DNA of 64,000 nucleotides from Chthonomonas calidirosea T49. Its GTDB lineage: Bacteria > Armatimonadota > Chthonomonadetes > Chthonomonadales > Chthonomonadaceae. This document shows, piece by piece, positions 1-64,000 of this stretch (positions within the stretch are counted from its first letter, which is position 1; each line of letters starts with the position of its first letter). The DNA lies in the NCBI RefSeq assembly GCF_000427095.1, contig NC_021487.1, forward strand, positions 2,191,325 to 2,255,324. The letters are read 5' to 3'. The notes beneath the pieces are model-generated. The model saw only the letters and a list, made by a program, of their open reading frames with translations, was not told the origin of the DNA and did not search any database. The translations under genes and the position numbers were made by a program.

Positions 1-1478
1 CTCAACACCAATGTAACGGCGCTTGGCGCCCTTTACAACCTGAACCAGGTTTCCGATGCCGTCGCTAGCAGCATCCAAAAGCTCTCTAGCGGTCTGCGCA
101 TCAACTCCGCTGCCGATGACCCCGCAGGGCTCATCATCTCCGAAAACCTGCGCGCGCAAATCACCGGCCTCAATCAGGCTATCGCCAATGGACAAGACGC
201 CACCAACCTCATCAAAACCGCCGACGGCGCCCTCTCCGAGGTCAGCAACCTCCTCAACAACATCCGACAACTCGCTGTGCATGCCGCCAACACCGGCGTC
301 AACGACATCACCGCCGTCGAAGCCGACCAAACCCAAATCAACTCCGCCGTCCAGTCCATCGAGCGTATCGCCGAACAGACCCAGTTTGGCGACAAGCACC
401 TCCTCGACGGAACCGCCGGGGTCTCTGCCTCCGTCACCAATACCGCGGTGCTCTCCGGCATCAATATCGGAGGGGTGTTTGACAACCTCTCTACTGTGGG
501 AGGACCTGTCACCATTCAAGTGACCCAGCAAGCAGCCCGTGCGGGTCTTCACCGGCAGCACCGTTCTTTGCCAACGGGAGCCCAACTCCACCAATCGGGG
601 CTGGGCCACCCGGGTGGGGAAGGGATGATACGGTGGTCATCAATGGTCAGACCTTCACTTTCAGCGCTTCGGAGACGGTTCAACAGGCCATCAATCAGAT
701 CAATGCCGCCTCCAACCTCACGGGGGTCAATGCCAACTTCAATACCGCTTCCAACAATATCGTGTTAACGCAGACCACCTATGGGCATAACTACTCGATT
801 AGTGAGCAGGACAGCCTAGGGGCTGCTGGAGTGTTTGGCACCTCTGCGGCGGTTCAAGGCACCGATGCGGTGGTAGCGGTGACAGCTCAGGTGTTGCAGA
901 ACAACGTGACCACGGCGGTGACAGTCAACTTCACGGGAGGGACGGCCAGCACCGACAGCGGTCTGTTGGTGAAGGACCTCTATGGCAACTCGATGTTGTT
1001 GACGGAGAATGGGAACGCATCGGCGACGACCCCGACAGCAGTGGCTCAGGTATCGGCCAACATGTTGCAGTTCCAGGTAGGGGGGAACGCGGGTCAGGTG
1101 GTGCAGGCGAGCTTAGGCAACATTCGTGTGGTGAACTTAGGCAACACGGTGGTAGCGGGCTATAACCTGTCCAACATTGATGTGACGACGAGTCAAGGGG
1201 CAGAGAACGCGATCCAGATAGTGGATGAGGCGATCTCTCAGGTCTCGCAGTTACGTGCGAACTTGGGGGCGTTGCAGTCTCAGACGTTACAGGCGACGGC
1301 GAACTATCTGGGGATAGGGGTTCAGAACCTATCGGCATCGGAGAGCCAGATACGCGACACGAATGTGGCTCAGGAGGTAGTGAACCTCACGAAGAACCAG
1401 ATCATCGAGCAGTCGGCGACGGCGATGTTGGCACAGGCGAATGCCGCACCTCAGCTTCTGCTGAAACTGCTTGGATAG
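1..1478 (+). pseudogene. fliC: flagellin, 5'-partial, reading frame broken in the middle
   Basis: Structural subunit of the flagellar filament. The window starts a few codons inside the gene: frame 1 gives the conserved flagellin N-terminal D0/D1 region (LNTNVTALGALYNLNQ, then SSGLRINSAADDPAGL). Frame 3 from about 543 to 1478 gives the variable domain and the conserved C-terminal D1/D0 helix (SQIRDTNVAQEVVNLTKNQI, ending in LLKLLG). The two halves do not join. Frame 1 makes sense to about 540, a short piece around 542-568 reads best in frame 2 (VFTGSTVL), and from about 570 frame 3 is coherent. This implies two small indels, or one net shift, between about 525 and 630. Either the gene is inactivated or the sequence has an error here. 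Flagellin identity is secure; pseudogene status is not. Confidence 0.8.
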
Positions 1479-1500
1479 ATAACACTTCTCTTTATGATGA

Positions 1501-1530
1501 GAGCGCATCGGCAACGATGCGCTCTTTTTT
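1501..1530 (+). terminator. intrinsic terminator of the flagellin gene
   Basis: A perfect 10-bp stem (GAGCGCATCG at 1501-1510, CGATGCGCTC at 1515-1524) with a GCAA tetraloop is followed by six T (1525-1530). It lies 23 bases after the flagellin stop. Confidence 0.92.
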
Positions 1531-1634
1531 ATGCACAAGCCATCTCTTTACAGCCTATAGCGAAGTGGGTATGCTAATCAGAACCAGAATGCAACATGGG
1601 TGTGAATTTACCTTAATAAGGCAGGCATAAAGGA

Positions 1635-2567
1635 ATGGAGTTTCCAATTACTGTGGTTGGCAGCGCAAATGTGGATATGATCATGCAGGTGGAGCGATTT
1701 CCGGCGCCAGGGGAGACGGTGAGTGACGGCCAGTTTTCGCAGGCTTTCGGAGGCAAAGGGGCCAACCAAGCCGTCGCTGCAGCGCGTGCTGGAGGGAGGG
1801 TTGCTTTTTTAGGATGTGTTGGGGCCGATGCCTTTGGCGAGGCCATTCTGGAAAACCTCCGGAGAGATGGCATTTTTACCGAACCAGTTGTTAAGAGTGT
1901 TTCGGAACCAACCGGCATTGCGATGATCCTGATCAACAAGCAAGGCGAGAACTGCATTGCAGCTGCTCCAGGCGCCAACAACGCCTTAACCTCCGCGCAT
2001 ATCGAGAGTTATGCGGCTTTCCTGAAGCGCAGCCGCATGGTGGTAATACAGGCAGAGATTCCACGCATCGCTGTGGAAAAAACCTTCGAGGTGTTGGCCG
2101 ACTCTGAAACGGCCATCCTGTTTAACTTCGCCCCCATTCGTAAAGAGGCTCCCAAACTTTCCCCACGGATCACCTACCTCGTAGTCAATGAAACCGAAGC
2201 GGCCTACCTTAGCGGCGTGCAGGTCGGCACTTTCCGCGAGGCGGAGCAGGCCGCCCGGATTCTACGAAGACAAGGGCCCCAAAATGTGCTCCTCACGTTA
2301 GGGGCCAACGGTGTGTGGGTCGAAACGCCTCAAGGCGGCTTTCATGCCCCAGCGCTCCCTGTGCAGGCGATAGATACTACTGCCGCCGGCGATGTGTTCT
2401 GCGGTGCATTCGCCACGGCGACTACACAGGGACAGCCCATCCACGAGGCCGTGCACTTTGCCTGTGCAGCTGCAGCTCTCTGCGTTACCCGTTTGGGTGC
2501 CCAGCCCTCTATTCCGTATCGTGAGGAGGTAGAGACCTTACTTAAGCAGCAAAGCCCCTGTTCTTAG
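1635..2567 (+). CDS. rbsK: ribokinase (PfkB family)
   Basis: Cytoplasmic sugar kinase that phosphorylates ribose, or a related sugar, with ATP. The 310-residue length is typical. Visible signatures are the N-terminal PfkB motif with GGKGANQAVAAARAGG near residues 37-52, and the C-terminal DTTAAGDVFCGAFA near 250-263, which carries the anion hole and catalytic Asp. ATG at 1635 puts the first beta strand (ITVVGSANVDMI) at the right distance; the ribosome site is weak (AAAGGA almost touching the ATG). The gene stands alone between the flagellin terminator and the IS607 element, with no transporter beside it. The exact sugar cannot be told from sequence. Confidence 0.85.
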   Translation: MEFPITVVGSANVDMIMQVERFPAPGETVSDGQFSQAFGGKGANQAVAAARAGGRVAFLGCVGADAFGEAILENLRRDGIFTEPVVKSVSEPTGIAMILINKQGENCIAAAPGANNALTSAHIESYAAFLKRSRMVVIQAEIPRIAVEKTFEVLADSETAILFNFAPIRKEAPKLSPRITYLVVNETEAAYLSGVQVGTFREAEQAARILRRQGPQNVLLTLGANGVWVETPQGGFHAPALPVQAIDTTAAGDVFCGAFATATTQGQPIHEAVHFACAAAALCVTRLGAQPSIPYREEVETLLKQQSPCS

Positions 2568-2600
2568 AAGCTTCTTTTACCGTTCCATCAGACTCACTCA

Positions 2601-2618
2601 TTCCTGCTCAAACAGGAA
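2601..2618 (-). other. right-end hairpin of the transposon / possible 3' part of the TnpB guide RNA
   Basis: TTCCTG (2601-2606) and CAGGAA (2613-2618) form a stem around the tnpB stop codon. In TnpB elements the guide (omega or reRNA) overlaps the 3' end of tnpB and ends in flanking DNA. A structured segment here fits that, but the RNA limits are not determined. Confidence 0.35.
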
Positions 2619-3804
2619 CGAAGCTGACTTCCTGCTTCACAGAGGCCGGTTTCACCCGGCGCTTGCGCGTCGGGTCAGAGCCTTCCTCTCCACAGGCTGA
2701 CACCGTGGAACTCACGGCCATGTTCTTCAGGTTGATCGCCGCATTCACGTCGCGGTCGTGGAGCACGCCACACTCCGGGCACGTCCATTCACGCACCGAC
2801 AGCGGTAGCGTCTCCAGCTTGTGCCCACACACCGAACATGTTTTGCTGCCGGCATAGAAGCGGTCAGCCACCACCACTTGCCCACCCCGCATCGCCGCCT
2901 TGTATTCCAACTGCCGCCGCAACTCGAAGAAGCCCATGTCAGCGATCGACCGGGCCAGATGCCGGTTCTTCAACATGCCGCAGACGTTCAGGTTCTCCAT
3001 CGCGATGGGGTGGAAGCGCCGCGTGAGGCTAGTGGTGAGCTTGTGAAGCGCATCCTGCCGGATCGCGGCGATGCGGGCGTGTAGCTTTGCCTGTTTGGCC
3101 TTGGCTTTTGCCCGGTTGACCGATCCCTTTGGCTTGCGTGAGAGGCTCCGCGAGAGCCTGCGCAAGCGGCCCATCAGCGCTCTGTGAGGCTTGGGGCCGG
3201 GGATCACCTCTCCCGTCGAGAGCGTTGCCAGTGCCGAAACGCCCAGTTCCACACCCACCGCGCCTTGGCTCTCGGCTTTGGGCAGGTGAGGATGGTCAGG
3301 CGTGTCCACGGTAATGCTGACGAACCACTTGTCGGCCACACGGGAGATCGTGGCCGACATGATCCTCCCAGCAAAGCGCAACGACTCGCGCATGCGCACC
3401 CAGCCAAGATGGGGGATGCGAATGCGGCAGCCGTCGAGACTGAACGGGGCCTTGGTGAGGGTGAAGCGGTCATCACGACCTTTCTTGCGAAACTGCGGAT
3501 AGCGTGCACGGCCCGCAAAGAAGTTTTGAAACGCCTGCCCCAACTGGATGATGGCCATCTGAGGGGCGCACTTGGTGACTTCGAGCATCCAGGGGAACTG
3601 CTCGCGCTTGATGGCGTTCAACTGACGGCGCAGCGCCACCTGGTTCGGTTTAGGCAGTGCTGGATTGGCCTTGTGGGCCTCGTACTGCTTTTGCCACTGT
3701 TCCAGCGCCCAGTTGTAAGCCTTGCGGGCAGTCCCAGCAGCCTTGGCGAAGTAGGTCGCCTGCACGTTGTTTGGGTCGAGAGCAATGCGGTGGGCGATCA
3801 GCAT
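2608..3804 (-). CDS. tnpB: TnpB, RNA-guided transposon-associated nuclease (IS605/IS607 OrfB), RuvC-I Asp replaced by Glu
   Basis: 398 residues, the usual TnpB length. The family cleaves DNA with a guide RNA made from the transposon end. The N-terminal wedge-like part contains LRRQLNAIKREQFPW. The RuvC-like nuclease is split: first motif GVELGVSALATLS near residues 187-199, second motif AMENLNVCGML with its Glu, and third motif DRDVNAAINL with its Asp. A four-Cys zinc finger (CSVCG ... CPECG) sits before the third motif. The first motif normally reads GxDxG; here the codon is GAA (Glu), so activity may be reduced or lost. The gene overlaps the tnpA stop by 7 nt (ATGCTGA), implying translational coupling. 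Confidence 0.92.
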   Translation of the reverse strand: MLIAHRIALDPNNVQATYFAKAAGTARKAYNWALEQWQKQYEAHKANPALPKPNQVALRRQLNAIKREQFPWMLEVTKCAPQMAIIQLGQAFQNFFAGRARYPQFRKKGRDDRFTLTKAPFSLDGCRIRIPHLGWVRMRESLRFAGRIMSATISRVADKWFVSITVDTPDHPHLPKAESQGAVGVELGVSALATLSTGEVIPGPKPHRALMGRLRRLSRSLSRKPKGSVNRAKAKAKQAKLHARIAAIRQDALHKLTTSLTRRFHPIAMENLNVCGMLKNRHLARSIADMGFFELRRQLEYKAAMRGGQVVVADRFYAGSKTCSVCGHKLETLPLSVREWTCPECGVLHDRDVNAAINLKNMAVSSTVSACGEEGSDPTRKRRVKPASVKQEVSFVPV

Positions 3805-4427
3805 TGGGCGGCCTCCACAGCGGCTTTCACGCCATCGAGAAGCTTCTGGTTTTTGCGCGAACGGGCACCGTAGAGCCGGGCGCTGAACACCGTAATGATC
3901 TCCAGCACATCTTTCGCCAAGTCTTCTGCGAAGGTCGTGTCCTCGCCTTGGTTGAAGATCACGACTTCAACGTTCTTCGCTTCACAGATGGCGAACACGA
4001 GTTCCGCGCCGAAACGCAGCAGCCGATCCTTGTGGGTGATGACCAGACGCCCGACCTCGCCTCGCAAGATGGCAGCGAGCAGGCGTTTGAGGCCCTTCTT
4101 GGGGTAGTTCATGCCGCTGCCCAAATCGGCGATGACCTCGAACGTCCAGCCCTGCCGGGCGCAGTAGAGTTCGAGCCCCTGCTTTTGCCGCTCCAGATCG
4201 TCTACCTGGTCGGGGCTGGAGACGCGAGCGTAGGCGATGGTACGACGCGCTACTTCAGGCGCATGCAACTGTGCGGGCCGCAGCCGCGCAAGGTCGTCAC
4301 GCCGACGCCCGCCCGGTGTGCGCTCATCAGGCAAGAGCTTGCCTTCACGCTCCCAGCGTCGCAGCGTCTGAGCCGAGACACTCAAGAACTCGGCGGCTTC
4401 GTGGATGCTAACCATCTTGCGTGACAT
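3798..4427 (-). CDS. tnpA: IS607-family transposase TnpA (serine recombinase with MerR-type HTH)
   Basis: Catalyses excision and integration of the element by serine recombination. The N-terminus is a MerR/excisionase helix-turn-helix (SIHEAAEFLSVSAQTLRRWE then PGGRRR). The catalytic domain follows, with YARVSSPDQ carrying the nucleophilic Ser, then GLKRLLAAILRGEVGRLVIT and HKDRLLRFG with the conserved Arg cluster. About 209 residues from ATG 4427 (MSRKMVSIHEAAEF), normal for the family; an in-frame upstream ATG at 4448 would add seven unlikely residues. A TACAAT hexamer lies only a few bases upstream of the chosen start. It is followed by tnpB with a 7-nt overlap. Confidence 0.93.
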   Translation of the reverse strand: MSRKMVSIHEAAEFLSVSAQTLRRWEREGKLLPDERTPGGRRRDDLARLRPAQLHAPEVARRTIAYARVSSPDQVDDLERQKQGLELYCARQGWTFEVIADLGSGMNYPKKGLKRLLAAILRGEVGRLVITHKDRLLRFGAELVFAICEAKNVEVVIFNQGEDTTFAEDLAKDVLEIITVFSARLYGARSRKNQKLLDGVKAAVEAAQC

Positions 4428-4560
4428 GTTTGAATTGTACATGAACACCCAAGAAAAAGCCTTTAGTCATTCAACTGCTCGAACCCTTTGTGAAAAGATA
4501 GGTCTATGCTCAGCAACGGTAAAAGCGATTCAAAAAATAAGTACCGTCGCTGCATTTGAT

Positions 4561-5043
4561 CTAGGACGGATTTTTGTGGCTCTCTGCTGTGATCTCGACG
4601 ACCGCCTCAAACCCCTCTTCCGAAGCCGCTGCTTGTGCGTTCGCCCCCACCGGTTGAGGCAACGCTGCGTAGCCGATAGGCAAGGAGTTGGATACCGCAT
4701 AGCCACTGCAGGAAGCGACCAATACGATCTGCTGTTTGCTGTTCTGCGCCTGGGGGCCTGTGGTCAGCGAAAACGGAATATTTGTAGAGGGTTGTCCACT
4801 GAAGGTGTACGACTGAGGCGTGTTGGTCGCGAGCACGTTCGGGTCGGGCTTGACAAGAGATCCTGTGCCGGGATCGTACTGATAGGGGGTTAGGACAACC
4901 GTCGTTGCAGGCGCCGTGGTGCCATTAAAGTAACCAAGCTGCACATATACGTAGAACTGCTGCCGATTCGCATTGATGGGCGTTGCCGGTAGGCCGATGC
5001 CAATAGGCACATAGACGATACCGAGGGTAGGTTTTATGCTCAT
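4561..5043 (-). CDS. hypothetical protein, 160 aa
   Basis: No recognised family. The sequence is rich in Thr, Pro, Gln and Asn and in short beta-like stretches (YVYVQLGYFNG, TVVLTPYQYDPGTG, QQIVLVASCSGYAV), suggesting a small beta-rich protein. No signal peptide or membrane segment is apparent. The start is well supported: AAGGAG lies seven bases before ATG 5043. It sits 33 bases downstream of the cyclase-ATPase gene on the same strand and may be cotranscribed. The IS607 element lies directly downstream. Confidence 0.7.
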   Translation of the reverse strand: MSIKPTLGIVYVPIGIGLPATPINANRQQFYVYVQLGYFNGTTAPATTVVLTPYQYDPGTGSLVKPDPNVLATNTPQSYTFSGQPSTNIPFSLTTGPQAQNSKQQIVLVASCSGYAVSNSLPIGYAALPQPVGANAQAAASEEGFEAVVEITAESHKNPS

Positions 5044-5076
5044 AAAAAGCTCCTTTTACAAATAGATGGCTATAGT

Positions 5077-7722
5077 CTAGCATTTATCTGATGCTAATTG
5101 CAAGTAACTATCAATATGTTCCATTCCATAGGCAAGAGCCTCCGATGGCGTTAAGGCCTCTCCCTGAGCGTACAGCTCTGTAAATCGCTTTGTGCTTATT
5201 TGCGCCTTCAGGGCCTCGACGAGCTCCTGTACGTGGCGAGATTGGGGCGTAAGTAGCCCTACGGCTTCTGTATCTTGCACAAAAACCTGTGCCATACCGA
5301 GAAGGAGTGCGGCCGTCTCTGCACTCTTATAGGCAGAGTAGGCGATGTGCGCCAGCGAATCGAAGATTCGGCTTTGCAGGGCGGGAATCGGATGGTTTTG
5401 GAGGAGCACTAAGCTCTCTTTATAGCATCGCATAGCATAGGTATAGGCCTGTTGTTGAAAATGTAGCTCACCCAAATTATAGAGCGCTGTGAGGAGGGTG
5501 ATCTTGTCGCCAACGGCTTCGAGCCTTTGAATGGCCTCCTCAAAATAGCTTTTGGCCTGAACCAGGTCCCCCATTTCCGTGCTTATTCCACCCAAATTTA
5601 CCAGCACCTGTGCCGCAGCACGTGGATTCGTTTCCCAAAAAATCTGCAGGCTTTGTTCAAGGTAGTAGCGTGTCTGAGGGAAGTCCGACTGTTTTTGCGC
5701 GGTAAGGGCTAATCCATTGAAGGCTTTTGCCTCTCCTTCTTTATCTCCAATTTCTCGACACAGCTTAAGGCTTTCGGTGTGGAAATGATATGCAGCGGCA
5801 CAATCGCCCTGTGCCCAAGCGAGAATACCGGCACAGTTAAGAGCATCGGCGCGAAGTTTTAGTGGGATTTTAGGGCTCCTTAGCAAAGCCCCTTCTAGCC
5901 AGCTTCGGCCCTCTGTGAAACGGCTCCGTAGATACCAGTACTGATAGAGGGGCACGGCAAGCCCTAAACGGGTCTCAGGGTCGAGAGCATAGTGGAGAGC
6001 TGTCCGCAAGTTGTCGTACTCCGCATCGAGGCGCGCGAGCCACATGGCCTGTTCAGACCCGCGCAGCCCCTGCGCTGCATCCTGTGCCAAGCGGCTATAG
6101 AAGTGGAGATACCGCTCGTGAACCTGCGCTATTCTATCGCTCTCCGCCAAACGCTCGGCCGCAAAGAGCCGTATGACCTCCAGAAGGCGATAACGCGACT
6201 GCCCAGAGGTATTCTCGAAGTTGACGAGAGACTTCTCCACGAGGTTGAGCAAACAGTCCAACGCGTCTCCATTTTGGAAGGCGACGGCCTCGGCAGCCTC
6301 TAAAGTGAATCCGCAGGAAAACACCGACAAGGCCTGAAGCATCTCCTGCTCTTCCGCGGAGAGCAGAGTGTAGCTCCATCGAATCGCGTTTTCCATGGTA
6401 TCGTGGCGCGTCTTACGTGCGCCGCTGGTGGTAAGAAAGCGAAGGTTTTGGCGCAGATCAAGGGCGATTCTTTCCAAAGATAGGCTGCCTATGCGAGCAG
6501 CCGCTAGTTCAATGGCCAATGGAATTCCGTCGAGGCTCCGGCATATCTTTCCAATAAGAGAGGCGTTCTCCTTGGTAAGCGCGAAGGAAGGGTCCGTTAA
6601 CTTGGCGCGATCGACCCAAAGCTGAACGGACTCGTAAGCCGCCATAGCTGAAAGGCTGCTTGTTGGCCGTGTGGGAACGCTCAACGGGCGCACCGGCCAT
6701 ACCGTCTCACCTGCAATGCGCAGGACTGCTCGGCTTGTAGCCACGATGGCGATGTTGTGGCAGGTATGGAGCAGACGCTCTACAGTTTGAGCCACATCGT
6801 CGAGAAGGTGTTCGCAATTATCTAAGATGAGCATCGTTTGCAATGTGCGGAGCTCTTGCTGCAAATAATCGAGCGTAGAGGAGGTCCCATCGGTTTCACG
6901 AAGGCCAAGCGTCGCTAAAATCTTAGAAACGATGAGTTGAGGTGATGAGATAGAAGCGAGATCGATCCACCAGATACCGTCCCCAAAATGGGGAGTCAGC
7001 ATGATCGCCAGCTCTTGAGCAAGACGCGTTTTGCCGCAACCGCCCGGCCCGAGCAGGGTAAGAAGCCTTTTGGGCTGCGCGTTAACGAAAAACGCTTTCA
7101 ACTGTTCCAGCTCACCAGGCCGTTCGATGAAGCTCGTAAACCGGGCGGGTATGTTCGTTGTGACGACTCCGCCAAAGCCTTCAGAAGGGAAATGGGATGG
7201 GATTTCTGGGTGGCTTAGTTGAAACACGTGTTCCGGACGTTGCAAGCCTCGTAGGGATAGAATACCGAGGTCCTTAAGTGAGGCACCCTCCGGCAGAGAA
7301 TCTTTGACGAGCGTGGCAACAGCCTGCGTCAGCAGGATTTGGCCTCCGTGCGCAAGAGCGCACAGACGCGCGATTCGGGCCAGAGCGATTCCGAAATACT
7401 CACCATCTCGCAGAACCACCTCGCCGTAATGAAGCGCGATGCGGACGTTGAACGCGGAAAAGGGCCTCCAATCGGTAGTGTGGAGACGTTTTTGTATCTC
7501 AATAGCGGCTTGAACGGCTGCCGCGGCCTGATTGAACACGGCGCAAAAACCATCGCCGAGAGCCTTAAAAACAGTTCCATCCTGTTCTTCTATGGCTCTA
7601 CGCACAAGAGCATCGTGATGGGCCAGCAGGCGCATCATGACCTCAGGCTCCTGCTCCATCATGCGGGTGCTGCCTTCAATATCGGTGAAGAGCAGAGTTA
7701 CCATGCCAGATGGAAGTTCCAT
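5077..7722 (-). CDS. class III cyclase-like domain fused to NB-ARC-type ATPase and TPR repeats (signal-transduction ATPase)
   Basis: 881 residues in three parts. Residues about 8-165 form a class III adenylyl/guanylyl cyclase domain with both metal-binding Asp (FTDIEGST, D14; ALGDGF, D57). The segment that normally reads VNxAxR is ALARIAR, so the transition-state Asn is Ala115 and cyclase activity is doubtful. Around residue 225 an AAA/NB-ARC-like NTPase has P-loop GPGGCGKTR and an LILDNCEHL Walker B. From about 560 to 860 there are TPR-like helical repeats. This architecture is known in multidomain regulators; many end in a LuxR DNA-binding domain, which is absent here. ATG 7722 follows AGGAGG by seven bases. 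The output partner is unknown. Confidence 0.88.
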   Translation of the reverse strand: MELPSGMVTLLFTDIEGSTRMMEQEPEVMMRLLAHHDALVRRAIEEQDGTVFKALGDGFCAVFNQAAAAVQAAIEIQKRLHTTDWRPFSAFNVRIALHYGEVVLRDGEYFGIALARIARLCALAHGGQILLTQAVATLVKDSLPEGASLKDLGILSLRGLQRPEHVFQLSHPEIPSHFPSEGFGGVVTTNIPARFTSFIERPGELEQLKAFFVNAQPKRLLTLLGPGGCGKTRLAQELAIMLTPHFGDGIWWIDLASISSPQLIVSKILATLGLRETDGTSSTLDYLQQELRTLQTMLILDNCEHLLDDVAQTVERLLHTCHNIAIVATSRAVLRIAGETVWPVRPLSVPTRPTSSLSAMAAYESVQLWVDRAKLTDPSFALTKENASLIGKICRSLDGIPLAIELAAARIGSLSLERIALDLRQNLRFLTTSGARKTRHDTMENAIRWSYTLLSAEEQEMLQALSVFSCGFTLEAAEAVAFQNGDALDCLLNLVEKSLVNFENTSGQSRYRLLEVIRLFAAERLAESDRIAQVHERYLHFYSRLAQDAAQGLRGSEQAMWLARLDAEYDNLRTALHYALDPETRLGLAVPLYQYWYLRSRFTEGRSWLEGALLRSPKIPLKLRADALNCAGILAWAQGDCAAAYHFHTESLKLCREIGDKEGEAKAFNGLALTAQKQSDFPQTRYYLEQSLQIFWETNPRAAAQVLVNLGGISTEMGDLVQAKSYFEEAIQRLEAVGDKITLLTALYNLGELHFQQQAYTYAMRCYKESLVLLQNHPIPALQSRIFDSLAHIAYSAYKSAETAALLLGMAQVFVQDTEAVGLLTPQSRHVQELVEALKAQISTKRFTELYAQGEALTPSEALAYGMEHIDSYLQLASDKC

Positions 7723-7750
7723 CTATTTACCTCCTGTCTTTCAGGGAGGG

Positions 7751-9214
7751 CTAAACTGCAGCACCTCTTCCCACCGAGCGCACGAGTCGTGGACCGTGCT
7801 CTGTCTCCCAGCACCGTTTCGAGGTAGGCAGAACCTTGCCAGGGTTGCAGAGCGCGTTCCGATTGAATACCGACTTTATTTTTTGCATCAGATCGAGATC
7901 GGCCTCACTAAACAGCAGCGTCATGGCCTCCATCTTCTCTACGCCGATCCCATGTTCTCCTGTAAGCGATCCGCCAACATCCACACAGAGTTTGAGTATC
8001 TCCTCACCGGCTTGCATGACGCGCTCTACCTGCTCGGGATCGCGCTCATCGAACATGAGGTTAGGATGGAGATTACCATCGCCGGCATGGAAGACGTTTC
8101 CCACCAACAGGTTGTATTTTTGGGCGATGGCGCGCACCTCACGAAGCACTTGCGGAAGCTTGGTGCGCGGTATAACGCCGTCGTGGGTCACCATGGAAAG
8201 CCCAAGGCGCCCCAGCGCGCCGAAGGCCTGTTTGCGGGCTTTCCATAATAGGGCGCGCTCCAGCTCCGTTTTAGCCTGGCGCACCTCCCGTGCCCCGTTC
8301 TTGAACGCGATCTGGCGCACCTGATCGGCCTCTTCATCGAGCCCTACTTCTAGACCGTCTACCTCGATGATCAAAACTGCCTCAGCATCCGAAGGAAAGC
8401 CGAGATGGAACGCCTCCTCACAGGCCTTAATAATGAACGTGTCAATCATTTCGAGTGCGGCCGGCAAAACCCCCGCCGCAATGATGTCTGAAACAGTTTG
8501 AGTGGCCTGGTCAATGGTCTCAAAAACAGCCAAAAGGGTTCGCACCGCTTGGGGTAGTGGGGTTAACCGCACAGTGACCTCTGTAACGATTCCCATGGTG
8601 CCTTCGGCGCCAACAACAAGTCCAACGAGGTCATAGCCCGGCGTCTCCTCCTCGAACCCACCCAGCGCCACGATTTCACCGTCGGGCAGTACTAAGGTGA
8701 GGCCAGTGACGTGGTTGGTGGTGACCCCATATTTCAGGGTATGAGGGCCGCCGGCGTTTTCAGCCACGTTGCCCCCCACCGTACAGGCGCCCTGGCTCGA
8801 GGGATCGGGCGCGTAATGTAGGTGATGTGCCCTTACCGCTTTGGTGAGATAGGTGTTCACGACACCGGCCTGCGCCACCAGCCGCCGATTGGGCACATCT
8901 ATGTGGAGGATCTTGTTAAGGCGCGTGGTGGCGATCACCACACCGCCCTCAATGGCCGTGGCACCTCCAGAAAGTCCGGTGCCCGCCCCTCGTGGGGTAA
9001 ACGGTACCCCAAGCCGGTTGCAGAGCTTTATAATGGCGCTTACCTGCTCCGTATCCTGTGGTAAGGCTACCGCATCGGGAAAGTGTTTTGCTGGCGAATA
9101 GGCATCGCAGTCGTAGGCGCGTAAGGCCACCGGATCGGTAAGTACCCCCTCCGGGCCTAGCAGTGCCTCTAACTCCTGTTTGAGCGTATGCGATAGCTTC
9201 TGCGTGGTATTCAT
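7751..9214 (-). CDS. glcD: FAD-linked glycolate/lactate oxidase subunit GlcD
   Basis: 487 residues, matching GlcD and the D-lactate dehydrogenase family, which oxidises 2-hydroxyacids with FAD. The PCMH-type FAD-binding domain shows PFTPRGAGTGLSGGA near residues 75-89 and GGNVAENAGGPHTLKYGVT near 148-166. The C-terminal FAD-oxidase domain has GNVFHAGDGNLHPN and the hallmark GEHGIGVEKM. The start overlaps the stop of the upstream membrane-protein gene by 4 nt (ATGA), so the pair is cotranscribed. No glcE or glcF lies in the window, so the enzyme may be a single-subunit form or have partners elsewhere. Confidence 0.9.
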   Translation of the reverse strand: MNTTQKLSHTLKQELEALLGPEGVLTDPVALRAYDCDAYSPAKHFPDAVALPQDTEQVSAIIKLCNRLGVPFTPRGAGTGLSGGATAIEGGVVIATTRLNKILHIDVPNRRLVAQAGVVNTYLTKAVRAHHLHYAPDPSSQGACTVGGNVAENAGGPHTLKYGVTTNHVTGLTLVLPDGEIVALGGFEEETPGYDLVGLVVGAEGTMGIVTEVTVRLTPLPQAVRTLLAVFETIDQATQTVSDIIAAGVLPAALEMIDTFIIKACEEAFHLGFPSDAEAVLIIEVDGLEVGLDEEADQVRQIAFKNGAREVRQAKTELERALLWKARKQAFGALGRLGLSMVTHDGVIPRTKLPQVLREVRAIAQKYNLLVGNVFHAGDGNLHPNLMFDERDPEQVERVMQAGEEILKLCVDVGGSLTGEHGIGVEKMEAMTLLFSEADLDLMQKIKSVFNRNALCNPGKVLPTSKRCWETEHGPRLVRSVGRGAAV

Positions 9215-9711
9215 CGGCGTCTCCTCTGAAGGTGAGGTTTGGGCACAGCGCCTTCCTGCGGTTTCATGGAGTTTGCAGGGATCGCCGCTCCTTGTTCCCT
9301 ATTCGTTGCAGCTAACGGCGCCGGTTCCCCCGCAGGAGGGGACACTTGTAGCCAAACCGAAATAGCAGCGACCAAAGCGAGAAGTGCTACTTGCGTGATC
9401 TCCAGGGCATGCTGCTGGGCCACTGTTGGGTGGCTGCCACTGTGCTCTAACTCTTCTACGAAAAGGGCGGCCAGCACGAGCGTTTGACGCAGCGAATCGC
9501 CCAGCGCTTTGGGGCGTTGGAGGCGATAGCGCCGGCGTAGCAGCCATTCACTGCCCAACATGACAAGCCCACAAAGAAAAAATGGGGCTCGATTTGCCGC
9601 GGGGAAGGGCACAGAGAGGACAAGTAACAACACCACCCCCCCAAACCAGACTCCGAAGGCCCATAGATGGAGGGTTTCTAAGAGAAACACAAGCGCCTGT
9701 TTTGCTTTCAT
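9211..9711 (-). CDS. small integral membrane protein (DUF4149-like)
   Basis: About 166 residues with three or four membrane helices: LHLWAFGVWFGGVVLLLVL near the N-terminus, PFFLCGLVMLGSEWLL, and ITQVALLALVAAISVWLQV near the C-terminus. The tail is rich in Pro and Ala and ends in basic residues. The FGVWFGGVVLL pattern recalls DUF4149 and copper-resistance D-type proteins, but this is only a resemblance. The start is uncertain: ATG 9711 is given, while an in-frame TTG at 9741 would add ten polar residues. It overlaps glcD by 4 nt. The 238 bases upstream (9712-9949) show no gene. Confidence 0.65.
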   Translation of the reverse strand: MKAKQALVFLLETLHLWAFGVWFGGVVLLLVLSVPFPAANRAPFFLCGLVMLGSEWLLRRRYRLQRPKALGDSLRQTLVLAALFVEELEHSGSHPTVAQQHALEITQVALLALVAAISVWLQVSPPAGEPAPLAATNREQGAAIPANSMKPQEGAVPKPHLQRRRR

Positions 9712-9949
9712 TTCATCTGCACTCTCGTGAGCACAATCCAAAGCTTCTTAAGGAGCTCACGCTTCAAAAACCATCGCCTCTTTCAATCCTCAGGGCTTTG
9801 GCGCACGGCGTTCCCACCCCAAAAAAGCAGCCTCAAGACGCTGTGGAAGCCGATAGGTGGAGGATACGCGAGACGGTAGCGCAGCACCTTTTCACTCGGC
9901 ACGTGTGCAAAGAGGTGGACATTGTAAAAGGTTCCTTATTTGTCGTGGG

Positions 9950-10513
9950 CTAGCCGGAAGATCGGTTGGCCGGAAGGGTCTCGATAGTGAAGCGATCGTT
10001 GGTGTAGACGCAGATCTCGGAGGCAATGCGCATGGCCGCCTCTACGATCTCGCGGGCGCTGAGCGATGTATGACGCAGCAGTGCGCGGGCTGCCGCCGCC
10101 GCATAAGGCCCGCCGGAGCCGATGGCTGCCACCCCATCGTCGGGTTCCACCACGTTGCCATCGCCGGAGAGAATAAAAAGCTTGTCGCCATCGCTTACGA
10201 TCATCATGGCTTCGAGACGGCGGAGAATGCGGTCGGTGCGCCACTCTTTGGCGAACTCGATGGCAGCACGAGTGAGGTTACCGGCGCTCGACTCGAGCTT
10301 GCTTTCGAACTTATCGGCTAGGGATTGAGCGTCGGCCACCGAGCCGGCAAAGCCTGCGAGCACACGCCCCTGATAGAGACGACGAACTTTGCGTGCGCCG
10401 TGTTTCAACACCGTATCGCCCATCGTCACTTGGCCATCGCCGGCTAAAGCCACTTCGGCCTCCCGCTTCACGGCCACGATGGTGGTGGCTTTAATGGGGT
10501 TCTGTGGGCGCAA
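9950..10513 (-). CDS. hslV: HslV, peptidase subunit of the HslUV (ClpQY) protease
   Basis: N-terminal-nucleophile threonine protease forming the peptidase core that works with the ATPase HslU. TTIVAVK marks the mature N-terminus, with the catalytic Thr exposed after removal of a short propeptide. [20 protein letters not shown] and [15 protein letters not shown] are family signatures. The start is a TTG at 10513, nine bases after GGAGG and four bases after the accA stop. The longer open frame upstream lies inside accA and is not coding. This gives 187 residues, normal for HslV. hslU is not in the window, which is unusual because the two are usually adjacent. Confidence 0.92.
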
Positions 10514-10517
10514 CCTA

Positions 10518-11543
10518 TTAGACCTCCAATTGGGAACGAATGAGCTGCAGTGGGTCATGCCACTTACCGATACTGCGATAGCGCTCATAGCGTTCCTGTA
10601 GAAGCACGTCCAGCGGCTTCTTGTCGAGCGCTTCGAGATGGCGTGCGATGGCCTCTTGAAGCGTTTTGGCGGTCTGCTGCAGATCCCGATGGGCCCCACC
10701 AAGAGGTTCCGGTAGCACCTCATCCACCACACCGAAAGCGTGCGCATGCTTTGCCGTCAGTTTTAAAGCATCGGCAGCTTCAGGGGCGCGACTGCGATCA
10801 CGTCCGAACTCTTTGAGGATAGCGGCGCACGACTCGGGCGGGATGACGGAGTAGATGGCGTGTTCAAGCATGACAACGCGGTCGCCCATCGCGATACCGA
10901 GTGCACCTCCGCTGCCGCCCTCACCGATAATGGCCGTAATAATAGGGGTTTTTAGCTGTGCCATCTCCAAGAGGTTCACGGCGATGGCACGGCTAATACC
11001 CTCCTCCTCGGCCATGAGGTTAGCTTCGGCAGCTGGGGTATCTACAAAAGTGATGAGCGGTTTATGAAACTTCTCGGCCAGTTTCATAAGGCGTAGAGCT
11101 TTGCGAAAGCCGGCGGGGCGAGCGCTTCCGAAGTTACGAAGCTGACGCTCCTTTAGGTCGCGTCCTTTCTGATGGCCGATAACCACCACGGAGCGGCCGT
11201 TAAACCGTGCCAACCCGCCGATGATCGCTGGGTCGTCCGCATTGATACGGTCGCCGTGAAGCTCCATAAAATCCTCAAAAATAAGCCGAACGTAGTCCAG
11301 CGTATAGGGTCGTTGGGGGTGACGTGCCATTTGAACTTCATTCCACGGGGTGAGATTGGCGAATATTTGGCGCATCACCTCCTCGCGACGCCGTTCGATG
11401 CGCGCGATCTCCTCGTCAATGTCAATGCCACGGTCAAGGGCATCTTTGCGTAAAACGGGGTCGGCGGCGATACGCTTGAGTTCGGCGATATTGGCGTCGA
11501 GCTCAGAGATGGGTTTTTCAAAATCGAGTGGGCTTACAGACAT
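10518..11543 (-). CDS. accA: acetyl-CoA carboxylase carboxyltransferase subunit alpha
   Basis: With AccD it transfers the carboxyl group from biotin to acetyl-CoA, making malonyl-CoA for fatty-acid synthesis. 341 residues. The N-terminal helical part ([15 protein letters not shown]) is followed by the crotonase-like carboxyltransferase fold, with [50 protein letters not shown] and [18 protein letters not shown]. It overlaps accD by 10 nt and is followed four bases later by hslV, forming one accD-accA-hslV operon. Confidence 0.97.
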
Positions 11544-12388
11544 GCCGTAGGCTCCTCACAAAGTAAAGAGAGTACGGAGGCGAGAGCGGAGCGCATCTCA
11601 CGTCTCGGCACGATACGATCGATCATACCACACCGAAACTGAAATTCAGAAGTTTGAAAATCGTCGGGCAGGCGTGTGCCCATATCCTGATTCCCGACAC
11701 GGCGCCCGGCGAAACCGATAAGCGCTCCCGGTTCCGCGAAGGTGATGTCGCCCAAGGAGGCATAGGAGGCGTAGACGCCGGCCATCGTGGGGTCGGTTAA
11801 CACGACGATGAAGGGCAGGCCAGCCTCCCCAAGGCGCGCCACAGCAGCGCTTGTTTTGGCCATCTGCATTAAAGAGAGGAGTCCCTCAAACATGCGCGCA
11901 CCGCCTCCGTTCGCGGTGAAGACCACTACCGGGAGACGCTCTTGGATGGCCCGTTCAATGGCGCGCACGATCTTCTCTCCAACCACACTGCCCATGGAGC
12001 CGCCTAGAAAAGAGAAGTCGGCTACGCTAAGGACCACTCTATGCCCTCCAATGCGGGCATAGCCGCAAACCACCGCATCGGTAAGACCGGTATCTTTTCG
12101 AGCTTGCTCCAACTTTTCACGATAGCCAGGGAAATCGAGAGGATCGGTAGAGAGGAGATGCTCATCGAACTCCTCAAAACTGCCTTCATCCACCGTTATT
12201 TCAATGCGCTTGCGCGCAGGAAGACGATGATGATAGTTACAATGAGGGCATACGGAAAGATTGCGTTCCACATCGCGGGCAAAGAGTATCTCGTTGCACT
12301 TTGGGCACTTCAACCATAGGCCGCTAGGCACCTCCTTGCCCGTCAGGCCGTTGCGTGATGGACGTTTGAACCAGCTACCACGTGCCAT
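11534..12388 (-). CDS. accD: acetyl-CoA carboxylase carboxyltransferase subunit beta
   Basis: 284 residues. The N-terminal four-Cys zinc ribbon (CPKCN ... CPHCN, near residues 28-50) is the AccD hallmark. The carboxyltransferase domain contains ADFSFLGGSMGSVVGEK, FTANGGGARMFEGLLSLMQM and GVYASYASLGDI. It forms an alpha2beta2 complex with AccA, encoded immediately downstream. ATG 12388 has AGGAGG upstream with a long spacing of about 13 bases. It is divergent from pheA, with 93 bp between them. Confidence 0.97.
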   Translation of the reverse strand: MARGSWFKRPSRNGLTGKEVPSGLWLKCPKCNEILFARDVERNLSVCPHCNYHHRLPARKRIEITVDEGSFEEFDEHLLSTDPLDFPGYREKLEQARKDTGLTDAVVCGYARIGGHRVVLSVADFSFLGGSMGSVVGEKIVRAIERAIQERLPVVVFTANGGGARMFEGLLSLMQMAKTSAAVARLGEAGLPFIVVLTDPTMAGVYASYASLGDITFAEPGALIGFAGRRVGNQDMGTRLPDDFQTSEFQFRCGMIDRIVPRREMRSALASVLSLLCEEPTACL

Positions 12389-12481
12389 TGGTATAATATA
12401 ACCTCCTGTATAGATGCAGGAAACAGCGTATCGTCTGTAAGAGCGTTTGCGACAAACCGTTTAACGAGGTGAAACCCAACG

Positions 12482-13546
12482 ATGAGCTTACCGGAATGGC
12501 GCAAAGAGATTGACCAGATTGACGAACAGATTTTGCACCTACTGAATCGCCGTGCAGAGCTTGCCCGTCAGATCGGACATGCCAAATCACGAACGCGATC
12601 ACACTATTTTACCCCAGAAAGGGAGCATACCGTTTTTCGGCGACTAGTTCAGATGAACCCTGGCCCGCTGGAGGCGCAGGCGGTGCGGGCTATCTACCGA
12701 GAGATCATCTCCGCTTGCCGCGCACTTGAAAAGCCGCTCACGGTGGCCTTCTTAGGCCCTGAAGGCACCTTCAGCCATTTGGCCGGTATAGCGCGCTTCG
12801 GCTCCTCTTCGGAATTTGTACCTGTGGAGCGCATTGCGGACGTGTTTGCCCAAGTGGAGCGTGGCCTGTGTGATTACGGCGTGGTGCCTGTGGAAAACTC
12901 GTGGGCCGGCGCCGTTCCGGAAACGCTCGACTCGTTTCTAAACTCCAATCTTCGGGTGGTATGGGAGATATATCAGCCTATCTACCACAACCTTTTGTCG
13001 CGCTGCACCTCTTTGGAAGAGATAAAAAGGCTCTACTCGCACTTTCAGCCGCTCGCTCAGTGTCGCCAGTGGCTGCGCAACCATCTGCCTCATGTCGAGG
13101 AGATAGAGGCATCAAGCACGGCAAAGGCTGCTGAGCTCGCCTCCCGCGACCCAGAGAGCGCGGCCATTGCCACCTACCTTGCGGCAGAAAAATACGATCT
13201 CCCCATCCTGTGCGAACATATCGAAGACGATCCTACCAATCGAACCCGCTTTTTGGTATTAGGCTACAACGAGCCAGAACCCACCGGCAAAGACAAAACC
13301 TCTCTCATCTTTACTGTGCCCAATCGAGCCGGCGAGTTAGCCCATGCGCTTAACGCTTTCGAGAAGTACGACGTGAATCTTACAATGATTGAAACACGTC
13401 CTACACGCAGTGCACCTTGGCAGTACTTTTTCTACGTAGACCTTCAGGGGCATGTGAAGGACACCGCTGTTTCCAAAGCTCTCAATCTTTTGAAGGAGCA
13501 TTCGCTTTTTGTGCGCGTGCTTGGCTCCTATCCGGAGGCGAGCTAG
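12482..13546 (+). CDS. pheA: bifunctional chorismate mutase / prephenate dehydratase (P-protein)
   Basis: Converts chorismate to phenylpyruvate in phenylalanine synthesis. 354 residues in three domains. Residues 1-85 are an AroQ chorismate mutase (WRKEIDQIDEQILHLLNRRA, AREIGHAK-like helix). About 88-270 are prephenate dehydratase (VAFLGPEGTFSHLAG; VPVENSWAGAV; TRFLVLGYN with the conserved Thr-Arg). About 275-354 are an ACT regulatory domain (FTVPNRAGELAHALNAFEKY; MIETRPTRSAPWQYFFYVD), which usually binds Phe for feedback inhibition. GAGGTG precedes ATG 12482 by about nine bases. A TATAAT hexamer near 12393 could serve as its -10; a convincing -35 is not seen. Confidence 0.96.
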   Translation: MSLPEWRKEIDQIDEQILHLLNRRAELARQIGHAKSRTRSHYFTPEREHTVFRRLVQMNPGPLEAQAVRAIYREIISACRALEKPLTVAFLGPEGTFSHLAGIARFGSSSEFVPVERIADVFAQVERGLCDYGVVPVENSWAGAVPETLDSFLNSNLRVVWEIYQPIYHNLLSRCTSLEEIKRLYSHFQPLAQCRQWLRNHLPHVEEIEASSTAKAAELASRDPESAAIATYLAAEKYDLPILCEHIEDDPTNRTRFLVLGYNEPEPTGKDKTSLIFTVPNRAGELAHALNAFEKYDVNLTMIETRPTRSAPWQYFFYVDLQGHVKDTAVSKALNLLKEHSLFVRVLGSYPEAS

Positions 13547-13614
13547 GCGCGCTGCGCCGACTAGCAATTCCCTTGAACAGCTCCTACAAAAAGAGAGGAC
13601 AATGGGACGAGAGG

Positions 13615-13620
13615 TATAAT
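13615..13620 (+). promoter_or_regulatory. -10 hexamer of mutY, implying a leaderless transcript
   Basis: A perfect TATAAT ends eight bases before the mutY ATG. Transcription from it would start almost at the start codon, and no Shine-Dalgarno is present. No clear -35 element is seen at the usual distance. Confidence 0.45.
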
Positions 13621-13628
13621 CGTGCCGT

Positions 13629-14837
13629 ATGAAAGCTGCCCTGAACGAGCCGGTTACAAGCGATCTGCGCGAGCGCATTGTCACTAAACTGCTAGAATGG
13701 TACCTGCAGAACAAGCGTGATCTGCCGTGGCGTGGAGCCTCAGCCTATGGCGTTTGGGTCTCTGAGATTATGCTACAACAGACGCAGGTTGCCACCGTCA
13801 TTCCTTACTATCTTCGCTTTATGGAGCGTTTTCCCACGGTGAGGGCTTTGGCGGAGGCCTCGCAGGAAGAGGTTCTTCGCTATTGGGCAGGGCTAGGCTA
13901 CTATGCACGTGCACGCAATCTGCACCAAGCCGCTAAAATCCTTGTTGAACGCTACGGCGGCGAGCTGCCGACAGAGCCTGGCGCCATCGAAAGCCTGCCC
14001 GGAGTGGGGCGCTATACGGCGGGCGCCATTCGCTCTATTGCCTTCCATCAACCCTATCCGCTGGTAGATGCCAACGTAGCCCGCGTGCTGTCGCGCCTGT
14101 TCGGTGTAAGCGGCAACTTGCGCAGCACCTCTACCCAAGCGCGTCTTTGGAACCTCGCACAGCAGCTTGTGCCCGAAAACGAACCCGGCACCTTTAACCA
14201 AGCGCTTATGGAACTCGGTTCCCTCGTCTGCATTCCATCCGACCCGCGCTGTGAGCAGTGTCCTCTCCTTGCAGACTGCGTGGCCGGAAACGCTCCTGAC
14301 CCAACCGCCTGGCCGGAAGCTTCCTCTAATAAGCGCTCGCTCCCTGTCGTCCACAGCAGCGCCCTCATCTGCAACGAGGAGGGAGCTCTGCTCATTGTAC
14401 AGCGCCCACCGCACGGCCTGTGGGGAGGCCTATGGGAGTTTCCGCGGGTGGTTTGTAGCGCAGGAGAAACACCTCTTGAAGGCGCCCATAGAGCGGCTCT
14501 GGAGGTAGCCGGATGGGAGGTGACGGCCATGGAGCCTAAAACGCTTAGAGCCGTTCAAGGACAGGTCGCACCGATTACCCGGATCAAACATGGTGTGATG
14601 CACTATCGCATAACCCTCTATGGCTACCTCATGCGCCCCAAAGCCCCGGTAGCCCCAAAGGAAGAGAGGCCGAAAGAGTGGGTAACCCCGGAGGCGCTTT
14701 CCCGCTACCCTATGCCGGCCCCGCAAGCTCAACTGCGTGAGGCGGTCTTAAACCGTCTGCACGCTCCCCTACCGAATATCCAACCCTGTTTCGTCTTCGA
14801 GGAGACAAACTCCCCTGACTATGCAAAAGAGTCCTAA
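13629..14837 (+). CDS. mutY: A/G-specific adenine DNA glycosylase
   Basis: Removes adenine mispaired with 8-oxoguanine in base-excision repair. 402 residues. The HhH-GPD domain has EIMLQQTQVATVIPYYLRF near residue 40, the hairpin ESLPGVGRYTAGAI near 120, and VDANVARVLSRL with the catalytic-region Asp. A 4Fe-4S loop follows (C-x6-C-x2-C-x5-C; CEQCPLLADC near 205). The C-terminal NUDIX-like domain (about 235-370; HSSALICNEEGALLIVQRPP, GLWGGLWEFPR) recognises 8-oxoG. ATG 13629 is supported by homology and lies just after a TATAAT. The 3' end overlaps the S9 peptidase gene by 17 nt. Confidence 0.95.
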   Translation: MKAALNEPVTSDLRERIVTKLLEWYLQNKRDLPWRGASAYGVWVSEIMLQQTQVATVIPYYLRFMERFPTVRALAEASQEEVLRYWAGLGYYARARNLHQAAKILVERYGGELPTEPGAIESLPGVGRYTAGAIRSIAFHQPYPLVDANVARVLSRLFGVSGNLRSTSTQARLWNLAQQLVPENEPGTFNQALMELGSLVCIPSDPRCEQCPLLADCVAGNAPDPTAWPEASSNKRSLPVVHSSALICNEEGALLIVQRPPHGLWGGLWEFPRVVCSAGETPLEGAHRAALEVAGWEVTAMEPKTLRAVQGQVAPITRIKHGVMHYRITLYGYLMRPKAPVAPKEERPKEWVTPEALSRYPMPAPQAQLREAVLNRLHAPLPNIQPCFVFEETNSPDYAKES

Positions 14838-17337
14838 TAACACGATACCCAAACGGCGAATTACCCCGCGCGCCCTGCTCGAAATCAAACGACTGAGTTG
14901 TCCTCAGGTGCATCCAGATGGACAACGTGTTGCCTTTGTGCTTGAGGAGGCAGACTTTGAAGAGAGCCGATGGAACTGCCATATCTGGCTAGCCGATCGA
15001 CGTCAGCCTGCAGAGAGTGAGGAGGAGTCGGACGAAAACGTTCGTCAACTCACCTTTGCAAAGGAGGGCGAACGAGAACCTAGGTGGTCTCCGGATGGGC
15101 GCTATCTCGCCTTTCTTTCCGAACGCCCAGCGAGCGGACAGGAAGAAGACAGTGAAGAGGAAGATGGTACCACTCAAATTTGGATTTTGCCTTTGGAAGG
15201 AGGAGAGGCCTTTCGCCTTACCCAGGCAAAGCAGGGCGTCGAAAGCTACGCATGGTTTCCAGATGCCGAAACCCTTCTCTTTCTCACAACCGAGCCGAAG
15301 CCGGAACCCGTCGCAAACGTTAAATGCGACTATCAGAAGCAACATATAGACCCGACGGATGAAACGGAGCCACGTCCACGTAAGCAGTTTTGGCGCGTTC
15401 ATCTAAAAGAACGCAAACCTCAGCTCCTCTTCACTGCCGATCCCGGAGTTGAATCGTTTGCGCTATCGCCAGATGGAACTCGCCTCGCTTATCTAACCAA
15501 CCGCACTGGCGACCCTGACGATGCGCACATCGCCGATCTCTATCTGCTAACGCTTCCGGAGGAGGGAGAGCCTACCCTCCACCTTCTTAGCGATCGGGAG
15601 GGCGGCAAATACCATCTTCGTTGGTCGCCAGATGGGCACGTGCTTACTTTTCTGGGATGGCTCGATCCAAAGCTCTCTTATTCGCGTAACAGCCTTTTTG
15701 GGATGCGCATTCCGGCGCCGCTCTTGCCGCCCACAGCCCACTCCACACAGCCACCGCCATGGCTTAACAAACTGCCCGAGGCGCCCAACGATGCCTTGCT
15801 AACGGAGTACGACTTCGACCTATCCTGCTACGAGTGGTCTTCCGAAGAGATGGCGATTTACGCTTTAGCTACTGTACGAACCGGTAGCCAACTGCTTCGC
15901 ATTGACGACGTTACGACCCCCTTGCCGCTCTCTTCAGACGTGCCAAGGTACGACTTGGCGCTACAGCCTGAGGGCGCTGTAATGGCGTGGATCGAGGAGA
16001 GCGCCCAAGCTCCACCTGAAATCTATATCCACGAGGCACCTAGCCAGGTTCAGCCCCTTACCAAGCTTAACGTAGCGTTCACCGAAGAGTATCTCTTGCC
16101 AAAGCAGGAGGTGGTACGCTGGAAGAGCTTCGACGGGCAGGAAATTGAGGGGGTGCTTACCTACCCTTTGGACTACAAGAAGGGCAAGCGCTATCCTCTT
16201 CTGCTTCTCATTCATGGGGGGCCGAAGGGCTGCTCTCAAAACTCGTTACGAAGCTATGAGATGCATCCGGTTTGGGCTTCCGAAGGCTACTTGGTGCTGC
16301 GCCCAAACTACAGGGGGAGCGAAGGCTATGGCAACGCCTTCGCCATCTCCAATCGGCGCGACCTCGGCGGCGGCGACTACAAAGATATCATGGCCGGGGT
16401 CGAGTGGTGCATTGCAGAAGGTTTGGCCGACCCCGAACGTATGGGGGTGATGGGCGGCTCGTATGGTGGCTACATGACCAACTGGATTATCGCTCACACC
16501 AACCGTTTCAAAGCCGCCATCTCCCTTTTCGGCATCTTTCACCTTCAAACCGATTATAGCAACTCCTCCTATTCACGCTGGGACTACGAATATCTCGGCG
16601 CTTACTATTGGGAGGACCCCGAAATCTATCGTCGCCTCTCTCCAGGCACCTATGTGGATCGCATCCAGACCCCTACGCTTATCATCCACGGCGAGGAGGA
16701 CGATAACACCTTTATTAGCAACTCCAAAGAGATGTACCAGGCGCTGAAGCATCGCAAGGTGCCGGTTCAGTTTGTCCATTATCCACGAGAGAAGCACGGG
16801 TTAGAGGAGCCCAATCATCGGCTCGATGAGATGCGACGCTGTTTGGCCTGGATGGCAAAGTATATTGAGGGCCAGCCCTCCTTCTACCGTGTAGGTGATA
16901 CGGTGAAGGTGCAGGACACGGAGCTGTGTGTTACCAGGGCAGAGCGCACTCGTTTCAACGGACTTCCTAAAAACACGAACAGCCCATCGGAAAGCCCAAC
17001 GCTTCTCGTAGTCAGCTTCACACTTCATAGCGACACAAAGGCATCTCAACCTTTTCGGCTATCCTTCAACGATATACGGCTCAAAAGCCGCACGACGGAA
17101 GAGACCTGGAAGCCCTGTGGGGTACCGCTAGAGGTCCATGGAGTGCACGTGCTTGTAGAAGGGGAGAAACTACGGCTCGAACAACACCCCGATCCGCTGA
17201 CCGGCCAGCTCGCTTTTGCGGCGGCTTTGGCATTCGACGTGCCGGCAAGCGGTGGCGAGGCGTTGCTGTATATCGCCGACATGCCCCCCGTGCTTGTGGA
17301 GTGGCCATCTGAAGAACATGAGGAGGCGGAGCCGTAA
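14821..17337 (+). CDS. S9-family serine peptidase (acylaminoacyl-peptidase / dipeptidyl-peptidase-like)
   Basis: 838 residues. The first ~410 form a beta-propeller with TolB/WD-like repeats (SPDGRYLAFLSERP, SPDGTRLAYLTNRTGDP, SPDGHVLTFLG). The alpha/beta hydrolase domain spans about 430-690: LLLIHGGPKGCSQNSLR (oxyanion region), GVMGGSYGGYMTNW with nucleophile Ser, IIHGEEDDNT with the Asp region, and REKHGLEEPNHR with the His. About 150 residues after the catalytic domain are an unrecognised beta-rich extension. No signal peptide is seen, so it is probably a cytoplasmic peptidase acting on N-blocked or short peptides. The start overlaps mutY, implying coupling. Confidence 0.9.
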   Translation: MQKSPNNTIPKRRITPRALLEIKRLSCPQVHPDGQRVAFVLEEADFEESRWNCHIWLADRRQPAESEEESDENVRQLTFAKEGEREPRWSPDGRYLAFLSERPASGQEEDSEEEDGTTQIWILPLEGGEAFRLTQAKQGVESYAWFPDAETLLFLTTEPKPEPVANVKCDYQKQHIDPTDETEPRPRKQFWRVHLKERKPQLLFTADPGVESFALSPDGTRLAYLTNRTGDPDDAHIADLYLLTLPEEGEPTLHLLSDREGGKYHLRWSPDGHVLTFLGWLDPKLSYSRNSLFGMRIPAPLLPPTAHSTQPPPWLNKLPEAPNDALLTEYDFDLSCYEWSSEEMAIYALATVRTGSQLLRIDDVTTPLPLSSDVPRYDLALQPEGAVMAWIEESAQAPPEIYIHEAPSQVQPLTKLNVAFTEEYLLPKQEVVRWKSFDGQEIEGVLTYPLDYKKGKRYPLLLLIHGGPKGCSQNSLRSYEMHPVWASEGYLVLRPNYRGSEGYGNAFAISNRRDLGGGDYKDIMAGVEWCIAEGLADPERMGVMGGSYGGYMTNWIIAHTNRFKAAISLFGIFHLQTDYSNSSYSRWDYEYLGAYYWEDPEIYRRLSPGTYVDRIQTPTLIIHGEEDDNTFISNSKEMYQALKHRKVPVQFVHYPREKHGLEEPNHRLDEMRRCLAWMAKYIEGQPSFYRVGDTVKVQDTELCVTRAERTRFNGLPKNTNSPSESPTLLVVSFTLHSDTKASQPFRLSFNDIRLKSRTTEETWKPCGVPLEVHGVHVLVEGEKLRLEQHPDPLTGQLAFAAALAFDVPASGGEALLYIADMPPVLVEWPSEEHEEAEP

Positions 17338-17355
17338 CCTCCGCCTCCCTGTTAG

Positions 17356-17427
17356 AGCCTCCGGTCGGATTCGAACCGACAACCGACGGTTTACAAAACC
17401 GTTGCGCTACCGTTGCGCCACAGAGGC
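17356..17427 (-). tRNA. tRNA-Thr (UGU)
   Basis: 72-nt cloverleaf read on the minus strand. Acceptor stem GCCTCTG/CGGAGGC, D stem GCGC/GCGC, anticodon stem ACGGT/ACCGT with loop TTTGTAA (anticodon TGT), and T arm GTCGG-TTCGAAT-CCGAC. CCA is not encoded. Confidence 0.95.
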
Positions 17428-17446
17428 AAAATTGGCTATGGGTGAG

Positions 17447-17518
17447 TGGGCCCAGTAGGACTCGAACCTACAACCAACCAGTTATGAGCCGGGCGCTCTG
17501 CCATTGAGCTATGGGCCC
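17447..17518 (-). tRNA. tRNA with CAU anticodon (Met, or Ile2)
   Basis: 72-nt cloverleaf on the minus strand. Acceptor GGGCCCA/TGGGCCC, loop CTCATAA (anticodon CAT), and T arm GTAGG-TTCGAGT-CCTAC. The fully paired 1-72 position argues against initiator tRNA. Elongator Met and lysidine-modified Ile2 cannot be separated here. It lies just upstream of tRNA-Thr and is probably cotranscribed. Confidence 0.93.
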
Positions 17519-17619
17519 GTTTGCTCCCAATCAAAGATTTTGGCAGTTTGATGACCACGCGGTTATTATGATACCTTTAAAGACGCCTTCTGTCAAGCGG
17601 AGGGTATACTGTAGGAGTC

Positions 17620-18138
17620 ATGTTATGGAGAAGCTTCCTCTGCTATTTGGTTGCGATGGCATGTCTTCTGCCGGCCGCTTGTGCAGAAGCGATGGTTGTG
17701 ACCCAGCGCTGCATTAATCAGTGGGCAGCTGCCGCCGACGATGTACGCCATGCGATCGTGGTAGACACAGGCTTACGGCTGCCTGGCGAACAGCTCGATG
17801 CCTATTTACGCCGTATCGCGCTGCCACTGCCAAACGAAACGCCTCAAGCCTACCAAAAACGGATAACAGCCTATTTTACGGCTTTTCAAAAGGCGAACGC
17901 TCATCTTTCCCAAATTCGTGAGCTGCCTACCCTTCAAGCCCGCACCTCTACCAATCTGCGGATATGGCAGCAGATCGTGCTTGATGCCCATAGTGCTCCC
18001 CGCCAGCTGCACTTTTTGCAGATAGATTGGACGCGCCGGAACAGGGCTCAGGGAAGGTTGCATTTCGCTCTGCAGTTCGATGCCACCACGAATCTCTACA
18101 TTGCTCTCTACAATCTCTTAAGAGATGCTCTGCCTTAG
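17620..18138 (+). CDS. hypothetical secreted protein, 172 aa
   Basis: No family recognised. A hydrophobic N-terminal signal (LWRSFLCYLVAMACLLPAACA) suggests export; the Cys at about residue 22 is not in a good lipobox. The rest is polar and probably helical, with TPQAYQKRITAYFTAFQKA near the middle. TAGGAG sits just before ATG 17620, and a TATACT hexamer (17605-17610) lies only nine bases further upstream. It overlaps the polysaccharide-deacetylase gene by 14 nt, so the two are likely coexpressed. Confidence 0.7.
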   Translation: MLWRSFLCYLVAMACLLPAACAEAMVVTQRCINQWAAAADDVRHAIVVDTGLRLPGEQLDAYLRRIALPLPNETPQAYQKRITAYFTAFQKANAHLSQIRELPTLQARTSTNLRIWQQIVLDAHSAPRQLHFLQIDWTRRNRAQGRLHFALQFDATTNLYIALYNLLRDALP

Positions 18139-19942
18139 TCGCTATGTGTGTGAACCTCTAAACCGTTTCTTCCGACAAAAGAGTTGGTGGACAACTTTAG
18201 GCTGCGTTTGCTCCTTGCTAGGAGCCTGTCGCGCCCAAGCGACCCTCCCAGAGGAGATAGCACTCCAGGCGCTGCAGGCCTGGAATAGAGGCACGGTAAA
18301 GCAGGCGGTCCAGAGACTAAAAGTGGCCTTCGCGCAAAACCCGGGCGATCCGGAGTTACTCGATATCTACGGCGCCATGGTGCTCTGTGCCAACCGGTTC
18401 GAAGAGGCAAAAGCCCTCTTCGGAGCCGCATTACAGAAAGATCCACAGGACCCTGTGGCCCTCTACGGCAGCGGACTGCTGCACCTCGCAAGGGGCGAAA
18501 GCGCTAGGGCGCTGCAGGATTTCTCTCTTGCTGAGGCGGCAGGTGGCGACCGAACGGTTCTAGAGACCGCTAAGCTCTATGCCCAGTGGCCAAAAGACAC
18601 CTCGCGTCAGCCCGCAATGCCCACAGAGGAGGAGCAGAACGCGATTTTGGCAATGAAGGGTATGGCAGATTACCGTTTGGGGGCCGTAAAAGAGGCGCAG
18701 GCCGAGTTGAAAGCGCTCATGAAACGACTACCGGAGCAGGGGCTCGTGAACCCACCGGCACCTTTGATGACGTTTCACCCGAATCATCCGTTAAACGGCG
18801 AGGTTGAGCTGCCGATTGCGTTCCATACGCCCGCGATGCAAAACGAAAAGGGGGTGCGCGGTGTGGTTACGTTGCGGCCCGAAGTCGTCGCTCCGAATGT
18901 GGCCTATGTCGGTTACGATATTGACGGTAAGCCTCTGGCACTCGTTGGCGACCCTCCTTATAGTTTTTCTTGGGACACGCGCACGGTTCCCAATGGCCTG
19001 CATCGGGTGGCCCTGTCGCTCTACGATGCGAACAGCAACCTCCTGGATCGAGGAGAGCGAATCGTGCACGTGATCAACGGCTTTTCGTGTCATACCGGCC
19101 CGGCACAAGAGAGATTACGTGCAGCCTTTTGGGGTACCTTCGGCCTACAACCTGACGCAAGCGCCTGCGCTGAGGCGCTTGGAATGCTGGCGCAAAGTGC
19201 GGGGGAGCGCGCTGAGGCTCGCCTTTGGTTCACTTGGGCTGCAGCGACACAACCAAGCGCGGGGATTCGGGCGAAGCTGGCAGCCTATGAAGCGCTCGAC
19301 CCCAAAGTGCCCATCTGCTGGGCTGTTCAGACCTCGCAGAAAGTTATTGCCCTGACTTTCGATGATGGCCCTAAGCCGGGCGTAACCGAGGCGCTTCTCG
19401 ACACGCTAAAACGGCTTGGGGTAAAGGCAACGTTTTTCGTTATAGGTCAACATGTTATGCAATATCCCGACCTAACGCGCCAAATAGCGAAGGCGGGCAT
19501 GGAGTTAGCGAATCATAGCTTTACACATCCTAATCTCAAAACGCTCTCTCCGCAGGCCATAGCTCAGCAGCTTATGGCCACACAGGCCGCTGTAGAATGG
19601 GCCACCGGGCAGGTGCCGCGTTTCCTGCGCCCTCCTGGAGGGGATGAAAACGAAAAGGTGGAAAAGATCGCCCATGCGTGGGGATTGACCTTGTGCATGT
19701 GGACGATAGATGCCTACGATGCCGAACTTGTCGGCTCTATGGAGGCAGCCGAGCATGTAGCACGCGCCGTTCGCCCAGGAGCGATCGTCCTTATGCACAA
19801 TGGTAAAATGAGTACGGTACAGGCGTTACCCTCCCTGGTGAGAACGCTGCAACGACGCGGCTACACCTTCGTAACCTTATCGCAGCTGCTTCAAATGGGT
19901 AGGAGCCAAACAACACCTATCCATTTACAAAGAGGCGAGTAA
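18125..19942 (+). CDS. TPR-containing polysaccharide deacetylase (NodB domain)
   Basis: 605 residues. An N-terminal hydrophobic stretch is followed by TPR-like helices at about 40-190 (GDPELLDIYGAMVLCANRFE, DPVALYGSGLLHLARGESA). A middle Ig-like region at about 215-320 contains VAYVGYDIDGKPLALVGDPP and RVALSLYDANSN. The C-terminal carbohydrate esterase family 4 domain at about 400-590 has IALTFDDGPKPGVTEALLD (catalytic and metal Asp), ELANHSFTHPNL (the metal-binding HxxxH) and RFLRPPGGDEN. Such enzymes remove N-acetyl groups from peptidoglycan or exopolysaccharide, outside the cytoplasmic membrane. The TPR plus NodB combination suggests a scaffolded envelope enzyme. Confidence 0.88.
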   Translation: MLCLSRYVCEPLNRFFRQKSWWTTLGCVCSLLGACRAQATLPEEIALQALQAWNRGTVKQAVQRLKVAFAQNPGDPELLDIYGAMVLCANRFEEAKALFGAALQKDPQDPVALYGSGLLHLARGESARALQDFSLAEAAGGDRTVLETAKLYAQWPKDTSRQPAMPTEEEQNAILAMKGMADYRLGAVKEAQAELKALMKRLPEQGLVNPPAPLMTFHPNHPLNGEVELPIAFHTPAMQNEKGVRGVVTLRPEVVAPNVAYVGYDIDGKPLALVGDPPYSFSWDTRTVPNGLHRVALSLYDANSNLLDRGERIVHVINGFSCHTGPAQERLRAAFWGTFGLQPDASACAEALGMLAQSAGERAEARLWFTWAAATQPSAGIRAKLAAYEALDPKVPICWAVQTSQKVIALTFDDGPKPGVTEALLDTLKRLGVKATFFVIGQHVMQYPDLTRQIAKAGMELANHSFTHPNLKTLSPQAIAQQLMATQAAVEWATGQVPRFLRPPGGDENEKVEKIAHAWGLTLCMWTIDAYDAELVGSMEAAEHVARAVRPGAIVLMHNGKMSTVQALPSLVRTLQRRGYTFVTLSQLLQMGRSQTTPIHLQRGE

Positions 19943-20012
19943 AAGACTTTTTCATGGTGTAAGCAGGGTAACCGATAGAAAACGTAGAATCTAATGGGAA
20001 CTGCGGCGACCC

Positions 20013-20042
20013 TTGGCATAACGAAGGGTATGTCGGTATGCT
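20013..20042 (+). promoter_or_regulatory. candidate sigma-70-type promoter of the tandem PYGMPG genes
   Basis: TTGGCA (20013-20018) and TATGCT (20037-20042) are separated by 18 bp. They lie 33 bases before the ATG at 20075, which has AAGGAGGA in front of it. Confidence 0.45.
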
Positions 20043-20074
20043 AGTAGGGCAAAGGGTTCCCAAGGAGGAATAGT

Positions 20075-21028
20075 ATGATAGTGCTCCAAAGTATTGGGGA
20101 TAGTTGGAAAAAAGTTTTTGTAGGGGCTGTTTTATGTACGTTGGCTCCGTGGGCTGTTGGCGCGCCTCCCACACCGCGGCCGGAGCGCTCTTTGTTGGGC
20201 GTGCCGTTGTTGGCGCCCTACACGGTGGTGCTGCGCAGGTTAGGCCAACCGAGCGAAGTCCAAGTTGGAATCCCCTACCTAAGCGCCCAAGCGTTCCCAC
20301 CATCCCAGCAAAGCGGCAATAATGCAGGTCCTTCTGGCTACTCAGGAGCGCCTACTTTGCCTGGACTGCCCGGCACGAGCGGCCCTACAAGCTCCCCTTA
20401 TAGCCCAGCCGGAGGCCGGCCACCCTATGGCATGCCGGGTTCTCCCTACGGTATGCCAGGGTCTCCCTATGGAATGCCAGGGTCCTCTTCCTCGCCCTAC
20501 GGTATGCCCGGCATGCCACCTGGTGTCCCCACAGAGGGCAGTGTACCTTATGGCGGCATTCCTGCTGCCGAAGGGAAGCGAGGCAGTCGTCCGAACTTTG
20601 CTGGTGGTAGCAGCTTTCCCGGTGCGGTGCCCTATGGCTCCAGCATGCCCGGCTATCCGGGGATGTCTGGCGCTACTCTACCCGGAACCCCAAATCAGAC
20701 GGTACAGGAGGAGGGCCTAACCACATGGTGGTATCACTTCCCCGAACTCGGGCTTCACTACTCTTTCCTGTTCAATAAGCAAGGACGTGTGATCCAAATT
20801 CAAGCCTACGGCTACAAGCCCTCCCCTAAAGTGCCAGAGCCGATCTCCGCCGAAGGGATTACGCTGGGCAGCCCTCTTAGCGCCATCATTCGTCACTACG
20901 GCTGGAGCAGCGATGGCGAAAGCAGCGGAGACTACATCGTCCTGCGCTATGGTGGACGTGATCAGATCGCTTTTCAGTTGCGCCATAACCATGTAGTGGG
21001 CATTGTGCTCGGGCTGGCCAAACCATAA
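20075..21028 (+). CDS. secreted protein with PYGMPG-repeat linker, paralogue 1
   Basis: 317 residues, no family recognised. A signal peptide (VFVGAVLCTLAPWAVGA) ends near residue 30. A conserved N-terminal module follows (RSLLGVPLLAPYTVVLRRLG). Residues about 75-215 are a Gly/Pro/Tyr/Met/Ser-rich tract with tandem copies of PYGMPGS, and about 225-317 form a conserved C-terminal module (GLHYSFLFNKQGRVIQI, ISAEGITLGSPLSAIIRHYG, HNHVVGIVLGL). The N- and C-terminal modules match the downstream gene, so the two are paralogues. AAGGAGGA precedes ATG 20075. It ends in TAATG, shared with the next frame. The linker resembles extracellular low-complexity spacers; the function is unknown. Confidence 0.8.
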   Translation: MIVLQSIGDSWKKVFVGAVLCTLAPWAVGAPPTPRPERSLLGVPLLAPYTVVLRRLGQPSEVQVGIPYLSAQAFPPSQQSGNNAGPSGYSGAPTLPGLPGTSGPTSSPYSPAGGRPPYGMPGSPYGMPGSPYGMPGSSSSPYGMPGMPPGVPTEGSVPYGGIPAAEGKRGSRPNFAGGSSFPGAVPYGSSMPGYPGMSGATLPGTPNQTVQEEGLTTWWYHFPELGLHYSFLFNKQGRVIQIQAYGYKPSPKVPEPISAEGITLGSPLSAIIRHYGWSSDGESSGDYIVLRYGGRDQIAFQLRHNHVVGIVLGLAKP

Positions 21029-21051
21029 TGCGAAAGGAGACTATAGCTGCG

Positions 21052-22215
21052 ATGCAACGTATTACAAAATTCGGAATATCTCTTGGGCTCATCGGCATCC
21101 TTTGGGCAGGTTGGGGACAGCCCGTCTATGCTAAAAAGCGCGCCTCTCAGATGGAAACCTCCTTGTTGGGCATTCATCTGCTTGCTACCTATCACCAGGT
21201 GTTTGCTCGCTATGGGGCCCCTTATCGCGTTATCCCAGCTGGCGTTATGCTAAACGTTATTCCGGCAGTAAATAACCGAGGCGAGATCACCGGGGGTGTC
21301 CTGGCCGTCTTCGGCTCCAACGAGACACCTTCTTCCATAAACCGCCCCAACGCAGGCAATGGCATGCCGACTGCCGCCTACCCCGGAGGGGGCATGCCCG
21401 GCTACCCAGGTATGCCAGGCAGTTCGCCCTACGGACCCTATGGCCCTCCCACAGGTATGCCGGGTTCTGAAGGGCCGCCCATAGGTGGGCCTTCCTATGG
21501 ACCGTCCATGCCTTATGGGGGATCCTCTTCTCCTTATGGCATGCCATCGTCACCTTACGGCAGCTCATCTCCCTACGGGGTACCACCCGGAGCGCCAGGT
21601 TCCTCCTCACCTTATGGCATCCCCGGCTTGCCCGGAGTGAACCAACCCGCTCAACAGGGCAACCCGACCTTTGCCGAGCTGGGAGGCTATAAATGGGTCT
21701 ATTTCTATCCGGAAAAAGAGCTGCTCTACATGTTCGGTTTTACCCCTTCAGGACGCGTGATCCATATTCTCGAAGTCGGACGAACCGGTGGACAGCCGAC
21801 AAGCCGCGGACTTCGCTTGGGCGACTCACTTAAAAAAGTCTACGAACTCTATGGTTGGCCCGATTCTACCGAACAACAGGGCGAATCTATCGCCTTGATT
21901 TACAATATCAAACACCATTTGCAGGTAAACGTCTACCACAATCGCGTTATCGCCATTTTCGTGATGCTTTTGGAACAAGATCATTTCGACATGAGCTCTT
22001 TCTTTGGTGCTGCCCCGAACAATCCAGGGGGAACAGGACGCACGGCTGGCTATCCTGGCATACCCGGAATGCCTCCTGGAATGCCCGGCGCTCCAAGTGG
22101 CTATCCTGGCTTCCCCGGTGCTCCAGGAAGGCCGGCAGGTCGCCCACCCCTTGCGCGTCCAAGTCTACCTAGCCCAGCCGGTGGAGGCGGTTCCATGCCT
22201 GGTGGCGCCGACTAA
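21052..22215 (+). CDS. secreted protein with PYGMPG-repeat linker, paralogue 2
   Basis: About 387 residues, paralogue of the gene before it. Signal peptide (FGISLGLIGILWAGWGQPVYA), N-terminal module (TSLLGIHLLATYHQVFARYG), Gly/Pro-rich linker with MPGYPGMPGSSPYGPYGPP and SSPYGMPSSPYGSSSPYG-type repeats, and C-terminal module (LLYMFGFTPSGRVIHILEVG, LRLGDSLKKVYELYGWPDS, NRVIAIFVMLL). An extra Gly/Pro-rich tail (PGIPGMPPGMPGAPSGYPG) occurs at the C-terminus. ATG 21052 is chosen because AAGGAG lies 12 bases upstream; the in-frame ATG at 21028 would add eight residues and overlaps the previous stop. The two paralogues are surely one operon. Confidence 0.78.
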   Translation: MQRITKFGISLGLIGILWAGWGQPVYAKKRASQMETSLLGIHLLATYHQVFARYGAPYRVIPAGVMLNVIPAVNNRGEITGGVLAVFGSNETPSSINRPNAGNGMPTAAYPGGGMPGYPGMPGSSPYGPYGPPTGMPGSEGPPIGGPSYGPSMPYGGSSSPYGMPSSPYGSSSPYGVPPGAPGSSSPYGIPGLPGVNQPAQQGNPTFAELGGYKWVYFYPEKELLYMFGFTPSGRVIHILEVGRTGGQPTSRGLRLGDSLKKVYELYGWPDSTEQQGESIALIYNIKHHLQVNVYHNRVIAIFVMLLEQDHFDMSSFFGAAPNNPGGTGRTAGYPGIPGMPPGMPGAPSGYPGFPGAPGRPAGRPPLARPSLPSPAGGGGSMPGGAD

Positions 22216-22239
22216 GCGGTGAAAGAAAACGGGAAGTAG

Positions 22240-22269
22240 ACGGGCAAGGAGTCCCTCCTTGCCCGTTTT
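22240..22269 (+). terminator. intrinsic terminator after the PYGMPG operon
   Basis: A 12-bp stem (ACGGGCAAGGAG at 22240-22251, CTCCTTGCCCGT at 22255-22266) with a 3-nt loop runs into TTTT. It stands between convergent genes. Confidence 0.88.
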
Positions 22270-23348
22270 CATATCTTCTCCCCACGTAGTAGCCCCAGCT
22301 CTTTACCTTCTGGGGTAACACGGAAACGTCCAAAACGAATGCGTTCCACCGCACTAGGTACTTTTACAGGGCTAAGAATGCCAAGCTCTCCACGCCGAAA
22401 ATCAATGGCCTCCAGCAAGCCCATGCCCAGTAGCTGCCCTTCAGCCTCCTCTAGTCCGATCAGAAGATGCTTTAGACGAGGCGCCCTTGTCATGACAACC
22501 CCGCTAACCCGCAGTTGGCGCTGAATAACGGAAATGCCAGGTGAATGCGGTGGCAACACCTTATCTGTCATAAGACAAAGACGTCCCGCGAAGGTCTCGG
22601 CATAGAAAACACGGGTTTCTGTCTCCAAGGTAGAGCGTACAAAGCGCAAGAGATGCGCTGGTAGCGGGGTACCGCAGCCTAACCACGTGCCAAGCAAGGG
22701 CACCTTGCGGAAAGAGTAGGTCTGAAGTGTGGCCTCATAAAAATAGGCAGCAAAGCGTAGAGAGCGGCGCTGCGCACGGAAGAAAGGTGTTTTTCGTCCG
22801 ATCTCCTCCGGCACGCCCGGAGTGTGTACTTCCCAATGTGCCCCTCGCAGGAGGCGAAGAATAGGCTCCAATTCGCCCGCACGTTGCAGCCCAACAATAT
22901 GAGCTGGCTGCAATAAGACGGCCAGCGCAACCGCAAGGCGCTGGGCCCCAGCACCTTGAATAAACCCTCCGGTGTCCACAACTTGGGGGTGACCTTGTGC
23001 ACGCTCCGCAAGCCGTTTCACACCGGTGACGATCTCCAACAAATTGCCCATCGGCATGGTGGTTCCTACAAAAGCAAGCCCCTCCGGCACAAGAGCGGCA
23101 AACGTTTCGAGTGGCTTAGTGACATAGGCCATACCGATAGTCCCCGGCGGCCCCACTTCTGACTGCCCGATGTCGGCATCGAGGAAGGCTGACGTTCGGC
23201 CCATCACTGCCCAACGATTCAAAAGAAGGCGCGCGAAAGTTGTCTTACCTGTATCGCTTGCCCCCAATAGCAAAACCGTACCGTCGCTTCGACTGAGGTA
23301 CTCAAGAGTCTCTTGCCATAGGGCGTAGGAAGTGGATGGAACGGCCAT
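22269..23348 (-). CDS. Clp1/Grc3-family polynucleotide 5'-hydroxyl kinase-like P-loop protein
   Basis: About 359 residues. The P-loop LLLGASDTGKTTFARLL near residues 27-43 is followed by DADIGQSEVGPPGTIGMA, the distinctive Clp1/Grc3/NOL9 segment. The next motifs VDTGGFIQGAGAQRLAVAL and PAHIVGLQRAGEL also match that family in order. The C-terminal ~130 residues are beta-rich. Clp1/Grc3 enzymes phosphorylate 5'-OH ends of RNA or DNA; they are best known in eukaryotes and archaea. ATG 23348 is given, but an in-frame TTG at 23357 overlaps the upstream stop (TTGA) and could be the true coupled start. It is cotranscribed with the LmeA-like lipoprotein gene. The substrate here is unknown. Confidence 0.75.
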   Translation of the reverse strand: MAVPSTSYALWQETLEYLSRSDGTVLLLGASDTGKTTFARLLLNRWAVMGRTSAFLDADIGQSEVGPPGTIGMAYVTKPLETFAALVPEGLAFVGTTMPMGNLLEIVTGVKRLAERAQGHPQVVDTGGFIQGAGAQRLAVALAVLLQPAHIVGLQRAGELEPILRLLRGAHWEVHTPGVPEEIGRKTPFFRAQRRSLRFAAYFYEATLQTYSFRKVPLLGTWLGCGTPLPAHLLRFVRSTLETETRVFYAETFAGRLCLMTDKVLPPHSPGISVIQRQLRVSGVVMTRAPRLKHLLIGLEEAEGQLLGMGLLEAIDFRRGELGILSPVKVPSAVERIRFGRFRVTPEGKELGLLRGEKI

Positions 23349-23353
23349 GGCTC

Positions 23354-24136
23354 TCAATTACTGTAGACGACGCCTTGGGAGGCCTCTTGTACACGACGAT
23401 TAACGGCATCGGCCATTTTACCCACATCAGCATCTCCTTCTAAAAAGAGCTGGCCGGATTGAGTATGTAAAGAGGTAAGACGAATGGGGAACGGTAGGTT
23501 TGAAAAGGTTATCGCGCTCTCAAACCTACTTTTAATAAAGCCAAATAGCAGATCGGGCACGTGAATGCCCACTAAGGTAAGACGATCTGGATCTAGCTCA
23601 ATGCGATCGGGGCCCATAAGGCGTATGGGGCCGGAGATGCTAAAAGGCACTCCGACACCAAGCACGGTTCGCTCACCGGCGATTTGCAGGATGTTATTGG
23701 GAAGAATATGGACTTGAAGGTCTCGGAGGTTCAACTCCTCCGTCTCCTGCCCAATGAGATAGAGCGTCAAGGCGTTTTCATCCACGACGGCCTGAAAATG
23801 AGCCGAGTCGATATGGCGCAGTTGCTTATGTTGTGTGTCAAAATCTACCCCTTTCAAGTCGAGGTGGAGGTGTTGGAGGAGAAGGCCGTTCGGCAATTGG
23901 AGGTCGTCGGCATCAATGAGGACATGAGCGAGTCGGCCACTAAGGGTATTGAGAGGGCTGCTTTCCACATGGACGCGATACGCTTTTGCCGGCCCCAGCA
24001 AGCTTGGGAGCGCCTCACGAATGCGGCGCTCCGCCGTACGGTTTATCGGTCGCGTGCAGCCATTCACAAAGAGTAGAGCCACCAGTAGTGTCCCTAGACC
24101 TATCCAACGAAGAACCTTTCGATGCGCCACTTTCAT
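23354..24136 (-). CDS. LmeA-like (DUF2993) phospholipid-binding lipoprotein
   Basis: 260 residues. The N-terminal signal has a probable lipobox (LLFVNGC, Cys near residue 27), so the protein is likely lipid-anchored outside the inner membrane. The remainder has the alternating beta pattern of DUF2993: LSGRLAHVLIDADDLQLPNG, LDLKGVDFDT, VGVPFSISGPIRLM, and FSNLPFPIRLTSLHTQSGQL near the C-terminus. Known members bind phospholipid or take part in envelope lipid maintenance. It overlaps the Clp1-like gene's possible TTG start. A second protein with a similar C-terminal pattern is at 47394-48080. Confidence 0.7.
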   Translation of the reverse strand: MKVAHRKVLRWIGLGTLLVALLFVNGCTRPINRTAERRIREALPSLLGPAKAYRVHVESSPLNTLSGRLAHVLIDADDLQLPNGLLLQHLHLDLKGVDFDTQHKQLRHIDSAHFQAVVDENALTLYLIGQETEELNLRDLQVHILPNNILQIAGERTVLGVGVPFSISGPIRLMGPDRIELDPDRLTLVGIHVPDLLFGFIKSRFESAITFSNLPFPIRLTSLHTQSGQLFLEGDADVGKMADAVNRRVQEASQGVVYSN

Positions 24137-24309
24137 CTCCTCATGTGCGCAAATTGCCTTGCTATTCTAGCCTTATCTAGGCAAAATGTGCAATACGGAT
24201 AGAGGTGCTTAGTTGTATCGCATCTCCGAGTTTCGCGTTCTTAAGAGGATACGGTATAGATTTTCGACAGACAATGGTATACTAAAAATCGAGGATGAGG
24301 AGGTAACAG

Positions 24310-24789
24310 ATGGCAAAAACGTTGCGTGAGGGCGACCGCGTGCGAATAGTGGACAGAGAGGTGACCCCTGAGGATGTCAAATCGGGGCTTTTCTACAACC
24401 ACTTTCGCGGGCTGGTGGGCACTATACAGAAAATCTACGACGAGAAAGAGGCTGCAGTCGTCATCGAAGTGGAGAGCATGCCGGAAAACATTGCTAAACG
24501 CCATATCGAGACGGAAGAGCGCATGCGCAGCAAGTGGTTCGATAGCTTGTCCGAGGAGGCACGAAACCGCCTTACACCTCAAGAGCGCATCTTTACCCTG
24601 CGTTATGTTGTGCTTGTAGCGCTGAAGGATCTGATTCCCTACTCGGAAACAAAGGCGTCGTCACAAGGCCCTAAAAGCTCAACAACCAAGCAAGTCGAAG
24701 TGGCGCCTGTGGAAACGCCGCCGCGCAAGACAAGCGAACAGTTAGATGCCGCTGAAGAGGCTGAATTAGCGAGACGTCGCCGCAACTGA
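24310..24789 (+). CDS. hypothetical protein, 159 aa, SH3/KOW-like N-terminus
   Basis: No firm family. Residues 1-60 read as a small beta-barrel (LREGDRVRIVDREV, FRGLVGTIQKIYDEKEAAVV), resembling KOW/SH3-like folds. The middle is helical (ETEERMRSKWFDSLSEEARN) and the tail is charged and low-complexity, ending in ELARRRRN. AGGAGG lies six bases before ATG 24310. It is followed 21 bases later by the Xer recombinase gene, probably in one operon. Confidence 0.75.
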   Translation: MAKTLREGDRVRIVDREVTPEDVKSGLFYNHFRGLVGTIQKIYDEKEAAVVIEVESMPENIAKRHIETEERMRSKWFDSLSEEARNRLTPQERIFTLRYVVLVALKDLIPYSETKASSQGPKSSTTKQVEVAPVETPPRKTSEQLDAAEEAELARRRRN

Positions 24790-24810
24790 ACAGAGAAAGG
24801 AAGAGGTCGC

Positions 24811-25782
24811 ATGGAGAAAGAGAGGCAGAACCAAGAGAACGCTGGCAAGGCGCCTGTACTTGATGCCGCTTTGGCCGATGTGCTCCACGGGTTTCTGCAG
24901 TATTTGCGGCTTGCAAAAAACGCTGCAGCACACACCGTCCGTGCCTACCGCGCCGACATCGAACAGTTTTTAGGCTATGTGAGCACCCACCCAGAACTTG
25001 GTACCCTGCACCTCGTAGAAAGAAACCATGTGCGCGCCTTTCTCGCCGATCTGCAGCAGGGCGAGTACAAACGCTCTTCTTTAGCCCGCAAATTGGCCTC
25101 TCTGCGTGCCTTCTGTCGTTGGGCGCTTCGCCAAGGCTATTTGCAGGCAGACCCAACCATCGGAGTGCTGCCTATTAAACAGGAGGAGCGTCTACCGCGC
25201 TTTCTACGCGTACGCGAGGTAGAGGCTTTGCTGAATGCGCCCGATGTCTCTACCCCTGAAGGCCAACGCGATAAGGCCCTGATGGAGTTGCTCTACGCCT
25301 CCGGCATTCGTGCCGGAGAAGCGCACTCTCTCGACATAGATGATCTCGACCTGGTCAACGAGCAGATCCGTATAAGGCAGGGCAAGGGTGGTAAAGACCG
25401 CATGGCGTTTCTTGGTCGTGCCGCCGTTGAGGCGCTTCAACTCTACCTTGCGGATGGCCGCCTGCGTCTCGCTGCCGCCAATACCGGCTCGCCCGACCCC
25501 GCCGTGTTCTTGAATCGCTTCGGAAAGCGACTTTCGGATAGAGGCATCCGGCGTATCTTCGATCGCTACTGCCTTGCCGCCTCCCAGCGCCTAAAAGTCA
25601 CTCCACACACCCTACGACACAGCTTTGCGACTCACCTGCTTGAAAATGGCGCCGACCTCCGTGCCGTACAGGAGCTTTTAGGCCATGCGCATCTCATTAC
25701 CACCCAGGTTTATACCCACGTAACAACGGAACAGATAAAAGCTGTCTATGAGCGCACGCATCCTCGCGCGGAAGAGGACTGA
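24811..25782 (+). CDS. xerC: tyrosine recombinase XerC/XerD
   Basis: 323 residues. Site-specific recombinase that resolves chromosome dimers at dif with a partner Xer. The N-terminal SAM-like core-binding domain (LADVLHGFLQYLRLAKNAAA; SSLARKLASLRAFCRWALRQ) is followed by the catalytic domain with Arg in YASGIRAGEAHSLDI, Lys in QGKGGKDRMAFLG, HTLRHSFATHLLENG (HxxR), LLGHAHLITTQ (His) and the nucleophile in VYTHVT. All five catalytic positions are present. The conserved chromosomal context and absence of phage genes favour a housekeeping Xer rather than an integrase. C versus D is not decidable. Confidence 0.93.
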   Translation: MEKERQNQENAGKAPVLDAALADVLHGFLQYLRLAKNAAAHTVRAYRADIEQFLGYVSTHPELGTLHLVERNHVRAFLADLQQGEYKRSSLARKLASLRAFCRWALRQGYLQADPTIGVLPIKQEERLPRFLRVREVEALLNAPDVSTPEGQRDKALMELLYASGIRAGEAHSLDIDDLDLVNEQIRIRQGKGGKDRMAFLGRAAVEALQLYLADGRLRLAAANTGSPDPAVFLNRFGKRLSDRGIRRIFDRYCLAASQRLKVTPHTLRHSFATHLLENGADLRAVQELLGHAHLITTQVYTHVTTEQIKAVYERTHPRAEED

Positions 25783-25835
25783 AACCAGGCAGAGGCGTCT
25801 TCTCTCTCGCTTTGGTTTTTTTAAGCCCCCTATCG

Positions 25836-27401
25836 CTATAAAGCTTCTATTGGAAAGTCGTGTGGAAAGGCCACAGCATAGCGGGAGAAGTTCTCCCGAA
25901 AGCGCTGCACGAGTGCGCGCGCCATCTCCTCATAGTTTTTCCTGGAGGGCCAATTGCGCTGAGGGAGCAGCAATCCGGCTGGAACCTTCGGCGCCTGTAA
26001 GGGAACGGACAAGCCGAAGAAAGGTTCCGTCTGATACCCCACATTCTCCAACGCGCCACTCAAAGCCGCCTCAATGAGCGCCTGAGTGCACTCCAGTGGG
26101 ATACGTCTGCCTACTCCATAAGGCCCTTCAATCCATCCGGTATTCACCAGCCAGACGGTAGCTGCATGGCGCGCCAACTTCTCTCGAAACATTGCCAGGT
26201 AACGTAGCGGGGAGAGCGGAAGAAACGGCTCTGCAAAGCAAGTGCTAAACACCGCCTGCGGCTCCCTACCTAAACCTCGTTCGGTTCCGGCCACCTTAGC
26301 AGTGTATCCATTGAGGAAGTGATAACACGCCTGCCCTAAGCTTAACCGGCTAATGGGCGGTAGAACCCCGAAGGCGTCGGCAGTGAGGAAACAGAGGTTT
26401 TTAGGGTGGTCGCCCTTACCGCTAACCACAGCTTGTGGGATGAACTCTATAGGGTAGGCGGCTCGTGTGTTCTCTGTATAGCGATCGCTGTCAAAGTCAG
26501 GGCGGCGTGTGTCTTTTTCCAGCTCCACGTTCTCTAGCACGGTGCCGAAGCGAATGGCATCCCAAATATGAGGTTCGCTGTCGCGGCTAAGGTGAATACA
26601 CTTGGCATAGCAGCCACCTTCTATATTGAAAACGCCATCGTCCGACCAGCCGTGCTCATCATCGCCAATAAGTGGCCGATCACCCAAAGCCGACAGCGTC
26701 GTTTTGCCGGTGCCGCTTAGCCCAAAGAACAGGGCTGAATCACCTTTTCCAGCATTGGCCGCACAGTGCATAGGAAACACTCCCTTTTGAGGGAGCAGAT
26801 AGTTCATGATCGTGAAGACCGCCTTCTTGATCTCTCCTGCGTAGGCTGTTCCGCCAATGAGAACGAGGCGTTGGCCGAAGTGGATTGCGATGAAAGTTTC
26901 ACTTCGTGTGCCGTCCTCTTCAGGCACCGCAAAACAATCGGGCGCGCAAAGCACGGTGAAGGGATCTTCCCGCTGCATTAGAGGAGGCTGCTCGGAGCGC
27001 AGCAGAAGCTGGCGAATGAAGAGGCTCTGCCAGGCGTGAGTTGTCACCACGAAAAGCGGCAGAGTATAATGCGCATCCGCGCCCGCCCAGAGGTTTTGGG
27101 AATAGACCGTTTGCGAGCGCAGATGCGCTATCATGCGATTCAGCAACCGATGGAAGCTCTCTTCGGAGAGGGGATGATTAACCGCTCCCCACTCGATCTC
27201 CGATGCAACAGAAGGCTCATAAACGATGTACTTATCTTGTGGAGAGCGGCCGGTGAAACGGCCGGTGTGGACGACCAAAGCACCATTATCGGCAAGGAAA
27301 CCCTCCTGATGCCGAATGGCCTCTTCTACCAGCGCAGCGGCCGGCAAGTTATGAACGGTATGCAGGCCAGATAGAACTTCTAGGCCCTGAGTCGTTGGCA
27401 T
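25836..27401 (-). CDS. pckA: phosphoenolpyruvate carboxykinase (ATP)
   Basis: 521 residues, the length of ATP-type PEPCK. Converts oxaloacetate plus ATP to phosphoenolpyruvate for gluconeogenesis. Signatures are FTGRSPQDKYIVYEP near 47-61, FFGLSGTGKTTLSAL (P-loop) near 225, PLIGDDEHGWSDDGVFNIEGG (kinase-2 and metal site; the first 20 residues suffice), TENTRAAYPIEFIP, and TAKVAGTERG near the C-terminal part. GGAGG lies about ten bases upstream of ATG 27401. The 191 bases between this gene and the recA stop carry no gene; a GCACG/CGTGC hairpin lies just before the ribosome site. Confidence 0.97.
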   Translation of the reverse strand: MPTTQGLEVLSGLHTVHNLPAAALVEEAIRHQEGFLADNGALVVHTGRFTGRSPQDKYIVYEPSVASEIEWGAVNHPLSEESFHRLLNRMIAHLRSQTVYSQNLWAGADAHYTLPLFVVTTHAWQSLFIRQLLLRSEQPPLMQREDPFTVLCAPDCFAVPEEDGTRSETFIAIHFGQRLVLIGGTAYAGEIKKAVFTIMNYLLPQKGVFPMHCAANAGKGDSALFFGLSGTGKTTLSALGDRPLIGDDEHGWSDDGVFNIEGGCYAKCIHLSRDSEPHIWDAIRFGTVLENVELEKDTRRPDFDSDRYTENTRAAYPIEFIPQAVVSGKGDHPKNLCFLTADAFGVLPPISRLSLGQACYHFLNGYTAKVAGTERGLGREPQAVFSTCFAEPFLPLSPLRYLAMFREKLARHAATVWLVNTGWIEGPYGVGRRIPLECTQALIEAALSGALENVGYQTEPFFGLSVPLQAPKVPAGLLLPQRNWPSRKNYEEMARALVQRFRENFSRYAVAFPHDFPIEAL

Positions 27402-27592
27402 TTGAAGACGTCCTCCATTGCACGTCTGCGTGCCCTTATGGCATAAAAGGGTGAGCGCCGTTGCTCTTTAGATTATCGTTTGTACAACCTCTCTTTTATA
27501 CGTTTAAAATGCCATAAAAGCCCCCTCGTGCGCGAACTTCTTCGCCCCTTTTTCACAGCAGCCCGTATGCAGCATAGAGAGAATAGAGGCGA

Positions 27593-28651
27593 CTATTCCG
27601 CTTCGACCTCTTCTAGATCTGCAGCCCCGATCACAGGGACGGCGGAGGCGGTGGCACGAATCTTATTTTCAATCTCATCCAGTATCTCTTCGTGCTCTTC
27701 AAGGAACGTGCGTGCGTTCTCGCGCCCCTGCCCCAAGCGAACATCGCCATAGGAGAAGTAGGAGCCGCTTTTTTGCACCAACCCCAGTTCCACTCCCATA
27801 TCGAGCACACCGCCGGCGCGGCTAATGCCACGTCCGAAGAGAATATCGAACTCGGCCTGTCGGAACGGCGGTGCTACCTTGTTTTTGACGACCTTCACCT
27901 TAACGCGCGCCCCAACCGGGTCAGCCCCATTTTTTACCGTCTCGGTGCGCCGCACTTCAAGCCGCACGGAGGCGTAGTATTTGAGGGCTAGTCCGCCGCT
28001 CGTCGTTTCGGGGTTACCAAACATAACCCCTATCTTCTGGCGTATTTGGTTGATAAAAATGGCCGCCGTGTTGGTGCGACTGATGGTGCCCGCTACCTTA
28101 CGCAACGCCTGGGACATAAGGCGTGCATGCACGCCCACATGCGATTCGCCCATATCTCCCTCCAACTCCGCTTTGGGCACAAGGGCTGCCACCGAGTCGA
28201 GCACACAGACATCTATGGCACTGGAGCGAATGAGCGCGTCCATAATATCGAGCGCTTCCTCTCCTGTTGTCGGCTGGGAGATAAAGAGGTTATCCACATC
28301 CACGCCGATTTTACGGGCATACTCAGGGTCAATGGCATGTTCTACATCAATGTAGGCGCAGATGCCCCCTTTCTTCTGTGCCTGGGCAATACATTGGAGA
28401 GCGATCGTCGTTTTTCCAGACGATTCGGTTCCATAGATTTCGGTGATGCGGCCTCTCGGAATGCCGCCCACTCCCAACGCGAGATCGAGGGCGATAGAGC
28501 CGGTGGGGATCGCGTCCACGTTCAGGCGTGACGCCTGTCCTAAACGTACAACACTCCCTTTTCCGAACTGCTTTTCGATACCTGCCAGCGCCGACTCTAG
28601 CGCTTTGAGCTTTCGTGGGTCTACCTTTTCAAAGGCCTCTTCAGTTGACAC
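27593..28651 (-). CDS. recA: recombinase RecA
   Basis: Strand-exchange protein of homologous recombination and the SOS response. The start is a GTG at 28651 ([20 protein letters not shown]), six bases after GAGGAG; the longer open frame upstream lies inside the ThpR gene. This gives 352 residues, normal for RecA. Motifs: [26 protein letters not shown] (Walker A), [35 protein letters not shown] (Walker B and loop 1) and [14 protein letters not shown] (loop 2 region). It lies ten bases downstream of thpR as the last gene of a four-gene run. No LexA-type box is apparent directly in front of it. Confidence 0.98.
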
Positions 28652-28661
28652 GGTCTTCTCC

Positions 28662-29255
28662 TCATAGTTTCTCTGCGGAGTGCTGCAGAAGGCACTCGGC
28701 AAGAGGGGTGTAGATGGGTCCGTCAGGACGTAGTTCACTACGCACAAGTGTACATGATTCTACCATAAAAGAGGGAATCTGATCGAGCCGCTGCCACGAA
28801 CGTTGCAGGAGAGGCAACACGGCCTCGGCCGCACGCGGGTTTTTCATACGTGCCAGGGTAAGGTGGGCACGGAAGGGGCGATTTTCTGGTGCAATGCCGA
28901 GATCGAGTCCACGGAAGGCCTTGTCGAGTGCCCGTGCCAATGTGGCCATTTCAACCAACCCGATCCGAAGGCCTAATACCAACGTATGTGGGGTTCGGGA
29001 GTTAGGTAACAGCTCTAAACTGCCCAATGCGGCGGAAAATGTGGGCTGTTCCGTGCAAACACGGGTCGCGGCTTCGACCAACCTCGGCACCACCGGCTCG
29101 GCGATCTCCCCTAAAAAACGGACAGTAAAATGAAACTGCTCGTGTCGCGTCCAACGCACCCCGGGGTCAGCCACGGCGTTCTGCAACTCTTTTTGGAAGG
29201 CCCCAATAGCATTACGAATAGGGGCAGGGGGAAAGCAGGCAAAAAAGAGGCGCAT
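28662..29255 (-). CDS. thpR: RNA 2',3'-cyclic phosphodiesterase (ThpR/LigT, 2H family)
   Basis: 197 residues. The two HxTx catalytic motifs of the 2H phosphoesterase superfamily are present: [11 protein letters not shown] near residue 42 and [12 protein letters not shown] near 128. The family hydrolyses 2',3'-cyclic phosphate ends of RNA. It sits 10 bases before recA and 8 bases after the hypothetical gene upstream. The RNA-end chemistry pairs thematically with the Clp1-like kinase at 22.3-23.3 kb, but they are in separate operons. Confidence 0.9.
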
Positions 29256-29263
29256 AGGTTTCT

Positions 29264-29770
29264 TTAAGGGGTTAACTTTTCTTTAGCACGGCTCTTATAA
29301 AACAAGAGCATCTCCTGAAAGGAGAAGTGATCGGGGTCTTTCGGCTCACAAAAGAAAGGCTGAGCGCTATCTATGGCCTGTAGAGGCTCTGCAATAGGTT
29401 CCACTCGATAACAAAAGTGCCCTTCACGCGCCTCCAGTTCCGCAAGGGCGGAGTAGAGCAGACCAAGCAAACATCGGTAGATGAGGATCGCATGTTGATT
29501 CGATTGATCGTTTCTGTCCATCTGGTAATCGTAGTACACCCGCAGCAGCAGATGCGCAAGCGGCGCATAGTTTTTCCACACCTCGATACGTTCTAGAGGG
29601 TGGATATCGAGCAGCTTATAGAGATAGTCTTCCGGCAGAAGCTGCATGATCAGCGGCCACTGCTGTTCCGGCTGCAGACCCTCAGCCTCTATGAGGGCTT
29701 CCGACAGAGGCTGTATGTACTCCTCGTAATATTTTTGCTCTGTTGAAGTTGGCGGACGTTGGGGTGGCAT
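29264..29770 (-). CDS. hypothetical protein, 168 aa
   Basis: Unrecognised. Mostly helical, acidic and Leu/Tyr-rich (YYEEYIQPLSEALIEAEGL; LLLRVYYDYQMDRNDQSN; IYRCLLGLLYSALAELEAR). No signal peptide or membrane helix. Spacing of three bases from the DUF6807 stop and eight bases to thpR shows it belongs to the recA operon. Confidence 0.7.
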   Translation of the reverse strand: MPPQRPPTSTEQKYYEEYIQPLSEALIEAEGLQPEQQWPLIMQLLPEDYLYKLLDIHPLERIEVWKNYAPLAHLLLRVYYDYQMDRNDQSNQHAILIYRCLLGLLYSALAELEAREGHFCYRVEPIAEPLQAIDSAQPFFCEPKDPDHFSFQEMLLFYKSRAKEKLTP

Positions 29771-29773
29771 GTT

Positions 29774-30661
29774 CTACTCACTCCTGCCGACAGGCGATTC
29801 CATGGGCTGGTCGCTGCTCTCTACCTGCCGCAACGACTGCAAGAACTCTTCAAAGACGGCAGCGACGCGCCCAGCCTCCACATCTCCCGAATGGGCATAC
29901 ACACGATAGCGCAGGCGCAAGGGGCGGCGAGGCGCAATGACAATGGGCTCCTCCTGAAAAAGTCCAAAGTTCGGCGAAACCGGGCCGTAGTCGCGTGTAA
30001 ACCAGGGGGTAGGGTAGGCAGGGTTGTCGGGATGATCGAACAGCGCAATGCCACACTGTAGGCGTCCGATTCTGCCGGAAGCATCGATCCAAGGAGAGCG
30101 TTGGCCATAGGTTCCTTTTTCGTTGCGCTGGCCAGAGGCGTTTACAAGGGTTCCCCCTGACTTCACCGTAAGCCCATCCGCCAGGCGCACATAGGGAATG
30201 CCGGCCTCATTGGTCGGCTCCAGGCTAACCGGTGCGTTGTTGGGCGCTCGCAGCACGATCTCAAAATCGAATAGGCGCGCGTCGGGCGGGGTATCATGAA
30301 AGGCAAACGTACGAGTATCTGTCAGCACAACATCCCCCGTGGGACTTATCCAGTCGCATTTTTCGGTGAAGCTGCCCAGCTCACCTCCGCTAACAACCTT
30401 TTCGAAGTTACGATGGACGATGCGCCCGCTATTATGGCGCTCCTGCCAAAAGTCGTGTCCGTTTACTCGACTGTGCCCTACCCAGAACCCGTGATGATGG
30501 CGATGATCCACAGGAGCGTCGGCTACTAAGGAGAGACCGTTGGCAGCTCGCACGGGGTAAAGGTAGGGCTTCCACAAATTACTTCCGAAGTTGTAACGTG
30601 CAAACTCCTGCTCACCAATGCGGATAACGAGCTGCGTTCCCTCCTCGATAATCTCTACCAT
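29774..30661 (-). CDS. DUF6807 (PmoA-like) family protein
   Basis: 295 residues. The family is beta-sandwich rich and often found with sugar-metabolism genes; the name PmoA in databases does not imply methane oxidation. Characteristic pieces are the His-rich HRHHHGFWVGHSRVNGHDFW near residues 53-72, TRTFAFHDTPPDARLFDFE and GIALFDHPDNPAYPTPWFTR near 230. No signal peptide is seen. It is the first gene of the run leading to recA. Biochemical role unknown. Confidence 0.75.
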   Translation of the reverse strand: MVEIIEEGTQLVIRIGEQEFARYNFGSNLWKPYLYPVRAANGLSLVADAPVDHRHHHGFWVGHSRVNGHDFWQERHNSGRIVHRNFEKVVSGGELGSFTEKCDWISPTGDVVLTDTRTFAFHDTPPDARLFDFEIVLRAPNNAPVSLEPTNEAGIPYVRLADGLTVKSGGTLVNASGQRNEKGTYGQRSPWIDASGRIGRLQCGIALFDHPDNPAYPTPWFTRDYGPVSPNFGLFQEEPIVIAPRRPLRLRYRVYAHSGDVEAGRVAAVFEEFLQSLRQVESSDQPMESPVGRSE

Positions 30662-30709
30662 AACCTATTTCACTCCAAAGTCTGCCTACTGCAGTTTATT
30701 GTACCACAC

Positions 30710-31342
30710 ATGCCCAGAGCGGGCAGGGTGTGTGCAGCGATACTAAGCGAGGGGCTCGTGCTTCAACGAATTCGCCGACAGCTCTCTTTCGACCGCCTGC
30801 TAGCCCGATTGTTTGCTGTGCAGACAGAAGCCCCATGGGTCCTCAAGGGCGGCTATGCTCTGGAACTACGCTTTCGTTCAGCGCGTTCCACCAAAGACAA
30901 TGATCTTACCCTCAGATCAGGTTTGCTTCCGACAGATGCATCAGGGACTCAGCGCGACAGATTAAGGAGGCGTCTGCAGCAATCCGCTTCAATTGACCTG
31001 GCGGACTTCTTCGAGTTTTTCGTTCAACCCGCAACTCTCGACCTCGAAGGCGCGCCAGTGGGTGGTCTTCGCTATCCCGTAGAAGCCGTAATGGATGGGC
31101 GCATCTTCGCCAAATTCCATGTCGATATCGGAATCGGAGACGAAGTTGCCGATTCACAGGAAGTAATCGAGGGCGGAGATTGGCTTGCGTTTTCAGGAAT
31201 ACCGCGGCCGCAATTCCTCTCGATTCCGTGCGAACAACAGTGGGCGGAAAAGTTTCACGCCTATACACGCCCCCGATTGGACAGGATGAACAGCCGGGCA
31301 AAAGATCTCATAGATCTTGCTGCGACCCAACCAGCACAGTAA
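30710..31342 (+). pseudogene. fragment of an AbiEii/AbiGii-type nucleotidyltransferase toxin
   Basis: The frame carries the family core: LSFDRLLARLFAVQ, WVLKGGYALELRFR and RSTKDNDLTLR, which correspond to the GG and DxD nucleotidyltransferase motifs, and RMNSRAKDLIDL near the end. The N-terminal ~25 residues and the C-terminal 50 or more residues expected of this family are missing. The first ATG has no ribosome site, and the frame stops soon after KDLIDL (ATQPAQ). No antitoxin partner is present. It reads as a truncated remnant of a toxin-antitoxin or abortive-infection module at the edge of a decayed region. Confidence 0.6.
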
Positions 31343-31358
31343 GTCCGTTCGCGACCGG

Positions 31359-31900
31359 TTACTTTGCGACTTGAAATCCGACTCCCTGATTAGCACCCGT
31401 TGCCAGTGCGACTGAACCCAAGAAGCGCGCGCTTCGAAGAGGAGTAGACGCTGTATTGAGAACGGTCATGAACGCCGTCCCTGAATTGATGTTCACGATG
31501 CTTTCTCCGCCTTGCGCGCGCCTCGGCGGGATCACAGCCTGCATGGCTACGATCGGCACCAGCACATTCAGGTGGGAGATTTCGTCAAACAGGGCGGGAT
31601 CTATCTCCTCGATCGAAGCTGTATAGCCGCGCCCGCATTGTTGATAAGACCGTCGATGCGGCCATAGGGCTTGTGCACAGCCCGAACAACTTCTCGTACG
31701 CGATCAAATTGCGTCATGTCGACGGTCACAGGCAAACTGCCCGGAAGCTTCCGCACCAATTCGTCCGGCGCACCTGTGCTTCGAGCGAGCAGCATGACTC
31801 TCGCACCCCGGTCGGAGAGAGCGGCCGCCGTGGACAAACCAAGTCACGATGCAGCGCCGTGACAATGAAAAAGCCACCCTTGATTTGCCTTGATTGATGT
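31359..31900 (-). pseudogene. broken short-chain dehydrogenase/reductase remnant
   Basis: Pieces of one SDR lie in different minus-strand frames. GGFFIVT occurs around 31870 with the Gly-rich loop scrambled by a shift. STAAALSDRGARVMLLARS and GRIDGLINNAGAA (the NNAG motif) lie in 31601-31837, and SIVNINSGTAFMTV in 31359-31565. The YxxxK catalytic region is replaced by unrelated sequence. Several indels are required, so this is a genuine relic and not a single read error. Confidence 0.65.
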
Positions 31901-31953
31901 TCCGGGTTCAAAACCTAGGTGCGTCGTGCAGCAGAAGCGCCGGCCATATCGGT

Positions 31954-32832
31954 TTAGTAATAGCGCATATGATGAAGATCGGTGATCAATCCGGGCCCAG
32001 TCGGCTGCCAGCCCAATCTCTCGCGGGTCTTGGCGCTTGAGGCCTGAAGGTCGAGAGTTGCGAACTGGGCGAGCCAACCAAAGTGAGACTCTGCTTCATC
32101 CGGCGATACCGATTGCACCGGAATTTGCAATCCTCGTCCAATGGCCTCGGCAATGTCACGCAGCGTCACGCCTTCTTCGGCGACCGCGTGATATTTCGCA
32201 CCGGCTTCGTTCTTGTCCAGCACCAGCCTGTAGAGGCGGGCGACATCTGCGACAGCCGCTGCAGCCCACCGATTACCTCCGTCGCCGACATAGGCCGATA
32301 CGCCCTTCTCGCGTGCCAGTGCGATCAAATACGTCACGAGCCCCTGCTTGGCCGTGTCGTGAACCTGAGGGAGGCGCACCACCGCAGCATTCACACCCTT
32401 CAACGAGAAAGCCGTTTGTTCCGAAATGCGGGGAAACGGAAAATCCATTGGCACGTCCATGTCCTCAGTCGCAAGCTCACCCGGCTTTGCCAGTCCTGCG
32501 AGCCCAGAGGTGACGATCAACGGTCTGTTCGAGCCCGCGAGTACAGACCCGATGGCCTCGATCGCACGTCGGTCAATCTCGCAATTTTCCTGAAATTTTG
32601 AGAAATCGTGAATGAAGGCTAGGTGAATGACACCGTCAGACTGTTCCGCTCCTTTGCGAAGGCTTTCAAGGTCGGTCAGTTCGCCGCGATGCACCTCCGC
32701 CCCCACGGCCTTAAGCGCTGTTGCACCAGCTTCGGACCGCGCGAGCCCTAGCACCTGATGTCCCGCTTCAATCAGCTCCGGCACAACCGCAGAACCGATA
32801 AACCCGGTCGCTCCGGTGACAAAAATGCGCAT
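31954..32832 (-). CDS. NAD(P)-dependent epimerase/reductase, atypical/extended SDR
   Basis: 292 residues from ATG 32832 (MRIFVTGATGFIGS). The Rossmann motif GATGFIGSAVVPELIEAGHQ is at the N-terminus; AFIHDFSKF and AAAVADVARLYRLVLDKNEA follow the pattern of the NAD-dependent epimerase family. AAGGAG lies about 14 bases upstream. An in-frame ATG at 32916 is too far upstream and runs through the shared promoter region. It is divergently transcribed from a TetR regulator, a common arrangement in which the regulator represses both. The style is proteobacterial, suggesting transfer. The substrate is unknown. Confidence 0.8.
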   Translation of the reverse strand: MRIFVTGATGFIGSAVVPELIEAGHQVLGLARSEAGATALKAVGAEVHRGELTDLESLRKGAEQSDGVIHLAFIHDFSKFQENCEIDRRAIEAIGSVLAGSNRPLIVTSGLAGLAKPGELATEDMDVPMDFPFPRISEQTAFSLKGVNAAVVRLPQVHDTAKQGLVTYLIALAREKGVSAYVGDGGNRWAAAAVADVARLYRLVLDKNEAGAKYHAVAEEGVTLRDIAEAIGRGLQIPVQSVSPDEAESHFGWLAQFATLDLQASSAKTRERLGWQPTGPGLITDLHHMRYY

Positions 32833-32869
32833 ATTTATATTTATGTCTCCTTGACTTGTCGTTCCCAAA

Positions 32870-32936
32870 ATTGTTACAAACGGAGGAGCCCTCCGCATAG
32901 CGCCATAGTACCTCAAGGGCGCCTCCGGTTACAATA
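32870..32936. promoter_or_regulatory. imperfect inverted repeat between the SDR and TetR genes, candidate operator
   Basis: ATTGTTACAAACGGAGG (32870-32886) is mirrored by CCTCCGGTTACAATA (32922-32936), with small gaps in the match. The left arm contains TTGTTACAA, itself nearly palindromic. The position between divergent start codons fits TetR autoregulation. Confidence 0.4.
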
Positions 32937-32950
32937 ACTTTTTGAAAAAT

Positions 32951-33529
32951 ATGACAAGGTCCGAAAGTACAGACCGCAAGCGACGTGCCGACGCGCTGCG
33001 CAATCGCGAGCGTATTCTTGACTTGGTGAAGCGCGAGTTCACCCGAGCAGGTGCAAACGCCAGTCTGGAAGAGATCGCGAAGAAAGCAGGGGTTGGGCCC
33101 GGAACCTTGTACCGTCACTTTCAGACGCGCGAGGATCTGCTCATAGCGGTCTATCGGTCCGAAATGGAAACGTTGGCGGTAGCGGAGCGGAACCTTGCGA
33201 CAACCAAATCTCCTCCTGAAGCATTGCGGGCTTGGTTACTGCTATGGATTGACGCTTTGGAGACGAAGCATATCATCGCCCCGGTGCTAAATACTCTCGC
33301 TGGTGATCCAAAGAAGGTGTTCGAGACCTCTTACGCTCAGGTTTATGAAGCGCTTCGAGCGCTAGTGAAACGCGCCGTCGAAAGCGGCGACATCCGTGAG
33401 GACCTCGACCCCATCGATTTCCTTCGGGCTATTGTCGGCATCGCCAATGTCTCAGCGGGCCCTGACTGGCCGAAAAGCGCGCGTCGACTGGTCGACATCC
33501 TGATTGCCGGGGCACGGCCACTGAAATGA
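32951..33529 (+). CDS. TetR/AcrR-family transcriptional regulator
   Basis: About 192 residues from ATG 32951 (an in-frame TTG at 32942 is possible). The N-terminal helix-turn-helix is typical: NRERILDLVKREFTRAG, then LEEIAKKAGVGPGTLYRHFQ near residues 37-56. The C-terminal ligand domain resembles the TetR_C_33/SbtR-like group (ALRAWLLLWIDALETK; LRAIVGIANV). It probably controls the divergent SDR gene and itself through the inverted repeat between them. Confidence 0.9.
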   Translation: MTRSESTDRKRRADALRNRERILDLVKREFTRAGANASLEEIAKKAGVGPGTLYRHFQTREDLLIAVYRSEMETLAVAERNLATTKSPPEALRAWLLLWIDALETKHIIAPVLNTLAGDPKKVFETSYAQVYEALRALVKRAVESGDIREDLDPIDFLRAIVGIANVSAGPDWPKSARRLVDILIAGARPLK

Positions 33530-33576
33530 AATAGGTCCGGGCTGGGACAAGGGCCCGCTGTATTACCTTTGGCGCA

Positions 33577-33710
33577 TGGCAGAACGGCCAAGCCCTGTCT
33601 TTCAGACACTTGAAAAATTGGTGCCACTAATCGGCCAGATTGCTATCTACGACTCGCAGATGGAAGCCTCTCAGCCAGGCGCTCGAGGCCCGACTCCAGG
33701 AAAGGGCACG
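33577..33710 (+). pseudogene. possible relic of an IS110-like transposase
   Basis: A short plus-strand frame reads FQTLEKLVPLIGQIAIYDSQ followed by MEA, reminiscent of the helical linker of IS110 transposases. Nothing else of the protein is present. The identification is weak; the rest of 33530-33827 holds no gene. Confidence 0.2.
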
Positions 33711-33730
33711 ACTAAGGGGTCAACAGAATG

Positions 33731-33758
33731 TCTGACGTTTCAATTGAAACGCCAGACA
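33731..33758. repeat. 28-bp near-perfect palindrome
   Basis: The 28 bases starting GTCTGACGTTTCAA and ending TTGAAACGCCAGAC are self-complementary except for one pair (A at 33736 opposite C at 33753). There is no loop and no T tract, so a protein-binding site or element end is more likely than a terminator. It lies between the TetR gene and convergent PfpI. Confidence 0.6.
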
Positions 33759-33827
33759 TGGCATAAAAGCACTCGTCTTCTTAAAACAGGCCGAGGCTTT
33801 TACGTCGGCGGATCGTTCGCAATGCCT

Positions 33828-34409
33828 CTAGGGTTGAATCTGTGTGCCGAGCAGTTTAAGGAAAGCCGCGATGAATTCGGGGTGTCCTGGCCATGCAGGA
33901 GAAGAGACAAGGTTGCCGTCTACAAGCGCTTTATCGGCCGGGATGTCTTGATAGTCGCCTCCAGAGTTACGCACCTCCGGCCCTACAGCAGGGTAGGCCG
34001 TGCAACGTCGCCCCTTTAACACCCCCGCTGCAGCCAGAATCTGTAGCCCATGACAGATAGCCGCAATGGGTTTGTTCGTCTCGGCAAAATGGCGCACGAT
34101 GCTGAGTACCCGAGGATTGAGCCGCAAATATTCCGGTGCACGCCCACCGGGAACGAGCAGCGCGTCGTAGTCGGCGGGGTTTACCTCGTCGAATGTGGCG
34201 TTCAGCGTGAAATTGTGCCCCCGCTTTTCACTGTAGGTTTGATCGCCTTCAAAATCGTGCACGGCGGTGCGTACGGTCTCTCCCGCGCGTTTACCTGGGC
34301 AAACGGCATGAACCTGATGGCCTACCGCCAGCAGCGCCTGAAACGGCACCATTGCCTCATAGTCTTCCACATAGTCGCCTACCAGCATAAGAATCTTTTT
34401 CGATGCCAT
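33828..34409 (-). CDS. DJ-1/PfpI-family protein (intracellular protease/amidase or glyoxalase-like)
   Basis: 193 residues. The nucleophile elbow [19 protein letters not shown] near residue 113 carries the conserved Cys-His. [20 protein letters not shown] and [15 protein letters not shown] are family signatures. Members act as proteases, deglycases or glyoxalases; sequence does not decide. AAAGGAG sits seven bases before ATG 34409. It lies 32 bases downstream of ispG on the same strand. Confidence 0.9.
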
Positions 34410-34441
34410 GGCAAAACTCCTTTCTCACAGCAAAAGCCTCC

Positions 34442-35719
34442 TTACGAGCCTTTGGAGGAAACGGTTTCCAAAGGAATATCCACACGAATACGATCGCGGA
34501 AGTTTTGGGGTGGTGGAGGCGGCGTATAGCCTTCCGGTGGGTCTACCCAACGCCCATCGGCTTTGATGAGCGCGATCAGCTCTTCGACCCCCTTTTCCTG
34601 AGGAATGCCGCTTTTGACCTCTTCGCGCCCTCGATAGAGCGATATTTTTCCTCCCGCTTTCCCCACGTAGCCGTAGTCGGCATCGGCCATTTCGCCCGGC
34701 CCGTTGACGATGCACCCCATGACGGCAATGTTTAGACCAGCGAGATGGCCCGTTGCCGCCTTTACTTGTGCAAGAACGGTGGGCAGATCGAACTTCGTGC
34801 GCCCGCACGAGGGACAAGCGATGAACTCAGTTTTTGTGCGACGTAGCCCTAGAGCTTGTAAAATCTCATAGCATACCGGCAGCTCGTTGATGGGGTCTTC
34901 GGCGAGAGAGACGCGGATGGTATCGCCGATGCCTTCGGCCAGCAGGGTGGCGATGCCTGCAGTGCTCTTAATGCGTGCATATTGTCCGTCGCCCGCCTCC
35001 GTCACACCGAGATGTAGAGGATAGTCCATGCCCTCCTCGGCCATGCGGCGCACCATGAGACGATTGGCTTGCACCATCACCTGCACACGCGAGGCTTTCA
35101 GTGAAACCACGATGTCACGAAAATCGTGCCGCTCGCAGATGCGGATGTACTCTAGGGCCGACTCCACCATCCCCTCCGGCGTGTCGCCATACATCACCAT
35201 AAGGCGTTCTGAAAGCGACCCGTGGTTGACCCCAATTCGCATGGCAACACCCCGCTCCTTGCAGGCTCGGATCACCGGTAGAAGCGCCTTTTCGATGGCC
35301 TCGAGCTCCTCCTCGATCTCCGATTGGGAGTACTCTTCCGTGCGCTGAACCCGCTTGCGAAACACGAACAGCCCGGGATTGATGCGCACCTTATCTACAT
35401 ATTTGGCCACCTCCACGGCGATGTCGGTGCCTTGATGATGCACGTCTGCCACCAATGGCACATCCTGATAACGTCGTTTCAACTCGGCTTTGATCTCGGC
35501 TAGACATTTGGCTTCGGCAAGGTTAGGGGTCGTCACCCGCACGATCTCGGCGCCGGCCTTGTGCATGGCGATGATCTGGGCCACGGCCGCCGGCACATTG
35601 TGCGTCTCCTCCGTAATCATGGACTGCACAACGATGGGATGATCGCCGCCAATATAGACATTGCCCACGCGAACGGCGCGTGTTTTACGACGTGGATAAC
35701 TTACTTCCGGCAGGTTCAT
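34442..35719 (-). CDS. ispG: 4-hydroxy-3-methylbut-2-en-1-yl diphosphate synthase (flavodoxin/ferredoxin)
   Basis: Penultimate step of the MEP isoprenoid pathway; a 4Fe-4S enzyme. About 425 residues from ATG 35719 ([20 protein letters not shown]), chosen because AGGAGA lies upstream and it matches family N-termini; ATG codons further upstream lack a ribosome site. TIM-barrel motifs: [46 protein letters not shown]. Cluster ligands are in [14 protein letters not shown] (two Cys) and [13 protein letters not shown] (third Cys). Confidence 0.96.
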
Positions 35720-35913
35720 GATGATCTCGTCTCTCCTAGAAAGGGACATACCCCGCAATGGGGTGTCGCAGCTGTGCTATCATAATTATACTGCCTAGCG
35801 TAGCGAGTTGGTTCTTTCAAGGGCATTGTAACAACTTTTAAGGACTAGCGCAGGCCAGAGTCGCTAGAGCGAAAAGTTTTTAAAATTTTTTTCTTTAAAC
35901 TCAGCGAGATTCG

Positions 35914-35936
35914 TGCAATTTGGCACGCAAATTGCA
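35914..35936. promoter_or_regulatory. perfect 8-7-8 inverted repeat, candidate operator
   Basis: TGCAATTT (35914-35921) and AAATTGCA (35929-35936) flank seven bases. TATATAAA begins at 35938, right after the repeat, so a bound protein would cover the promoter region. It lies in the 477-bp gap between divergent ispG and the M16 peptidase. Confidence 0.5.
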
Positions 35937-35949
35937 GTATATAAAGGTA

Positions 35950-36098
35950 GAGGGCCTTTGATAACAAATATGAGTGCCGTGCTGCTAGAGAGAGCGGTGC
36001 AAAACGCGAAGGTTCCGGACTTCGCGTGCTCCCTCTGGCCTATCGGCAACTGCCCGAACACAAAACAGCCGGATGCAGTGTTTGCTCCGGCTGTTTTT
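35950..36098 (+). ncRNA. candidate structured RNA (leader or small RNA)
   Basis: Within the gene-free stretch before the M16 gene a rod-like fold can be drawn. Outer stem AGTGCCG (35973-35979) with CGGCAACT (36044-36051), allowing one bulge. Inner stem AGAGAGC with GCTCCCTCT. Apical hairpin CGCGAAG (36005-36011) with CTTCGCG (36020-36026). It ends in a strong terminator at 36062-36098. I could not match it to a known riboswitch; 6S-like shape was considered but conserved bases were not recognised. It could be a stand-alone RNA or an attenuator leader of the peptidase gene 99 bases downstream. Confidence 0.45.
36062..36098 (+). terminator. intrinsic terminator
   Basis: AAAACAGCCGGA (36062-36073) pairs with TCCGGCTGTTTT (36086-36097) around a 12-nt loop and runs into T. 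No protein gene precedes it, so it ends a non-coding transcript or attenuates the M16 gene. Confidence 0.88.
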
Positions 36099-36196
36099 GT
36101 TGCCATATTACTCTTTTGGGCTTTGCAAACAACCGCTTCGCATGGCACGTATGAATACCGAAGAATACGAAACCGTACGAAGAAAGAACAAAGGAG

Positions 36197-39112
36197 ATGC
36201 AAGCTAGTCACGGTTTTGAGCTAATTAGAGAACAAAACATTCCAGAGATCAACAGCCTCGCACGGCTCTATCGGCACGAAAAGACGGGTGCTCTCTTTCT
36301 CTCTCTCATCAACGACGATGAGAACAAAAGCTTCGGTATTAACTTCCGTACCCCCGTTTCCGATTCGACCGGCGTTGCCCATATTTTGGAGCATTCGGTG
36401 CTCTGCGGCTCCAGAAAGTACCCTGTGAAAGAGCCTTTCATTGAGCTTGCCAAAAGCTCTTTAAATACATTTTTGAATGCCTTTACCTATCCGGACAAAA
36501 CCTGCTATCCGGTGGCGAGTCAAAATTTGCAGGACTTTTACAATCTCATTGATGTCTATCTCGATACAGTATTTCATCCTCGTCTGCTCCGCCAAACCTT
36601 CGAACAGGAAGGATGGCATTACGAACTGGAATCGAAAGAAGGGGAGCTGGTTTATCGTGGAGTGGTCTTCAACGAGATGAAGGGAGCTTATGCGTCGCCT
36701 GAAAACGCTCTTGCGGATGCGGTGCAGGCCTCTCTATTTCCCGATACGATCTACCGATTCGATTCCGGCGGAAACCCCGAACACATCCCTGATCTCACCT
36801 ACGAGCAGCTACGTGCCTTTCATGCACGTTACTACCACCCCTCCAATAGTCTTACGGTGATGTATGGGGATGATCCTCCAGAAGAACGACTGCGCCTGCT
36901 GAACGCCTACTTTTCCGAGTTTGAGCGCCAAGAACCGGCACCAGAAGTCCCTCTTCAGCCTCGCTTCTCAGCGCCAAGGCGTGTGGTGCAACGTTATGCC
37001 GTTGGTCCAGAAACGGCGGATGAGCCGAACCGATCTATGCTTACGGTCAACTGGCTCCTCACCGAAACCACCGATATACCTACCATGTTTGCGCTCATGA
37101 TGCTGGATGAGGTTTTGCTTGGCACCACTGCCTCACCACTTTACAAGGCATTAACCGACTCGGGGCTTGGCGAAGAGGTGATCAGCTGGATGGACCGCAA
37201 TTTACGACAAGCGACTTTCTCGGTTGGTCTCAAGGGCATACGTTCGGAAGATGCCGATAAGGTAGAACAACTCGTTCTTTGTACCTTGGAAAAGCTCTCC
37301 GATGAGGGCCTAGACCCAGGAACCGTAGAAGCCGCCTTTAACACGGTGGAGTTTGGACTCCGAGAAAACAACACCGGCTCGTTTCCACGCGGTCTGGCCA
37401 TGATGCTGCGCGCGCTCACCGTGTGGCTCTACGGAGGCGACCCCATTGCGGCTCTTGCTTTCGAGCAACCACTCGCCGAGCTACGTGAAAAGGTGGCTCA
37501 AGGCGGTTTCTTCGAGGGGCTTATCCAACAGTATCTCCTCTCCAACCCGCACCGCACCACCGTGCTGCTGGAGCCCGACCCAGATCTTGATAAGAAACGC
37601 GCAGAGAAGGAGCGCGCTCGTCTTCGCCACACATTAGCCCAGATGAGCGATGCCGAAAAGGAGCAGGTCATTGCGAATACGCAGCGGCTAAAAGAGTTTC
37701 AAACAACCCCTGATCCGCCTGAGGCGCTGGCTACTATTCCAACCCTTCATCTCGAGGACATCGAACGCCAAACTAAGGCAGTTCCCATCGAGGTGCTTGA
37801 GAGCCGTGGCGTTCCCGTGTTCTATCATGACCTCTTCACTAACGGCGTGCTTTATCTTGACATTGGCTTCGACCTACACACGTTGCCACAGGAGCTGCTT
37901 CCTTACCTCGGTCTCTTTGGGCGCGCCCTCCTCGAAACAGGCACCGAGAAGGAAGATTTTGTACGTCTCACACAACGCATTGGGCAAAAGACAGGAGGCA
38001 TCTATCAGACGCTGCTGCTCTCTTCCCGCCGAAATGAAAAACGCAGTGCGGCTTGGTTCATTTTGCGCGGTAAGGCCACGCCGGCCAACGCAACGGAGCT
38101 GCTAGCCATTCTGAACGATGTGCTGCTTACCGCACGTCTGGATGATAAGGAACGCATCCTGCAGCTGGCGCTTGAAGAGAAAGCGCAGCTTGAATCGCGA
38201 TTAGCCCCTTCCGGATCGGGGTTTGTTGTGCGCCGCCTGCGCGCCCAGTTTTCTGAAGCCGACATGGTTTCAGAGCTTGTTGGTGGTATTAGCTATCTCT
38301 TCTTCTTGCGTTGGTTCCTCTCCGCCATGGAGACGGAGTGGCAGACGATCCGTGAAAACTTCGAGCGCATGCGATCGCTACTTCTTCAACGTAATACCAT
38401 GATAGCTAACGTTACTGTAGATGAAACCCATTGGCTACAGTTCCAACCCCACCTCGAAGCGTTTTTGTCCGAGCTGCCTGAAGGAAGCCCAGAGAGGGCG
38501 ATGTGGAAGCCTGTTTTTACCCCTCACAACGAGGGATTTACCATACCTGGACAGGTTAACCACGTTGGCATGGCCTTCGATCTGTATGCCGTTGGGTATG
38601 AAGAGCACGGTTCCGTTCTGCCTATCCAAAACTATCTCAACACAACCTATCTATGGGAGCGCGTTCGTATGGAGGGCGGCGCCTATGGAGCCGGATGTGG
38701 TTTAGATAGGTTATCAGGCATCTTTGCCTTCTCATCCTATCGCGATCCGAACCTAATACAAACCCTCAATAATTTTGAGGGGGCCATTCGTTTCCTTAGA
38801 GAGGTCGAGATAAGCGATATGGAGCGGGAGCGCGCTATTATCGGGGCTATTGGCGATCTGGATGCCTATCAGTTGCCCGATGCAAAAGGTTACTCCTCCA
38901 TGGTACGCCAGCTAGTGGGGATTACCGAAGAGGATCGGCAACGTTTTCGGGAAGAGGTTCTCTCGACAACCCCTGCAGACTTCCGTCGGCTCGGTGAGGC
39001 CCTCTATGAGGCCAGCCGGAACTCCGTTGTTGGCGTTGTTGGCCCTAGGGAGCGTATTGAAGCGGCCAACGCGGAAAGGCCAGGGCTCTTCGAGATCGTG
39101 CCCGTGCTTTGA
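36197..39112 (+). CDS. M16C-family zinc metallopeptidase (presequence-protease/insulinase type)
   Basis: 971 residues, the length of PreP-like enzymes, which fold as two halves enclosing a chamber and degrade peptides. The inverted zinc motif HxxEH is VAHILEHSVLCGS near residue 56-68, with the downstream Glu in RGVVFNEMKGAYASPENALADA. FHARYYHPSNSLTVMYGD is a family landmark, and the M16C-associated domain occupies the middle. The C-terminal half lacks a second zinc site, as usual. AAAGGAG abuts ATG 36197 directly, an unusually short spacing, but the N-terminus (HGFELIREQNIPEIN) matches family starts. No signal peptide. Confidence 0.92.
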   Translation: MQASHGFELIREQNIPEINSLARLYRHEKTGALFLSLINDDENKSFGINFRTPVSDSTGVAHILEHSVLCGSRKYPVKEPFIELAKSSLNTFLNAFTYPDKTCYPVASQNLQDFYNLIDVYLDTVFHPRLLRQTFEQEGWHYELESKEGELVYRGVVFNEMKGAYASPENALADAVQASLFPDTIYRFDSGGNPEHIPDLTYEQLRAFHARYYHPSNSLTVMYGDDPPEERLRLLNAYFSEFERQEPAPEVPLQPRFSAPRRVVQRYAVGPETADEPNRSMLTVNWLLTETTDIPTMFALMMLDEVLLGTTASPLYKALTDSGLGEEVISWMDRNLRQATFSVGLKGIRSEDADKVEQLVLCTLEKLSDEGLDPGTVEAAFNTVEFGLRENNTGSFPRGLAMMLRALTVWLYGGDPIAALAFEQPLAELREKVAQGGFFEGLIQQYLLSNPHRTTVLLEPDPDLDKKRAEKERARLRHTLAQMSDAEKEQVIANTQRLKEFQTTPDPPEALATIPTLHLEDIERQTKAVPIEVLESRGVPVFYHDLFTNGVLYLDIGFDLHTLPQELLPYLGLFGRALLETGTEKEDFVRLTQRIGQKTGGIYQTLLLSSRRNEKRSAAWFILRGKATPANATELLAILNDVLLTARLDDKERILQLALEEKAQLESRLAPSGSGFVVRRLRAQFSEADMVSELVGGISYLFFLRWFLSAMETEWQTIRENFERMRSLLLQRNTMIANVTVDETHWLQFQPHLEAFLSELPEGSPERAMWKPVFTPHNEGFTIPGQVNHVGMAFDLYAVGYEEHGSVLPIQNYLNTTYLWERVRMEGGAYGAGCGLDRLSGIFAFSSYRDPNLIQTLNNFEGAIRFLREVEISDMERERAIIGAIGDLDAYQLPDAKGYSSMVRQLVGITEEDRQRFREEVLSTTPADFRRLGEALYEASRNSVVGVVGPRERIEAANAERPGLFEIVPVL

Positions 39113-39124
39113 CGATAAAAGAAA

Positions 39125-39165
39125 AGCTCCCTCAGAGTTCTTGACAAAAATCCTCTGGGGGAGCT
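39125..39165 (-). terminator. stem-loop between convergent M16 and KGG genes
   Basis: AGCTCCCTCAGAG pairs with CTCTGGGGGAGCT (one G-T pair). Read on the minus strand it is followed by a T-rich tail (TTTTCTTTT), so it mainly ends the KGG gene transcript. The plus-strand tail is not T-rich. Confidence 0.7.
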
Positions 39166-39242
39166 ATGCCAAATGAAGGAAAACGGTGCCTGCAAATCGA
39201 ATTTAGGCTAGGATAGGCAGGGGGCGTAAGTAAAGCTCTTTA

Positions 39243-39521
39243 CTACGATTCTGTGCGTCGTCTCTTAGCAGCTTTCAAGCCCCCAAGGCGACCTATCGCC
39301 GCCATGTGAGCGCGATCTTGGGCGACTCGTTTTCCGCCTCTACGCCCTATCTCGGCCATATGGGCACGGTTCTCGGCTATCTTCTGGCCTCCCTTTTGGC
39401 CAGCTTTAGCATGACCTTCGGGATCGCCGAACCACCCGCGCCCGCGCGATTTCGAGGTAGAGGATGGAACCTCGCCGATGGTGTTCGGCGTGGCGATTTC
39501 GCTCATTGTGTCGGTGATCAT
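39243..39521 (-). CDS. KGG-repeat stress protein (GsiB/Con-10-like)
   Basis: 92 residues, hydrophilic. Three or four repeats of the KGG type: GHAKAGQKGGQKIAENRAHM, AEIGRRGGKRVAQDRAHM and AAIGRLGGLKAAKRR. An FGDPEGH segment precedes the first repeat. Such proteins are intrinsically disordered and induced by general stress, desiccation or starvation in other bacteria. AGGAG lies seven bases before ATG 39521. A plus-strand frame across it is a shadow. Confidence 0.85.
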   Translation of the reverse strand: MITDTMSEIATPNTIGEVPSSTSKSRGRGWFGDPEGHAKAGQKGGQKIAENRAHMAEIGRRGGKRVAQDRAHMAAIGRLGGLKAAKRRRTES

Positions 39522-39697
39522 GGTACTGCTCCTGCTTCAGGTAGATGGATAAGTGAGAGATGGTAATCGCCTATGGGGTCTCTGCCGACGCCCTAGCTCC
39601 CTCACTCAATAGAAATGACGTCTCCACAGAAGCATTCTGTTCGGCTCCTTGATTAAGGTACGATTAAGAAGAGAAGCCGAAAGAGGACAAAACAACA

Positions 39698-40198
39698 ATG
39701 AAACGCTTATGGGTTATTGCACCGGTGGCGTTACTGCTCGTAGTGTGGCTAGGAATTCGCTGTCTCAATGCCCGTTGGGCCCCCGCTACGGATGAACTGC
39801 CTGACCTCAGCCAGTGGCCACCAGATGCGCAAACGGTAGCGCATCGTTTGGCTTCGGAGAAAGAGATGGCGAAGAAGCGCGCCCTTTTTGCCAGCTTGCT
39901 TACGTCACGATTTCGTGATAGGCCTGATGCCATTGCCATTCGCGTCTCTTGGGATAATCCCAATACCATTAAACTCTGTTGTCCGGCGCGCATGGAGCCC
40001 TGGAATATGAGCCGTATTGCCCTGATGGTGTGGCGTGAGGCCCGCAACGACCTCGGCGAAAACTGCTCTATTGTCATATTTCATACCTACATTAGCCCCG
40101 GACTCATCAAGGTAGGAGAGCTACGGCCTATGCCCCAAAACCCAAATCGTGCCGAGGTAAAGTATAATTTTCATATGACCGAAAACCAACTCTGGTGA
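39698..40198 (+). CDS. hypothetical membrane-anchored protein, 166 aa
   Basis: No family recognised. One N-terminal hydrophobic segment (LWVIAPVALLLVVWLGI) acts as signal anchor. The soluble remainder includes IAIRVSWDNPNTIKLCCP and SRIALMVWREARNDLG, a mixed alpha/beta pattern. The next gene starts seven bases after its stop, suggesting an operon. No close ribosome site beyond AAGAGGAC is seen. Confidence 0.65.
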   Translation: MKRLWVIAPVALLLVVWLGIRCLNARWAPATDELPDLSQWPPDAQTVAHRLASEKEMAKKRALFASLLTSRFRDRPDAIAIRVSWDNPNTIKLCCPARMEPWNMSRIALMVWREARNDLGENCSIVIFHTYISPGLIKVGELRPMPQNPNRAEVKYNFHMTENQLW

Positions 40199-40204
40199 GA
40201 TGCC

Positions 40205-40897
40205 GTGGAAACGGATACTCGGCAGACGTGTGAACCGCTTGGTGAGGTGGTAGAGACCAGTACCACAGCCTTCACCGCCCAATGTCATCCGCCTCGCCTG
40301 CATGCTCCGCCGGAGGTAGGAACATTTGTGCGCATTTTACCCCCCGGTGCTTCGCCCTCTGCCAACGGTGATTTCATAGAGGACCCCTTTCTCGAGCCGG
40401 AAGAGAGAGCTGCGCAGGTTGCAGCTCCGCCAGAGACGCTGTATGCGGTGGTAGTAGAGGCCTACACCACAGGTACCGATCCGGGCCGCAAGGCGATGGC
40501 TTACGGCCTGGATGAAGAGAGCCTACGGGCAGAGCAGCCGCAGATTTTTCATCTGCTAACCACCGAGTTTCGTGCCGTCCATTTGGCGGTGCAAGGCCCC
40601 AATCAAAAGCTACGTGGTGGCCTTCCTGCCGTTCCTCCACGCTTACATGCCTTTGTCTATCCCTGTACCCAAGCTGAGTTTTATGCGCTCACCGAACTGC
40701 CCGATCTGCCGCGACGCCTGCTCTTCTTACCGGAAATAGCTCTGCCAGATCCTCTGATCGTGGCCTGCCTCCGAAAGGCTTATGCGCAGCGTGGCAACGA
40801 CTTCGACTTTCTGGTGCGCATGGGCAAACAGTTCGCTGTTCTCCTAAGAAGCGAGGCCGATCGGCTTAACGCCCTTCTACGCGATCTAGAACCTTAA
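40205..40897 (+). CDS. HAS-barrel-like domain protein, 230 aa
   Basis: The N-terminus ([17 protein letters not shown] ... [11 protein letters not shown]) resembles the HAS barrel found at the front of HerA-type DNA-translocating ATPases and in ATP synthase subunits, followed by [20 protein letters not shown]. There is no P-loop ATPase domain, so this is a stand-alone barrel with a helical C-terminal half ([20 protein letters not shown]). GTG 40205 is the apparent start. Its stop overlaps the convergent asnS stop region by 4 nt. Function is not known; a partner role to a HerA-like ATPase is speculation. Confidence 0.5.
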
Positions 40898-42297
40898 AAC
40901 TCCGCGGAGCCGGGGGTTCGTGGAAACGGAATAACGTCTCGAATGTTCTTCATGCCGGTTAGATAGAGCATAAGCCGTTCAAAGCCAAGACCAAAACCGG
41001 CATGCGGCGCGCTGCCGTACTTCCTCAGGTCCAAATACCACCAGTAGTTCTCTTCCGACAACCCACACTCTCGAATGCGCTGAAGCAGGACGTCATAGCG
41101 CTCCTCACGTTGACTTCCTCCAATGATCTCTCCAATGCGAGGGGCCAAAACATCCATGGCACGTACTGTGCGGCCATCCTCATTTACCCGCATGTAAAAC
41201 GCTTTGATCTCTTTGGGGTAGTCGGTTACGATCACCGGTCGCCGAAACACCTCCTCTGTAAGATAGCGTTCGTGCTCACTTTGGAGGTCGGCTCCCCAAT
41301 GCACCGGAAACTCCCAGTTTCGTCCGCTCTTTTGCAGAATCTCTATCGCTTCCGTGTAGCTCACATGCGCGAATGAGCTTTTGACAACATGCTCTAGCGT
41401 CTCTAAAACCTGTGGGTCGAAGCGTTTATTAAAAAATTCGAGGTCGGGCAAGCATTCGTCCATTACTTTTGCGATAATTGCTTTAAGAAACTCCTCTGCA
41501 AGAGCTATGTCATCTTGCAGATCGCAGAAAGCCATCTCCGGTTCCACCATCCAAAACTCGGCCAGGTGGCGAGGAGTGTTAGAGTTCTCAGCACGAAACG
41601 TAGGGCCGAAGGTATAGACGTTGGTGAAAGCGAGCGCAAAGATTTCGGCCTCCAGCTGCCCGCTTACCGTGAGGTAGGCCGGTTTTCCGAAGAAGTCCTG
41701 GCTGAAGTCTATTTCACCGATTCGCGGGCCCTCCCCATAGCGGGGAAGGTTCATGAGGTCTAAAGTCGTAACGCCAAACATGGCGCCAGCCCCTTCGCAA
41801 TCCGACGTCGTAATGATAGGGGTATGCACATAGAGGAAGCCACGCTCCTGAAAGAAGTCATGAATAGCTTTGGCGAGGGCATTGCGCACCCGAAAGACGG
41901 CACCAAAGGTGTTGGAGCGGGGACGGAGGTGGGCGATCTCCCGCAGAAACTCCATAGTGTGTCCCTTTTTCTGGAGCGGGTAGCTGGCCGGATCTGCAGT
42001 GCCATACACAAAAATCGCCTTTGCCTTTAGCTCCACCGGTTGCCCTGATGCAGGAGACGGCACAAGTTCACCCTCCACGCGAACGCTTGCACCGGTGGTA
42101 ACCTGTTTTAGAACGCTCTCCTCAATAGCACCATTTTCGATAACCACCTGCAGATCGGCAAAGCAAGAACCGTCGTTAATCTGCACAAAATGAATCCCTT
42201 TGCTATCCCTGCGCGTTTTTACCCATCCGTGCGCCACCACCGGCCGTCCAACATCGCCGGCAAGAATATCGCGGATATATTCCCCCTTCCGAATCAT
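40894..42297 (-). CDS. asnS: asparaginyl-tRNA synthetase
   Basis: 467 residues. Class IIb synthetase with an N-terminal OB-fold anticodon-binding domain ([21 protein letters not shown]). The catalytic domain has motif 2 ([20 protein letters not shown]) and motif 3 ([20 protein letters not shown]), ending [26 protein letters not shown] and [20 protein letters not shown] distinguish AsnRS from AspRS. Its presence suggests Asn-tRNA is charged directly. GGGAGGAG lies upstream of ATG 42297. Confidence 0.97.
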
Positions 42298-42386
42298 CTT
42301 CGCAGGCTCCTCCCTTCACACTTTTTTAGGTTCATGTTACCCCATTCTCACAACCTCGGTCGGCCGGATATGCGGCATTTGCAAAA

Positions 42387-42404
42387 TATCCCATTTTTGG
42401 GATA
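42387..42404. promoter_or_regulatory. palindrome in the asnS/kdsA divergent promoter region
   Basis: TATCCCA and TGGGATA form a perfect 7-bp inverted repeat around TTTT, 40 bp before the kdsA start. It could be an operator; a TTGCAA just upstream may be a -35 element. Confidence 0.4.
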
Positions 42405-42443
42405 AGGTATCTTTTAGGCTAAGACTTGGAAAGAGAGGATAAG

Positions 42444-43292
42444 ATGCAAGCCGAAAAGGTAACCACGGTAGAGATAGAGGAAGTGCGTATTGGGGCGCCT
42501 GCCCAACCGCTCGCGCTGATCGGAGGCCCTTGCGTGGTGGAAAGCCTGGAGTTGTGCTTGGAGGTCGCCCGAACTGCCAGGCAGATAACTCAGGCATTGG
42601 GAATGGGCTATATTTTCAAGGCGAGCTTCGACAAAGCAAACCGCACTTCCAAAAACTCGTTTCGAGGACATGGCCTAGAGAAGGGCCTTGAAATTTTGGC
42701 GGCGGTAAGGCAGGAGGTGGGCGTTCCCGTGCTGACGGACGTTCATGAAACGTGGCAATGCGCTCCGGTGGCGGAGGTATGCGATGTGTTGCAGATTCCG
42801 GCCTTCCTTTGCAGACAAACCGATTTGGTGCTTGCTGCCGCCAACACCGGCAGGGCCATTAATGTGAAAAAAGGGCAGTTTTTGGCTCCATGGGATATGA
42901 AAAACGTGGTGGAGAAGGTTCTCTCTACGGGGAACAAGCGGCTCTTGCTGACGGAACGTGGAGTCTCTTTCGGCTACAACACACTCGTCGTTGACATGAC
43001 AGGGCTACCGCAGATGCGGTCTTTGGGCTTTCCAGTAGTGTTCGACGGCACCCATAGTGTGCAGCGTCCGGGAGCTGCTGCAGGGGGAACGGCAACAGGC
43101 GGCCTTCGCGAATATATCCCTCATCTCTCGCGTGCTGCCGCCGCTGTAGGTATTGATGCGCTCTTTCTTGAAATCCATCCAGAGCCGGAAAAAGGCCTGT
43201 CCGATGCGGCTACGATGCTTCCCTTAGCCCAGCTAGAACCGCTTTTGCGGCAGGTGCTCGCTATTCATCAGATTGCTCACGGCATCTGTTGA
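42444..43292 (+). CDS. kdsA: 3-deoxy-8-phosphooctulonate (Kdo-8-P) synthase, metal-dependent type
   Basis: Condenses PEP and arabinose-5-phosphate for the Kdo of lipopolysaccharide. About 282 residues from ATG 42444, preceded by GAGAGGA; an in-frame TTG at 42426 is less likely. Signatures: [72 protein letters not shown] and [13 protein letters not shown]. The Cys in GGPCVVES is the metal ligand of class II (Aquifex-like) enzymes, where E. coli has Asn. Indicates an outer membrane with Kdo-containing glycolipid. Confidence 0.96.
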
Positions 43293-43424
43293 GCGACCCT
43301 GTCGGCGTCCGCTTCACTGCGAGTTTAGGACAATAGGTGGTTGAGTCACGCCCTTTTTGAGGTCTCGTCTTCTAAAAGTGTGTAGTGAAAACTGCCAAAA
43401 CATTGCGAAAGGAGGCGAGATGCC

Positions 43425-43889
43425 ATGAGATATGCGAAACAAGGTTTGGCAGGTATGCTGGCGCTTGCCAGTATGATGGGGGCATTGACGCTCCCCTCTA
43501 AAGCGCTGGCCAGCGAGGAAGGGCGACGCAACACCACCTATGCGCTTGGCGCTGCTGCCGCCGCCCTATTGCTAACACAACATGATAAGACGGCGGGCAT
43601 CCTCACCGGCCTCGCTGCGGCCTATGCTTACAAACGGTGGAACGACTCCATCACGGCTCGTCACCGCTGGGAGAGCTACTGGGGTCACCACTACAGGTAC
43701 CAACCGCGATACTACCACCCGCCCTATCGTCCAGAGCGCTGGGACTCCGACCGCGATGGCGATAACGACCGTTACCGCCCGATAGCCTGGCATCACGATA
43801 ACGGAAAACACCTTGGTTGGTACAAGCATGGGCGCATTCCACCCGGACATGAGCGGCGGGATCGCGACCACGATCGAGACGATCGCTAA
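43425..43889 (+). CDS. hypothetical secreted protein, 154 aa, Asp/Arg/His-rich C-terminus
   Basis: A signal peptide (GLAGMLALASMMGALTLPSKALA) is followed by a small hydrophobic stretch (YALGAAAAALLLTQHDKTAG, then ILTGLAAAYAY). A C-terminal half rich in Tyr, His, Arg and Asp contains DSDRDGDNDRY, which resembles a calcium-binding DxDxDG loop but lacks the final Glu, and ends in RRDRDHDRDDR. No family assigned. AAAGGAGG precedes ATG 43425 by about ten bases. Confidence 0.7.
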   Translation: MRYAKQGLAGMLALASMMGALTLPSKALASEEGRRNTTYALGAAAAALLLTQHDKTAGILTGLAAAYAYKRWNDSITARHRWESYWGHHYRYQPRYYHPPYRPERWDSDRDGDNDRYRPIAWHHDNGKHLGWYKHGRIPPGHERRDRDHDRDDR

Positions 43890-43915
43890 CTCCGAACCCG
43901 TAGCGAGGCTGCCCG

Positions 43916-45715
43916 CTAGCTCTTGCGCGGGATAATGCGGAGGCCTAGCTCTATGAGCTGGGCCTCCTCGACTTCTGAGGGGGCTTCCATCATCGGATCG
44001 TAACCAAGTCCCATTTTTGGAAAAGCAATGACCTCTCGAATGTTGGGCTCATCCAAAAGATTCATGATGAGCCGATCGATCCCAGCAGCAAAACCCCCGT
44101 GCGGCGGAGCCCCATAGGAAAAGGCCTCCAATAGATGCCCAAAACGCTCCTGCTGTTGCTCTCTGCCAATACCTAGAAGGTCAAAAACCTTCTGCTGGAT
44201 GTCTGCCCGATGGATTCGAATGCTGCCCGACGCCGACTCCTGGCCGTTGCAAACGAGATCATAGCATTGAGCGCGTATACGGGCGGGATCGGTATCGAAA
44301 TAGGGCAGATGCTCCTCGTAGGGCATTGTGAAGGGATGATGCTCGGCTTCCCAACGCTGCTCCTCCGCATTCCACTGCACGAGAGGAAAATCGGTTACAA
44401 AGCAGAACGCCAGCACATCAGGGTTACGCAGCCCACATCGCTTCCCGATCTCCAACCGCAGTCGAGACAGCGACTCTGCCACGATTTTTGGGTTGGCGTC
44501 GGCCACAATACAGAGCAGATCGCCGGCTTCCGCCTCGCAAAGCTGCAGCAAACGCTGCATCTGGTCGGCAGAAAAGAACTTAGCGATGTTGGATTTTACC
44601 CCCTGTGGAGTCGGTTCAAGGACGGCGATCGTGGCCAACCCTTTGGCCCCGAACTCCTTTACCAACTCGCCCAAGGCCTCTTGCTCTTTTCGCGAGAGCT
44701 GCGCCCCTTGGGGGTAACGCACGGCCTTTACCTGCCCGCCGGCCTCTATGGCCGCTCGAAAAACTCCGAACTCCGTCTCTTGCGCAAGCGCTGTGAGATC
44801 GCAGAGCGTGAGGCCGAACCGGAGGTCGGGCTTATCTGTTCCGTAGAGTCGGAGCGCCTCATCGTAGGTAAGGCGAGGGAATGGGGTAGATAGAAGTCGT
44901 TTTTCGCTAAGCTGTTGCACCACCGCCGTCATCACCTTCTCGATAATCTGTAGGACGTCTTCTTGGGTAACAAACGACATCTCCACATCGAGTTGGGTGA
45001 ACTCGGGCTGACGATCGGCGCGTTGAGCTTCATCACGAAAGCAACGTGCAATCTGGAAATAGCGCTCACAGCCGGCAACCATCAACAGCTGCTTATACTG
45101 TTGCGGCGACTGCGGCAGTGCGTAAAAAAGGCCTGGTTGCAACCGATAAGGCACAAGATAGTCCCTTGCCCCCTCAGGTGTGGATTTTGTGAGAATGGGC
45201 GTTTCGATCTCTAAAAAGCCTTCGGCATCCAACAGATCGCGGATCAACTTCACCACGCGATGACGAAGCTCCAAAATGCGCATCATTTTTGGACGTCGCA
45301 GATCGAGGTACCGATGCTTTACTCGCAGCGTCTCATCCACAGTGCGCATCTGATCTTCATCGTTCAGAGGAAAGGGAAGAGTTTTAGCCGTGTTGAGTAT
45401 CTCGATCTGTTGTGCGGCGATCTCAACGTTGCCGGTAGCAAGCTTAGGGTTCTCCGTGCCAGGCTTGCGCAGACGCACTAGCCCGCGAAGGCTTAGCACA
45501 TACTCGGTTCGAAGAGCATTTGCCGTCTCAATGAGATGAGGTACGTCTGAACGATCAACGACCACCTGCACCAGGCCGGTGCGATCTCTCAAGTCAATGA
45601 AAACAAGATCGCCAAAGGTGCGCACACGGTGCACCCAACCGTTCAAAACAACCTCTTGTCCCACATGCTCTTCCCGCAAAGCTCCACATGCTATGGTGCG
45701 CTGCCAATAAGCCAC
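43916..45715 (-). CDS. aspS: aspartyl-tRNA synthetase (bacterial type)
   Basis: 599 residues, the bacterial length with GAD insertion. OB-fold N-terminus (VVLNGWVHRVRTFGDLVFID), motif 2 region (RCFRDEAQRADRQPEFTQLD), GAD domain about 290-400, and motif 3 near the C-terminus (GGFAAGIDRLIMNLLDEPNI). The start is GTG 45715 after AAAGGAGG. With asnS also present, a discriminating AspRS is plausible. Confidence 0.97.
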   Translation of the reverse strand: MAYWQRTIACGALREEHVGQEVVLNGWVHRVRTFGDLVFIDLRDRTGLVQVVVDRSDVPHLIETANALRTEYVLSLRGLVRLRKPGTENPKLATGNVEIAAQQIEILNTAKTLPFPLNDEDQMRTVDETLRVKHRYLDLRRPKMMRILELRHRVVKLIRDLLDAEGFLEIETPILTKSTPEGARDYLVPYRLQPGLFYALPQSPQQYKQLLMVAGCERYFQIARCFRDEAQRADRQPEFTQLDVEMSFVTQEDVLQIIEKVMTAVVQQLSEKRLLSTPFPRLTYDEALRLYGTDKPDLRFGLTLCDLTALAQETEFGVFRAAIEAGGQVKAVRYPQGAQLSRKEQEALGELVKEFGAKGLATIAVLEPTPQGVKSNIAKFFSADQMQRLLQLCEAEAGDLLCIVADANPKIVAESLSRLRLEIGKRCGLRNPDVLAFCFVTDFPLVQWNAEEQRWEAEHHPFTMPYEEHLPYFDTDPARIRAQCYDLVCNGQESASGSIRIHRADIQQKVFDLLGIGREQQQERFGHLLEAFSYGAPPHGGFAAGIDRLIMNLLDEPNIREVIAFPKMGLGYDPMMEAPSEVEEAQLIELGLRIIPRKS

Positions 45716-45867
45716 GAATACCCTCCTTTAATCTCCTCTTGTTTTTTGCAAAGAACGCCGTCCTGTTGGTGCAAGCGTTATACCTAGAAAGGATTGTGGT
45801 TCATTTTACCCCTTGTCTCTATACGTCGCACCAGCGTTACGCTACCGCCAGCCGGTTGTACGGTGGT

Positions 45868-47385
45868 TTATAATGGGTTACTACGTCTGAACAGATAGAA
45901 CGCAGGTACAGCCATTGGGTGTGACGGATCGTGCCATACATGAATAAGACGATAGTGACCCTCCAAACGCTCTGCAAACGGAAGCGTCCGCTCGTATCGG
46001 ACAAGCATCTGGTACTCTCCGGCGCGTAGTAGCACGAAATCCGGCAGAAAATGGCTCCAAAGTGCGTGCAGTGGTGATGGGTAACGCTTTGCATAGAAAG
46101 GCAAAACTTGTGGTGAGACCAGCCCGACGGTATCTAGCACGCGCAGGCCGCTAAAGTAACCGATGTAGCCTATTGGCTCCAGCATAAGGGTCTGATAAGG
46201 ATGTGCGTGTGTGTGAAGCCAAACTCCTATAGGTAAGCGCAGTCTCTGCTCGGCCATCTGCGCCCGCTTCAAGGTGCGATAGGCATAAGGAACGGTGACG
46301 GTAGCTAGCAACAGGCTGGCCAGAGCTGTAGCAACCAGCGGCGAAAGGCGAAATCGGTTGGGCAAGAGACGCGCGCCGAGCGCAAACCAGCCAAGCATGC
46401 CCCAGAAGTAGAAGAGGGGAGAGGGTGGTACAAAGTACCAGCCGAAAAGGAAAACAGGGGAGAAAGCCATTGCGGCATAGTAGGTTAGCATCCAAAGCAG
46501 AGAGGCCAACAAGTTGGTGTTTTGCGACTGGAGAGTGGTCTCTTTGTGAACGAAGCCCCAAACTGCCTGCAAAATTGCGAGGATGCAACCTACACTCATA
46601 CATCCTTCGAAAGGGTGCATCAACATATGACTCAAGAAGGGCTTAAGCTGCGGCAAAGGTCTGGCATATTCACGAGAGTACACGATCAGCTTCGCCGGGA
46701 CAGATGTGGGGATGAACGAGCCAAAATAGATGGTTGCGAAAACAAGCCAGGGAAGAACGATTAAGCAGAATAGAAGCAACCCTTTCCATGGAAAACGGTG
46801 CAGTCGTAAGAGCGAATCGCCTAAAAGGAAGAGGGCAAGCACCCCTCCATCAACGCGCAATAGCAGCAGAAGAGCAGCGCAAAACCATGTTACAAGCTCT
46901 TTTTCCAGTATCTGCCCGAGAAAGCTGCCCATAATGGCTGCGGCTACAGGCCCTACCTCCATTCCTCTGGCGGCCCAGGTAAGGTTGAGCGGAAAAAGGG
47001 CCACAGCCCATGCTGCCCCTAAACCCACCCCCGGCCTGCCCACTGCTCTTCCTAACCGATAGGCTCCAAGAGCCGTCAATAGATCGCATGCAATTCCTAA
47101 GAGCTTCCCTCCCAGCAAGGCATTGAGATGGAGGCGAAATAACAGCGCGAGCCAGAGAGTGTACAAAGGCGTTGTTGTCCCTAAAACATGTTCACCGGGA
47201 TTATAGACAAACCCTACACCCTGTGCAATGTTGGCCGCATAGCGCAGAGTAATATAGACATCTTCTTCAGTGGCACCGGTAAGCAAGAGGGGGATTCGTG
47301 CTATCAGTGCGACGGTGAGCAGCAAAAGCAACGCCACTGTGTAAGGGTCATGCCAAACCTCTCTGAGGCGATCACGTAACGCCAT
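45868..47385 (-). CDS. polytopic membrane glycosyltransferase-like protein (GT-C fold)
   Basis: 505 residues with about ten hydrophobic helices (VALLLLLTVALIARIPLLL, LVTWFCAALLLLLRVDGGVL, LLPNRFRLSPLVATALASLL). The first extracytoplasmic loop contains TEEDVYITLRYAANIAQG and YNPGEHVLGTTTPLYTLWLA, resembling arabinofuranosyl/mannosyltransferase GT-C enzymes that use polyprenyl-phosphate sugars; the Asp of EEDVYIT fits the catalytic position. The C-terminal soluble region (LEPIGYIGYFSGLRVLDTVG) supports this. It would act on the outer face of the inner membrane. Donor and acceptor unknown. Confidence 0.65.
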   Translation of the reverse strand: MALRDRLREVWHDPYTVALLLLLTVALIARIPLLLTGATEEDVYITLRYAANIAQGVGFVYNPGEHVLGTTTPLYTLWLALLFRLHLNALLGGKLLGIACDLLTALGAYRLGRAVGRPGVGLGAAWAVALFPLNLTWAARGMEVGPVAAAIMGSFLGQILEKELVTWFCAALLLLLRVDGGVLALFLLGDSLLRLHRFPWKGLLLFCLIVLPWLVFATIYFGSFIPTSVPAKLIVYSREYARPLPQLKPFLSHMLMHPFEGCMSVGCILAILQAVWGFVHKETTLQSQNTNLLASLLWMLTYYAAMAFSPVFLFGWYFVPPSPLFYFWGMLGWFALGARLLPNRFRLSPLVATALASLLLATVTVPYAYRTLKRAQMAEQRLRLPIGVWLHTHAHPYQTLMLEPIGYIGYFSGLRVLDTVGLVSPQVLPFYAKRYPSPLHALWSHFLPDFVLLRAGEYQMLVRYERTLPFAERLEGHYRLIHVWHDPSHPMAVPAFYLFRRSNPL

Positions 47386-47393
47386 AAGCGACC

Positions 47394-48080
47394 TTAGCTA
47401 TTCGCCTTATCGCTAGGAGTGGGAAGTGAGGTTAGGGAGAAAGGAGCCGTAGCGACCTGAGGGGATGATGGGGTAACGAACGGCCAGGAGAACTGCACAG
47501 CAGCACGTACGATAAGCCGCCCTGGCTCACAGCGAATATCCTGGAGTACCACGGGAAAGGGAAGTTGGTGCAGGCTCAAAAGAGGCAGTTCGTTGATCAG
47601 ACGCTCTATATGCTGCACCGCCATCTCCGGCAGTGCAAAACCGGTACGTACCGACTTCAGCTCCACACGAATCTGGGTTGTGCTGGCGATCGCGGGCACA
47701 ACCTCAGCAGTGAACGGCACGAGGAGATTCGATAAAAAGGGAAGGTAGAGATTTTTTTGAGCGGGAAGGAACTTGCCATCAACGATCGTCTTGCCCGAAA
47801 GCAGCCGTATCCGCAGCTCGCGTACCGGCGCGCTTGGTGGCGTAAAATCGCGAAGGAGGGAGTTGAGAGTAACCTCTGATAGGACTAGAACAACGGAGAT
47901 GAGGTCTGCGGACAGTTGTGGTTTTAAACCTCCTGCTTGATCAAGCTCAAAGCGAGCGGAGGCAAGCTCGATTGTCACCTCATCCACGTGCAGTATTCCG
48001 GGGAGTTGGGGTAGCTGCAGGGCAACGTGATGCAGACGCACTTGGCCGTCCGTGCACTCGAAACTTATCACCTCACTCAC
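47394..48080 (-). CDS. hypothetical beta-rich protein, possibly LmeA/DUF2993-like
   Basis: 228 residues without signal peptide. The pattern of beta strands (VRLHHVALQLPQLPGILHVD; TTQIRVELKSVRTGFALPEM) and the C-terminal LHQLPFPVVLQDIRCEPGRL resembles the end of the DUF2993 lipoprotein at 23354-24136. Distant homology is suggested, not shown. It lies eight bases upstream of the GT-C gene on the same strand, so they may be coexpressed. The last 30 residues are Pro/Ser/Thr-rich. Confidence 0.55.
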   Translation of the reverse strand: MSEVISFECTDGQVRLHHVALQLPQLPGILHVDEVTIELASARFELDQAGGLKPQLSADLISVVLVLSEVTLNSLLRDFTPPSAPVRELRIRLLSGKTIVDGKFLPAQKNLYLPFLSNLLVPFTAEVVPAIASTTQIRVELKSVRTGFALPEMAVQHIERLINELPLLSLHQLPFPVVLQDIRCEPGRLIVRAAVQFSWPFVTPSSPQVATAPFSLTSLPTPSDKANS

Positions 48081-48230
48081 ATTCCTTATGCCAATGCATT
48101 GAGGCTATTTTAGCACATGAAACAGCCCGATACCGCATCTCTTACTCTGACCATTTAAACGCCAATAAGCCATGTTCCCTTTAGATTTTGCGTTGCGCCC
48201 GGCCTCGACTTTTGATATCATTCCCGACGC

Positions 48231-49328
48231 TTAGACGTCTGTCCCCTCTATCGGATGAAAGCGTGTGCGAACCCAAAGGATCGCCGAGCCAAGCCCTCCA
48301 ACCGCTACAATGGCGATGGCTAAAACTCCTATAAGTGACAGACCGAAGATACCTAGCAAGAGATTTGCAACCATCAAGAACGTGATGCCAGCGGCCGCTT
48401 TACGCGGCCAGTTGGTGAGATAGGCAGCATACTTTGGAAAGCGCTCTATGAGCTTATCCATCAAGGCTGCCGATCCACAAAGCCACCCTACTCCTAGCCC
48501 ACAAAACATCAGCAGCACCCAGGCTATGGCGAGAGGAGCTATGTAGAGTTTGTAGCTGGTTGCACATAGACTCCCCAAGGCCACTCCGGTGCAGAGCAAG
48601 ATAAGTAAGCTACCTATCCCGTGCCCTACCGCCTCGCGCGGCCGGTCCAAGAGGGTAAGGCTGACATTTTGTGCCCACCGTGGGGCTAAGCCCGCAAGAA
48701 TGACTGTTCCCAAAAGACCATAAAGCCACAATCCCAGCAGTGTGAGAGGTCGCGAAGGTGGCGCCGACTCGGTATCGGCAGGTGCGTGATAAGTTGCGAT
48801 TGTGTTAGTAAGCGTGGGAGATCCTATCGGCAGGTAAGTGCTCGCATCGCCATCCGTCATCATATTAACCGTGGTTGCGGACGAACTCCCTAGCGAATCG
48901 GATCGCTCATTTAATATGTACCCTCGGTTGGGAGTTGACTTAAAAAAGCAGGTGACCCTCAGATTTGGTGTTGGGTGAATAGTTTTCAGCGGTTTGGTCT
49001 TGCGAGCCGATTCAAAAAGCGCAACCTCATGCACAATGGCTTTGGGAGATATTTCCAGGGTGGTGGGGCCTTGAAAGAGTTTGATCGCTCCATCGATTCG
49101 GGCGCCTGGGGCGACGATAACGCGCGGGCACTGATAGGCATAGACATCTTTCAGAACATGGCCTTCTATGAACAGAGCTTGATGGAGCGCTTTAAGTTGT
49201 TCCTCTTTGGCATTGGCAGGTACACGAAGCAGAGCGGAATGAAGGTTCTGTGAATCCTGCCCCCAGCAGGGTAGAACCAAGAGAAGATTCATCAGGATGG
49301 ACAAAGAGAAAAGGGCTCTTGCACGCAT
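48231..49328 (-). CDS. membrane protein with bactofilin-like exported domain, in ECF operon
   Basis: 365 residues. A signal peptide (FSLSILMNLLLVLPCWG) is followed by an extracytoplasmic region with a strand pattern (FIEGHVLKDVYAYQCPRVIV, APGARIDGAIKLFQGPTTLE) that recalls polymer-forming bactofilin-type beta-helix rungs. A Ser/Thr-rich linker follows, then four or five membrane helices from about residue 205 (TLLGLWLYGLLGTVILAGLA; LAIAWVLLMFCGLGVGWLCG). It lies two bases after the anti-sigma gene and is very likely cotranscribed. A role in envelope stress or shape is inferred from context only. Confidence 0.55.
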   Translation of the reverse strand: MRARALFSLSILMNLLLVLPCWGQDSQNLHSALLRVPANAKEEQLKALHQALFIEGHVLKDVYAYQCPRVIVAPGARIDGAIKLFQGPTTLEISPKAIVHEVALFESARKTKPLKTIHPTPNLRVTCFFKSTPNRGYILNERSDSLGSSSATTVNMMTDGDASTYLPIGSPTLTNTIATYHAPADTESAPPSRPLTLLGLWLYGLLGTVILAGLAPRWAQNVSLTLLDRPREAVGHGIGSLLILLCTGVALGSLCATSYKLYIAPLAIAWVLLMFCGLGVGWLCGSAALMDKLIERFPKYAAYLTNWPRKAAAGITFLMVANLLLGIFGLSLIGVLAIAIVAVGGLGSAILWVRTRFHPIEGTDV

Positions 49329-49330
49329 CG

Positions 49331-50077
49331 CTACATTCCTCCTCGCCAGAGTGGACGACGCCGATAGCGCATGAATGCTGCCAACACCGCCAACAGGGCA
49401 ATATCAAAAAGAACCCCTGCCAGCTCCGCACTTCCTCCTTCCTGCCAGATGTGAAGGAGAGTATCGAGAGAAGCCGCCAACGACTGCAGCACATTAGCAA
49501 CCAGCCAGCCTAATAGGGGAACAGAGCGCATGGAAGCAGCAAATTCGCGCAGTATCTGAACCCCTATCTCCAGATTAGCCCCTAGCACGAGTCGCCCCCA
49601 AGCGCTTGCTATGAGGAAAAGGAAAACCCCCATAAAAAGCGTCGCAGCCAATAGGCCATATCGGCCTAAAGTCTCTTTGGGAGTCTGCAGGTGGCTCTGG
49701 AGTTGACTCGCCGATTCCTCAGAGAACTCATCGCGCATGCGTTCAGGAGAGATAACAGGAGGTGCGAGAAACTGCAGACGCCTTAGCACTTGATCGGAAA
49801 AATCCGATGGAGGGTCAAGCATCGGAAGCTCTTCAAGGCACATCACCACCTGCTGCATTAGCGCAAACTCCTGTGCGCACTTGGTGCAGACGGCCAGATG
49901 GACGTTGAGCGCTACGGCCTGATCAGGGCGCAGCGAGCCGTCGTTCTCAAGCAGTTCCGGCAGATATCGGCGAACTTCTAGGCAAAGCTCTTCACTGGCC
50001 GCTTCTGCGGAGTGAGTAAGATAGAGCGGCTTTTGACCGTGTTGTTCTTGCTGCTCATGAAATTGATGTTCCATCAT
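49331..50077 (-). CDS. anti-sigma factor with zinc-finger (zf-HC2-type) domain
   Basis: 248 residues. The N-terminal anti-sigma domain binds and blocks an ECF sigma factor; LNVHLAVCTKCAQEFALMQQ near residues 56-75 is the HxxxCxxC motif, preceded by CLEVRRYLPELLEND. A linker of about 50 residues leads to one or two membrane helices (LAATLFMGVFLFLIASAWG; ELAGVLFDIALLAVLAAFM). The start overlaps the sigma gene stop by 4 nt (ATGA), a hallmark of sigma/anti-sigma pairs. Confidence 0.88.
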   Translation of the reverse strand: MMEHQFHEQQEQHGQKPLYLTHSAEAASEELCLEVRRYLPELLENDGSLRPDQAVALNVHLAVCTKCAQEFALMQQVVMCLEELPMLDPPSDFSDQVLRRLQFLAPPVISPERMRDEFSEESASQLQSHLQTPKETLGRYGLLAATLFMGVFLFLIASAWGRLVLGANLEIGVQILREFAASMRSVPLLGWLVANVLQSLAASLDTLLHIWQEGGSAELAGVLFDIALLAVLAAFMRYRRRPLWRGGM

Positions 50078-50670
50078 TTTATCTCTAATGCCGTGGCTAA
50101 CCGTTCACGAAGCATCTCGCGCGCACGAAAGAGGTGGGTTTTTACCGTGCCGGCAGGTATATCCAGTGTCTGCGCGATCTCTTCCACACTCATGCCTTGG
50201 AGATGGCGCAGAATGACAACCGCTCGATAGCGAGCCGGTAACGTGTTGATGGCATTTTGTACCATCTCCTGCGTGGCATGGCGTATCGCCATGATTTCAG
50301 GGTCTGAAGTGCGAGCCTCCGCGGCGGGTTCACGGCCCTCTTCCAATTCGGAATCAAGAGAGAGCGCTCCCTTTGACTTTCTTGATCGCAGGAGGTCAAT
50401 GGACAAGTTGGAGGCGATCTTAAAAAGCCACGTTAGAAAGCTTGCATCTTTTCGAAAGGAGTGTAGCGACTGAAAGGCGCGCAGGAACGTCTCTTGACTA
50501 ATGTCTTGAGCATCCTCTGCATTGCCCATCATTCGGTAGGCGAAATTATAGATTTGGCGCTGGTAACGCTTTACGAGTTGATCATAAGCGGACCAGTCCC
50601 CACACAGCGTACGCTGCACGAGGTCGGAATCCTTTTCTTCCACGAGTGTGATCGTCCCCATTGGTCTCAC
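50074..50670 (-). CDS. ECF-type RNA polymerase sigma factor
   Basis: 198 residues. Region 2 (AYDQLVKRYQRQIYNFAYRM, then AEDAQDISQETFLRAFQSL with the -10-binding part) and region 4 (LPARYRAVVILRHLQGMSVE, EEIAQTLDIPAGTVKTHLFR) are separated by an acidic linker of about 40 residues, as in group RpoE/SigW factors. The start may be ATG 50670 or the next in-frame ATG at 50661. It heads a three-gene operon with its anti-sigma and a membrane protein. No self-recognised promoter could be assigned by eye. Confidence 0.93.
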   Translation of the reverse strand: MRPMGTITLVEEKDSDLVQRTLCGDWSAYDQLVKRYQRQIYNFAYRMMGNAEDAQDISQETFLRAFQSLHSFRKDASFLTWLFKIASNLSIDLLRSRKSKGALSLDSELEEGREPAAEARTSDPEIMAIRHATQEMVQNAINTLPARYRAVVILRHLQGMSVEEIAQTLDIPAGTVKTHLFRAREMLRERLATALEIK

Positions 50671-50782
50671 GGAGCGCTCTCTTTCTTGAAGAGACTACGC
50701 AGCCGTGAAGTATTCGGTTTCAAGAGTTTTCCTAACTTCATTCTCCACAAAGGTGATTAGCTCTATTTCTAGGGATGCGAGG

Positions 50783-51820
50783 TTATTTAGGACGACTTTG
50801 CTCTAGCTCATGTGCGATTTCGAGGAAACTTCGATAGCGTCTGGCAGAAAGGTGGCCCTGTTCCACCGCCATTTTAATGTTACATCCGGGCTCGGTTTCA
50901 TGTCGACAGTCCCGAAACCGACAGGGGGTAGCCAGAAACGGTCTAAAATCAACAAAGCATTCCGCTAACTCCTGTCGCGAGAGGGCAGGCAGCTCCAACT
51001 GCCGTAGACCAGGAGTATCGGCTACCCATCCGCCTCCTTCCAGAGGAAAAAGCTCGCGCACCGTTGTGGTATGTCGTCCTCGATGGGTAACATCGCCCAC
51101 AGCGCCAACCTTCAGATGCAGGCCCGGTTGCAGAACGTTTAGAAGGCTCGACTTGCCGACCCCGGAGGGGCCAGTGAAGGCCGAAATTCGTCCTCGCAAC
51201 ACGTGCCGAAGCGGTTCAATACCGGTCTCCTTCAAGGCGCTTGTTGGCAAGACTTTATAGCCAAGAGCCGCGAACTCACCGAAACTCCTCTGAAACTGCG
51301 TCTCATCCACTAGGTCGCGCTTGTTGGCTACCAATACGGCTTCCAAACCAAATGCCTCGGCTGCCACCAGCCAACGGTCTATGCGCCATGGATCGGGGTT
51401 CGGCTCGGCACAGGCGAAGACCACAACCAGCTGGTCTAGATTGGTTACCAGCGTTTGCTCTTTGCCACGAAAAGCTGCCCTTGCAAAGCGTGTCCGGCGA
51501 GGTAGTACCTCCTCAATGACACCGGTATGGTCAGGTAAAATGGAAAAGAGCACCCGATCGCCAACCGCCACGACGTCGGTCTGTGGCGGCATTTTTGCCT
51601 TGACGACCCGGCGAGGGAGCGCAGCGCTCTCTGTGTAGGTAAGCTGTTTACGAAGCGTTCCCCTTAAGATGCAGGTATAGCGGGGCGGATCGCTGCTCTT
51701 ATCCGCCTCAGCCTGCACAATGTAGGTGCCGCTTAGGACCTTCAACACGATGCCTTCCTGCAAATCCCCGCAGGCCATTTCGCCTTTTTCGTTCTGAGCT
51801 TTAGATGCCTCCGACGTCAT
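50783..51820 (-). CDS. rsgA: ribosome small-subunit-dependent GTPase RsgA
   Basis: 345 residues. Circularly permuted GTPase that checks 30S subunit maturation. An N-terminal OB-fold (about 20-115) is followed by the GTPase motifs in permuted order: G4 (LVANKRDLVDE), G1 (FTGPSGVGKSSLLNVL), G3 (VADTPGLRQLELP). A C-terminal zinc domain has CRFRDCRHETEPGCNIKMAV. An N-terminal extension of about 20 polar residues is slightly longer than usual. GGAGG lies four bases before ATG 51820. Confidence 0.96.
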   Translation of the reverse strand: MTSEASKAQNEKGEMACGDLQEGIVLKVLSGTYIVQAEADKSSDPPRYTCILRGTLRKQLTYTESAALPRRVVKAKMPPQTDVVAVGDRVLFSILPDHTGVIEEVLPRRTRFARAAFRGKEQTLVTNLDQLVVVFACAEPNPDPWRIDRWLVAAEAFGLEAVLVANKRDLVDETQFQRSFGEFAALGYKVLPTSALKETGIEPLRHVLRGRISAFTGPSGVGKSSLLNVLQPGLHLKVGAVGDVTHRGRHTTTVRELFPLEGGGWVADTPGLRQLELPALSRQELAECFVDFRPFLATPCRFRDCRHETEPGCNIKMAVEQGHLSARRYRSFLEIAHELEQSRPK

Positions 51821-51842
51821 TCTGCCTCCTCTGTTCCCCTGC

Positions 51843-51974
51843 TCACGAAGGATGCATAGGAACTACCTCAAGGATGGGAAGTCCATTCACCACGATGCTA
51901 TCGCACCGCAGCTCCCGTCCAATGACAAAACAGTCGTTTGCTACCAGCGGTGGTCTCTTTACGAAGAATTCCTT
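51843..51974 (-). pseudogene. 43-codon protein-like stretch without a start, possible gene remnant
   Basis: Within the 286-bp gap between rsgA and the helicase, the minus strand reads FFVKRPPLVANDCFVIGREL and then CDSIVVNGLPILEVVP before a stop. It looks like natural protein, but no start codon or ribosome site precedes it; a neighbouring frame upstream reads LVENILLAALTASFIKGI. It may be the end of a decayed small gene. No other feature is seen in this gap apart from a TATAAT on the minus strand near 52080. Confidence 0.25.
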
Positions 51975-52106
51975 TTATGAAGGATGCCGTTAAAGCTGCA
52001 AGGAGTATATTTTCAACAAGTCCGTTTAAAGCGAGTTACATTAGGAACGAGCTGCAGCCCGTAATCGTATCCTCGTCTATTATACCGCGAATAGAGCTAG
52101 CAACGC

Positions 52107-54905
52107 CTATTCACTCCACCCTTTGAAGTCCGTTGCACCTTCCATAGCCTTTGTCAGGTTTGCCAGCACTTCGGCAAGGTCATCTATCCTCTTTTCTCTT
52201 AGATAGGCTTCATTGGCATCACTACTTACTCCGCTATGAGCTATGGCCATTACGCGGGCTCTTAGTCCTCCCACCAGAGATCGTATCTGCGGTTCTTGCG
52301 GAGCATCGTTCACGCCTAGCAGAGGAAACAGCAAAGAAGCCCAACTCTCTGAGGAGGACGATAGATCGTTGAGGCATCCCGAAAGCAGAAGATGCTCCTT
52401 TGCACGGGTAAGAGCGACATAGAGCAACCGCATGGCCTCCTCTTGATCGCGCTTTAACCGCATTGCCTCGATGACGCTGTAGGCGAGATCGGGTTTCCCC
52501 ATAATTCGAGAGCCGATGGCCATGGTTTTTCCATGGCAGATAAACAGCTCCTGAGAAGGCAATTGAAACGGATGAGAAAGATCGGCCAAGCAGACCAGTG
52601 GAAACTCCAACCCCTTAGCCCGATGGATGGTCAGCATTCGCACCACATCCGCCTCCTCCTCTTCCGTTGGCGCATCGCCTTCGCGCGGAGAGAGTTTTTC
52701 TATCTCCTTAAGTTGCTGAATAAAGGCGGAGACACCGAAAACCGGCTCTGTGCTTGCCATTTGTAGAAGCTTGCGCATATTTGCCAGTCTCCTTCGCCCA
52801 TTAGGCCGACTTAGGAGACAGATGTCGTAGTTCGTGTGCAAAATGAGCCTCTCTAAAATCTGACCGACGGGGAGCCTATCTGCTTGTGCTCGGAGCGTCT
52901 CCACGATCTGCAAAAAGCAATGGAGCCTTTCTTTTTCTCTTTCGGTTAAAACCCGTGAGCTTAGGAGAGAACCTAGGTAAAGATGAAGCGGCTCAGAGCT
53001 TCTTTCTCTCCGAAGGCGATGCAGTTCCACCAACGAATCGATCCTTAGCCCTACAAACGGCGAGCGTAATACTGCAGTCAACGCTATATCATCGAAGGGA
53101 GTATCGAGATAAAGTAGAGCATTCAAAAGATCGCGCACCTCTTGCCTCGCATAGTAGCCACGCCCTCCACCCACTACGAAACAAGGTACTCCTTGACTTG
53201 CAAAAGCCTCTTCATAAAGGGCGATCTTCGTTAGGCTACGAAAAAGCACGGCGATATCGCGCCAGCGTATCGGCTCGCCACATCTCGGATCGGAGCGAGC
53301 CGTGATACGTAGCTGCCCCTTCTCCACAATCTCACGAATGCGAAAGGCTAAAGCCTCGGCTTCTCTAAGAAGGTAAGCATCTCTACGCATATTTTTCGCA
53401 AGCAGAATCTCTATGGAGGGCGCTTCCTTTGGCAAGAAGTCTGCTCCAGGCGTTAGCGGCTCAAAGCTTTCTAGTGCGAAGGCTCTTTGTCGAAATACCT
53501 GATCGACCAGTCGAAGCACCTCAGGTCGAGAACGAAAATTGTCGGCAAGACGCACGTGGATAGCCTCTCTTTTATTTTCCGCGTCTCGAACGGCCTCACG
53601 AAACAGCAGAGGCTCCGCTCCACGAAAGCCGTAGATAGACTGTTGGATGTCACCGACCAGAAATTTTCTGTTACAAATTTGCCCGTCTTCCTTATGCAGC
53701 AGTTCGACGAGGCGTACTTGCAGAAGATTTGTATCCTGAAACTCATCTACTAGCAGGTGACGGAAGTGTTTTTGATAGCGATGGCGCACTGCCGGAAAAT
53801 TTTCCAACAGTTGTATCGCCTTGCTCTGAAGATCCTCCATATCCAGGCAGCCGAGTTGGCGCTTACTCTTCTCATACGCCCGCCATACCTGCAGCAGAAG
53901 CACCACAAAACTATGACAGAAGCGGATCGCTTGTTCCTCTAGCTCGCGGCTCGTTTTATGCACTTTCAGCGCTTGGGCAACCGCCTCTTTTATGCGATAG
54001 AGAAGAGGCAAGAGATCATGTTCGCTGGGGCCACTTGCGTAAACGATGCGTCTATTTACAAGAGGCTTTATTTTTTCAAACCATCCCAATAGCAAGTTGG
54101 GATCGCCACTGTTTAGAGGACATGCAGTGATTTGGTTGTCTAACTTGCTAACGATCGCACGCATCTCGCTTCTCAGGTTTCCAAGAAGCGGCATAAGCGC
54201 TTCACGACAAGCCAGTATCTCAGCGACGAGAGGTTCAAAAAAGCCACGTACAGCCACTAGGTTTCTTCTGGCGATCCCATCGAGCGCCTCGGCAGCGAGA
54301 GCTTCAACATCTTCTCGTTGCCATCCAGCATTTCTTAGGGTCATGAGTACCTGTTCCACCGCCTCTGCCAACAATCCAGATGCATCATATCCACTTTGCA
54401 ATTCATGCTGTTTATTTTGTATTGCTATAAGGAGTTCCTGTATCCATCTGTCGTTCTTCTCCACAAGGCGATCTAACTCTATCTCGCAACAGCGACGTAG
54501 AAGCTGAGCGGCTCTCACCTCGTCAAGCGCTTGAAACTGGGGATCTATCTGGGCTTCAAAAGGGTTTTCCAACAGTAGGCGCGCACAAAACCCATGTATG
54601 GTGCTAATGTAGGCATTTTCAATCTGATGGAGCTCCTCTATCAGATTCCGCTGTCGAAAGGCCTCAATGATCCGGTTTTTCATTTCGCGCGTGGCCTTAT
54701 CGGTGAAAGTTATCACAAGGATCTGTTCGGGCGTAGCCCGAAGCTCTTCCGCAAGGCGCCCACACTTGCTCCCGACAACTATCCGAATGAAGCGCTCCAC
54801 CAACACTTTGGTTTTTCCCGACCCTGCGCCTGCAGACACACAGACGTTCCTATCCAAAGTCTCGATAGCCTTACGCTGCGATCGGGTGAAAGTAGCACTC
54901 AACAT
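52107..54905 (-). CDS. UvrD/AddA-type superfamily I helicase lacking the C-terminal nuclease
   Basis: About 932 residues from ATG 54905 (MLSATFTRSQRKAIETLDRN), with GAGGAGA in front; the longer frame runs into parA's promoter. SF1 motifs: Q motif in the N-terminus, CVSAGAGSGKTKVLVERF (Walker A), ILVITFTDKATREMKNRI, MEDLQSKAIQLLEN, HLLVDEFQDTNLLQ (Walker B), FLVGDIQQSIYGFRGA, LADNFRSRPEVL, MLTIHRAKGLEFPLVCLADL, LLYVALTRAKEHLLLSG. AddA proteins end in a RecB-type nuclease, which is absent here. No addB neighbour is visible. It probably acts in recombination or repair. Divergent from parA. Confidence 0.88.
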   Translation of the reverse strand: MLSATFTRSQRKAIETLDRNVCVSAGAGSGKTKVLVERFIRIVVGSKCGRLAEELRATPEQILVITFTDKATREMKNRIIEAFRQRNLIEELHQIENAYISTIHGFCARLLLENPFEAQIDPQFQALDEVRAAQLLRRCCEIELDRLVEKNDRWIQELLIAIQNKQHELQSGYDASGLLAEAVEQVLMTLRNAGWQREDVEALAAEALDGIARRNLVAVRGFFEPLVAEILACREALMPLLGNLRSEMRAIVSKLDNQITACPLNSGDPNLLLGWFEKIKPLVNRRIVYASGPSEHDLLPLLYRIKEAVAQALKVHKTSRELEEQAIRFCHSFVVLLLQVWRAYEKSKRQLGCLDMEDLQSKAIQLLENFPAVRHRYQKHFRHLLVDEFQDTNLLQVRLVELLHKEDGQICNRKFLVGDIQQSIYGFRGAEPLLFREAVRDAENKREAIHVRLADNFRSRPEVLRLVDQVFRQRAFALESFEPLTPGADFLPKEAPSIEILLAKNMRRDAYLLREAEALAFRIREIVEKGQLRITARSDPRCGEPIRWRDIAVLFRSLTKIALYEEAFASQGVPCFVVGGGRGYYARQEVRDLLNALLYLDTPFDDIALTAVLRSPFVGLRIDSLVELHRLRRERSSEPLHLYLGSLLSSRVLTEREKERLHCFLQIVETLRAQADRLPVGQILERLILHTNYDICLLSRPNGRRRLANMRKLLQMASTEPVFGVSAFIQQLKEIEKLSPREGDAPTEEEEADVVRMLTIHRAKGLEFPLVCLADLSHPFQLPSQELFICHGKTMAIGSRIMGKPDLAYSVIEAMRLKRDQEEAMRLLYVALTRAKEHLLLSGCLNDLSSSSESWASLLFPLLGVNDAPQEPQIRSLVGGLRARVMAIAHSGVSSDANEAYLREKRIDDLAEVLANLTKAMEGATDFKGWSE

Positions 54906-54979
54906 CCATCTCCTCACGTATCTACCTACTTCTTGGAGTATACTCTTTTCAACATGTGTTGGCGTCCCTCGGATACGAT

Positions 54980-55774
54980 ATGACCACAGTATACGCAATT
55001 GTCAATCAAAAAGGCGGGGTTGGAAAAACCACAACAGCCATCAACATCGCCGCCTACACCGCGTTGGCAGGCGCTAGAACGCTGCTTATTGACCTTGACC
55101 CACAGGGCAATGCAACAAGCGGCCTTGGCATCAACAGAAAATCCTTGGAGTACTCGACTTACGAGGTGCTAGTGGAAGGTCATCCTCTCCTCGAGTCGCT
55201 TGTAGAAACTCCTATCACGGGCCTTTCACTGCTTCCAGCCACCATCGATCTTGCGGGCGCCGAGTTAGAGTTAATGCCTAAAATCGGGCGAGATAGCTAT
55301 CTACGTGAGGCCATCGAGCCGGCTACAGACCACTTCGATCTGATCTTCATAGATGCGCCTCCCTCTTTGGGCATTCTCACGGTAAATGCTCTGGTAGCCG
55401 CGGAAGGCCTTATCATACCCCTTCAGGCCGAGTTCTATGCTTTGGAGGGGATCTCACAGCTTTTGCGCACCATCGAGCTCGTACGCCAGCGATTGAACCC
55501 TAAATTGGAGATCGCCAAGGTGATTTTGACGATGGTCGACTCCCGTACCCGTCTCTCACAACAAGTCGCTGATGAGGTACGCCAATTTTTAGGGGACAAA
55601 GTCTCTGCGATTGAGGTACCTCGCAATGTGCGATTATCCGAGGCACCCAGTCATGGACTTCCTATCGCTCTCTACGATCCCCGCTCCCGCGGGGCGCTTG
55701 CCTACAAGAAAATTGCGGAGGAGATATATGGCCAAACGCGGACTCGGTCGCGGCCTCGCCATGCTACTTCCTGA
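54980..55774 (+). CDS. parA: chromosome partitioning ATPase ParA (Soj)
   Basis: 264 residues from ATG 54980 (MTTVYAIVNQKGGVGKTTTA), matching family N-termini; an in-frame GTG at 54956 is less likely. Deviant Walker A KGGVGKTT, LLIDLDPQGNATSGLG, FIDAPPSLGILTVNAL and IIPLQAEFYALEGISQLL are ParA/Soj landmarks. It segregates chromosome origins with ParB at parS. TATACT (54939-54944) may be its -10. The 3' end overlaps parB by 47 nt. Confidence 0.96.
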   Translation: MTTVYAIVNQKGGVGKTTTAINIAAYTALAGARTLLIDLDPQGNATSGLGINRKSLEYSTYEVLVEGHPLLESLVETPITGLSLLPATIDLAGAELELMPKIGRDSYLREAIEPATDHFDLIFIDAPPSLGILTVNALVAAEGLIIPLQAEFYALEGISQLLRTIELVRQRLNPKLEIAKVILTMVDSRTRLSQQVADEVRQFLGDKVSAIEVPRNVRLSEAPSHGLPIALYDPRSRGALAYKKIAEEIYGQTRTRSRPRHATS

Positions 55775-56588
55775 GGCCGCTGATATCCCTCAGGGTCAGG
55801 TACGCGAGATAGATATTTCTGAGGTTCTTCCAAATCCTTATCAACCACGAACCCTCTTCGACCCGGTGGCACTTGAAGAGTTAGTGCAATCTATTCGCGA
55901 GCATGGGGTGCTTCAGCCCATACTCGTGAGGGAGACCGAATCGGGCAAATTTGAGGTTGTGGCCGGTGAACGTCGCCTTCGTGCCGCCCAACGAGCTGGG
56001 CTCACTCGTATCCCTGCTATGGTACGTTCCTGTTCCGATCGGGAAATGCTCGAGGTGGCCATCGTCGAGAACCTTCAACGTGAGGATATCACCCCCATCG
56101 AAGCCGCCAAAGCCTATCTTCGAATGATGCGCGAATTCGGCCTAACCCAAGAGCAGGTTGCTCAACGTGTTGGGAAGACCCGCACCGCGATCGCCAATGC
56201 GCTCCGCCTTCTACAGCTACCAGAGGAGGTTCAGGAGAGCATTGAACGTGGAGAGATCACCGAAGGGCATGGCCGTGCCCTTATGATGGCAGAGCGTCCC
56301 GAGGTGATCTTACGTCTCTGGACTGTTGTTAAATCGCGTGGGCTATCCGTAAGGGAAACAGAGCGTCTGGCCAAAGCCTCCCGCCATTCTGCCGCTCCGC
56401 CTTCCGTTTCTGCTTCTTTTTCTCCCGACCCGCAGATCCAATACATTCAAGAACGTCTTCAGGGCGCCCTTAAGACACGTGTAAGCCTCCACTATGCTTC
56501 GAGCGGCGCAGGTTGCATCGAAATTTTCTTCTACTCTCTCGATGAACTAGAACGTCTTCTCGATCTCCTTGTGCCTCAGGAAGGTTAA
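55728..56588 (+). CDS. parB: chromosome partitioning protein ParB (Spo0J)
   Basis: 286 residues from ATG 55728 (MAKRGLGRGLAMLLPEAADI), which has GGAGGAG upstream and the classic KRGLGRGL N-terminus. The CTP-binding/clamp domain contains NPYQPRTLFD, LQPILVRETESGKFEVVAGE and GERRLRAAQRAG. The GENLQREDITPIEAA-type segment is here VENLQREDITPIEAAKAY. The parS-reading HTH has QEQVAQRVGKTRTAIANALR-type sequence near 145-165. The C-terminal dimer domain closes the protein. A canonical parS was not seen in the window. Confidence 0.96.
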   Translation: MAKRGLGRGLAMLLPEAADIPQGQVREIDISEVLPNPYQPRTLFDPVALEELVQSIREHGVLQPILVRETESGKFEVVAGERRLRAAQRAGLTRIPAMVRSCSDREMLEVAIVENLQREDITPIEAAKAYLRMMREFGLTQEQVAQRVGKTRTAIANALRLLQLPEEVQESIERGEITEGHGRALMMAERPEVILRLWTVVKSRGLSVRETERLAKASRHSAAPPSVSASFSPDPQIQYIQERLQGALKTRVSLHYASSGAGCIEIFFYSLDELERLLDLLVPQEG

Positions 56589-56595
56589 ACGCCCA

Positions 56596-57072
56596 ATGAA
56601 CAAAGAACGTTTCTACTTCCACGATCCGCTGGCTCCCTCACCCAATGTACCGCTCTCCCCTGGTGTCTCCGCCGTTCTCATGGACTCCATCGGCCGCATT
56701 TTATTCCTTAAGCGTCATCTGAGCGACTACTGGTCATTACCTGGGGGGCGTATTGACCTCCTTGAATCCGCTGCGGAATGTTGTATCCGCGAGGTTTTGG
56801 AAGAGACAGGTCTCTTGACCCGTGTTGTCCGCCTCATCTCGATCAACACCGACCCGACGAGCATCGTCGCCTATCCCGATGGAAATGTGCATCGCAGTTT
56901 CGTTCTGTGCTTTTTGGTGGAGCATGTTGAGGGCAAGCTGCGACTTGGAGAGGAAGCCACAGATTTTCGTTGGTGTACTCCCTCAGACTTGGAATCTCTG
57001 CTCGTTATTCCAGACAGTCGTCAGAACGCGCTTGATGCTTGGGCAAACCGGCTTACGACCTTTATTCGCTGA
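56596..57072 (+). CDS. NUDIX hydrolase
   Basis: 158 residues from ATG 56596 (MNKERFYFHDPLAPSP). The Nudix box is complete: GGRIDLLESAAECCIREVLE then ETGL, near residues 50-73. The family hydrolyses nucleoside diphosphates linked to another moiety; the substrate cannot be read from sequence. AGGAAGG precedes the start by about ten bases. It begins eight bases after parB stops, so it rides in the parAB operon. Confidence 0.93.
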   Translation: MNKERFYFHDPLAPSPNVPLSPGVSAVLMDSIGRILFLKRHLSDYWSLPGGRIDLLESAAECCIREVLEETGLLTRVVRLISINTDPTSIVAYPDGNVHRSFVLCFLVEHVEGKLRLGEEATDFRWCTPSDLESLLVIPDSRQNALDAWANRLTTFIR

Positions 57073-57073
57073 A

Positions 57074-57089
57074 TGTCAAACGTTTGACA
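57074..57089. promoter_or_regulatory. perfect 16-bp palindrome behind the parAB-nudix operon
   Basis: TGTCAAACGTTTGACA is fully self-complementary and starts two bases after the Nudix stop codon. It has the length and the outer TGT/ACA and central ACGT of a parS site (consensus TGTTTCACGTGAAACA) but differs at six inner positions. A ParB-like or other dimeric regulator could bind it. Confidence 0.5.
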
Positions 57090-57175
57090 GTATCCACTCC
57101 ACTCCAATTTACCCAAAGAGCATCTCCATGCTTCAACGGGGTTCTAAGAGAGCTTCCGAGGGACTAGGGAAACTT

Positions 57176-57205
57176 AAAAGGGGCAGGAAAACTCCTGCCC
57201 CTTTT
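57176..57205. terminator. bidirectional terminator between nudix and flgM
   Basis: A perfect 13-bp stem (AAAAGGGGCAGGA at 57176-57188, TCCTGCCCCTTTT at 57193-57205) with AAAC loop. The A-run and T-run make it work in both directions, serving convergent genes. Confidence 0.93.
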
Positions 57206-57226
57206 GTTGCCTGGAGTCAACAGTGA

Positions 57227-57544
57227 TCACAGTGCCGTGTTGTCGGCAAGGGTGCGTCGGATCATGAGGTCTGCAACATCTTCTCCACTCACGTGGTACT
57301 GACCACTCTCTACAAGAGCCTTTAACTGCATCACACGGTCCATTCGAACATCAGGAACCTGCTCGATAGCCTGTTTGACCTTTTGGATATCCTGCGCCTT
57401 GGCGGATATCTCAACGGATACAGCCTCCGAACTAATCGAGGACGAATCACTGTTTTGAGAACGCGCGATGCGACTTTTGGCGCTCCCACCACGTATGGGT
57501 GTTGTGGCCAACAGACGATTCACTTCCTCAGTAGATATCTGCAT
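57227..57544 (-). CDS. flgM: FlgM, anti-sigma-28 factor
   Basis: 105 residues. FlgM binds the flagellar sigma factor (FliA/sigma-28) and holds late flagellar genes off until it is exported. Family features are the disordered Ser-rich N-terminal half (SDSSSISSEAVSVEISAKAQ) and the C-terminal sigma-binding helices (KVKQAIEQVPDVRMDRVMQL, ALVESGQYHVSGEDVADLMI). GGAGG lies just before ATG 57544. It is controlled by a c-di-GMP riboswitch and its own promoter in the 242-bp upstream gap, a direct link to the flagellin gene at the window start. Confidence 0.85.
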   Translation of the reverse strand: MQISTEEVNRLLATTPIRGGSAKSRIARSQNSDSSSISSEAVSVEISAKAQDIQKVKQAIEQVPDVRMDRVMQLKALVESGQYHVSGEDVADLMIRRTLADNTAL

Positions 57545-57593
57545 TGTTTTGCCTCCTCTCCTGACTATTAGGACGCGAACATCGCGCCAGACT

Positions 57594-57694
57594 GAGTCGA
57601 GGACGGCAACCTGGCAACCATGGGGGACAACCCCCTACAGGCCCATGGCTTTGCGCCCCCACATTTCTATGGGTTTGCCTTTTCTACGTCTCCC
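57594..57694 (-). ncRNA. cyclic-di-GMP-I riboswitch (GEMM-I) in the flgM leader
   Basis: Read on the minus strand, the aptamer shows the conserved order of GEMM-I. P1 is closed by GAGACG with CGTCCTC (one bulge), followed by AAGGCAAACC. The P2 stem CCCATA/TGTGGG is capped by the hallmark GAAA tetraloop, with GCGCAAAGCC between stems. The P3 arm GGGCCTGTA is topped by GGGGG/CCCCC and returns through GGTTGCCAGG, and the terminal TTGCCG closes the junction. Between aptamer and start codon is a hairpin (GGCGCGA/TCGCGTC, 57572-57588) without a T run, so control is probably at translation. TCCTC (57599-57603) in the 3' P1 strand can pair with GAGGA of the ribosome site, suggesting an ON switch (inference). 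Confidence 0.93.
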
Positions 57695-57749
57695 GATTCC
57701 TAATTATTGGAACTTTGCTGTAATATCTTTAGGGACATCGGCTAACAAC

Positions 57750-57779
57750 AGAATATTCTATGGGGGATAGCGATGTCAA
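57750..57779 (-). promoter_or_regulatory. sigma-70-type promoter of the riboswitch-flgM transcript
   Basis: Consensus TTGACA (57779-57774) and TATTCT (57755-57750) with an 18-bp spacer. Transcription would start near 57743, giving a leader of about 200 nt that contains the whole c-di-GMP aptamer. Confidence 0.7.
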
Positions 57780-57786
57780 GGGGCAC

Positions 57787-59097
<1,311 letters not shown>

Positions 59098-59156
59098 TCA
59101 TATTTTGTTGCTTCTATACAGCACTTTTGTGTAGAAATTCTAATAAGAACGATTCA

Positions 59157-60209
59157 TCATGATTGACCGTTTTCATGGCGTTGTGGGTTCACGATGATAC
59201 CATCAAAAATGGCTGCGTTCGTCTTTACTCGACAGTTGCGCCCAACAACACAGCGCTCGAGATGTGTGTTGCGCATGACCACAGAACCATCCCATAAAAT
59301 GCTCTCCTGAACCGTCGCGCCCTCCTCAACGGCACAGTTGTTTCCGATGACGGTATGTTCGAGGACGCGCGCTCCGGCTAGTATCTGCACATTGTTGCCA
59401 ATTGCAACCGGATAGCCTATTTCAGCAGTCGGGTCGATCTCCACATTTTCGCCCATCCACACAAATTTACGAACTTCCTGCAAGGCAATACGCGCTTTAA
59501 CCCTACCTTCTAGCATGTCGCGATGCGTCTGCTGGTACACCTTAAGGTTACCTACATCGCGCCAATAGGCCGCGGTAAGGTGACCGAAGAGGGGCAGTTT
59601 TTGTTCGAGCAGCATCGGGAAAACTTGCTTCCCAAAGAGGTAAAAAACATCGTGAGGTATCAGCTCAAAGATGGCCGGCTCGAAAACGTAAACGCCCGTG
59701 TTGGCGGTGTTAGAGAAGATCACCTCGCCTTTGGGTTTCTCTAAAAACCGTGTAATGCGCCCTTCCTCGTTCATAAGAACGATCCCATATTCGCTGGGAT
59801 CATCTACAATAGAAAGGGCGATGGTGGCGAGAGCTTTCTTCTCCCGATGAGTCTTGAGCAGTCGAGAGAGATCCATATCGGTTAAGTCGTCTCCACCGAT
59901 CACCAAGAACGTCTCGTCTTTGAAAAAATCTTCGGCACGCTTTAGACTGCCCGCATCTCCCCAAAGCTGATCTTCATAGGCCCAGTGTATGCGGGCCCCC
60001 CAACGCGATCCATCCCCAAAGTAGGCGGCTATTTGGTCGCCGAGATAGTGCAGATTCACCATAATTTCGGTGAACCCATGACGAACCAAAAGCTCGATAA
60101 GATACTCCATCACGGGACGATTGACGATGGGAACGAGCGGTTTGGGAACATTACGGGTAAGGGGATCGAGGCGTGATCCAACCCCAGCTGCCAAAATCAT
60201 CGCTCTCAT
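59157..60209 (-). CDS. sugar-phosphate nucleotidyltransferase with left-handed beta-helix domain
   Basis: 350 residues. The N-terminal nucleotidyltransferase domain opens with MILAAGVGSRLDPLTRNVPK then PLVPIVNRPVMEYLIELL; FLVIGGDDLTDMDLSRLL holds the metal-binding acidic residues. Residues about 255-345 are hexapeptide repeats (AEIGYPVAIGNNVQILAGAR; NCAVEEGATVQESILWDGSV), the left-handed beta-helix. It resembles mannose-1-phosphate guanylyl- or glucose-1-phosphate thymidylyltransferases; which nucleotide and sugar is not clear. Last gene of the polysaccharide operon. Confidence 0.88.
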   Translation of the reverse strand: MRAMILAAGVGSRLDPLTRNVPKPLVPIVNRPVMEYLIELLVRHGFTEIMVNLHYLGDQIAAYFGDGSRWGARIHWAYEDQLWGDAGSLKRAEDFFKDETFLVIGGDDLTDMDLSRLLKTHREKKALATIALSIVDDPSEYGIVLMNEEGRITRFLEKPKGEVIFSNTANTGVYVFEPAIFELIPHDVFYLFGKQVFPMLLEQKLPLFGHLTAAYWRDVGNLKVYQQTHRDMLEGRVKARIALQEVRKFVWMGENVEIDPTAEIGYPVAIGNNVQILAGARVLEHTVIGNNCAVEEGATVQESILWDGSVVMRNTHLERCVVGRNCRVKTNAAIFDGIIVNPQRHENGQS

Positions 60210-60328
60210 ATTCGTTGTTTCAGCTCCTTAGCAAGGAAGTTCCAAATGTAGAGGCAGTTATCGCCTCCTCATTTTTAGACTATTTTCGGCATCCTAAAGG
60301 TGCGTTCTTGAACATAACCTGCGCAATG

Positions 60329-61435
60329 TTAGGCACTATCAAGGAAGTTACATATGCACTCGGCCACATACTCAACCTGCTCCGTAGTAAGTTCCGGCAC
60401 AACAGGAATGGAAAGCACTTCACGTGTAGCCCGTTCTGCACAGGGAAAGTCACCTAAATGATAGCCGAGGCTCGCATAAGGAGGCTGAATATGAAGCGGT
60501 TGTGGGTAGAACACCTTGCTGTCTACCCCATGCTGCTGAAGATATGCTTGCAGTGCATCGCGCTGTGGATGGCGGATAGTGTATTGATGGTAAACATGGT
60601 AGTTTCCAGGTTCGATGCCGGGCAACGTTACACTTGTGCCCGCAAGAAACGTCTGATAGAGAGCGGCATGCTGCCTCCTTGCTTCGTTCCACTCCTCTAG
60701 CATAGGGAGCTTTGCTAGCAGCACTGCAGCCTGCAGAGTATCTAGTCGGCTGGTATAACCGATGACCTCGTAGTGGCCATAACCGCTTTGACCATGTACG
60801 CGCAGCATACGGACGGTGCTCGCAATCTCGGCATCGTTCGTAAGCACCATGCCACCATCCCCAAAAGCGCCGAGATTTTTTGTGGGGTAGAAGGAGAGAA
60901 TCGTTGCATCTCCCGTCTCCGCAACTCGAATGCCGCGCTGCTTTGCTCCGATGGCTTGAGCCGCATCTATAATAAGTTTAAGATTATATCGCTTGCATAG
61001 CTCCTGAAGTTGTCCTCGATCGACCATTTGGCCAAAAAGATCTACAGGAAGAAGCGCACGCGTACGAGGTGTAATCGCCTGCTCAATGCGGGCAACGTCT
61101 ATGTTAAAGGTACAGAGATCGATGTCCACGAACACGGGGCGAGCTCCAACGAGCATAATCGCCTCACTTGTCGCCCCAAAGGTAAAAGGTGTGGTTATGA
61201 CCTCATCTCCAGGCCCAATACCGCAGGCGCGTAAGGCTAAAACGAGGGCGTCGGTGCCTGAGGCTACACCGATACCAAAACGAGCACCGCTTAACGCGGC
61301 AATCTCCGATTCGAGCTTATGAACAGCATCTCCATCAATAAAACAAGCGGTCTCACAAACGTGAGCTATAGCAGCATCAATCGTTTCTTTCAAACTTAGA
61401 TACTGCGCGCGTAAGTCCACAAGCGGTACTCTCAA
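60329..61435 (-). CDS. DegT/DnrJ/EryC1/StrS-family PLP aminotransferase
   Basis: 368 residues. Transfers an amino group to a nucleotide-linked keto sugar. Motifs: VPLVDLRAQYLSLKETIDAA, GVASGTDALVLALRACGIG, PGDEVITTPFTFGATSEAIM, LIIDAAQAIGAKQRG, and the PLP-Lys segment LSFYPTKNLGAFGDGGMVL. The start is TTG 61435, preceded by GGAGGAG. The sugar operon context (NTP transferase, GalU, Gfo/Idh) suggests an amino-sugar for surface polysaccharide. Confidence 0.93.
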   Translation of the reverse strand: MRVPLVDLRAQYLSLKETIDAAIAHVCETACFIDGDAVHKLESEIAALSGARFGIGVASGTDALVLALRACGIGPGDEVITTPFTFGATSEAIMLVGARPVFVDIDLCTFNIDVARIEQAITPRTRALLPVDLFGQMVDRGQLQELCKRYNLKLIIDAAQAIGAKQRGIRVAETGDATILSFYPTKNLGAFGDGGMVLTNDAEIASTVRMLRVHGQSGYGHYEVIGYTSRLDTLQAAVLLAKLPMLEEWNEARRQHAALYQTFLAGTSVTLPGIEPGNYHVYHQYTIRHPQRDALQAYLQQHGVDSKVFYPQPLHIQPPYASLGYHLGDFPCAERATREVLSIPVVPELTTEQVEYVAECICNFLDSA

Positions 61436-61485
61436 AACACTCCTCCCCAGCGGGTTTCGAATATGGCTTCAGAGGCCCTCGCTGT

Positions 61486-62385
61486 TTATTTGCCAACTAC
61501 TATACCCGAATCTGAAAAACGTGTTAATTCTTTGGCGGCCACTCGACGTATCTGCGCTCCGTACTCCGGATCATTCATCGCCGAGCGCACCGTCTCCATG
61601 AGAAAACTGCCCCAGCTCCCGATATCCCGCCTCGCTTCACCCTCTAACAGAGGAACCGCAACGGCACGTGGTTGAGAACCTAGCAGATGATGAAGCGCAT
61701 CCGGGATATTCCACTCGCCACGAGGGTCGGGAGAGCTTCGGCGAATGGCCTCGAAAATGGTGGGTTTGAGTATCCAGCGTGCGGCCACTACAAAGGAGCT
61801 TGGAGCCGCATCTACCCCAGGCTTCTCTATAATATCGTGAATGAGAAATGGGGTCGCCTGTGATACCGTTTCTACTGGAGCTACTACCCCATAACGGGAG
61901 AGACGCTCCCTCTCCACCTCCTCCACCAAAACAGCCGCTTCGACCTGGTGCTGTTCGAAGGCCTGTATAAGACGTTTCAGTGGAGCACCTACAGGCGATG
62001 AATCGAGAATGCAGTCTCCAAAGGCCACTACGAAAGGCTGCGCACCAACCCACTCCGCAGCATATAGCAGCGCATCCCCCGAACCTTTTGGCTCCTCCTG
62101 AACAGCAAAGGCAAAATGCAAACCAGTGCTAGCTCCCACAATCTCCTCGAGATAGGTACGTATTTGCGGCTTGCGCGGGGAGATAACAAACAGGGCCTCG
62201 CGAATACCCGCTGCATGCAGCTCCTCCATCACATAATCTAACACGAGTTTGCGACCTACCGGCAGCAGCTCTTTAGGTAGTAGATGGGTTAGGGGGCGCA
62301 GACGGCTGCCTTGGCCAGCGACCGGCACAACCGCGCGGGTTATACTCGATGACACTGCTTCTGAAGTTTCAGTTGGAGCGATCAT
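61486..62385 (-). CDS. galU: UTP-glucose-1-phosphate uridylyltransferase-like protein
   Basis: 299 residues. Makes UDP-glucose or a related nucleotide sugar. VVPVAGQGSRLRPLTHLLPK then ELLPVGRKLVLDYVMEEL is the GalU-type start; FVVAFGDCILDSSPVG holds the metal site; AAVLVEEVERERLSRYGVVA and IHDIIEKPGVDAAPSSFVVA are conserved. AGGAGG lies six bases before ATG 62385, inside the 3' end of the Gfo/Idh gene, with a 17-nt overlap. The first ~15 residues are a variable extension. Confidence 0.88.
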   Translation of the reverse strand: MIAPTETSEAVSSSITRAVVPVAGQGSRLRPLTHLLPKELLPVGRKLVLDYVMEELHAAGIREALFVISPRKPQIRTYLEEIVGASTGLHFAFAVQEEPKGSGDALLYAAEWVGAQPFVVAFGDCILDSSPVGAPLKRLIQAFEQHQVEAAVLVEEVERERLSRYGVVAPVETVSQATPFLIHDIIEKPGVDAAPSSFVVAARWILKPTIFEAIRRSSPDPRGEWNIPDALHHLLGSQPRAVAVPLLEGEARRDIGSWGSFLMETVRSAMNDPEYGAQIRRVAAKELTRFSDSGIVVGK

Positions 62386-63322
62386 GAAGCGCCTCCTCTA
62401 AAACCCGCAGAGCGCATACTCCATCCTCACCACGTACTTCTAACCTCCGTAGGCCGAATACGGCTTCAGAAAAGTGGGAAAGAGCATGCTCTAACCGGTC
62501 GCGCCCTTCTTCATGACGGCTATACCAAAGCGGATGATCAGCGGTTGTGAAATGGAGTACCCCCTCTTCATAATCGAGCACTGCAGCCCCCGCAGAACCG
62601 TAGACCTCGAACGCACTTTTGCCAGCAGGCGGTGCAACCATAATCTCAACAGTACCTAAAGCTAACTCCGATTCCAACAGGAGCACAAGTATCGCATAAG
62701 GGCTACCGGGTTTGTCGCGCCATCGGCCAACCCCTCTTCTTATCTCTCCACAGAACGTGCGAAAAAGATCGATGGCGTGTAGGGCCGCATTGACATAGGA
62801 AGCACACCCATCATTGGGCGATCCAACGACACCGAGTTCAGATAGTTCTCCCATGGAGCTGCCAAATCGGCATCGAAACATCAAGGGACGACCAAGATCG
62901 TCATTCTCGATCAAATCTTGCAGAAAAAGACAGGGTGGATGAAAACGCTGTGTAAAGAGGGGCATGAGAAGGCGTTCTTGCAATTCAGCCATACGGATGA
63001 GCTCGGTCGCCTGTGCTACGCTAGCGGTGAATGGAACTTCGCATACAACGTGCGCGCGCGCCTTTAAGGCCGCCAAAACCGCCTCGAACTGGGCAGGTGC
63101 CGGCAGGCAAACATCCACAATATCGTAGGTGGCGTCTCGCAACGTATCGTCTAGGCTTGTGAAGGCCGCACAGTTCGGAATTTGCTCTGCCAACGGAGCG
63201 ACTTTGGCAACATCTCTGTCGCATAAAGCCACCACCTCCACACCGGCGAGGGCTAGCCAGCGCTCCAGATGCGCTTTCCCAGCGGCACCACACCCCAGAA
63301 TCGCCACCCTCTGGGCCTGCAT
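62369..63322 (-). CDS. Gfo/Idh/MocA-family NAD(P) oxidoreductase
   Basis: 317 residues. The Rossmann motif VAILGCGAAGKAHLERWLAL is at the N-terminus, and CEVPFTASVAQATELIRMAE replaces the usual CEKP with CEVP, so the typical Lys of the family is missing. The C-terminal alpha/beta domain includes FRCRFGSSMGELSELGVVGS and DYEEGVLHFTTADHPLWYSR. Probably oxidises or reduces a nucleotide sugar for the polysaccharide pathway; the missing Lys leaves activity uncertain. Confidence 0.85.
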   Translation of the reverse strand: MQAQRVAILGCGAAGKAHLERWLALAGVEVVALCDRDVAKVAPLAEQIPNCAAFTSLDDTLRDATYDIVDVCLPAPAQFEAVLAALKARAHVVCEVPFTASVAQATELIRMAELQERLLMPLFTQRFHPPCLFLQDLIENDDLGRPLMFRCRFGSSMGELSELGVVGSPNDGCASYVNAALHAIDLFRTFCGEIRRGVGRWRDKPGSPYAILVLLLESELALGTVEIMVAPPAGKSAFEVYGSAGAAVLDYEEGVLHFTTADHPLWYSRHEEGRDRLEHALSHFSEAVFGLRRLEVRGEDGVCALRVLEEALHDRSN

Positions 63323-63328
63323 AAACCT

Positions 63329-63769
63329 CTAGTCCCCCGGTAAAGCCAATTGAAGTGCCTTAGTATGCTGCAAGCATTGGTGTTGAACAAAGATGCGCAA
63401 ATCCTCCTGGATCTGCGTTTCGGCAGGCACCACCATCTGCTCAATGGCCTGATGAGCGTCAATAACACCACGCTCTAGATCGCGTAGAATCCGCACCAAC
63501 TCCTCATCGGAGACAGCCGTGCGATAGCCATTGCGATTCAAGAAAGTTAGGGTGGCAATGAGGGCCGTACGACGGTTCCCTTTGGCGAAAGGCGGAGAAA
63601 AGAGCAGCCGACGTAGAAAGGTAGCCGCCTGAGCCAGCACTTCCTGACTATTACCGTAGCGGTACTGGCCGGCCATTGCCGATTCAAGGGCGATATAGTT
63701 GAACGGCTGCATCTCACCGGTGACTACCGTGTTGATCCAAGCTATGTCATGTGTTGTTAGATACTCCAT
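63329..63769 (-). CDS. Fic/Doc-fold protein with degenerate catalytic motif
   Basis: 146 residues, Doc-sized. The first helix region (LTTHDIAWINTVVTGEMQPF) and SAMAGQYRYGN match Doc. The active loop, normally HxFxDGNxR, reads SPPFAKGNRRTALIATLTFL: the catalytic His is Pro and the Asp is Lys, both clear in the DNA. AMP/phosphate transfer is therefore unlikely and the protein may have a binding role. No antitoxin (Phd) gene is adjacent. It precedes the Gfo/Idh gene by six bases within the sugar operon. Confidence 0.8.
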   Translation of the reverse strand: MEYLTTHDIAWINTVVTGEMQPFNYIALESAMAGQYRYGNSQEVLAQAATFLRRLLFSPPFAKGNRRTALIATLTFLNRNGYRTAVSDEELVRILRDLERGVIDAHQAIEQMVVPAETQIQEDLRIFVQHQCLQHTKALQLALPGD

Positions 63770-63791
63770 AAGGCTAACCTTTCATCGCTCT

Positions 63792-64000
63792 TTAGGGAGC
63801 GTACTCTATTGTTACGCCTCTGCCGCCGAAAACCTGCCGTAGTCTTTCGGTCAGTCGCTTTAGCCCTGGTGCTACGGCAGGCAGAAAGCCGATGTCTACA
63901 AGTAGAGGAGGGGGTACCCCTATCCAGTCGCTGGGCGAAGTTCCGCCAGCGATATAAACTTCTACCTCCTGCTCTCGAGCAGCACCGAGAAGATCACTAT
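63792..64000 (-). CDS. C-terminal end of an unidentified protein (partial)
   Basis: Reads from the window edge to a TAA at 63792-63794 on the minus strand, about 68 residues: LLGAAREQEVEVYIAGGTSP, SDWIGVPPPLLVDIGFLPAV, APGLKRLTERLRQVFGGRGV, TIEYAP. No family recognised. It lies 22 bases upstream of the Fic-like gene, so it probably belongs to the same operon. Confidence 0.6.
   Translation of the reverse strand, partial: SDLLGAAREQEVEVYIAGGTSPSDWIGVPPPLLVDIGFLPAVAPGLKRLTERLRQVFGGRGVTIEYAP

Follow-up and report, generated by a model that had tools for sequence, protein, structure and literature searches.

In enteric bacteria flgM is expressed from sigma-28 promoters, which places the anti-sigma-28 gene in a negative feedback loop; it carries no riboswitch, and the c-di-GMP input enters elsewhere. 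The usual routes from c-di-GMP to flagellar genes are protein receptors or the OFF riboswitch that Clostridioides difficile carries on a sigma-factor operon. The latter, Cd1 (Cdi-1-3), is a switch on the flgB operon, which includes sigD, and acts by transcription termination (PMC6366702). Vc2, the c-di-GMP-I riboswitch of Vibrio cholerae, is described as a translational OFF switch in which P1 takes part (PMC9262584 and references therein), and the pilM GEMM-I riboswitch of Geobacter metallireducens is a cGAMP-sensing ON switch on pilus genes, whose ligand prevents a terminator (PMC9262584).

Here we analyze a c-di-GMP-I riboswitch ahead of flgM in Chthonomonas calidirosea, in a stretch of 64,000 nucleotides that we call the window and to which positions refer. 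The locus resembles each of these systems in part. With enteric flgM it shares predicted sigma-28 control of the anti-sigma-28 gene; with Cd1, the aptamer class in a flagellar regulatory leader and a net logic of c-di-GMP against motility; with Vc2, the aptamer and a predicted translational control involving P1; and with pilM, a homologous aptamer and, in three families of related leaders (f8, f19 and f34), a predicted ON response by blocking a terminator. However, Cd1 is an OFF switch on a structural operon and a sigma factor, whereas the flgM leader serves the anti-sigma factor alone and is predicted to be ON; and where Cd1 terminates transcription, the window's family is predicted to occlude the ribosome site. 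Vc2 is likewise described as an OFF switch, on a different gene, and the pilM switch differs in its ligand, which is cGAMP, in working at the level of transcription and in serving pilus genes. The flgM device would be the inverted counterpart of the C. difficile switch, and the physiological output would be the same.

Among the open-access papers searched, we found no report of a c-di-GMP riboswitch on flgM or of riboswitch work in Armatimonadota, a little-studied phylum in which the control of motility has hardly been explored. What appears to be new is the target, the predicted sign, the position behind a sigma-28 promoter, and a conservation throughout the phylum in which one platform can stand in for another. 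If the model is true, the signal passes straight to the anti-sigma factor through an RNA switch, within a feedback loop, in the phylum as a whole.

The aptamer, its gene and its expected ligand

A whole-window Rfam scan placed RF01051 (c-di-GMP-I) at 57602-57689 on the minus strand, scoring 77.4 bits where the gathering score is 35 (E = 1.8e-13, calculated for the window and 4227 families). The alignment is full length (1-87 of 87) with no non-standard pairs marked, and the structure includes P3 and a P2 with a GAAA loop. The 5' strand of P1, GAGACG (57687-57692, minus strand), was read from the sequence and used as a constraint in folding; its partner, CGU-C-CUC, lies at 57599-57605. The leader measures 168 nt, 57 nt of which separate the 3' end of the aptamer from flgM. 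An earlier note, made from the letters alone, had named the GEMM-I landmarks, and every one was found in the order it gave; the covariance-model search it proposed yielded the significant match above, and its end coordinate, 57786, is correct provided that the upstream promoter is included. The downstream open reading frame (57227-57544, minus strand; 105 aa) encodes the anti-sigma-28 factor FlgM, as that note had said: it matches PF04316 with 66.4 bits against a cut-off of 25 (E = 2.7e-18), across positions 2-54 of 55. The presence of a c-di-GMP-I riboswitch at flgM is thus confirmed. The aptamer is an ordinary member of its known class and the only c-di-GMP-I copy in the genome of 3,437,861 bases (~3.44 Mb).

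FlgM is also present once in the genome above cut-off; a second FlgM was considered and dismissed, as the remaining matches fall below. Just 3' of the flgM stop we read a symmetrical G+C-rich hairpin with AAAA/TTTT ends (57176-57205, minus strand), a possible bidirectional terminator. It is absent from the list of our terminator scan, perhaps because its T run pairs with its A run. The gene looks monocistronic. In the genome, two sigma factors of FliA type (sigma-28 family) pass the cut-off. We infer that FlgM inhibits FliA in C. calidirosea. These FliA/WhiG-type factors, set against one FlgM, lie at G000:C1:1155824-1156495 and 879491-880153, both on the minus strand (loci L092 and L093). The genome also encodes ten GGDEF domains and several flagellin-family genes; the start of the window (1-400) falls inside one flagellin_N-family gene (G000:C1:2191328-2191738).

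The ligand pocket of the class is marked by a G, an A and a C, which we take to be G20, A47 and C92 in Vc2 numbering. All three are present in the window, in AAAAG-GC, CGC-A-AAG and GCC, and these canonical letters are retained across the 55 leaders of relatives described below. G20 of Vc2 is described as a selectivity factor (PMC9262584), and the equivalent base is G in the window and in the relatives. The expected ligand is c-di-GMP.

Promoters of the flgM leader

We surveyed 251 Armatimonadota genomes and extracted 55 leaders, which come from 14 families; f1 is the window's own family, and f1-f3 are those of its order. A sigma-28 (FliA) type promoter sequence, CTAAAG-N15-TCCAATAAT, lies at 57703-57732 on the minus strand, with two mismatches, among 15 letters, to CTAAAG-N14-16-GCCGATAAT; it agrees with the sigma-28 pattern TAAA-N14-16-GCCGATAA. 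With up to three mismatches of 15, the motif was found in 46 of the 55 leaders and in 1 of 275 shuffles, and it stands just 5' of the aptamer, at a nearly fixed distance. It also precedes 21 of 26 riboswitch-less flgM genes, against only 1 of 19 c-di-GMP-I aptamers serving other genes, implying that the promoter belongs to flgM. The riboswitch therefore appears to be placed between the promoter of flgM and its start codon, and the site at 57703-57732 is probably the main flgM promoter. Because this promoter is conserved phylum-wide ahead of the aptamer, FlgM is probably made from the very promoter that it shuts down.

The earlier note had assigned the leader a promoter of its own, TTGACA-N18-TATTCT. 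That sequence is indeed present (57779-57750, minus strand), with 10 of 12 consensus letters, and may be a second, upstream sigma-70 promoter; the role of main promoter passes to the better-supported sigma-28 site, which lies between it and the aptamer.

Sites resembling the sigma-28 promoter precede one of the two FliA genes of the genome (L093, 1 mismatch) and a csrA gene. The latter site (L236, G000:C1:2123165-2123192, minus strand), about 108 nt before the csrA-like gene, fits a flagellar regulon that includes CsrA. A similar pattern (L246, G000:C1:3046097-3046124, plus strand) stands about 85 nt before the gene for a response-regulator GGDEF protein, through which the flagellar programme might feed back on c-di-GMP synthesis. 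Elsewhere in the phylum, a sigma-28 promoter (1 mismatch) accompanies one c-di-GMP-I aptamer that precedes a gene other than flgM (L020, G046:C5:8747-8836). Many flgM leaders of families f8, f19, f24, f34 and f43 also carry an A/T-rich block, A runs and then T runs, immediately 5' of the sigma-28 -35 element (for example in G107, G119, G124 and G081); this block is a candidate UP element or activator site.

Predicted expression platforms and the sign of the response

The strand UUGCC-G-UCCUC (57599-57609, minus strand) comprises the end of P3, the ligand-contact CC and the 3' strand of P1. Its alternative partner is the flgM Shine-Dalgarno (SD) region, GAGGAGGCAA (57549-57558, minus strand), a 10-mer that occurs exactly once in the window. 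The duplex between the two is predicted at -18.3 kcal/mol against a shuffle mean of -12.1 (p = 0.035), and it forms part of the leader's minimum free energy structure (-62.9 kcal/mol). The SD region is occluded in the fold predicted without ligand: its unpaired probability averages 0.01 at 37 C, rising to 0.05 at 55 C and to 0.13 at 68 C. When the aptamer and P1 were imposed as a constraint, GGAG became unpaired. Because the free fold hides the SD and the fold with aptamer and P1 opens it, an ON switch is predicted, and control through the flgM ribosome site in this sense is likely. The earlier note had proposed this sign from a pairing of the 3' strand of P1 with the ribosome site, and the computed folds agree with it.

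Comparison with relatives is consistent with this prediction. In f1 the native pairing averages -15.8 kcal/mol, against -11.2 for cross-family partners, about 5 kcal/mol weaker, and -10.0 for shuffled partners. When the shuffled-partner test of duplex energy was applied to all families, significance was found mainly in f1, because SD and anti-SD letters pair easily. In the 18 leaders of f1-f3, accessibility of the SD in the free leader was about 0.1 with the native aptamer and about 0.3 with aptamers swapped in from other families (Wilcoxon p = 5e-5); the downstream part by itself gave about 0.5. In two family members (G114 and G183) native sequestration did not go beyond controls. Paired cells make up 87% of the ribosome-site helix, compared with 43-64% when the helix is slid. 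Within the window's order, covariation in this helix gave no signal beyond column make-up; the helix is near-invariant, so covariation neither supports nor rejects the pairing. The aptamer fold is predicted to be less stable than the free fold by about 15 kcal/mol, which would be a large gap for a ligand to bridge unless folding is co-transcriptional. Folding during transcription would then need to play a part, unless the gap arises because tertiary contacts of the aptamer are missing from the nearest-neighbour model.

Families f8, f19 and f34 are predicted to read out the aptamer in another way. Here the 5' strand of the aptamer, AAAAGGCAAAC, finds its partner in a GUUUGCC further downstream, which in most leaders runs on into a U-rich tract. 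The pairing averages -21.7 kcal/mol, compared with -11.7 when the downstream sequence is shuffled, and its probability is 0.84-1.0 in 9 of 11 leaders. This platform looks like a long-range terminator that would form solely when the aptamer is unfolded; like ribosome-site occlusion, it predicts an ON sign. We found no clear platform in f6, f14, f40 and f44.

We consider it likely, and hold with good confidence, that the c-di-GMP-I riboswitch turns flgM translation ON at high c-di-GMP, inside the sigma-28/FlgM loop. The sigma-28 promoter would transcribe the leader and flgM, and FlgM would repress its own transcription. In the ligand-free nascent mRNA, UUGCC-G-UCCUC would pair with the flgM ribosome site, and little FlgM would be made. 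Binding of c-di-GMP would lock the same strand in P3, the ligand pocket and P1, and so open the ribosome site; FlgM would then accumulate and bind sigma-28 (FliA), and the late flagellar genes would be shut off. The aptamer, gene identity, promoter motif, phylum-wide conservation and alternative folds were established by computation; ligand binding in the leader, the sign and size of the response and the outcome for motility are what we infer from them. Overall, c-di-GMP, a signal to settle, probably stops swimming by switching the FlgM brake on.

Several features of the locus could be read differently. The leader scores 57.5 bits with RF03167, the c-di-GMP-I-GGC model, just short of its cut-off of 59, and some relatives exceed that cut-off. 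Nevertheless, we think it very improbable that the aptamer is this variant or that its ligand is a different cyclic dinucleotide (3',3'-cGAMP). The models are told apart by a letter that is G in RF03167 (ACGC-G-AAG) and A in RF01051 (ACGC-A-AAG), and the window and relatives have the canonical A, reading ACGCAAAG and not ACGCGAAG. This letter (CGCAAAG, A not G), together with the score below cut-off, led us to reject the GGC variant; the G at the Vc2 G20 equivalent and the better match in the genome, which is to RF01051, point the same way. It also seems unlikely that flgM is driven mainly from TTGACA-N18-TATTCT, independently of sigma-28. The agreement of that site with the consensus favours such a reading, as does the mild enrichment of comparable upstream sites among relatives (up to two mismatches; 11 of 55 leaders against 7 of 275 shuffles), but conservation reaches much further for the sigma-28 site, which keeps its near-fixed distance and is found at riboswitch-less flgM genes too. 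Both promoters may act.

The sign and the purpose of the switch deserve the same scrutiny. Class-I c-di-GMP switches are known with both signs, and the functional ones in C. difficile are all OFF (PMC6366702), so c-di-GMP could lower FlgM and thereby release sigma-28. We regard this as improbable: the ribosome site is buried in the fold predicted without ligand and is opened by aptamer formation, the unrelated platform of f8, f19 and f34 predicts ON as well, and for c-di-GMP to raise motility would go against what the signal usually does. Furthermore, the terminator scan found no terminator in the window's flgM leader, and no anti-anti element was seen there. A less remote alternative, which we hold possible though on the unlikely side, is that the riboswitch serves chiefly to buffer or cap FlgM inside the sigma-28 loop, as timing or noise control, rather than switching between motile and sessile states. 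The stacking of a sigma-28 promoter and a riboswitch on flgM argues for it, implying that the leader is transcribed mostly once sigma-28 is active; in its mechanism it is compatible with the ON switch proposed above, and sequence cannot separate the two.

Conservation in the Armatimonadota

The strongest evidence is conservation. The aptamer occurs in 143 of the 251 genomes and FlgM in 190 (Fisher p = 2.5e-8 for their co-occurrence in the whole phylum). In at least 67 genomes of the phylum, coordinates put the aptamer immediately 5' of flgM and in its orientation, which answers the comparison of flgM leaders in relatives that had been suggested as a check. In most of the 55 leaders, 23-124 nt separate the aptamer from the start codon. 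A named collection of relatives, all or nearly all Armatimonadota, has a c-di-GMP-I clan match just 5' of 19 of 20 flgM loci. For comparison with other phyla, the flgM region on a Thermomicrobium roseum plasmid gave no Rfam match. In many genomes the f14 aptamers score just 31-45 bits, and the ones checked by coordinates adjoin flgM.

In the window's order, 18 of the sampled genomes have both elements, one has the aptamer only, none has FlgM only and 12 have neither (Fisher p = 9e-8). In other words, all 18 genomes with flgM have the aptamer, and 12 of the 13 that are flgM-less also do without it. From this distribution, the aptamer and flgM are apparently gained or lost together.

We lean, with modest confidence, towards a phylum-wide rule in which c-di-GMP governs flagellar expression mainly by a single conserved RNA device, an ON riboswitch that follows a sigma-28 promoter and precedes the anti-sigma-28 gene, so that c-di-GMP would set the gain of the loop; evolution would have rebuilt the readout, as ribosome-site occlusion in some families and as a long-range terminator in others, with the sign kept. 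These leaders offer a natural series in which homologous riboswitches share their aptamer, target and predicted sign and differ in their expression platforms.

Other c-di-GMP-I aptamers of the phylum stand ahead of prepilin-like and HD-GYP-like genes (L011, L024 and L021). Copies reach ten in some genomes (G134), and one genome has three aptamers and no FlgM (G175). Finally, a contig filed as 'Methanoregulaceae archaeon' (L188) carries an Armatimonadota-type flgM; the record is probably mislabelled.
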